Origin: Bacteroidales bacterium
Lineage (GTDB): Bacteria > Bacteroidota > Bacteroidia > Bacteroidales > F082
DNA length: 27,946 nucleotides
Direction: 5' to 3'
NCBI GenBank assembly: GCA_017428285.1
Contig: JAFRRE010000036.1
Coordinates: 1 to 27,946, forward strand
This document shows, piece after piece, positions 1 to 27,946 of this stretch. Position 1 is the stretch's first letter, and each line of letters begins with the position of its first letter. Both the position numbers and the translations under genes were made by a program. Under the pieces are notes generated by a model that ran no database searches, had not been told where the DNA came from, and was given only the letters and a program-made list of their open reading frames with translations.

Positions 1-313
1 GGATGGCTTTCACATCCTTATAACTATTCTTGAATCTCATATTGTCGAGGAATTGTGTCCCACAAGCCTCGGCTTCGCGCCTTGCCTCCTTGTATCGTCC
101 AACGCGGGAATACAAGATGGCTAACAGGTCGTGATAGGAATGTTCAAACTTCGAGCCGATAAAGGTGCTGTCCATATCGAGCAGTTTGATGATCGAGCGA
201 TAGCCGTAGCCATCTTCTTTAGCCACTTGGTAAGGATTGGGCTGTTCGTTTTGCGCCACGGCGCTTTGAAAAGTTAATGCTGACAACAGCAATAGAATGT
301 AAATCTTTTTCAT
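1..313 (-). CDS. Exported protein of unknown function, N-terminal part (cut by left edge)
   Basis: An open minus-strand frame starts with the ATG at 311-313 and runs off the left edge without a stop, giving about 104 residues. The first 21 residues are a clear signal peptide: MKK, then a leucine-rich stretch, ending AVAQ before NEQPNPYQ. No cysteine follows, so signal peptidase I cleavage and a periplasmic or secreted protein are expected. Later in the fragment the stretch YSRVGRYKEARREAEACG resembles a helical TPR-type unit, but a single such unit is weak evidence. I do not recognise the family. It is divergent from the ATPase gene at 500, and the gap between them carries AT-rich promoter-like sequence for both directions. 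Confidence 0.75.
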   Translation of the reverse strand, partial: MKKIYILLLLSALTFQSAVAQNEQPNPYQVAKEDGYGYRSIIKLLDMDSTFIGSKFEHSYHDLLAILYSRVGRYKEARREAEACGTQFLDNMRFKNSYKDVKAI

Positions 314-427
314 AGAGTGTGATTTTTGAGGATTTAACCATGTAAAATTGGGGTTAAATACTACAAAAATCATTCCATTGTTGCAAAAAAACAATCAGCA
401 ATAGATACGTTGAAACGAAAAACTTCC

Positions 428-435
428 TATTTTTG
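428..435 (+). promoter_or_regulatory. Putative Bacteroidetes -7 box for the AAA/DUF4143 ATPase gene
   Basis: TATTTTTG matches the Bacteroidetes -7 consensus TAnnTTTG exactly. It lies 72 bases before the ATG at 500. A TTG at 410-412 is too close (15 bp) for the usual 19-21 bp spacing, so the -33 element is not convincing. Confidence 0.45.
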
Positions 436-452
436 CAAAATCATTATTTCCT

Positions 453-503
453 ATGGAAAAGTGTAATCAAACAACACAAATCAATACGAAACGGTGTAAA
501 TGA
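453..503 (+). CDS. Possible 16-residue leader peptide overlapping the ATPase start
   Basis: An ATG at 453, about 18 bases after the predicted -7 box, opens a 16-codon frame (MEKCNQTTQINTKRCK) that ends at TGA 501-503. The stop overlaps the ATG of the ATPase gene as ATGA, the arrangement typical of translational coupling. It is in a different frame from the ATPase, so it is not an N-terminal extension. It is very short and could be chance. There is no homology I recognise. Confidence 0.2.
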   Translation: MEKCNQTTQINTKRCK

Positions 504-1822
504 TGCAAATTAGAAGAGACATTGAAGCCTTGTTTTTGGCATGGAAGCAATCGGAAGACAAGAAGCCCATTTTGTTGCAGGGATCGAGACAAATTGGCAA
601 GACTTGGGTTATGGAGAAGTTCGGGAAAGACCATTACGACTATTGTGCGAAGTTCGACTTCGACCGTCATCCCGAATACAAAGACGCCTTTATGAAGTCC
701 AAAGAGCCTGAACGTGTGCTGAAAGAGTTGGCCATTTACAGCAACGTACCTTTGCTCCCCGAAAAGACGCTTATCATTTTCGATGAAATCCAGGAATGTG
801 AGGAAGCGTTGAATAGTTTGAAGTATTTCTATGAGGATGCGCCACAATACCACATTATGGCGGCAGGCTCATTGCTTGGGGTGGCTGTCAAAAAACGAAG
901 AATGTCGGTGCCTGTGGGGAAGGTGAGGTTGGTAAGAATGTACCCCATTTCGTTCCGTGAGTTCCTCCAATCTTCTGACCCAAAGACGTTTGAGTATGTT
1001 GAAGAAATCCAAACGGCCGAACATATTCCTACTATGGTGCTCAACAAACTGCTGCTTGAGTATAAGCGGTATATGGTTAGCGGTGGTATGCCCGAAGCGG
1101 TGGTGGCTATGCTCGAAAACAAGGGAATGGCCGCCGTCGATGAGGCTTTGCAGGACATTTTGGACTTGTACGAATTGGATTTTGCCAAATATGCCGACCC
1201 GATGGAGATACCGCGAATCCGTTCCATTTGGCATTCGCTGCCTGCCCAGTTGTCGAAGGAAAACCGCAAGTTCATTTACAAGGTAATACGCACGGGCGCA
1301 CGATCGAAGGATTACGAGGATGCTTTGCTTTGGCTGAATGATGCTGGAATGATAACGCAGGTTTTCAATGTTTCAAAGCCGAGCATTCCATTGAGCGGCT
1401 ATGCTGAGCGCGATGCTTTCAAAGTATATGCCTGCGATTGCGGTTTGTTGCGTCGTATGGCTCGTGTGGTTCCCGAGGTCATTGCAAACGGCAATGCGGG
1501 CTTTACTGAGTTTAAGGGGGCATTGGCTGAAAATGCGGTGCTTCAGTCGCTGATGGTGCAAGCCGATGCAGAAGTGCCTTATTATTGGACTTCGGGCAAT
1601 ACGGCAGAAGTTGAGTTTGTCATCCAGCACGGGGCGGAAATCGTTCCGATTGAGGTCAAGGCAGAGGAAAACGTGGGCGGCAAGAGCCTGACGGTTTACA
1701 ACGAGAAATACCATCCGAAATACCGTGTCAGGTTCTCGTCCAACAACCTCCAACAGAACGGGAATATGCTCAGCATTCCGTCACCGATGGCTTGCTGGAT
1801 AAATAGGTTTCTTCGTGATTAA
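500..1822 (+). CDS. AAA ATPase with C-terminal DUF4143 domain
   Basis: This 440-residue protein has the two-domain layout of the AAA_14/DUF4143 family. The Walker A motif GSRQIGKT is at residues 28-35 and the Walker B LIIFDE at 91-96. A sensor-like stretch (HIMAAGSLLG) follows the ATPase core. The C-terminal half is DUF4143-like and ends in an EVEF...IEVK motif (residues 370-387), which resembles the D/E-xK core of PD-(D/E)xK nuclease folds and is typical of this family. Proteins of this family are common and multi-copy in Bacteroidales. Their cellular role is not established, so nucleic-acid binding or cleavage is only inference. Two ATGs are adjacent (500 and 503); the first is used here. 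The gene stands alone, and its last four bases overlap the convergent gene at 1819-3081. Confidence 0.88.
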   Translation: MMQIRRDIEALFLAWKQSEDKKPILLQGSRQIGKTWVMEKFGKDHYDYCAKFDFDRHPEYKDAFMKSKEPERVLKELAIYSNVPLLPEKTLIIFDEIQECEEALNSLKYFYEDAPQYHIMAAGSLLGVAVKKRRMSVPVGKVRLVRMYPISFREFLQSSDPKTFEYVEEIQTAEHIPTMVLNKLLLEYKRYMVSGGMPEAVVAMLENKGMAAVDEALQDILDLYELDFAKYADPMEIPRIRSIWHSLPAQLSKENRKFIYKVIRTGARSKDYEDALLWLNDAGMITQVFNVSKPSIPLSGYAERDAFKVYACDCGLLRRMARVVPEVIANGNAGFTEFKGALAENAVLQSLMVQADAEVPYYWTSGNTAEVEFVIQHGAEIVPIEVKAEENVGGKSLTVYNEKYHPKYRVRFSSNNLQQNGNMLSIPSPMACWINRFLRD

Positions 1823-3081
1823 TCCACCCTCACCTGATACAAAGCCTTCCGCTTGTTAATCCCCGTCGGGTAGATGAAATACAAAACGCCGTCGTGAATC
1901 CTCATATTCTGAGCGAAGGGATAGCCGCTGAGGTCCATCACGGTGGTGGCCGTTCCGGTTTTCAGGTCGATGCGCTTCAGGGTATAGATGCCATCGTTAA
2001 TGAAGAAGGTGTAGAATTCCTTCCTTGCTGCGTCATACAACATTTTTTGTTTCCAGCGGCGGTCGAGTTCCATCTTGCCGTTCCATTTGCGGTATTCGTG
2101 GAAGGTGAGGGGATAGCGCTCCAATTCATTGCCGACGGCGTCGAAAACAATGGTCTCGTGGTCGGTGTAGGCAAAGAGATAGAACTTGTTGTCGATGGCG
2201 TATAAAGGGTTGTAAATGCGAGTAGTAGCCCAAAAGTCGATGCCTGTTTTTGTGCGGATCATCAATGAAATGTCGTCACGACCCTCCTCGTCTACGATGT
2301 AATGCAGCAGGTAAGGCTCCTTGTCGCTGCCGAGGATGTTGCAGTAATATCCCATTTCTTTGTTAAAGTAAAAGTAACGCCCTGTGATAAAGACGCTGTC
2401 GGAAGCCGCCACAATGGTGGAGAACTTGTCGTAAAAGATCTTACGCGACATGGAGTGGTAGAAGTTCATCAGTATTTTCTTTCCGTTGTCCAGTTCCATG
2501 AATCCAACTTGGCTGGCTTGATAGTCGTTGATGGCATAGATGTCGCCGAAAGCATCCTTGGTGAGATACTTGTAGCGCGATGATATTTTCATTTCGTGGA
2601 GCGTGTCCATGTCGAAGGAAAGATGGAGCAATGCTGAGTTTCGGCGGCGGTAGGCAATCAAATATATGCCATCCTCACGGAGGGTGTAGTCGATGACGGT
2701 CATCACCGGGTTGTCAAAGGCAATATGAGGCGCGTTGGCCGTCACTTCCACTTCAAGCAACTCATGGCTTTTGGTTTTCATCTTGACCGTGAGGTTCTTG
2801 CCGTTGATGTCTTTGTCTTTTATGGTGTAATAGGTCGGCTCAAACACCATATGGGCAAAACGGAGTTTTTCGCCTGCTTTGGCATAGCCGTAGGTGAAGC
2901 GCCCTTGCTCATCGGTGACCGAAACGAGCAGCGAGTCGTGTGCATAGACACTCACGTTTTCAATGGCTTTGCCGTTCTCGTCCTTGCAGTAGCCCTGCAC
3001 GATTTGGCGTTCTTGAGCTGTGGCAAGAGAAAAGAAACCCAACGCGAAATACAATAAGAATAGTAGAGCTGTCTTTTTCAT
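1819..3081 (-). CDS. Exported protein with N-terminal CarboxypepD_reg-like domain, possible beta-propeller
   Basis: The protein has 420 residues. Residues 1-22 form a signal peptide (MKKTALLFLLYFALGFFSLATAQ). Residues about 25-105 look like a carboxypeptidase-D regulatory-like beta-sandwich (VQGYCKDENGKAIENVSVYA, then SVTDEQGRFTY), a module common at the N-terminus of Bacteroidetes exported proteins. The remainder contains repeated short strands of the type 'xLYAIDNKFYLFAY' and 'FGDIYAIND', suggesting a six-bladed propeller such as those found in many Bacteroides exported proteins; the fold is inferred, not proven. There is no YPNP-type T9SS domain and no lipobox, so it is probably periplasmic. 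The stop overlaps the convergent ATPase gene by four bases. The function is unknown. Confidence 0.8.
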   Translation of the reverse strand: MKKTALLFLLYFALGFFSLATAQERQIVQGYCKDENGKAIENVSVYAHDSLLVSVTDEQGRFTYGYAKAGEKLRFAHMVFEPTYYTIKDKDINGKNLTVKMKTKSHELLEVEVTANAPHIAFDNPVMTVIDYTLREDGIYLIAYRRRNSALLHLSFDMDTLHEMKISSRYKYLTKDAFGDIYAINDYQASQVGFMELDNGKKILMNFYHSMSRKIFYDKFSTIVAASDSVFITGRYFYFNKEMGYYCNILGSDKEPYLLHYIVDEEGRDDISLMIRTKTGIDFWATTRIYNPLYAIDNKFYLFAYTDHETIVFDAVGNELERYPLTFHEYRKWNGKMELDRRWKQKMLYDAARKEFYTFFINDGIYTLKRIDLKTGTATTVMDLSGYPFAQNMRIHDGVLYFIYPTGINKRKALYQVRVD

Positions 3082-3125
3082 GGTTCGTGAGTGTTTAGAG
3101 TTATTATTCGTCGGATTTGATGGGA

Positions 3126-3133
3126 CAAATATA
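3126..3133 (-). promoter_or_regulatory. Putative -7 box for the exported gene at 1819-3081
   Basis: CAAATATA on the plus strand reads TATATTTG on the minus strand, an exact TAnnTTTG match 45 bases upstream of the ATG at 3081. A CAAA at 3149-3152 would be the -33 TTTG but with only 15 bp spacing, so that part is weak. Confidence 0.45.
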
Positions 3134-3288
3134 TGATATTTTTTAATTCAAATGCATATTTTTATACTTTAGTTTAATTTTTTTCTTTTTTAATAGTAAA
3201 AGCAACTAAAAAGAAATTGAGGATTCGCTGACATAATATTAATGAAAAATTCGTGTTCAATTAATGGCAATTATATGTTTAAATACTT

Positions 3289-3296
3289 TATTTTTG
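3289..3296 (+). promoter_or_regulatory. Putative -7 box for the acyltransferase gene
   Basis: TATTTTTG is an exact TAnnTTTG match 14 bases upstream of the ATG at 3310, which implies a very short leader. The expected -33 region has no clear TTG or TTTG. The rest of the 228-base gap from 3082 is AT-rich and shows no further gene. Confidence 0.4.
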
Positions 3297-3309
3297 CCCC
3301 ATCAAACCG

Positions 3310-3978
3310 ATGCCCATGACCGCTTTCGATTTCTTCAATATCCTTTGTTCGATTCCGAAGACGCTACGCTTCAACCTGCATTATTTTCCACTGAAAACGG
3401 CCTTGAAGTTGCCTGTCGTGGTGTCGCATCGCACCTATCTGCGCGAACTGCACGGCAAGGTGGAACTTCCCGAAAAGGTGGAAAGGGCAATGGTGAAAAT
3501 CGGCTTCGGCGATGTGGGCCATTACGACCGCAAACGCTCACGCGGCATCTGGCAGGTGAAAGGCACGGTCAGCTTTGGCGGCAAGGCCAGCATTGGGCAT
3601 GGTTCGAAGATTTCGGTGCGCGGAAACCTGTTTTTTGGCGATGGCTTCAATATGACTGCAGAAAGTACCATCGTCTGTGCCAAGGAAATCCGTTTTGGTA
3701 ATGACTGTCTGCTGAGTTGGGACATCCTCGTGATGGACACCGATGAGCATCCCTTGTATAATAAGGATAATGAACGCATCAATCCCGACAAGCCCATCCT
3801 TGTGGGCGACCATGTGTGGATTGGCTGCAAATGTGTGTTGCTGAAAGGTGCCGTGGTGCCCGACAACACGGTCGTGGCGGCAGGCACACTGCTGACCTCA
3901 TCTTTCAGTGGCGAGCATCAAGTCATTGGCGGCAACCCGCCAACAGTCCTCAAGCACGACATCCGCTGGGAACATTGA
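3310..3978 (+). CDS. Left-handed beta-helix (hexapeptide repeat) acyltransferase
   Basis: The protein has 222 residues. From about residue 83 it shows the turn pattern of hexapeptide repeats: VSFGGKASIGHGSKISV, ITRFGND-like turns, then ILVGDHVWIGCKCVLLKGAVV and PDNTVVAAGTLLT. The segment MDTDEHPLYN (His147) is in the position of the catalytic histidine of xenobiotic and sugar O-acetyltransferases of this fold. It ends IGGNPPTVLKHDIRW, like the 'xGNPAkxIk' C-termini of the family. The donor is probably acetyl-CoA; the acceptor, perhaps a cell-surface sugar, cannot be read from the sequence. There is no glycan cluster next to it, and it is convergent with adk. ATGs at 3310 and 3316 are both possible; the first is given. 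Confidence 0.85.
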   Translation: MPMTAFDFFNILCSIPKTLRFNLHYFPLKTALKLPVVVSHRTYLRELHGKVELPEKVERAMVKIGFGDVGHYDRKRSRGIWQVKGTVSFGGKASIGHGSKISVRGNLFFGDGFNMTAESTIVCAKEIRFGNDCLLSWDILVMDTDEHPLYNKDNERINPDKPILVGDHVWIGCKCVLLKGAVVPDNTVVAAGTLLTSSFSGEHQVIGGNPPTVLKHDIRWEH

Positions 3979-3988
3979 TTTTTTTCTC

Positions 3989-4114
3989 ACAAAACCCACA
4001 AAACAATCAAAACTTTATTAGGGTTGGGAAAGCGGCCAACTGGCCCGCTTTCCGGGCGGCGACTCGGTTGTGCGCCGCCCACCTCCTCAAAAGAAACGGT
4101 TTTGTGGGTTTTGT
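3989..4114. repeat. Nested inverted repeats between convergent acyltransferase and adk genes
   Basis: A perfect 16-bp inverted repeat (ACAAAACCCACAAAAC at 3989-4004, its complement at 4099-4114) encloses two GC-rich hairpins. The first pairs GGAAAGCG (4027-4034) with CGCTTTCC (4046-4053), extended by GCCA/TGGC across a 2-base loop with one bulged C. The second pairs GGGCGGCG (4054-4061) with CGCCGCCC (4073-4080) around an 11-base loop. Lying between two convergent stop codons it could end transcription from both sides. The GC-rich core within AT-rich arms also looks like a small inserted element. Confidence 0.7.
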
Positions 4115-4131
4115 AGGTTTTGTGATATTAA

Positions 4132-4701
4132 TTACAAAGCGTCAATGACGGTGCAGAGGTTCTCGAAGATTTGCGGGATCTCGCCCACGCCATTCACGGC
4201 ATGCAGGTTGTCCTTGCCTTGGTAGAAGTCGAGCACAGGGCGCGTCTTGGCCTCGTATTCCACAAAGCGGTGCTTGATGGAGTCGAGGTTGTCGTCGGCG
4301 CGACCGCTGACCTTGCCGCGTTCGAGCATGCGCTCGATGAGCAACTCCTCAGGCACTTCTAGGCTCAATACGCCTGTCAGCGACATTCCAAATTTCTCCA
4401 TCAGTTCTTCCAAGATCTCGGCTTGGCGCACAGTGCGCGGATAGCCGTCGAAGAGGAAACCGGCCGAGTCCATGTTCTCGGAGAGCTTCTTTTCGATGAT
4501 CTTGGCCACGATCTCATCGGAAACGAGGTTGCCCTGGCTGATGATTTCCTTTACTTGAAGACCTAATTCACTCTCGGCGGCGATTTCCTCGCGTAGGATT
4601 TCACCGGTGGAGATGTAGGTCAGGTTATATTTCTCGCGCAGGAACTGCGATTGTGTTCCCTTGCCTGCCCCTGGAGGGCCAAAGAGTACGATGTTTAGCA
4701 T
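4132..4701 (-). CDS. adk: Adenylate kinase
   Basis: Catalyses ATP + AMP to 2 ADP in the cytoplasm and balances the adenine nucleotide pool. The 189-residue protein starts MLNIVLFGPPGAGKGTQ, with the P-loop GPPGAGKGT at residues 8-16. The AMP-binding STGEILREE (31-39) and the DGYPRT motif (85-90) follow. The LID is short (GRADDNLDSIKHRF, about 133-146) and lacks the four zinc-binding cysteines of long-LID forms, which fits the short bacterial type. hpt lies 145 bases upstream on the same strand. An hpt-adk neighbourhood is familiar in Bacteroidales and makes sense for purine salvage, so the two may share a transcript interrupted by a palindrome at 4746-4822. Confidence 0.97.
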   Translation of the reverse strand: MLNIVLFGPPGAGKGTQSQFLREKYNLTYISTGEILREEIAAESELGLQVKEIISQGNLVSDEIVAKIIEKKLSENMDSAGFLFDGYPRTVRQAEILEELMEKFGMSLTGVLSLEVPEELLIERMLERGKVSGRADDNLDSIKHRFVEYEAKTRPVLDFYQGKDNLHAVNGVGEIPQIFENLCTVIDAL

Positions 4702-4708
4702 GATATGT

Positions 4709-4741
4709 GTTGTTGAATTGTTGATTGTTGAATTGTTTAAT
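4709..4741. repeat. Short direct repeat TTGTTGAATTG upstream of adk
   Basis: TTGTTGAATTG occurs at about 4710-4720 and again 15 bases later, followed by a degenerate third unit. It forms a low-complexity AT-rich leader directly before the adk start codon. It is probably a simple-sequence tract; no regulatory role can be read from it. Confidence 0.45.
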
Positions 4742-4745
4742 TGAA

Positions 4746-4822
4746 GGCTGTTAGCTTTTAGCCATAAGTTGTTAGCTTGCTATGCTGGTTGGCTAATGGC
4801 TAACAGCTAATAGCTAACAGCC
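4746..4822. repeat. Palindromic repeat in the hpt-adk intergenic region
   Basis: GGCTGTTAGCTTTTAGC (4746-4762) pairs with GCTAATAGCTAACAGCC (4806-4822): 17 bp with one mismatch and a 43-base spacer. The spacer and right arm also iterate the unit GCTAAYRGCTAACAGC. In an hpt-adk transcript it would form a stem-loop between the two genes, which could reduce or protect one part of the message. Confidence 0.65.
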
Positions 4823-4846
4823 AAATAACTCGTAACTCCACACTCT

Positions 4847-5383
4847 TCACTCAATAATTTTATAAATATCCGGCAGATTTCTCCCCTGTTGGTCGTAATC
4901 CAATCCATAGCCCACGATGAACTCGTTGCCGATGTCCATGCCTTTATAGTCGATGGGGTAGGTGTATTGGAAGTTATTCGGCTTGAAGAACAGCGTGGCG
5001 ATGCGCACGTCGGCAGCTTTCAAGTCGCGGAGTTTCTGGGTGGTGTAGCGCAAAGTGTGGCCCGTGTCGACGATGTCTTCCACGATGACCACATGGCGGC
5101 CGTTCAAGGGGTGGTCCAGACCAATGAGCTCACGGACTACATTGGTGGTCTCCGTTCCAGCATACGATGACAGCTTGACAAAGCTGATCTCACACGGGAT
5201 GGTCAGCCGCTTGAAAAGCTCGGAGGCGAACATGAAGGCGCCGTTGAGCACTACAAGAAACAACGGATTCATACCTTCCAAGTCATGATTGATTTGGTCG
5301 GCCACGTTTTGGATGTTGGCTTCAATTTTTGCTTGGGGGATGTAAAGCCCAAATTCCTTGTCTAAAACTTTTACTGTTTTCAT
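4847..5383 (-). CDS. hpt: Hypoxanthine phosphoribosyltransferase
   Basis: Salvages hypoxanthine (and usually guanine) with PRPP to give IMP or GMP in the cytoplasm. Starting at the ATG at 5381-5383 the protein has 178 residues, the normal size. The PRPP-binding loop VEDIVDTGHTL is at residues 101-111. SSYAGTETT follows the flexible-loop position, and VGYGLDYDQQGRNLPDI near the C-terminus is the purine-binding and closing segment typical of bacterial Hpt. The same frame is open up to 5461, but that extension would cover the predicted -7 box and has no homology, so I reject it. The gene is divergent from purE and upstream of adk. Confidence 0.95.
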   Translation of the reverse strand: MKTVKVLDKEFGLYIPQAKIEANIQNVADQINHDLEGMNPLFLVVLNGAFMFASELFKRLTIPCEISFVKLSSYAGTETTNVVRELIGLDHPLNGRHVVIVEDIVDTGHTLRYTTQKLRDLKAADVRIATLFFKPNNFQYTYPIDYKGMDIGNEFIVGYGLDYDQQGRNLPDIYKIIE

Positions 5384-5427
5384 TTTCAAAGGATTGATGT
5401 TTTCTTGCCTGTATGGTAAAGGCGACA

Positions 5428-5435
5428 CAAATATA
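5428..5435 (-). promoter_or_regulatory. Putative -7 box for hpt
   Basis: CAAATATA on the plus strand gives TATATTTG on the minus strand, an exact TAnnTTTG match 45 bases upstream of the hpt ATG at 5383. This supports the shorter start. No clear -33 element was found. Confidence 0.45.
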
Positions 5436-5475
5436 CAAATTGAAGTCATTGGTTCGACCATACATGAAAAAAAAC

Positions 5476-5483
5476 TATTTTTG
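5476..5483 (+). promoter_or_regulatory. Putative -7 box for purE
   Basis: TATTTTTG matches TAnnTTTG and lies about 97 bases before the purE ATG. The REP-like palindrome at 5497-5562 would then be inside the purE mRNA leader. A TTG at 5449-5451 is 24 bp away, longer than usual. Confidence 0.4.
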
Positions 5484-5496
5484 CGTCATAAACCTA

Positions 5497-5562
5497 GGCC
5501 CTTGAGCTTGTCGAAAGGCCGGTCGAAAGATTGACGGTGCTTCGACAGGCTCAGCAACCTGC
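5497..5562. repeat. REP-like palindrome (TGAGC-N-TGTCGAA family), copy 1, in the purE leader
   Basis: TGAGCTTGTCGAA (5503-5515) pairs with TTCGACAGGCTCA (5541-5553) with a single G-T wobble and a 25-base spacer. The left arm sits in GGCCCTTGAGCTTGTCGA..., almost identical to the copy at 14651-14718 inside kdtA. The right arm reads on the minus strand as GGTTGCTGAGC-CTGTCGAAGC, close to the inner unit of the third copy at 15457-15508. It ends about 17 bases before the purE start codon. Confidence 0.8.
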
Positions 5563-5579
5563 TTTAACTGACAACTGAT

Positions 5580-6086
5580 ATGACTCCAATCGTAAGCATC
5601 ATCATGGGAAGCACCTCCGACCTTCCCGTTCTCGAAAAAGCCGCACAGTTCTTCGATGAGATGGAAATCCCGTTCGAGATGAACGCCCTCAGCGCACACC
5701 GTACGCCACAAGAGGTTGAAACCTTTGCCCGCGAAGCCCAAGGCCGCGGCATCAAAGTGATCATCGCTGCCGCTGGCATGGCAGCAGCTTTACCTGGTGT
5801 GATTGCCGCTAACACCACACTGCCCGTCATTGGCGTGCCCGTCAAGGGTATGCTCGACGGCCTCGACGCCATGCTGTCCATCATTCAGATGCCTCCTGGC
5901 ATTCCTGTGGCCACTGTGGGCGTGAATGGTGCCCTCAATGCCGCTATTCTCGCAGCCGAGATGCTGGCTTTAGGCGACCCACAAATCGCTGCCAAAGTGG
6001 CGAATTATAAGGAAAATCTGAAGAACAAGATCACCAAGGCTAATGCCGAACTGAAAGAGGTGCATTACAAGTTCAAGACAAACTGA
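5580..6086 (+). CDS. purE: N5-carboxyaminoimidazole ribonucleotide mutase (PurE class I)
   Basis: Converts N5-CAIR to CAIR in de novo purine synthesis; its partner PurK is not in this window. The 168-residue protein is full length. It has the phosphate-binding IMGSTSDLP at residues 8-16, the catalytic histidine in SAHRTP (His40), the AAAGMAAALPGVIA segment (63-76, the GxAHLPG-like loop) and the LDAMLSIIQMPPGIPVATV stretch (about 95-113) that builds the active site. The loop reads GMAAALPG, so the second histidine-containing motif typical of class II enzymes is absent, which fits class I. It is divergent from hpt, so salvage and synthesis genes share one upstream region, with a REP-like palindrome between the promoter and the start codon. 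Confidence 0.96.
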   Translation: MTPIVSIIMGSTSDLPVLEKAAQFFDEMEIPFEMNALSAHRTPQEVETFAREAQGRGIKVIIAAAGMAAALPGVIAANTTLPVIGVPVKGMLDGLDAMLSIIQMPPGIPVATVGVNGALNAAILAAEMLALGDPQIAAKVANYKENLKNKITKANAELKEVHYKFKTN

Positions 6087-6132
6087 TTTGGTTTTTTTTG
6101 GAAACAAATCTTTCGTAAATCTGAAATAAATA

Positions 6133-6160
6133 GTAGAGACGGTGCACGCACCGTCTCTAC
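6133..6160. terminator. Perfect 13-bp palindrome between convergent purE and the 6203-7711 gene
   Basis: GTAGAGACGGTGC (6133-6145) is followed after AC by its exact complement GCACCGTCTCTAC (6148-6160). It lies 47 bases after the purE stop and 43 bases before the stop of the convergent gene, so it is well placed as a bidirectional terminator. It lacks a strong T tract on either side. The GTAGAGACG...CGTCTCTAC form is a repeat seen in many bacterial genomes as dispersed copies. Confidence 0.7.
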
Positions 6161-6202
6161 AAATCAACTAAAACCAAATCATTATGAAAAAAAGCACTTA
6201 CT

Positions 6203-7711
6203 TTATTCTTTTACAATCTTTTCGTGGTAGCACGTCCCGTCTTTTGTCGCGACGCGCAGCATGTTTACTCCGGAGGGCATCGCTCCCATGTCGATGCTTT
6301 CCAGACCGTTTGGCTTGGTGCCGACCAAACGGCCTGCAAGGTCATACAATTCAACGCTCTCAGGCTCAATGCCGTCATCGAAGCGGAGGGTCAGCTGGTC
6401 TTTCACGGGGTTGGGGTATATGATGAAGGGGCAATCTTTATTTGTCATTTCGGGTGTATTGTCATAATCGTCATGAAGGGTGATGATGGTGGCGCAGTAA
6501 CGCAAGCTTTTTCTGCAAATACTGGCTGCTGCAATGTCTCCGTTATTGAGAATGATCATACTGGTTCCAAAAAATGAGTAGATTTGATTTTCTGGTAAAG
6601 TGATGTCCCAATCCATATTCAAGTTGCCGTCCAATCGAATCAAGCCCCATTTGTGTGTTGACCACCCACCGCCAATGTCATAGAGTTGGTAAATGGTGTT
6701 GTTGCCTTCAATTATGGTCTGACGAGGATAGCAATGGTTGGTTCCAAACAAGGGTGAGGCACCGATGGGGTTGTGGTTCATGTCATAATTGGCCACTCCA
6801 ACCCCTCCAACGGTTGGTGAAAGTTTGGATGTTTGTGCGGCAATCAGGTAGGAGTTGTCATCAAATGGAACGATATGTTCGTTGTTTCCGCCGTCGAAAG
6901 CGATATTCTCATCAAATTGGTTGTACACTTGTCGGTCGATAAGATTGAAGTCGGCATCGAAAAAGTAACCGACAATGGGCCATGGTCCGGAGGTTGGATA
7001 ATAGCCTCCCAACAGGTAATAGGTCAACGGAGACTCGCTGAAGGTGCCAAAGCCCATTTCCGAATAGAGCAGCAAACTGTCGCCGCCAGGTTGCTGTGCC
7101 TGCGTTTCATAATTCGGAGCGAAAATCGCTAAGCCGTCATGGGCGGCTTTGACGGTTCCATCGAGGCCTACACGTCTCAGATGATGCTCGTTATCGGTCC
7201 AGAAAGAGACAATGAAATCGTTCTGCGGGTCGATGAACCATGGATTCCATGAGACATAATACACGGAAGGGTCGACATCGCAAAGCGGCACGGTAATATC
7301 GTTGTTGATATTGAGATGGGCATCGATGAAAACCATCCTAAAACATGCAGTATAGAGGCTGTCGATGGAATCGTAAACCCATTTGTCCTCAGTAAGGATG
7401 AATGAATTTTTGTGCAAAGGATCCCGCATCAGATAGTCCCAGTCGGCGTAGGCATCGATGATCAGGGAGTCGAGCACTTCGCCTTCGGGTGTGATTTTGT
7501 ATATCAGATGCTGATAGTCTTCATATATGTTTGGGGTGTACATCATGGTTTTGAATAACAAAGTGCCATCTTCGTTTTCGAAGAGGTTGCATCCCCAAAA
7601 GTCCTTGTCTGTTTTCAGGATGGTGAATTCATTGACGATTTCCTGTCCGTATGAGGTGATGCAGGCGGCCATCAGTAGGCTGGTAAAGAATGTGTAGAGT
7701 CTAGTTTTCAT
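6203..7711 (-). CDS. T9SS-secreted protein of unknown function (type A sorting domain)
   Basis: The protein has 502 residues. It starts with a signal peptide (about residues 1-22, ending ITSYGQ). The C-terminal ~75 residues form a T9SS type A sorting domain: IIYPNPVKDQLTLRF, then VELYDLAGRLVGT, MPSGVNMLRVATKDG and a basic end (EKIVKE). The middle has repeated aromatic and aspartate-rich strands such as LIRLDGNLNMDWDITLP and FFDADFNLIDRQVYNQ, like exported proteins with WD/PQQ-like propellers, but I see no catalytic motif. Expected location is the cell surface or medium, with the C-terminal domain removed on export. It has a good promoter upstream and stands alone. No function is assigned. Confidence 0.82.
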   Translation of the reverse strand: MKTRLYTFFTSLLMAACITSYGQEIVNEFTILKTDKDFWGCNLFENEDGTLLFKTMMYTPNIYEDYQHLIYKITPEGEVLDSLIIDAYADWDYLMRDPLHKNSFILTEDKWVYDSIDSLYTACFRMVFIDAHLNINNDITVPLCDVDPSVYYVSWNPWFIDPQNDFIVSFWTDNEHHLRRVGLDGTVKAAHDGLAIFAPNYETQAQQPGGDSLLLYSEMGFGTFSESPLTYYLLGGYYPTSGPWPIVGYFFDADFNLIDRQVYNQFDENIAFDGGNNEHIVPFDDNSYLIAAQTSKLSPTVGGVGVANYDMNHNPIGASPLFGTNHCYPRQTIIEGNNTIYQLYDIGGGWSTHKWGLIRLDGNLNMDWDITLPENQIYSFFGTSMIILNNGDIAAASICRKSLRYCATIITLHDDYDNTPEMTNKDCPFIIYPNPVKDQLTLRFDDGIEPESVELYDLAGRLVGTKPNGLESIDMGAMPSGVNMLRVATKDGTCYHEKIVKE

Positions 7712-8002
7712 AGCGATGTGTTTTTGAAGATTTTTGATTAAGAGTTAATTTTCCGTTTTTAATCTAATTTTTTCCTTTTTATACCGCAAAAATACAACGT
7801 GAAAAATATTTTGTCAAGGAAAATTTTCAACTATTTTTCATCATAGGGGATAAGCCACTGTGTGACAGCAAGAAAAAATGATATTTTTTTTGAATTTTGT
7901 TGATTTAAACATAAAAATTCCGTTTAAATCGTAAAAAATCCGCTTTAAATCTATTTTTTTGGACAGCTTCATGCCTCGCAGTGACTAAAAGCGTAGTTAA
8001 GT
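7712..8002. other. AT-rich intergenic region with promoter and short iterated motifs
   Basis: No gene was found here. It holds the promoter of the gene at 6203-7711. At 7902-7951 the motif TTTAAA(T/C)C is repeated three times at spacings of 19 and 21 bases, with TAAAAAnTCCG between copies. The first two units make a perfect 9-bp inverted repeat (GATTTAAAC 7902-7910, GTTTAAATC 7922-7930). This could bind a dimeric regulator or be simple AT-rich drift. Confidence 0.4.
7787..7817 (-). promoter_or_regulatory. Putative promoter of the T9SS protein gene at 6203-7711
   Basis: On the minus strand a TTG (complement of CAA at 7815-7817) is followed after 20 bp by TATTTTTG (complement of CAAAAATA at 7787-7794). 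Both boxes and the spacing fit the Bacteroidetes -33/-7 promoter. The ATG is 76 bases downstream. Confidence 0.6.
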
Positions 8003-8132
8003 AGATTCCCTTCGGGAATAGCAAAATGGATTGTTTTGTTATCTACGGCGGGTTGTAAAGTTTACGCTTTGTAAGCTTTACAACCCGCCGCTTGTCAATT
8101 TATGATCGGACTCCATTCCCCATGGGAATCTC
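8003..8132. repeat. ~130-bp inverted-repeat element, copy A (abuts M16 stop codon)
   Basis: The right end reads ACTCCATTCCC-CAT-GGGAATCTC (to 8132) and is the inverted form of the left ends of copies B and C. The left end (AGATTCCCTTCGGGAAT from 8003) is degenerate after the hairpin. Inside is a perfect 15-bp stem: CGGCGGGTTGTAAAG (8046-8060) with CTTTACAACCCGCCG (8076-8090). The base after the element is the first base of the M16 stop codon on the minus strand (8133-8135), so element and gene touch without a gap. It probably acts as the terminator of that gene. Confidence 0.75.
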
Positions 8133-9368
8133 TTAATTCCCTTCAAAAATGATTTGGCTGAGTTGCTGCTTGTCGAAGACCTGATTGGCCACTTCAAGGA
8201 TGTCGTCAGCCGTCACGGCTTCTACCTTGCGAATGATGTCGTCCATGTATTCGATAGGCTCGCCCATGATGAGCGAACGGGTTGCACTCAGCAACTCATT
8301 CATGCCGCTTTCATAGCTTAAAGCTACCTGTCCGATGAGCTGCTGCTTGGCATGATGTAGTTGCAAAGTGCCCAACTTTTGTGTGCATAGCTTATCCAAT
8401 TCCTTGTGCACCAATTCAATGGCTTTTTCCAATGAGTCGGGGTCGACACCCATGTAGACATTAATGAGACCGACATCGGAATAGGCGGTGTATTGCGACT
8501 CGATGCTGTAGGCGAATCCGTATTTTTCGCGGATGTTCAAGCCAAGGCGTGAACTCATGGCGGGTCCTCCAAGCACATTGTTGAGCATCACGACAGGCAT
8601 TTTCAGCGGACTGCAAAACTCGGGTGCGATACCGCCTATAATGCAGTGGCTCAGATGGTTGTTGCGCTTGTCGGTGCGGCTTTCAGGCTTGTAGCCTTTG
8701 AAGTTTTCGCGTTTTTTATTAATAAAATGTGCGGGCTGGCCACCAAAATAGGTCATAGCCAGCTTTTCAAACTCCTTGAAACTGATGCCGCCGATGCTGG
8801 CCAATATCATTTGGTCAGTGCTGTAGTTGTGCGCCATGAAGTCGAGGATGTCTTGGCGATGGAATCCTTTAACCAATTCGGTGGTACCCAATATGTTGCG
8901 TGCCAAAGGATGCCCTTTGAAGACCATCTCCTCAAACAGGTCGTAAATCTCATCTGAGGGAGAGTCGAGATAGGAGTTGATCTCGTCCAAGATGACTTCC
9001 TTTTCCTTGGCCAGCTCGTTTTCGGGGAAGGTGGAACGGAAGGCGATGTCGGCAAAGAGGTCGAGACTACGCTTGTAGTGCTGCTTGAGGAAGGTGGCTT
9101 GGATGCAGGTCTCTTCTTTAGTGGTGAAAGCGTTGAGGTCGCCCCCAACATTGTCGAGGCAACTCAGGATGTGATAAGCCTTGCGGTTTTGCGTGCCTTT
9201 GAAGATGGTGTGTTCCACGAAATGGGCGAGGCCGTTCTCGTGGGCCAGCTCATCGCGGGTGCCAGTCTCCACCATCAGCACCAAGTGGGCGATTTCACCT
9301 TGTTTTTCCTTATGTATCAGCCGAATGCCGTTTGGGAGAACAGCCTCGGAGTAGTAGTTTTCCTGCAT
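8133..9368 (-). CDS. M16 family zinc metallopeptidase (processing-peptidase-like)
   Basis: The protein has 411 residues. It has the inverted zinc motif HFVEH (His49, Glu52, His53), in the usual context GLAHFVEHTIFKGT, and the distal glutamate about 75 residues later in VILDEINSYLDSPSDE. The C-terminal half has the family's R/Y substrate motif: LNIREKYGFAYSIES followed by GLINVYMGVDP. Members are related to mitochondrial processing peptidase and PqqL/YmxG and degrade or trim peptides. No signal peptide is visible, so it is probably cytoplasmic. Translation may start at ATG 9368 (used here) or GTG 9371. Its stop codon is directly followed by a repeat element, and the final residues EGN are encoded by GAAGGGAAT, which resembles the element's own end. 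It is divergent from the large subtilisin-like protease. Confidence 0.92.
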   Translation of the reverse strand: MQENYYSEAVLPNGIRLIHKEKQGEIAHLVLMVETGTRDELAHENGLAHFVEHTIFKGTQNRKAYHILSCLDNVGGDLNAFTTKEETCIQATFLKQHYKRSLDLFADIAFRSTFPENELAKEKEVILDEINSYLDSPSDEIYDLFEEMVFKGHPLARNILGTTELVKGFHRQDILDFMAHNYSTDQMILASIGGISFKEFEKLAMTYFGGQPAHFINKKRENFKGYKPESRTDKRNNHLSHCIIGGIAPEFCSPLKMPVVMLNNVLGGPAMSSRLGLNIREKYGFAYSIESQYTAYSDVGLINVYMGVDPDSLEKAIELVHKELDKLCTQKLGTLQLHHAKQQLIGQVALSYESGMNELLSATRSLIMGEPIEYMDDIIRKVEAVTADDILEVANQVFDKQQLSQIIFEGN

Positions 9369-9386
9369 CACTTAAAAATTGGGCTG

Positions 9387-9394
9387 CAAAGATA
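9387..9394 (-). promoter_or_regulatory. Putative -7 box for the M16 peptidase gene
   Basis: CAAAGATA on the plus strand reads TATCTTTG on the minus strand, an exact TAnnTTTG match only 18 bases from the start codon. It implies a very short leader. The opposing -7 box at 9415-9422 is 20 bases away, so the two promoters overlap face to back. Confidence 0.45.
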
Positions 9395-9414
9395 CGATAA
9401 ACGGAAAACATTTC

Positions 9415-9422
9415 TAACTTTG
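9415..9422 (+). promoter_or_regulatory. Putative -7 box for the subtilisin-like protease gene
   Basis: TAACTTTG is an exact TAnnTTTG match 28 bases before the ATG at 9451. No convincing TTG/TTTG lies 19-21 bp upstream; that stretch is occupied by the opposing M16 promoter. Confidence 0.45.
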
Positions 9423-9450
9423 CGCCTTTAAATTCAAATCTTTATCTCTT

Positions 9451-12400
9451 ATGAAAAAACTATTATTCCTACTGCTTTTGGCGGCTTGTTCCCTGATGGG
9501 CTTTGCTCAGGCTACCATCGATCCACTCCTGAGAGAGGAGATGAACCGCCGCAACGATGCCGAACAAATCAAGGTGATTGTGATTATGAAATCGCAATAC
9601 GACCGTACACTGTTGAATCACCGTGCCGACTGTTTCGTTACACGTGCAGAACGCCGCGAGTTTGTGGTCAATGAGCTGAAGAGTTTCGCTGACATCTCGC
9701 AGTACGACCTGCGCCGTTCGCTTGTCGAGATGGAACGCAACGGCATGGTGACAGACCCCACGGTACTATGGATGGCCAATGCCATGTATTTCGATGCCAC
9801 GAAAGTGGCCATTCAAGACCTGGCTCGTCGCAACGACATTGAAATCATCGGTTTTGCTATGGAGCATAACTGGATTCCTGATGGGGAAGGGCCTCAATCG
9901 GCTACTGCCACGCGCGAAATCACGCAGAATGTCTTGCAAGTGGGTGCCAATCAAGTGTGGGAACTGGGTTATACGGGCGAAGGTGTTGTGGTGGCCGTCA
10001 TCGATACGGGCGTCAACTACAACCATGTCGACGTGGCCGACCATCTTTGGGATGGCGGTACGGAGTTTCCGCATCATGGCTACGACGTGAAGAACCACGA
10101 CAACGACCCTATGGATGACCACGGACACGGCTCGCATTGCTCAGGAACAGTGTGCGGCGATGGCACGGGAGGTTCGCAAACGGGTATGGCACCCGATGCC
10201 ACATTGATGTGTGTCAAAAGCATAGATAGTAATGGCAATGGTGGTGCCCAAAGCATCTCCGAAGGCATACAGTGGGCCGTGGAGCATGGCTGCGATATGT
10301 TTAGCATGTCGTTGGGCGTGGCCAGTTCATCGATTCCTGACCGTACTCTGTTGCGTCGTACTTGCGAGGCTGCCTTGGATGCTGGTGTCGTGGCCGCCAT
10401 TGCTGCAGGTAACGAAGGCGGTAGTCAAGGCCAATATCCTATTCCGAACAACGTACGTGTGCCGGGCAGCTGTCCTCCACCTTATATGGATGATGTACAA
10501 GGCACGAACCCTGGTGGACTGAGTTGCTCGGTATGCGTAGGCGCTGTCGATTACAACGATAATGCAGCCTATTTCTCTTCGCATGGTCCAGTCACATGGT
10601 CGAACACCGAATTTGGCGACTATCCATACAATCCTGCCATCGGCCTCATCCGTCCTGATGTATGTGCCCCTGGCGTCAACATCAAGTCGTTGAACTACGC
10701 TACCAACAGCGGCTACACCAACATGGACGGTACTTCGATGGCAACGCCTTGTGTGGCGGGCTGCATGGCTTTGATGCTGAGCAAGGACATTGACTTGTTG
10801 CCTTCAGAAGTCTGCCGTATCCTTGAGGAGACTGCAGTGCCTTTGGCGGACGGCAAGAGTAACACATATGGCTTCGGTCGTGTGAATGTTTTGGCCGCTG
10901 TCGAAGCCATCCAGTTGGGTGCCATCAAGTTTAATGCCTTCGAAATCCACGACCCTGAGGGTAACAACAACCACAAACTCAATCCGGGCGAGTCGGTCAT
11001 CATGTCACTTACTATGGATAATATGTCAGAAGAAGCCGTGAACAATGTCTCTGTCATTCTCTCCACTGATAATCCGAATGTTACCATCATTAACAATGAG
11101 GCCCAGTTCCCGAACTTCGCTCCTAACCAAACGCATACGGTAATGGGCGCTTTTGCTTTCTCGGTCAACGATCAAGTGATGGCTAAGCAGAAGATAAAGT
11201 TTAATGCGGAGGTTTTGGTCAATAATGAGTCGATGTCACGGTTTAACATTAATGTTACGGTTTATGACCGATTACTTCAATTTGGTGCCTACGCGGTGTT
11301 GAACGATGATGATGACAACGGCCTCCTTGATCCGGGTGAGACCGCAGACCTTCGCATTATGGTCGACAATGCGGGAAACGAATTGGCGCAGATGGTTGTG
11401 GGTACATTATCAACTGATTATAACTACATCACCCTGAACGAAACAGAGAAAAACTTCAGCACGATTGGCGCGAATCTGATGGGATATGCCGATTATAGCG
11501 TCACCCTTGCCCCTGACACTCCTGAAGGTTTTGTGATTCCGCTCACCCTCACTCTTGTGGATGCTAACGGTAGGACTACTGAACTGACTTTCAATTACAA
11601 GAATTCGTGTAATGTCATTTTCAGTTTGCATGCTTATTTCGGTTTTGGGTGGCATGGCAACTCTTTGAGTGTGAGTTATTCCGATGGCACACCTTCGGAG
11701 CAAATGGCTATCAACAACGGTTCTTCGGCCACCTATACTCGTGAACTGAGTTCGGGATCTACCATCACCCTTAGATGGAATAATGGCCAGTGGCCTCAAG
11801 ATTGTAGTTTTGAAGTGATGTACGAGGATGGCACAATCATCTATCAGAATGAAGGTGGATTCAGCGGCGCACAGACCTTTACCATCAATTGCGCTGGCGG
11901 TAGTGGTACTACGGAATTTTGTACCCCGATTCGGAACTTGGCTTATGAGGTGGACGGACACGATGTCTTGTTGACTTGGGATGCGCCTGAAAATGGCTCG
12001 CCAACAGCTTATGAGGTTTATCGCGAGACCGTACTACTTGCCACCACTACTGAGTTGGCTTACACCGATGCCGACTTGACGGAAGGTGTTTACAACTACT
12101 GCGTCTATGCTGTATACAACGGCTGCCAAGGCGAGTTTGTCTGCACTGAGGCCGAAGTAACGTTTTGCTCAGGGGTGCAGAATTTGCGCTACACCGTGTT
12201 CGATGAAGATGAAACAGATGATGAAGTGACCATAGTGCTTAATTGGGGAATGCCTACGTATAATACGGGACTGATAGGATATGAGATTTATAAAGATGGA
12301 GAGTTGGTTGTCAGCACCGAAGAGTTGTCCAATACGATTGAAGTTGGGCCTGGTGAATATGATATTGTTGTGAAAGCTGTTTTCGAAACTTGCGAGAACG

Positions 12401-13614
12401 ACAAACACATTTCAGTTTGTGTTGTGGGTGCGGTAGAGAACTTGGCTTATTCGCTTGAGGGACATACTGCCACCTTGACTTGGGATGCAATGGAAGGGGT
12501 AAGCCAATATGCTGTATCCATTGACGGTGATCCTGTCATTGTTGATGGCACTTCTTACACCGCTGATTTCGAGGTCGGTTCGAAAACTGTTTATGTAGAG
12601 GCTGTCGCCAATGGATGCTATGCGATTCGCGCCAGCGTGGATGTGTGTGTCGTTGATCCGATAACGGAGTTGGCATTTGTGGTTATGGATGAAGCAGGGT
12701 TGTTGCATTTCACTTGGAACCACTTCTGGAGTGTCGAGTCTTACGAGGTGACTTATAATGGAAATACCACCGAAGTTACGTCTGACTGGCCTAATACGGA
12801 GGAATTCTCCTTCGCGTCGGTTGTCGGTGAAAACAGCTTGTGCGTGAGAGCCAAATCCATATATGACTGTTATTCCGATCCAGTTTGCATAACTCAAGAT
12901 GTCTGTGCCGCAGTGGATGGTTTCGACTATTCCTTCGATGGCAATGTGGTCACGGTGACTTGGAACGGCGATGCTGACTTCTATGAGGTTCGTTTGGACG
13001 GCTTGGATGCTGAAATCGTGGGAACTCATTCCTATACGGCCACTTTGGAGGGCGAACACAACATTAAGGTGGTTCCTGTCTATGAGGATTGTATCGCCTT
13101 GATGGCACAGTTTGACTTTAAGGTCAACAACACCGCGCCCGAAATCCGCATCACTGATGTCCGCGAAGGCATGATGGCCACGGCTTGGAATGCCGTTGAA
13201 GGTGCCATTGCCTATAACCTCTATCGCGATGGCGAGATGATTGCTGAGAACCTCACAGGAACAAGCTATAACGACACCGAAATGGCCATCAACGCGCAAC
13301 ACTGCTATGCTGTTCAGTCGGTGTTCGAGAAAGGTGTTTCCGACAAGTCGGCTGAGGTTTGCGCCAACTACTTTGCGGGTATTGGTGAGGACGACAGCAA
13401 GGTCAGCATCTTCCCCAACCCAACTTTCGACCAGGTGACCATCGAATGCATCGGCATGACGCTGATTGAGGTCTATTCCGTTGAGGGTAAGCTAGTGCAG
13501 CGTGTCCAAGTGGAGGGCGATACCTATCAGTTGGTTGGTCTCGAAAGCGGTGTCTACACGCTTCGTATCCGCAAGGGCGATGAGACCTTTGTCCGCCGTG
13601 TAGTGAAGATGTAA
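9451..13614 (+). CDS. Large T9SS-secreted subtilisin-like serine protease (S8) with fibronectin-like repeats
   Basis: The protein has 1387 residues. Residues 1-20 are a signal peptide (ending GFAQA); 21-150 look like an inhibitor-type propeptide. The S8 domain spans about 160-490, with catalytic Asp185 (AVIDTGVNY), His226 (DDHGHGSHCSGT), oxyanion Asn321 (IAAGNEGG) and Ser429 (GTSMATPCVAG), so it should be active. Two beta-sandwich domains follow, with LNPGESVIMSLTMDN and LLDPGETADLRIMVDN motifs. A module starting NSCNVIFSLH (about 718-817) is also present in the C10 protease at the right edge. Residues about 824-1306 are six fibronectin III-like repeats of ~80 residues, most opening with a Cys and 'NLxY...LTW'. 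The end is a T9SS type A sorting domain (SIFPNPTFDQ ... RRVVKM). It is expected on the surface or in the medium, degrading host or dietary protein; the substrate is unknown. Confidence 0.93.
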   Translation: MKKLLFLLLLAACSLMGFAQATIDPLLREEMNRRNDAEQIKVIVIMKSQYDRTLLNHRADCFVTRAERREFVVNELKSFADISQYDLRRSLVEMERNGMVTDPTVLWMANAMYFDATKVAIQDLARRNDIEIIGFAMEHNWIPDGEGPQSATATREITQNVLQVGANQVWELGYTGEGVVVAVIDTGVNYNHVDVADHLWDGGTEFPHHGYDVKNHDNDPMDDHGHGSHCSGTVCGDGTGGSQTGMAPDATLMCVKSIDSNGNGGAQSISEGIQWAVEHGCDMFSMSLGVASSSIPDRTLLRRTCEAALDAGVVAAIAAGNEGGSQGQYPIPNNVRVPGSCPPPYMDDVQGTNPGGLSCSVCVGAVDYNDNAAYFSSHGPVTWSNTEFGDYPYNPAIGLIRPDVCAPGVNIKSLNYATNSGYTNMDGTSMATPCVAGCMALMLSKDIDLLPSEVCRILEETAVPLADGKSNTYGFGRVNVLAAVEAIQLGAIKFNAFEIHDPEGNNNHKLNPGESVIMSLTMDNMSEEAVNNVSVILSTDNPNVTIINNEAQFPNFAPNQTHTVMGAFAFSVNDQVMAKQKIKFNAEVLVNNESMSRFNINVTVYDRLLQFGAYAVLNDDDDNGLLDPGETADLRIMVDNAGNELAQMVVGTLSTDYNYITLNETEKNFSTIGANLMGYADYSVTLAPDTPEGFVIPLTLTLVDANGRTTELTFNYKNSCNVIFSLHAYFGFGWHGNSLSVSYSDGTPSEQMAINNGSSATYTRELSSGSTITLRWNNGQWPQDCSFEVMYEDGTIIYQNEGGFSGAQTFTINCAGGSGTTEFCTPIRNLAYEVDGHDVLLTWDAPENGSPTAYEVYRETVLLATTTELAYTDADLTEGVYNYCVYAVYNGCQGEFVCTEAEVTFCSGVQNLRYTVFDEDETDDEVTIVLNWGMPTYNTGLIGYEIYKDGELVVSTEELSNTIEVGPGEYDIVVKAVFETCENDKHISVCVVGAVENLAYSLEGHTATLTWDAMEGVSQYAVSIDGDPVIVDGTSYTADFEVGSKTVYVEAVANGCYAIRASVDVCVVDPITELAFVVMDEAGLLHFTWNHFWSVESYEVTYNGNTTEVTSDWPNTEEFSFASVVGENSLCVRAKSIYDCYSDPVCITQDVCAAVDGFDYSFDGNVVTVTWNGDADFYEVRLDGLDAEIVGTHSYTATLEGEHNIKVVPVYEDCIALMAQFDFKVNNTAPEIRITDVREGMMATAWNAVEGAIAYNLYRDGEMIAENLTGTSYNDTEMAINAQHCYAVQSVFEKGVSDKSAEVCANYFAGIGEDDSKVSIFPNPTFDQVTIECIGMTLIEVYSVEGKLVQRVQVEGDTYQLVGLESGVYTLRIRKGDETFVRRVVKM

Positions 13615-13636
13615 AGTTGTTTTTGGATTGAAAATC

Positions 13637-13668
13637 AAGGTCGCTTCGCAGGAAGCGGCCTTTTTTCT
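13637..13668 (+). terminator. Rho-independent terminator after the subtilisin-like protease
   Basis: AAGGTCGCTT (13637-13646) pairs with AAGCGGCCTT (13653-13662) with one T-G wobble and loop CGCAGG, followed by a run of T. It starts 22 bases after the stop codon. The next promoter-like box begins at its end. Confidence 0.85.
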
Positions 13669-13676
13669 TATTTTTG
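13669..13676 (+). promoter_or_regulatory. Putative -7 box for the outer-membrane barrel / kdtA pair
   Basis: TATTTTTG matches TAnnTTTG exactly and lies 52 bases before the ATG at 13729, just past the terminator T tract. The -33 region overlaps the terminator stem and shows no TTG, so the promoter may depend mainly on the -7 box. Confidence 0.4.
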
Positions 13677-13728
13677 CAGATTCAATACTAAAGCAAATCT
13701 TATTTCGTTAATCTGAAAAAAGGTAAGC

Positions 13729-14538
13729 ATGCGCAAGTTTTTTATACCCTTATTCCTGCTTTTTGGCATTTCGCTCTCGGCACAGATGCCTAAAGACATC
13801 ATGAAAGACCCCATCCCCGTGGCCATGTTTCAGGCGACATACGCTTTTCATGTCCCAGGTTTCGACACAAAGGTTTTGTATGGCGTTAGCCACGATGTGG
13901 GTGGCGGCTTTTGCTTTAAGACCGAGTCCAATTGGCTGCTCACGCTTAACGGTAACTACATCTACGGGCCCAAGGTCAAAGGTGACCGTGTGGAGATTTT
14001 TGGCGAGGGCATTGCAAACGATGCGGGCGAAATCATCGGCAGTGGTGGCAATTTCGCGCTTTTGGAACTCAACCAGCGCGGCTTCCATTTTCAAGGCGAG
14101 GTAGGTAAGCTGTTTTCTTATGGTTCCAATCCCAACAGCGGCTTTTTCGTGCAAGGCGGTCTCGGCTATCTGTGTAACCGCATCCGCATCGACTACCAGC
14201 AGACCTTGCTCAACACGCCTTTACCCGTCGACAAGGATTATCGCTTTGGCTACGACCGCATGCGCGGTGGTCCGGCAGCACATCTTGAGGCTGGCTATAT
14301 GCTGCTCAACGACACCCGTCTGCTCAACTTCTCGATTTCCCTTGAGGTGACCTACGCCCGTACCCGTGACCTCCGCGATTACGACTTCCGCGTGTTCACC
14401 AATTCCGAGACAGGGGTGATGGAACCAGTGGGCTACACCGACCCGAATAAGCGCTACAACGACTTTTATTACGGCATCCGCGTCACTTGGAGCATTCCGA
14501 CCTACGAACGCAAACCGCAGGATTTCTATTATAATTAA
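13729..14538 (+). CDS. Outer-membrane beta-barrel protein (Bacteroidales type)
   Basis: The protein has 269 residues with a signal peptide of about 18 residues (MRKFFIPLFLLFGISLSAQ). The rest alternates hydrophobic and polar residues in strand-like segments rich in aromatic and glycine residues: WLLTLNGNYIYGP, GFFVQGGLGYLCNRIRIDY, HLEAGYMLLN, LNFSISLEVTYARTRD. A final strand is DFYYGIRVTWSIPTY, as in small outer-membrane barrels. No T9SS domain or lipobox. Its stop codon is three bases before the GTG start of kdtA, so the two are almost certainly co-transcribed, which suggests a role in the cell envelope, perhaps linked to lipopolysaccharide. The precise role is unknown. Confidence 0.8.
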   Translation: MRKFFIPLFLLFGISLSAQMPKDIMKDPIPVAMFQATYAFHVPGFDTKVLYGVSHDVGGGFCFKTESNWLLTLNGNYIYGPKVKGDRVEIFGEGIANDAGEIIGSGGNFALLELNQRGFHFQGEVGKLFSYGSNPNSGFFVQGGLGYLCNRIRIDYQQTLLNTPLPVDKDYRFGYDRMRGGPAAHLEAGYMLLNDTRLLNFSISLEVTYARTRDLRDYDFRVFTNSETGVMEPVGYTDPNKRYNDFYYGIRVTWSIPTYERKPQDFYYN

Positions 14539-14541
14539 TAG

Positions 14542-15873
14542 GTGTCAGTCTTATATACTATAGGTGTCTTGCTGTATTCCCTCGGCGTAAGGATAGCCGC
14601 TTTGTTCGGTAACGCTAAGGCCATGCAATGGGTGAAAGGGCGCAAAAAGCAAGGGTCCTTGAGCTTGTCGAAAGGCCCGATAAATTTAAAGACGGCCCTT
14701 CGACAGGCTCAGGGGCCTGCTTCAGATGATTGGATTTGGTTCCACGCCGCCTCGTTGGGTGAGTTCGAGCAAGGTCGCCCAGTTATCGAGGCACTGAAAA
14801 AAGAGTTTCCCCAATACAAAATCCTGCTGTCGTTTTTCTCACCTTCGGGTTACGAAATCCGCAAAGACTATCCCTTGGCCGATGAAGTGCTCTACCTGCC
14901 ATCCGACACACCCGGTCACGCTGCCCAATGGGTGCAACGCCATCATTTCGTGGCGGCGTTCTTCATCAAATACGAGTTTTGGTTCAACTATATGCGGGCG
15001 CTGAATGACGCCGGTATCCCTTTGTTCTACATCTCACTCATCCTGAAGCCCGATTCCTATTTCTTCCGCTGGTATGGCACTTGGTTTTTCCGTCAACTTA
15101 AAAACGTGACGCATTTCTTCGTGCAGGATGACACTACGGCCCAACTGCTTCAATCCAATGGCCTGACAAATGTCACCGTGTGTGGCGACACGCGTTTCGA
15201 CCGTGTGGCGGCCATAGCCCAGCAGGTGAAGCCTTTCCCCGAGGTGGAACAGTTCATTGGCGGTCGCCGATGCATCATTGCTGGCAGCACTTGGCCGCCC
15301 GACGAGAAGCTGTTGGTGGACTTCTACCAGAAAATGCCCGAAGAGTATTGCCTTATCATCGCTCCTCACGACATCTCCGAGTCGCATGTGGCGCAAATCA
15401 AGGCCTTGTTCCCCGACAGTCAGCTTTATACTGAACTTGATGCAGATCAGCCATCAAGGTCCCTGAGCCCGAGGTTGCTGAGCAAAGTCGAAGCATCGAA
15501 GGGCCGACCTGCAAGGATATTAATCATCAATACGATTGGCATTTTGTCGCAATTGTATCAGTATGCGCGCTTTGTCTACATCGGTGGCGGCTTTGGGGTG
15601 AACATCCACAACATCCAGGAACCCGTCACATTTGGTTGTCCCGTGGTGTTTGGTCCCAAATACAAGAGCTTCAAGGAAGCCGTCGACTTGGTTGGATTGG
15701 AAGGGGCTTTCCCTATAAAGGATGCAGGGGAATTAGAGTCGGTTTTTGGGCGGTTGATGCAAGACAAGTCGTTCTACGCAAAGGCTTCTGAAACCTGCCG
15801 AAACTACCTTAATTCCCAAGTGGGGGCGACGGAAAGCATTCTAAAAGGCTTCAAAAAAGCACTTTTTTTATAA
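14542..15873 (+). CDS. kdtA: 3-deoxy-D-manno-octulosonic acid transferase (Kdo transferase)
   Basis: Also called waaA. It transfers Kdo from CMP-Kdo to lipid IVA on the inner-membrane face during lipid A-core synthesis. The protein has 443 residues, longer than usual. An N-terminal hydrophobic anchor (VLYTIGVLLYSLGVRIAALF) is followed by the diagnostic WFHAASLGEFEQGRP, with the catalytic glutamate at residue 74. KYEFWFNY, GDTRFDRV, GSTWPPDE and the C-terminal YIGGGFGVNIHNIQEP glycosyltransferase-B motif are all present. GTG at 14542 is the likely start, three bases after the upstream stop. Two REP-like palindromes lie in frame inside the gene, encoding residues about 37-60 and 306-323. The frame is intact and all key motifs are kept, so the insertions appear to be tolerated in loops. 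A T-rich hairpin follows the stop. Confidence 0.93.
   Translation: MSVLYTIGVLLYSLGVRIAALFGNAKAMQWVKGRKKQGSLSLSKGPINLKTALRQAQGPASDDWIWFHAASLGEFEQGRPVIEALKKEFPQYKILLSFFSPSGYEIRKDYPLADEVLYLPSDTPGHAAQWVQRHHFVAAFFIKYEFWFNYMRALNDAGIPLFYISLILKPDSYFFRWYGTWFFRQLKNVTHFFVQDDTTAQLLQSNGLTNVTVCGDTRFDRVAAIAQQVKPFPEVEQFIGGRRCIIAGSTWPPDEKLLVDFYQKMPEEYCLIIAPHDISESHVAQIKALFPDSQLYTELDADQPSRSLSPRLLSKVEASKGRPARILIINTIGILSQLYQYARFVYIGGGFGVNIHNIQEPVTFGCPVVFGPKYKSFKEAVDLVGLEGAFPIKDAGELESVFGRLMQDKSFYAKASETCRNYLNSQVGATESILKGFKKALFL
14651..14718. repeat. REP-like palindrome (TGAGC-N-TGTCGAA family), copy 2, inside kdtA
   Basis: TGAGCTTGTCGAA (14660-14672) pairs with TTCGACAGGCTCA (14699-14711), with one wobble pair. 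Both arms extend outward as GGTCCT/AGGGGCC and inward as AGGCC/GGCCC. The sequence is read in frame as GSLSLSKGPINLK and ALRQAQGP in the linker between the membrane anchor and the catalytic motif. Compare copy 1 at 5497-5562. Confidence 0.85.
15457..15508. repeat. REP-like repeat (same family, nested form), copy 3, inside kdtA
   Basis: By eye it is GGTCCCTGAGC ... TCGAAGGGCC (an outer unit like copy 2) interrupted by GGTTGCTGAGC-AAAG-TCGAAGC (a unit like the right arm of copy 1). It is read in frame as RSLSPRLLSKVEASKGRP (residues 306-323), just before the strand ARILIINTIG where related proteins have only a short loop. Confidence 0.7.
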
Positions 15874-15890
15874 AAAAAGCGGCTTTTTTT
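15872..15890 (+). terminator. A/T-rich hairpin after kdtA
   Basis: AAAAAAAG (15872-15879) pairs with CTTTTTTT (15883-15890) around CGG, overlapping the kdtA stop codon and ending in T residues. The stem is weak in G-C pairs, so termination would be partial. Confidence 0.5.
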
Positions 15891-15919
15891 TGGATTGTTG
15901 ATTTTATTGTCTAATTTTG
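15889..15919 (+). promoter_or_regulatory. Consensus Bacteroidetes promoter for the pdxA-like gene
   Basis: TTTG (15889-15892), 19 bp, then TAATTTTG (15912-15919) match the -33 TTTG and -7 TAnnTTTG boxes at the expected spacing. The start codon at 15960 is 40 bases downstream. This is the best promoter match in the window. Confidence 0.7.
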
Positions 15920-15959
15920 AAGGCTGATTTCTCGTTGAAATTCAGCTTAATAAAAAACA

Positions 15960-16955
15960 ATGCCTATGCAAGATGATTCCATGACCCTCCAACTCCCTCG
16001 CATTGGACTTAGCCAAGGCGACTTCAACGGTATCGGTTACGAGGTTATGCTGAAGACCTTTTCCGATGCACGCATGTTCGAAACTTTCACTCCTGTCTTG
16101 TATGGACAATCCAAGGCATTCTCCTATTACAAGAAGAATTTCGGCATGGAAAGCCCCAACTATGCCTTGACCCGCGATGTGCGGCAGGCTGGTGACAAGA
16201 AGTTCAACATTATCAACATAGTGGAAAACGAATTGAAGATTGAGCCGGGAGTGCCTTCCGATATTTCGGCTGAGATGTCGGTGCTTTCGATGAAACGGGC
16301 TGCCGACGACCTGCAGAACGGTTTTCTCGATGCCTTGGTGATGGCGCCCGACAATCCTTTGGTGGCAAAGAGTAACCGCGATTTCCTGCTGTCGTTCCAT
16401 AAGGAAGCCAACCCCTTGCAGGTTTTGGTGAGCGGACAGTTGCGTATCGCTTTAGCCACGAGTGACGTGCCTTTGCGTACCGCGCTCGACCAAATCGACA
16501 TCCGTTTCCTCGTTTCCAAGCTCTCCACCTTATCGCAGGCCTTGAAAACGGATTTCGGCATTAGCTCGCCGAAGATTGCCGTCATGGGCGTGAATCCGCA
16601 TTCGGGCACAATGCCTACAGGCGATGATGAGAAGGTGGTGAAGGCCGTGGGCGATGCACAGCAAAAGGGGGTCTTTGCCTTTGGGCCTTTCTCGGCTTCG
16701 CAGTTGTTTGCAGCGGGCTGGTGGAAGAAATATGATGCCGTGATGGCCATGCACTATGAGCAAGGCGTGTTCCCGATGAAGTTCCTGTCGACGGAAGGAT
16801 ATGCCTATTACTGGGCAGGCTTGCCTGTGGTGTGTGCCGCCCCGCTGCATGGTCCTGCCTACGACATCGCCAACCAGAACAAGGCTGTCCCCGACTCCTA
16901 CCGCAAGGCGGTGTTCCTTGCCGCCGATGTGGTTGGTCATCGTAGAGAGCAATAA
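15960..16955 (+). CDS. PdxA-like protein (4-hydroxythreonine-4-phosphate dehydrogenase family), divergent
   Basis: The 331-residue length fits PdxA, which oxidises 4-phosphohydroxy-threonine in vitamin B6 synthesis. Family segments are clear: GDFNGIGYEVMLKTFSDARM (20-39), FLDALVMAP (122-130), MGVNPHSG (209-216), WAGLPVVCAAPLHGPAYDIA (285-304). However, catalytic positions are altered. In E. coli PdxA the metal is held by His166, His211 and His266. Here the first lies in ATSDVPL (Asp169 instead of His) and the third in AMHYEQG (Tyr266 where the family has AMYHDQG); only His214 remains. The usual APINK and GHTEYL motifs read APDNP and FHKEA. It may be inactive, or act on another substrate or without the usual metal. 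ATGs at 15960, 15966 and 15981 are possible. I leave the gene symbol empty because of these changes. Confidence 0.82.
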   Translation: MPMQDDSMTLQLPRIGLSQGDFNGIGYEVMLKTFSDARMFETFTPVLYGQSKAFSYYKKNFGMESPNYALTRDVRQAGDKKFNIINIVENELKIEPGVPSDISAEMSVLSMKRAADDLQNGFLDALVMAPDNPLVAKSNRDFLLSFHKEANPLQVLVSGQLRIALATSDVPLRTALDQIDIRFLVSKLSTLSQALKTDFGISSPKIAVMGVNPHSGTMPTGDDEKVVKAVGDAQQKGVFAFGPFSASQLFAAGWWKKYDAVMAMHYEQGVFPMKFLSTEGYAYYWAGLPVVCAAPLHGPAYDIANQNKAVPDSYRKAVFLAADVVGHRREQ

Positions 16956-16984
16956 AAAAGGAGACCCGAAAGTCTCCTTTTTTT
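16954..16984. terminator. Bidirectional terminator between the pdxA-like gene and paralog 1
   Basis: AAAAAAGGAGAC (16954-16965), loop CCGAAA, GTCTCCTTTTTT (16972-16983). It has A and T tracts on both sides, so it serves both convergent genes. A near-identical copy lies at 19140-19169. Confidence 0.9.
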
Positions 16985-17007
16985 ATTGACCAATGTCAAG
17001 GGAATTC

Positions 17008-19017
17008 TTACTTCACAACGAACTTGATGGTCTTGTTGAAACCATTGGCGCTGATGGTGCAGAAGTAGATGCCGCTCTTGAGGTCGAGGCTGATGGTGTT
17101 TTCACCCATCTTCAGGCTTTGGTTGAACTGTTTCACAGTCTGGCCAACGAGGTTGATGATGCTGATGTTAGCCTCAACATTCTCTGATGAGTTCACAACC
17201 ACGTAATCAGTAGCAGGATTGGGATAGATGTTGTAAACCACATCCTTGGCTTCATAGTTTTCAGGCACGCTCACAAATTCAGGGTTAGCATTAATCTTGA
17301 TGGCATGCATAGTGTTGTCAGAAGCGGTAGTTTGAGCCTGACTATCACCCCAGTACAAACCGATTTTGTCATCGCTCATGAAACCAAACCAGAACTCGCC
17401 AGGAGTGTAGGTGTTGGGGACACCCACTGTGAACATGTTGTCAGAGTAGAGGAACATGAAGTTGACTTCTTCATCGGTGAGGTCGTCTTCAAGTACATGC
17501 CAATAGCCTTCATCAACGTTGTAGTAGCTTACATAGATGCTTCTGTAGTAGTAGGTGCCATTGTCGTCAAGACGTCTGGTGCAAGGTGATGAGAAGGCGC
17601 ATGCGAGGTTGCCAAAGGGATCGCAGCTAAGAGCCGGATGACCTGAAGCACCGTAGAATCTGGAGTGATAATCGGTTTCGTGATAGAATTTGTTATTGTC
17701 CCAGTCGATGTTTTCGAACATCGGGATGTAACCAATCCATCTGGTTGAATCGGGCACCATGTGGACATAACCAGGCTCATCCACGATAGGCCACCAGAGA
17801 CGTGCGGCGTGGAACGGGTTGGGATGGGCAAAATGCTCTTCCAAGGAAGTGCCCAAATATTCCGGGTGCTCGGTGTCTTGGATGGGAGCCTCTTGGGTGT
17901 CGTTCCAATAGAGGATACCATCGACGGAACGACCTGACCAGCTGGTATAATAACCAGGTTCGTTCTCCAACGAGTGAGTCATTTCTAAGGTGTTTAATGC
18001 GACATGAGTAACACCGCTGTTGTCGATGACGACGGTACCATTCATGGGCATGAACAGGGTGTCGCCATAGTCAAAGACCTCGTCGAGTGAGCGGCCTTCG
18101 TGGGGGTGTTCCCAAATTTTCGTGGTCTCCCAAGTCAGACCATCATCGGTCGACTTGAACAACCAGGTACTATTGGTAAGGCAACCTGAATAAAGGAGGG
18201 CTACGGTGTGACCGTTAGCGGCCATGCAATAGTCGTCGGCTGAGAAGTTGTCCACCTCATAACCAAGACCGAGGTCAGCGATAGGACCATAGCTGACCGT
18301 CCAGTTTTCGGCGTCGTCCGAACGCCACATGACGGTGTGGCTGTGAGTCTCATTGCTACTTACTTGGTGCTGGAGGGCACCGACAGCAATGATGATATTA
18401 TGATTGTCGCCGCAAGTGACCACTCTTGGCCAAGTGGGGTATTCGTCGTAAGGATATCCTGCTGGATAATCCGGAAGGGCACCTTTGTATATCCATTCTC
18501 CTTCGCCAGCAATGTCTCTTGTGTAGCACTGCATGTGGCTATTACCGTGGCAAAGCATGATTTCGCCGTCTTTCCATCGGGCGATGGAAGGCCAACCAGT
18601 TCTAAAATCTTCGATGCGGTTCTCAGGCATATCCTGCCACTCAGTGCCGTTGTAGAAGTTGTAACCCGTACCACGGTCGGAAGCCGACTGGTTGGGTTGG
18701 TGTGACATCGTGGCGACATAGGCGACTGAGCCATTTTCCAATTCATACATGCGGTTGCTGCAGTAATGGTTGGACTGCAAGTCGTACGTGGTCACCATGG
18801 TCTCGCCGTCTTCGAGGTCTTGGTATCTGTTGACAACGACACTCTTAGCGGTTTGTGGAGTGAAATTGGTAGCTGTGGGGGCAACTGTTTCTTTACCCAC
18901 TGCAACTTTCTTAGCGCTTACCGTGGCTTGACGGACGTCGTTCTTGGCAACACGCTGTTGTGCAAATGCACTGAAGCCTAAAGCAAGGCTCAATGATAGT
19001 AAAACTAATTTCTTCAT
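17008..19017 (-). CDS. T9SS-secreted protein with Asp-box motif, tandem paralog 1
   Basis: The protein has 669 residues. The signal peptide is residues 1-20 (ALGFSAFAQ). An Asp-box, STDDGLTW (residues 289-296), and a degenerate one (SDDAENWT, 233-240) point to a sialidase-type BNR beta-propeller. The usual catalytic sialidase residues (Arg triad, FRIP) are not evident, so enzymatic sialidase activity is not claimed; carbohydrate or protein binding is equally possible. The C-terminal ~75 residues are a T9SS type A sorting domain: YNIYPNPATDYVVVNSS, ISIINLVGQTVKQF, LKSGIYFCTI and IKFVVK. The next gene on the same strand, 19192-21189, is a close paralog. The two share the signal peptide, the sorting domain and long internal stretches such as GASGHPALSCDP. 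It has its own promoter and terminator. Confidence 0.85.
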   Translation of the reverse strand: MKKLVLLSLSLALGFSAFAQQRVAKNDVRQATVSAKKVAVGKETVAPTATNFTPQTAKSVVVNRYQDLEDGETMVTTYDLQSNHYCSNRMYELENGSVAYVATMSHQPNQSASDRGTGYNFYNGTEWQDMPENRIEDFRTGWPSIARWKDGEIMLCHGNSHMQCYTRDIAGEGEWIYKGALPDYPAGYPYDEYPTWPRVVTCGDNHNIIIAVGALQHQVSSNETHSHTVMWRSDDAENWTVSYGPIADLGLGYEVDNFSADDYCMAANGHTVALLYSGCLTNSTWLFKSTDDGLTWETTKIWEHPHEGRSLDEVFDYGDTLFMPMNGTVVIDNSGVTHVALNTLEMTHSLENEPGYYTSWSGRSVDGILYWNDTQEAPIQDTEHPEYLGTSLEEHFAHPNPFHAARLWWPIVDEPGYVHMVPDSTRWIGYIPMFENIDWDNNKFYHETDYHSRFYGASGHPALSCDPFGNLACAFSSPCTRRLDDNGTYYYRSIYVSYYNVDEGYWHVLEDDLTDEEVNFMFLYSDNMFTVGVPNTYTPGEFWFGFMSDDKIGLYWGDSQAQTTASDNTMHAIKINANPEFVSVPENYEAKDVVYNIYPNPATDYVVVNSSENVEANISIINLVGQTVKQFNQSLKMGENTISLDLKSGIYFCTISANGFNKTIKFVVK

Positions 19018-19067
19018 AGTGTGTGTGTTTAAATTAGGTTAATAAGATTAGTCTCTGTTTTAACGTG

Positions 19068-19097
19068 CAAATATAGACATATTTTGATTGATGTCAA
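19068..19097 (-). promoter_or_regulatory. Promoter of paralog 1 gene
   Basis: On the minus strand TTG (complement of CAA 19095-19097), 19 bp, then TATATTTG (complement of CAAATATA 19068-19075) match the Bacteroidetes consensus. It lies 51 bases upstream of the ATG at 19017. Confidence 0.65.
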
Positions 19098-19139
19098 CAC
19101 AAAGTGCCGTGTTTTTTTTCGTTTTGGGTGGGAAAATAA

Positions 19140-19169
19140 AAAAAAGGAGACCCGAAAGTCTCCTTTTTT
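19140..19169 (-). terminator. Terminator of paralog 2 gene (duplicate of the 16954 hairpin)
   Basis: AAAAAAGGAGAC (19140-19151), loop CCGAAA, GTCTCCTTTTTT (19158-19169): stem and loop are identical to those at 16954-16983, and the following ATTGACYAATGTCAAG is shared as well. This shows that the gene duplication carried its downstream region with it. Confidence 0.9.
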
Positions 19170-19191
19170 ATTGACTAATGTCAAGAGAGTC

Positions 19192-21189
19192 TTACTTCAC
19201 CACGAACTTGATGGTCTTGTTGAAACCATTGGCGCTGATGGTGCAGAAGTAGATACCGCTCTTGAGGTCGATGCCGATGGTGTTTTCACCCATCTTCAGG
19301 CTTTGGTTGAATTGCTTCACAGTCTGGCCAACGAGGTTGACGATGCTGATGTTAGCTTCAACATTCTCTGATGACTTCACAACCACGTAATCGGTAGCGG
19401 GGTTGGGATAGATGCTGTAAACCACATCCTTGGCTTCGTAGTTTTCAGGTACGCTCACATATTCAGCATCAGCATTAATCTTGATGGCATGGATGGTGTT
19501 GTCTGAAGCATTCTGTTGTGTAGCGTAGCTACCCCAATACAAACCGATTTGGTCATCGCTTTGGAAACCGAACCAGTATTCACCAGGATGGTAGGTGTTG
19601 GGGGCACTAATTGTGAAGAGGTTGTCGGAGTAGAGGAACATAAAGTTGACTTCTTCATCGGTGAGGTCGTCAACGACTTGTTCCCAGTAACCTTTGTCAA
19701 CGTTGTAGTAGCTTACGTAGATGCTTCTGTAGTAGGAAGTGCCATTGTCGTCAAGACGTCTGGTGCAGGGTGATGAGAAAGCGCAGGCGAGGTTGCCGTA
19801 GGGGTCGCAGCTAAGAGCCGGATGACCTGAAGCGCCGTAGAATCTATAATGATAATCGTTTTCATTGTAGAATTTGTCATTGTCCCAGGCGATGTTTTCG
19901 TACATCGGGATATAACCAATCCATCTGGTTGAATCGGGGTGCATTCTTACATAGCCGGGTTCATCCGGGATAGGCCACCAGAGACGTGCGGCGTGAGCCT
20001 GGTGAGGAGTGGCAAAGTGCTCCTCGTAAATAGTGCCAATATACTCCTCGTGATCGGTGTCGTGGATGGGATCTTGGGTGTCGTTCCAATAGAGGATACC
20101 ATCGACGGCACGACCAGACCAGCTGGTGTAATAACCGGGGTCTTGGCCTTCAAGACGGGCCATTTCAAAGGTGTTGAAAGCCGTGTGGACAACGCCATTG
20201 TTGTCGATAACCATAGCACCGTTCATGGGTCTGAACAGGGTGTCTTCATACCACACGTTCGGGTCGTTCCAGTCGGAACCTTCGTATGGGTCTTCCCAAA
20301 CTTTCGTTGACGTCCAAGTGATACCATCGTCGAGTGATTTGAACATCCAGACGCTTTGGGTCAAAGAACCAGTGTAAAGAATGGCTACAGTGTGACCGTT
20401 GGCTGCAAGGACATAGTCTTCGGCGGAGAACTCAGTTTCTAAACCAACTTCAGCAATGGGGCCGTAAGATATGGTCCAGTTCTCGGCATCCTCCGAACGG
20501 AGATAAACCTGATGGTGAACTACTTCATCGCTACTTATTGAGTGCTGGATGTCGGCAACCACGTGGATGATGTTGTGGTTGGGGCCAGAAGTGGCAACTC
20601 TCGGCCATGAAGCATCGTCAGTGTAAGGATAGCCTTCGGGAGAAGCGGGGAGTTGGCCTCTATCTACCCATTCGCCTTCGCCAGCGATGTCTCTGGTCCA
20701 GCAGTGCATGGGAGCGTGTGAGATGAGGATTTCGCCCTTGTCGCCCCACTGAGCGATGGTGGGCCAACCCATTCTGTTGGGTTCGACACGTGCCTCAGGC
20801 ATTTCCTGCCATTCTGAGCCGTTGTAGAAGTTGTAACCTGTACCACGGTCTGTTGCTGTTTGGTTGGGTTCGTGTGAGAATGTAGCAACCACAGCGGCTG
20901 AACCATTATCCAACTCATACATACGGTTGGAGCAGAAAGTGTTGGACTGCAGGTCGTACGTGGTCACCATGGTCTCACCGTCTTCGAGGTCTTGGTATCT
21001 GTTGACCACGACACTCTTAGCGGTTTGAGGAGCAAAATTGGCCATTGCGGGGTTGATCTTTTCATTACCCACGGCAATTTTTTCGGCTTTCATTTGGGTA
21101 GCGCGGCTGTCGTTCTTGGCAACACGCTGTTGTGCAAAAGCACTGAAGCCTAAAGCAAGGCTCAATGAAAGTAGTAATACTTTTCTCAT
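19192..21189 (-). CDS. T9SS-secreted protein with Asp-box motif, tandem paralog 2
   Basis: The protein has 665 residues and the same architecture as its downstream neighbour: signal peptide (MRKVLLLSLSLALGFSAFAQ), an Asp-box region (SLDDGITW) in a propeller-like body, and the T9SS type A domain starting YSIYPNPATDYVVVKSS. Alignable without large gaps to paralog 1. Differences cluster in the middle, for example residues 160-220 and 300-330, while the first ~30 residues, the sorting domain and the 3' noncoding sequence are nearly the same. The repeated motifs DSTRWIGYIPM, ASGHPALSCDP and FSSPCTRRLDDNGT are conserved in both and are likely structural or functional. Binding or cleavage of a surface glycan or glycoprotein is a guess from the fold only. 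Confidence 0.85.
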   Translation of the reverse strand: MRKVLLLSLSLALGFSAFAQQRVAKNDSRATQMKAEKIAVGNEKINPAMANFAPQTAKSVVVNRYQDLEDGETMVTTYDLQSNTFCSNRMYELDNGSAAVVATFSHEPNQTATDRGTGYNFYNGSEWQEMPEARVEPNRMGWPTIAQWGDKGEILISHAPMHCWTRDIAGEGEWVDRGQLPASPEGYPYTDDASWPRVATSGPNHNIIHVVADIQHSISSDEVVHHQVYLRSEDAENWTISYGPIAEVGLETEFSAEDYVLAANGHTVAILYTGSLTQSVWMFKSLDDGITWTSTKVWEDPYEGSDWNDPNVWYEDTLFRPMNGAMVIDNNGVVHTAFNTFEMARLEGQDPGYYTSWSGRAVDGILYWNDTQDPIHDTDHEEYIGTIYEEHFATPHQAHAARLWWPIPDEPGYVRMHPDSTRWIGYIPMYENIAWDNDKFYNENDYHYRFYGASGHPALSCDPYGNLACAFSSPCTRRLDDNGTSYYRSIYVSYYNVDKGYWEQVVDDLTDEEVNFMFLYSDNLFTISAPNTYHPGEYWFGFQSDDQIGLYWGSYATQQNASDNTIHAIKINADAEYVSVPENYEAKDVVYSIYPNPATDYVVVKSSENVEANISIVNLVGQTVKQFNQSLKMGENTIGIDLKSGIYFCTISANGFNKTIKFVVK

Positions 21190-21245
21190 TTTTTTGTGTT
21201 TTTAATGGTTAGTTATTACGATAATTATCGTCTTTATTTGGGCTG

Positions 21246-21253
21246 CAAATATA
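21246..21253 (-). promoter_or_regulatory. Putative -7 box for paralog 2 gene
   Basis: CAAATATA on the plus strand is TATATTTG on the minus strand, 57 bases upstream of the ATG at 21189. It is the same box as in front of paralog 1 (19068-19075). The -33 position reads AAAGG (minus CCTTT) and is weak. Confidence 0.5.
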
Positions 21254-21335
21254 ATCATTTTTGGAATAGTAAAGGTTAGAACGGCATTTTTTTTGATTTT
21301 TTTCGATTCATACGATGGTAGTTCTTTGGATTGTT

Positions 21336-21465
21336 GAGATTCCCGAAGGGAATGGAGTTCCCCACTCCCGTTTCTAGCGACGGCTTATGCCGTTTACAAC
21401 TCAAGAGCGTTACCTGCCGCCGTGAGTTACAATACAATCGATAATCCATTCCCAAAGGGAATCTC
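21336..21465. repeat. ~130-bp inverted-repeat element, copy B (between divergent genes)
   Basis: Starts GAGATTCCC-GAA-GGGAATGGAGT (21336-21358) and ends ATCCATTCCC-AAA-GGGAATCTC (to 21465), so the ends are inverted copies, each a small hairpin. The interior contains ACGGCTTATGCCGT (a palindrome), CTGCCGCCG and AACTCA/TGAGTT arms. It is less regular inside than copies A and C. It lies between the promoters of the paralog 2 and GH92 genes; the rest of the 346-base gap (21190-21535) is AT-rich and shows no gene. Confidence 0.75.
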
Positions 21466-21481
21466 AAAAAAACTTCTTTTC

Positions 21482-21514
21482 TTGTGAAACGAATAGTTTT
21501 TATTCCTACTTTTA
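21482..21514 (+). promoter_or_regulatory. Weak promoter candidate for the GH92 gene
   Basis: TACTTTTA (21507-21514) matches seven of eight positions of TAnnTTTG, with a TTG at 21482-21484, 22 bp upstream. The ATG follows at 21536. Spacing is slightly long and the last base of the -7 box differs. Confidence 0.35.
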
Positions 21515-21535
21515 CACCCTCAAAAACTTTATCCT

Positions 21536-24505
21536 ATGAAAAAGCTATTTCTACCCTTGATGCTGCTCTGCCTTGCGGCTTGCAGCACTGAACCTAAGGC
21601 CGATTATGTTGCCGACCCAGCCAGTTATGTCGATCCCTTCATTGGGACGGGCGGTCATGGCCATACCTTCCCAGGCGCGACTGTGCCTTTCGGCATGGTG
21701 CAGTTCAGCCCCGACACGCGCATGAACGACTGGGACGGCTGCTCGGGCTACCACACCTCCGACAACACCATCCTCGGCTTCAGCACCACCCACCTCAGCG
21801 GCACCGGCTGCTCCGACTATGGCGACTTTAGGTTTATGCCCATTGTGGGCGAGGTGAAACTCGACAAAGGTGATGAAAACAATACTGCTTCGGGCTACCG
21901 CTCGGCATTCAAACATGAGAATGAAGATGCCAAGGCAGGCTATTATGCCGTTCTCCTTGATGACTATAATACAAAGGTAGAACTTACCACTGGCGACCGT
22001 GTCGGCATGATGCGCTGTACTTTCCCGAAAGGTGCGGATGCCCACATGTTCCTGGATATGATTGAAGGTGTCAACGATGAGTTTGTGTATGAAGCCAATC
22101 TTAAGATGGAGGGCGCGAATGCCATTAGCGGTTTCCGACGCACCAGAGATTGGGCTAACGAGCAATACCTTTATTTCTATGCTGAGTTCTCGAAACCGTT
22201 CAAGGATTATTCTTTCTTCGACAATGGTGAAAAGGTGGTTGCGGATACCGCTGCAAGCGATAAGTTGAAGGCATGTTTTGATTTTGATACGGCAGAGGGT
22301 GAACAAATCGTTATGCGCATCGCTATTTCCGCCGTCGACGTGGAAGGCGCCAAGAACAACTTGAAAGCAGAACTGGCCGAAAACGACTTCGACTTCGATG
22401 CCTTGCGCCAAAAGGCCTACGACAAATGGAACAAGGAGATGAAACGCTACGAGGTGGCCGACAACAACGAGGCCAACAAGACGGTGTTCTACTCCGCCCT
22501 CTACCACTGCATGGTTGCCCCCAACCTTTATAGCGATGCCGATGGCCGTTACCGTGCCCACGACCTGAAAGTCTATAAGTCGGAAAGACCTGTCTACACG
22601 GTCTTCTCGCTGTGGGATACCTTCCGCAGCTTGCATCCGCTCTTCAGCTTGATGCAGCGCGAACGCACCCTTGATTTCATCAACACCTTTATTAATAAGT
22701 ACGAGACCAACCCGCACCACATGCTGCCCATCTGGGAGTTGGCCGCCAATGAGACCTACTGCATGATTGGCAATCACGCTATCCCCGTCATTGCCGACGC
22801 CTATTTCGCTGGTATCCGTGACTTTGATGCCGAAAAAGCCTTGGAAGCCATGGTGGCAAGCTCGAAGGATGACTTCCGTGGCATGGGTGCCTATATGAAA
22901 TATGGCTACATCCCGATTGAGGTTGAGGGTGAAGCCGTTTCCAAGACTTTGGAATATGCATACGACGACTGGTGTGTGGCTCGCATGGCTGAAGCTTTGG
23001 GTAAGACAGACATTGCCAAGGAGTTTTATGCCCGCGCACAAGCTTATAAGAACATCTACAACCCCGAGAACCAGTTCTTCCAAGGTCGCCGCAATGGTGG
23101 CTGGATGAAGCCTTTTGACCCCGCACAGGTCAACTTCACACTGACCGAGGCCAATTCTTACCAATACGGATTCTTCGTGCCGCAGGATGTGAATGGACAC
23201 GTCGACTTGATGGGTGGAGCGGTTGACTATGAGGCCAAACTCGACGGACTCTTTAACGCTCCTTCCAACCTGACAGGACGCGAGCAGCCCGACATAACAG
23301 GTCTCATTGGACAGTATGCCCATGGCAATGAGCCAAGCCACAACACGGTGTATATGTACAACTTTGTTGGCAAGCCTTCCAAGACGCAATACTATGTAAA
23401 GAAAGTCATGGATGATTTCTATACCGACCGCCGCGACGGTTATGCCGGCAACGAGGATTGCGGCCAGATGTCGGCATGGGGCGTTTTCTCAGCCATGGGC
23501 TTCTATCCTGCCACACCCGCTTCGGGCTATTATGTGCTGGGACTGCCGCGTTTCCAAAAGATCAGATTGACAATGGAGAACGGCAAACAATTTGAGGTGG
23601 TGGCTAAAAACTTGAGTTCCAAGAATTGCTATGTGGAATCGGTGAAACTGAATGGCAAATCGTTGGAACGCAGTTACATCACCTTTGAAGAAGTGTTCAA
23701 TGGTGGTGTTTTGGAGTTTACCATGACCGATCAAGCCAATTCCACTTGGGCCACACAGCCCGAGAATTGCCCTGTGATGCGTATCCATGGCGAAAGTATT
23801 GTCATCGTTCCCACCATCAACACCAATTCCGACACTTTCTTCGACAGCTTGATGATTAGCATGAGCCATCCTGTTGAAGGCGTGAAGATTTACTATACTA
23901 TGGATGGCAGCGACCCCAAGGAAAACGGATTGTTGTTTGAACAACCAATTTGTGTCAAGGACAACGCCACCGTGCGTGTTGCAGCCAAGCAGGAAGAGCG
24001 TTGGAGCAACGAAATTGATGCCCATTATTACAAGATAGACGCGCGTCATTCGGTGAAGCTGGAGCATAAATACAACGAACAATATGAGGCGGGCGGTCTC
24101 AAGGCTTTGATTGACCATCAGCGCGGCGGCGAGAACTTCCGCACGGGCTCTTGGCAGGGCTATTATGGTGTCGACCTCATCGCCACCGTTGACTTGGGAC
24201 ACTCAAAGAGAATCAACCGTTTGGCCGGCAGTTTCTTGCAGGAAATCTACTCATGGATTTGGATGCCTACCGAAGTGGAATACTTTATCAGCGATGATGG
24301 CAGGAATTTCCGTAGCGTGGGCAAGGTGATGAACCAGGTGCCTATCGACGCCGACGGTGCTTTCATTCAGGAGATGGAAGTGCGCCCGCGCACCAATGCC
24401 CGCTATGTGAAGATGGTGGCCAAGACCATTGGCACCTGCCCTGAAGGCCATGTCGGCGCTGGACAGAAGGCTTGGATCTTCTGTGATGAACTGGTGATAG
24501 AGTAG
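21536..24505 (+). CDS. GH92 family alpha-mannosidase lipoprotein with C-terminal carbohydrate-binding domains
   Basis: The protein has 989 residues. A lipobox LAAC (Cys16) marks it as a lipoprotein, so it is anchored to the outer membrane or periplasm. The GH92 core (about 25-740) has YVDPFIGTGGHGHTFPGA at the N-terminus, the general acid region NETYCMIGNHA (Glu406), and GNEDCGQMSAW near residues 639-649, which holds the catalytic acidic pair. Family members are exo-acting, calcium-dependent mannosidases that trim alpha-1,2/1,3-mannose from N-glycans or mannans. Beyond the core, a chitobiase-like domain (YYTMDGSDPKENG, about 770-830) and a discoidin/F5-8C domain (ATVDLG..., about 880-989) extend it to a length greater than usual for GH92, which suggests glycan binding. 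The stop codon at 24503-24505 is followed at once by repeat copy C. No SusC/D pair is nearby, so it is not in a classical PUL here. Confidence 0.94.
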   Translation: MKKLFLPLMLLCLAACSTEPKADYVADPASYVDPFIGTGGHGHTFPGATVPFGMVQFSPDTRMNDWDGCSGYHTSDNTILGFSTTHLSGTGCSDYGDFRFMPIVGEVKLDKGDENNTASGYRSAFKHENEDAKAGYYAVLLDDYNTKVELTTGDRVGMMRCTFPKGADAHMFLDMIEGVNDEFVYEANLKMEGANAISGFRRTRDWANEQYLYFYAEFSKPFKDYSFFDNGEKVVADTAASDKLKACFDFDTAEGEQIVMRIAISAVDVEGAKNNLKAELAENDFDFDALRQKAYDKWNKEMKRYEVADNNEANKTVFYSALYHCMVAPNLYSDADGRYRAHDLKVYKSERPVYTVFSLWDTFRSLHPLFSLMQRERTLDFINTFINKYETNPHHMLPIWELAANETYCMIGNHAIPVIADAYFAGIRDFDAEKALEAMVASSKDDFRGMGAYMKYGYIPIEVEGEAVSKTLEYAYDDWCVARMAEALGKTDIAKEFYARAQAYKNIYNPENQFFQGRRNGGWMKPFDPAQVNFTLTEANSYQYGFFVPQDVNGHVDLMGGAVDYEAKLDGLFNAPSNLTGREQPDITGLIGQYAHGNEPSHNTVYMYNFVGKPSKTQYYVKKVMDDFYTDRRDGYAGNEDCGQMSAWGVFSAMGFYPATPASGYYVLGLPRFQKIRLTMENGKQFEVVAKNLSSKNCYVESVKLNGKSLERSYITFEEVFNGGVLEFTMTDQANSTWATQPENCPVMRIHGESIVIVPTINTNSDTFFDSLMISMSHPVEGVKIYYTMDGSDPKENGLLFEQPICVKDNATVRVAAKQEERWSNEIDAHYYKIDARHSVKLEHKYNEQYEAGGLKALIDHQRGGENFRTGSWQGYYGVDLIATVDLGHSKRINRLAGSFLQEIYSWIWMPTEVEYFISDDGRNFRSVGKVMNQVPIDADGAFIQEMEVRPRTNARYVKMVAKTIGTCPEGHVGAGQKAWIFCDELVIE

Positions 24506-24634
24506 GAGATTCCCCTGAGGGGAATGGAGTATATCTATTAGTTTCCAGCGGCGGTAGAACCTGTAATAAAGCAGGTAACTGTATTTACCGCCGCCTGAAA
24601 CACCGAAACGAACTCCATTCCCGAAGGGAAACTC
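24506..24634. repeat. ~130-bp inverted-repeat element, copy C (abuts GH92 stop codon)
   Basis: Starts GAGATTCCCCTGAGGGGAATGGAGT (in its first 25 bases) at the base right after the GH92 stop codon and ends ACTCCATTCCC-GAA-GGGAAACTC at 24634. The interior pairs GCGGCGGTA (24548-24556) with TACCGCCGC (24586-24594), further extended by GTTTC/GAAAC, and encloses ACCTG...CAGGT. It should form a large stem-loop and end GH92 transcription. It sits 49 bases before the phosphofructokinase start. Confidence 0.8.
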
Positions 24635-24683
24635 GATTTTGAATTTTAAATTTTTGAATCTTTAAATCTTTAAATCCGAAATT

Positions 24684-25901
24684 ATGAAAGAATCCATCGT
24701 AATCCTCGCCGGCGGCGGTCCGGCACCTGGAATCAACACGGTCATCAGCACCGTGGCCAAGACCTTCCTCAAGGACGGTTATCGTGTACTCGGCCTTAAC
24801 GACGGCTACAAAAACCTTTTCCAACCCAATCCTGATGTGGTCGAAATGGATTTCCTCTATGCCGATGCCATCCTCAAACAAGGTGGTTCGGCCTTGAAGA
24901 TGAGCCGCTATAAACCAAAGAACGAGGAGTTTAACACTGAGTTCTTTGTCAAGAACAACATCAAGCTGTTGGTCACCATCGGTGGCGACGACACCGCTTC
25001 GACGGCCAACCGCATCTCGAAGTTCTTGGCCAGCAGTGGCTTCCCCATCCAAAACATCCACGTGCCCAAGACCATCGACAATGACCTTCCGTTGCCCGAA
25101 GGCAGTCCGACCTTTGGCTATTATTCCGCTAAGGACGCCGCTGTGCATTTGGTGCAGACCATATACGAAGATGCTCGCACCAGTGGCAACTGGTTTGTGG
25201 TCTCAGCCATGGGTCGCGAGGCGGGTCACTTGGCTTTCGGTATGACTTCGGCCTGCCACTGCCCGATGGTGGTTATCCCTGAGATGTTCAACAAGACGGA
25301 AGTCACCTTTGATGCCATCATCAAGTTGGTGGTCAGCTCTATCGTGAAGCGCAAGCTGTTGGGTGTCAACTATGGCGTGGTCATCATCAGCGAGGGCGTG
25401 TTCCACTTCATGAGCGATGAGGAAATCGAGAAGTCGGGTGTGGCATTCACCTACGATGAACATGGCCATCCCGAATTGGGTAATGTCAGTAAGGCGCACA
25501 TCTTCAACCTCTTGCTGCAACAAAGACTGAAGGCTTTGGGCATCAACGTGAAGAGTCGTCCCGTAGAAATCGGTTACGGCATCCGTTGCGTCGAGCCTAA
25601 TGGCTACGACCTGACCTATTGCTCATTGCTGGGCTACGGCGTGAAGAAACTTTTCGATAAAGGCGTAAGTGGTGCCATGGTCACGGCCAACCCGAAGGGC
25701 GAGATTGAACCGCTCTATCTGAAGGATGTCGAAGACGAGAACGGCAAGATCAAGCCGCGTTTGGTCAACCTGAACGGTCCGAAGGCCGAGTTGATTTTCA
25801 ACGACGGTCTGCAGTACCTCAGTCCCGCCGACTATGAGGCCGCCAAGGCTTTCCTCCCCAATCCGGAGGACTACGACTTCAAGAAGATTTTGAAGTGGTG
25901 A
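24684..25901 (+). CDS. pfp: 6-phosphofructokinase, PPi-dependent type
   Basis: Phosphorylates fructose 6-phosphate to fructose 1,6-bisphosphate in glycolysis, in the cytoplasm. The protein has 405 residues. It starts with GGGPAPGINT (about 10-19) and has IGGDDTA (GGDD at 100-103) and PKTIDND (128-134). The Asp after GGD (GGDD rather than GGDG) and the Lys in PKTIDND (where ATP enzymes have Gly) are the features that switch the donor from ATP to pyrophosphate in this superfamily, so PPi is the expected donor and the reaction reversible. EMGREAG-like AMGREAGHLA (about 175-184) and the C-terminal GYGIRCVEPNGYDL are in place. The leader between copy C and the ATG is very AT-rich, with TTTAAATC repeated. 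Confidence 0.93.
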   Translation: MKESIVILAGGGPAPGINTVISTVAKTFLKDGYRVLGLNDGYKNLFQPNPDVVEMDFLYADAILKQGGSALKMSRYKPKNEEFNTEFFVKNNIKLLVTIGGDDTASTANRISKFLASSGFPIQNIHVPKTIDNDLPLPEGSPTFGYYSAKDAAVHLVQTIYEDARTSGNWFVVSAMGREAGHLAFGMTSACHCPMVVIPEMFNKTEVTFDAIIKLVVSSIVKRKLLGVNYGVVIISEGVFHFMSDEEIEKSGVAFTYDEHGHPELGNVSKAHIFNLLLQQRLKALGINVKSRPVEIGYGIRCVEPNGYDLTYCSLLGYGVKKLFDKGVSGAMVTANPKGEIEPLYLKDVEDENGKIKPRLVNLNGPKAELIFNDGLQYLSPADYEAAKAFLPNPEDYDFKKILKW

Positions 25902-25907
25902 TTCATT

Positions 25908-25980
25908 TGTAGAGCTGTCGTATTACGGCAGCCGCGATATGTCAAATCATCAGCGGCTGCCACGATGTGACAGCCCTACA
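25908..25980. repeat. Imperfect 28-bp palindrome after phosphofructokinase
   Basis: A left arm at 25908-25935 (TGTAGAGCTGTC...GGCAGCCGC) pairs with a right arm at 25953-25980 (GCGGCTGCC...GACAGCCCTACA) across a 17-base loop, with a few mismatches in the middle. It begins 7 bases after the stop codon. The TGTAG ends resemble those of the palindrome at 6133-6160, so the two may belong to one repeat group. Confidence 0.7.
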
Positions 25981-25989
25981 GACAGGAAG

Positions 25990-26019
25990 AAAGCCGTCCC
26001 GAAACTACGAGGCGGCTTT
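25990..26019. terminator. Hairpin between convergent phosphofructokinase and C10 protease genes
   Basis: AAAGCCG (25990-25996) pairs with CGGCTTT (26013-26019) around a 16-base loop. It lies 24 bases from the C10 protease stop at 26043. It could serve both strands, although only a short T run follows on the plus strand. Confidence 0.5.
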
Positions 26020-26042
26020 CGACATAAATGAAAACAAAACTT

Positions 26043-27946
26043 TTATTTCCGTAAATTGACCTTTTGTGTCATCACACCATGTTCGGTCTCAATGCGGATA
26101 ATGTACATGCCAACTGTCAAGTGACTCATGTCAATGGTGGTATTGCCTTCGGCTGCGGCTTCCATCAGCTTCTGGCCCATGATGTTGCTCACAGTGATGT
26201 GCATCGTGCCTTGGCCTTCGATGTTGAGCAATCCGTTGGTTGGGTTGGGGTAGACATCGATGTTTTTATCGGTATTCTCTTCGATATCGGTGATCCAGAA
26301 CCCCACATCCGACCATTCCGATTCGCATTGCTCTTCTCCACGGATATAAACGCAGTTGACAGAGTAGTAGACGTATTCGCTTTGAATCAAATCGTATGTA
26401 TTGTCGAAGTACTCGTAGCTATTGTTGCCATCGTAAGGGATTTCAGCGACGAGTACCTCGTCCTTGTAAGCTCCTGTTGAGCGAAGCACTTTGAAATGAT
26501 GCAGGTTGGCTGTGATGTCGGGGCGATCCCATGAGATATAGGCACCATATTCTTCGCCATTATGCCATTGGTATTCGCCTTGCAGGTTCTGCACGGGATA
26601 ACAGGTCAACGGACCTTCTTCGCAGTTGTTTTCATAGGTCATGAAGATGCCGTCTTCGAGATCGGCGGAAGTGTAGAGTTCGTTGCCTTCGTAATCGAGG
26701 ATGGTGAAAGAGCATTCAAAATCGGTGTCGTGCTCTTCGTAGGCATGATACCAACCGTGGTTCCAGATGAAGTTGAGGTTGCCGCGTAATAGGGGCAGGT
26801 CAACAACCAGGTCTGAACCCTCGGTCATCGTAATGATGGCGATGCGTTGTCCGCTTTCAGAGGTCACGCTAATGGCAGCGCCTTTCCAGCCGTTGCCACC
26901 CTCGTCGTGGAGTTGGAAGACGACGTTGCACTTCTCGCCAACCAGGATTTTGCGGTAGGTGGTGCGGCTGATACCGGCTTCGTTGGTCACGTAGATAGCA
27001 TATTCGTAAAGACCGGGTTCAAGACCATTGTCTTGGTATTCCATGTCGGCACCCACTTGGGCATCGGTCAGTTCGGCGATGACTTCACCGTTGCGGCGGA
27101 TGGTCACCGAGGTGATGCTGGTGAGTTCGTTGCCGTTGAGGTCGAGCGTGGGGTTGGTCCAGCTGAGGCGGACACCGTTGAAGTCGGCGTTTTCGAGCAC
27201 GGCCATGTTAGCCACGCTGTCGGGGCGCGAGTAATAGGTGTCGTTGGCAGGGATGATGTGGCCGGTGAAGCCCACCATCGTGTTGAAGTTGTAGCGGGTG
27301 GTGTTGGCTGCGCCGATGGGGCACCAGGCGTTGTCGCGGCCGCTCCAGCCCCAGTTGTAGTGGAAGTAGTCATTCTCGTCGTAGCCGTCCACCACGTAGG
27401 CGTGGCCGCCTTGACCCATGTCGTCCTGACCGCTGTAGTAGAGCGGGAGGCCTTCATCGAGGCCGCCGTCTTTCAGCATCTGGGCCCATTCTTCGTTGGT
27501 GTAGCCCATGCCTGGCCACCAGTCACCGTAGTTGGTGATGTGGTCGTCGCAGGTGTAGCGGAAATAGTTGCGCAAGGCGTCGGGCACATCTTCGGAATAG
27601 GCGCCGCTGCCGTTGCCGCTGTATTGCATGTTGACAGCGATGCCGCAGTGGTGCAGGAACTGGGCGATGTAGTAGTAGTCGTCTTCAGTGCTGGTCGAGT
27701 CGAGCACGTTGGGCATCAGCTCAAAGTGGTATTCGGTCTCGCCGAAGTTGGCGGTTTGTTGGGCGTAGCCTTGAGGGTTGTAGGTGTGCGAACCGGTGCC
27801 TTGTGCAGGCCAATCCCAGAACTTCATCACCTGTCCCATGGCGGTGGCTACGCAGCCGGCGTAGACGTGGCCGCCGTTGCCTTCGGGGTCTTCAGGGCAT
27901 TGGCTGTTCCAGGGGAAGTTTTGGTTCCAGAGGGTCTGGCAGAGCA
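26043..27946 (-). CDS. C10 family (streptopain-like) cysteine protease with T9SS sorting domain, N-terminus missing
   Basis: The frame is open through the right edge at 27946, so the signal peptide, propeptide and true start lie outside the window. The edge encodes TLWNQNFPWNSQCP, then GGHVYAGCVATAMGQVMKFW, the C10 active-site region. The catalytic Cys codon is at 27852-27854. The catalytic His is in GQGGHAYVVDGYD (codon 27402-27404), and FHYNWGWSGRDNAW carries the aromatic segment of the fold. After the protease core come a fibronectin-like domain, a module starting KCNVVFQLHDEGGNGWKG (also in the S8 protease), another fibronectin-like domain (LQGEYQWHNGEEYGAYISWD) and a T9SS type A domain (IDVYPNPTNGLLNIEG ... 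VNLRK). Relatives include SpeB, interpain and PrtT. It should be secreted and degrade host or dietary proteins. Confidence 0.93.
   Translation of the reverse strand, partial: LCQTLWNQNFPWNSQCPEDPEGNGGHVYAGCVATAMGQVMKFWDWPAQGTGSHTYNPQGYAQQTANFGETEYHFELMPNVLDSTSTEDDYYYIAQFLHHCGIAVNMQYSGNGSGAYSEDVPDALRNYFRYTCDDHITNYGDWWPGMGYTNEEWAQMLKDGGLDEGLPLYYSGQDDMGQGGHAYVVDGYDENDYFHYNWGWSGRDNAWCPIGAANTTRYNFNTMVGFTGHIIPANDTYYSRPDSVANMAVLENADFNGVRLSWTNPTLDLNGNELTSITSVTIRRNGEVIAELTDAQVGADMEYQDNGLEPGLYEYAIYVTNEAGISRTTYRKILVGEKCNVVFQLHDEGGNGWKGAAISVTSESGQRIAIITMTEGSDLVVDLPLLRGNLNFIWNHGWYHAYEEHDTDFECSFTILDYEGNELYTSADLEDGIFMTYENNCEEGPLTCYPVQNLQGEYQWHNGEEYGAYISWDRPDITANLHHFKVLRSTGAYKDEVLVAEIPYDGNNSYEYFDNTYDLIQSEYVYYSVNCVYIRGEEQCESEWSDVGFWITDIEENTDKNIDVYPNPTNGLLNIEGQGTMHITVSNIMGQKLMEAAAEGNTTIDMSHLTVGMYIIRIETEHGVMTQKVNLRK

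What the first reader, a model, noticed from the sequence alone, without database searches (positions are those of the whole stretch)
24506..24634. Three-copy family of ~130-bp elements with hairpin terminal inverted repeats
Copies at 8003-8132, 21336-21465 and 24506-24634 share ends of the form GAGATTCCC-N3/4-GGGAATGGAGT in inverted orientation, while their interiors differ in sequence but keep a GGCGG-based inner palindrome. Constant length and compensating inner pairing suggest selection on structure. No transposase is present, so they would be non-autonomous (MITE-like) or an RNA-structure-based repeat. I do not recognise this family.
Basis: seen in the sequence. Interest (0 to 1): 0.7.

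Follow-up and report, generated by a model that had tools for sequence, protein, structure and literature searches.

The report
Gut-bacterial hairpin repeats with swapped cores
Three short hairpin-forming repeats in this window belong to a family with a few dozen copies per genome in one genus of gut Bacteroidales; they often sit right behind a gene's stop codon and keep their ends while their middles are swapped or flipped between related genomes, which makes them a new cousin of known intergenic palindromic repeats rather than a new kind of system.

Summary
The three ~130-bp copies belong to a large family, confined in what was sampled almost wholly to one genus of gut Bacteroidales; G003, fetched nearly whole, holds 33 near-full copies. 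Each copy has two inverted end hairpins (ATTCCC-loop-GGGAAT) around a ~80-bp core with GCGGCGGC/GCCGCCGC arms. No target duplication, no longer element with these ends in G003 and no Y1 transposase within 3 kb of a copy were found, so 'MITE' is unsupported. Pair-specific covariation inside the core was not seen, except in one pair of the GC arm. Two further features: (1) 13 of 33 copies in G003 abut a stop codon within 3 nt, against 2.5% expected; window copies 1 and 3 do too. (2) At the same site in different genomes (73 unique pairs, 41 sites) the core is conserved in 39, replaced in 23, intermediate in 7, inverted in 4; in replaced pairs the end loops still match in 18 of 44 cases against 13% by chance. 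Window copy 3 is inverted relative to three relatives. Best reading: a new REP/BIME/ERIC-like repeat family, mover unknown, remodelled by recombination or template switching.

The parts
8003..8132 (.). Copy 1: left hairpin 8005-8019 (its foot is TAG at 8002-8004 and the GGAGT block is lost), core palindrome 8046-8090, ACTCC 8110-8114, right hairpin 8115-8129, CTC 8130-8132. Abuts the stop codon (8133-8135, minus strand) of the M16 peptidase gene 8133-9371.
21336..21465 (.). Copy 2: GAG + hairpin 21339-21353 + GGAGT; core arms GCGACGGC / GCCGCCG within about 21377-21422; right hairpin 21448-21462 + CTC. Lies in the gap between two divergent genes (19192-21189 minus, 21536-24505 plus). Its orthologue in G001 (L010/L056) is 94% identical in the core.
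24506..24634 (.). Copy 3: GAG + hairpin 24509-24525 + GGAGT; core GCGGCGGT 24548-24555 / ACCGCCGC 24587-24594; ACTCC 24612-24616 + hairpin 24617-24631 + CTC. Starts on the base after the TAG of the GH92 gene 21536-24505, ahead of a phosphofructokinase gene (24684-25901). Core inverted relative to the same site in L132, L298 and L308.

Best explanation
A genus-restricted family of ~130-bp non-autonomous interspersed intergenic palindromic repeats that work like REP/BIME/REPIN and ERIC-type repeats. Shown: one near-palindromic unit of two inverted end hairpins around a GC-armed core; tens of dispersed copies in some genomes; strong bias to the position just behind stop codons; presence/absence differences between relatives; and, at one and the same site, retained ends with conserved, replaced or inverted cores. 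Inferred: copies spread in trans by an activity that was not identified; settled copies then exchange or flip their cores by recombination or template switching at the shared hairpins and GC arms; and tolerance (or mild use) behind stop codons keeps them there, where the mRNA would carry a stable 3' hairpin.
For: Census of 33 near-full copies in G003; patchy counts within one genus and none in 16 other families nor in 59 other families with a stricter pattern; 13 of 33 G003 copies abut a stop against 2.5% expected, and 11 of 33 lie between convergent, 3 between divergent genes; 58 of 340 deduplicated ends have a long ORF's stop within 3 nt; 39 conserved, 23 replaced, 7 intermediate, 4 inverted among 73 unique pairs at 41 sites; end loops retained in 18 of 44 comparisons of replaced pairs against 13% in random pairs; a site where the right part from the GC arm outward is kept while the rest changed (L027/L062); 67 of 177 similar-core pairs have unrelated flanks, i.e. 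dispersal; a solo end and a core-less pair of ends at G003 sites that are filled elsewhere.
Against: No donor for replaced cores was traced: in G003 near-identical cores occur only in tandem and in 35 copies of G004 no pair is near-identical. The four inverted pairs come from only two sites, three of them involving window copy 3. In 27 of 39 conserved pairs the core scores at least as well as the flanks, which plain neutral decay does not explain. No mover was found. Empty-site junctions are untidy, so insertion and deletion cannot be told apart.
Confidence: 0.55

Rival explanations
1. REPINs of an unseen RAYT: the end hairpins are REPs of a Y1 (TnpA_REP-like) transposase that moves the doublet as single-stranded DNA, the enzyme gene being lost or absent from incomplete bins.
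For: Inverted hairpin doublets with a variable spacer are the REPIN layout (PMC3116915 passages). These genomes hold several Y1 genes flanked by hairpins of other families, and Bacteroidetes Y1 subclass 2.6 is reported with 'atypical secondary structures' (PMC6006769 passages).
Against: The 22 Y1 hits listed for the five element-rich genomes (G001 5, G003 5, G004 2, G031 4, G033 6) have no copy in the neighbourhoods fetched; over 52 Y1-like ORFs the nearest copy is 3,198 bp away, 45 of them lying on sequences without any copy. No GT[AG]G or CGTC foot (ends GAG../..GGAGT).
Confidence: 0.2
2. A functional 3'-end RNA element: selection keeps a hairpin directly behind the stop codon to protect the mRNA 3' end or to tune translation; mobility is incidental.
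For: Stop adjacency; strong predicted fold; E. coli REPs within 15 nt of a stop are reported to stall ribosomes (PMC12306157 passages); cores often at least as conserved as their flanks (27 of 39).
Against: Many copies are far from a stop (20 of 33 in G003), 3 of 33 lie between divergent genes, one copy (L075) lies behind a terminator-like hairpin; sites without the copy are not significantly richer in hairpins than other post-stop sequence (28 against 150, p 0.24); no inner covariation; no T-run.
Confidence: 0.13
3. A MITE of a DDE-type transposon.
For: Inverted ends, small size, dispersed copies.
Against: No target-site duplication; no longer element with these ends in G003. Transposase families other than Y1 were not searched.
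Confidence: 0.06
4. A dedicated cassette-exchange system (integron- or shufflon-like) in which a recombinase acts on the hairpin ends and swaps or flips ~80-bp cores.
For: Ends and flanks kept while cores change or invert; strict size and a dyad RYTTAC-N5-GTAARY inside the core.
Against: No recombinase was linked to it (families other than Y1 were not searched); exchange is seen only between species-level genomes; one breakpoint lies at the GC arm, not at an end; ordinary recombination suffices.
Confidence: 0.06

Closest known systems
REP / BIME / REPIN repeats with RAYT (TnpA_REP)
   Same: Intergenic hairpins, often inverted pairs with a less conserved spacer, dispersed, partly within 15 nt of stop codons (passages of PMC3116915, PMC12306157, PMC3733652).
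   Different: No GTAG/CGTC foot, no Y1 gene beside a copy, a third GC-armed palindrome of nearly fixed size in the middle, and cores that change at fixed sites.
ERIC (enterobacterial repetitive intergenic consensus; recalled, no call)
   Same: About 127-bp imperfect palindrome between genes, no gene inside (recalled).
   Different: Other sequence and other hosts; ERIC is not known to me for separate end hairpins or core exchange. Not compared by sequence.
MITEs
   Same: Short, non-coding, inverted ends, dispersed.
   Different: No target-site duplication and no related autonomous element found; the ends are themselves hairpins.
Integron attC sites (recalled)
   Same: Short imperfect palindromes with conserved ends and variable middle.
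   Different: No R'/R'' core-site sequence (GTTRRRY, recalled) at the ends, no array; no integrase was searched for.

Membership tests
REP/REPIN (RAYT-associated) | Short hairpins in inverted pairs with a spacer, dispersed between genes | tested here: met
REP/REPIN (RAYT-associated) | GT[AG]G (or CGTC) motif at the foot of the hairpin | tested here: not met
   ends are GAG-hairpin-GGAGT, nearly invariant in 84 aligned copies; foot motifs from PMC3733652 and PMC6006769 passages. 'Atypical' feet are reported for Bacteroidetes subclass 2.6
REP/REPIN (RAYT-associated) | Cognate Y1 transposase gene flanked by the same hairpin | tested here: not met
   52 Y1-like ORFs, nearest copy 3,198 bp; 2 loci (L274, L275) have the similar hairpin GTTTCCC-TAC-GGGAAAC without the GGAGT block. 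Several bins are incomplete
MITE | Terminal inverted repeats | tested here: met
MITE | Target-site duplication | tested here: not met
   118 flank pairs, 2-10 bp, observed close to shuffled
MITE | Related autonomous transposon with the same ends | tested here: not met
   none in 2,109,263 bp of G003 (bin 72% complete); other genomes seen only in part
Structured RNA family | Pair-specific covariation of the helices | tested here: inconclusive
   one pair z 6.2; 13 inner positions together 1.8 sd above re-dealt halves, 107 of 122 cores used; a few changes in end stems
Structured RNA family | Match to a described family (Rfam 15) | tested here: not met
   three weak matches elsewhere in the window, none on a copy
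Intrinsic terminator | Run of T behind the hairpin on the gene-distal side | tested here: not met
   18 G003 copies: 4.1 T in 12 nt distal, 4.5 proximal
ERIC | Sequence homology to the ERIC consensus | not tested
   no comparison run

The most novel reading that the evidence does not exclude
The end hairpins are docking sites of a dedicated recombination system that swaps and inverts ~80-bp palindromic cores between sites behind genes, so that each gene's 3' hairpin is exchangeable between strains: an integron- or shufflon-like machinery for 3' untranslated regions.
Probability: 0.07. Interest if true: 0.85.

Novelty: new variant of a known kind. Interest (0 to 1): 0.5.

Why it matters
Interspersed palindromes of uncultured Bacteroidales seem hardly described: in the library searched one paper holds both 'extragenic palindrom' and 'Bacteroidales', and by title and abstract it is about Neisseria. 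Having the same sites in many related genomes with conserved, flipped, swapped, trimmed or absent copies makes it possible to ask directly how such repeats turn over, what moves them, and whether a hairpin behind a stop codon is used or merely tolerated.

Tried and rejected
MITE with target duplication: not supported. Long autonomous element: none in G003; the 33 unpaired end matches of the first loci, read by eye only, look like copies with a variant other end or chance matches. Intrinsic terminator: no T-run. Rfam: no match on a copy. RAYT partner: none beside a copy; the Y1 tree is partial because several reading frames were taken from the wrong strand. Covariation of the inner arms: not shown. 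'Another hairpin takes the element's place where it is absent': suggested by eye, not significant when counted. Oriented versus symmetric core: weak asymmetry (log-likelihood -7712.5 against nulls of mean -7753.8, sd 12.9, best of 20 -7725.0; the real data had 200 random starts, the nulls 60). Other hairpin families of G003 as a control for stop adjacency: too few hits (4, 3, 1 and 9). First strand guesses at empty sites were wrong for several rows; one search shows both strands.

Limits of the counts. Loci that repeat one genome (LPNG and G004, CADAPW and G031, ONFF and G033, CACXXW and G001, JAFPUN and G003) were recognised from equal coordinates or contig lengths; JAFPUN loci and some repeats of G001 were left out, and removes repeated sequence. 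The thresholds (flanks at least 80% over at least 90 bp; conserved at normalised core score 0.5 or more, inverted likewise for the reverse, replaced below 0.35 both ways) are mine. A further inverted-looking pair (L057:2150/L065) is not among those counted. G003 is 72% complete, and its contigs C23 and C24 lack their last 4.4 and 0.4 kb. R1 counts include both strands and are capped at 86 scored candidates per genome.

Full report
Check of the observation. The three copies are present at the stated places, each with two hairpins ATTCCC-loop-GGGAAT in inverted orientation (two of the six ends degenerate) and an inner GC-armed palindrome. The end motif is absent from 100 shuffles and the copies fold with z -6.3 to -9.3.

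Anatomy. From 134 loci, 162 copies were taken, 119 of them non-redundant and 126-144 bp long. Order of parts: GAG, hairpin, GGAGT, about 20 nt, GCGGCGGC, about 31 nt, GCCGCCGC, about 20 nt, ACTCC, hairpin, CTC. In 122 non-redundant cores of a wider set the distance between GCGGCGG and CCGCCGC is 33 nt in 82 and 34 nt in 25. The middle has a dyad consensus RYTTAC-N5-GTAARY. End loops vary (70 kinds among 379 ends; TTC in 126), some with longer complementary stems.

Structure or sequence. With re-dealt halves as control, only the eighth pair of the GC arm covaries clearly (81% paired against 65%, z 6.2); two positions next to it pair less often than the control (z -2.9, -3.2), and the 13 inner positions together give 5.87 against 5.59 (sd 0.157) (107 of 122 cores used). 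RNAalifold keeps three stems: the two end stems and the GC arm (84 sequences). So palindromy is a feature of the consensus; compensation inside the core is not shown.

Distribution. The model R1 hits 14 of 40 relatives, all 14 among the 24 genomes of genus g1, with great differences: G001, G003, G004, G031 and G033 have 50-86 hits (both strands counted, capped), nine others 2-14, ten none; none of 16 genomes of other families is hit. A stricter pattern hits 1 of 60 genomes of the order, the g1 genome itself. One contig labelled Muribaculaceae (L105) also holds a copy, so the genus limit is not absolute or that contig is misbinned. G003, fetched as 2,109,263 bp, has 33 near-full and 2 half copies.

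Position. In G003 15 copies lie between co-directional genes, 11 between convergent and 3 between divergent ones, and 4 overlap an ORF, against 61%, 15% and 23% for random intergenic points. 13 of 33 abut a stop codon within 3 nt; random points do so in 2.5%. Across 340 deduplicated ends, 58 have the stop of a long ORF within 3 nt. In the window, copy 3 starts on the base after the TAG of the GH92 gene and copy 1 ends on the base before the M16 peptidase gene's stop codon, while copy 2 lies between divergent genes. No T-run follows.

Turnover at fixed sites. I compared the flanks of copies between genomes (234 copies, 215 unique, 27 genomes counting the window's own after merging two double labels). 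73 unique pairs at 41 sites: 39 conserved, 23 replaced, 7 intermediate, 4 inverted. With both flanks at least 92% identical (25 pairs) the numbers are 16, 6, 2 and 1. In replaced pairs the end loops are identical in 18 of 44 cases, in random pairs in 13%, in conserved pairs in 52 of 67, while left spacer, middle and right spacer are at the level of random pairs. Examples are site A (L037, L073 and L121 share flanks and ends but not cores) and site D (L027 and L062 share flanks and the right part from the GC arm outward). Window copy 3 is the inverted form of the core found at the same site in L132, L298 and L308; these make three of the four inverted pairs, which come from two sites. A core like that of copy 3 sits at another site in L110. 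38 unique elements have an orthologous site without any copy; junctions are untidy, one G003 site keeps a solo end and one keeps both ends without the core. 67 of 177 similar-core pairs have unrelated flanks, so the units do disperse. Yet in G003 near-identical cores occur only in tandem, and in the G004 pieces (35 copies) no pair is near-identical, so donors of replaced cores were not traced.

Search for a mover. No long element with these ends was found in G003. Y1 genes (PF01797) are common in these genomes (23 of 30; 6 of 6), and several are flanked by hairpins of other families, as RAYT genes are. None lies near a copy: nearest 3,198 bp among 52 Y1-like ORFs, 45 of which lie on fetched stretches without any copy. 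Two Y1 loci (L274, L275) have a hairpin GTTTCCC-TAC-GGGAAAC, similar to but not the same as ours. Other transposase or recombinase families were not searched.

Comparison. Of the papers I saw passages only. PMC12306157 says that REPs within 15 nt of a stop stall ribosomes and credits an earlier study with 260 of 496 E. coli REPs in that position; PMC3733652 sorts most REPs by GTAG or CGTC feet; PMC6006769 notes atypical structures at Bacteroidetes Y1 genes; PMC3116915 defines REPINs as inverted doublets with a spacer. The present family works like these but lacks the foot motif and a cognate gene, so I do not file it as a REPIN. The searches listed no paper that, by title and abstract, describes it; only open-licence PubMed Central papers were searched, and only the first rows of long lists were shown.

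Mechanism. Shown: dispersal, stop-codon adjacency, retained ends with exchanged or inverted cores. Inferred: exchange by recombination or template switching between hairpin-rich copies, and spread by an unidentified activity. Unproven: any use to the cell.

Noticed in passing
window 25908-25980: Another palindrome (TGTAGAGCTGTCGTATTACGGCAGCCGC .. inverted), related to TGTAGGGCTGTCA.. palindromes also seen in G003 (41 loose matches with up to 3 mismatches, not all real). At the orthologous site L308 (a G004 piece) carries a copy of the present family instead (L308:6194-6330).
   Followed up: partly
L147, L151, L282, L286, L289, L274, L275, L144, L273, L276, L278: Several Y1 transposase genes of this genus and its relatives are flanked by repeated hairpins of their own (GCGTGTC-TTC-GACACGC, CATCCC-GTA-GGGATG, GTCACCCC-n3-GGGGT and others), as RAYT/REP systems are.
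   Followed up: partly
L017, L033, L034, L062, L111: Some copies have a lengthened end with a second small hairpin (ATTGACTTCGTCGAAT-like) between the terminal hairpin and the core.
   Followed up: no
L031:649-921 and 3111-3560; L058:4529-5485; L297: Local arrays of copies with like cores (regular spacing of about 143, 159 and 278 bp in L031 and L058); four copies of one core lineage on L297.
   Followed up: no
window 17008-19017 and 19192-21189: Two adjacent paralogous secreted proteins (repeat families D1-D7; a secretion-system C-terminal sorting domain found in the second) with nearly identical 35-nt terminator-like palindromes at 16950-16984 and 19139-19173.
   Followed up: no
L105 (Muribaculaceae-labelled contig), about 25-150: A complete copy in a record labelled as another family: wider spread or a misbinned contig.
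   Followed up: no
39 conserved pairs: In 27 of 39 pairs of orthologous copies with the same core, the core scores at least as well as its flanks, some 100% identical with flanks of 87-90% (L036/L055).
   Followed up: no
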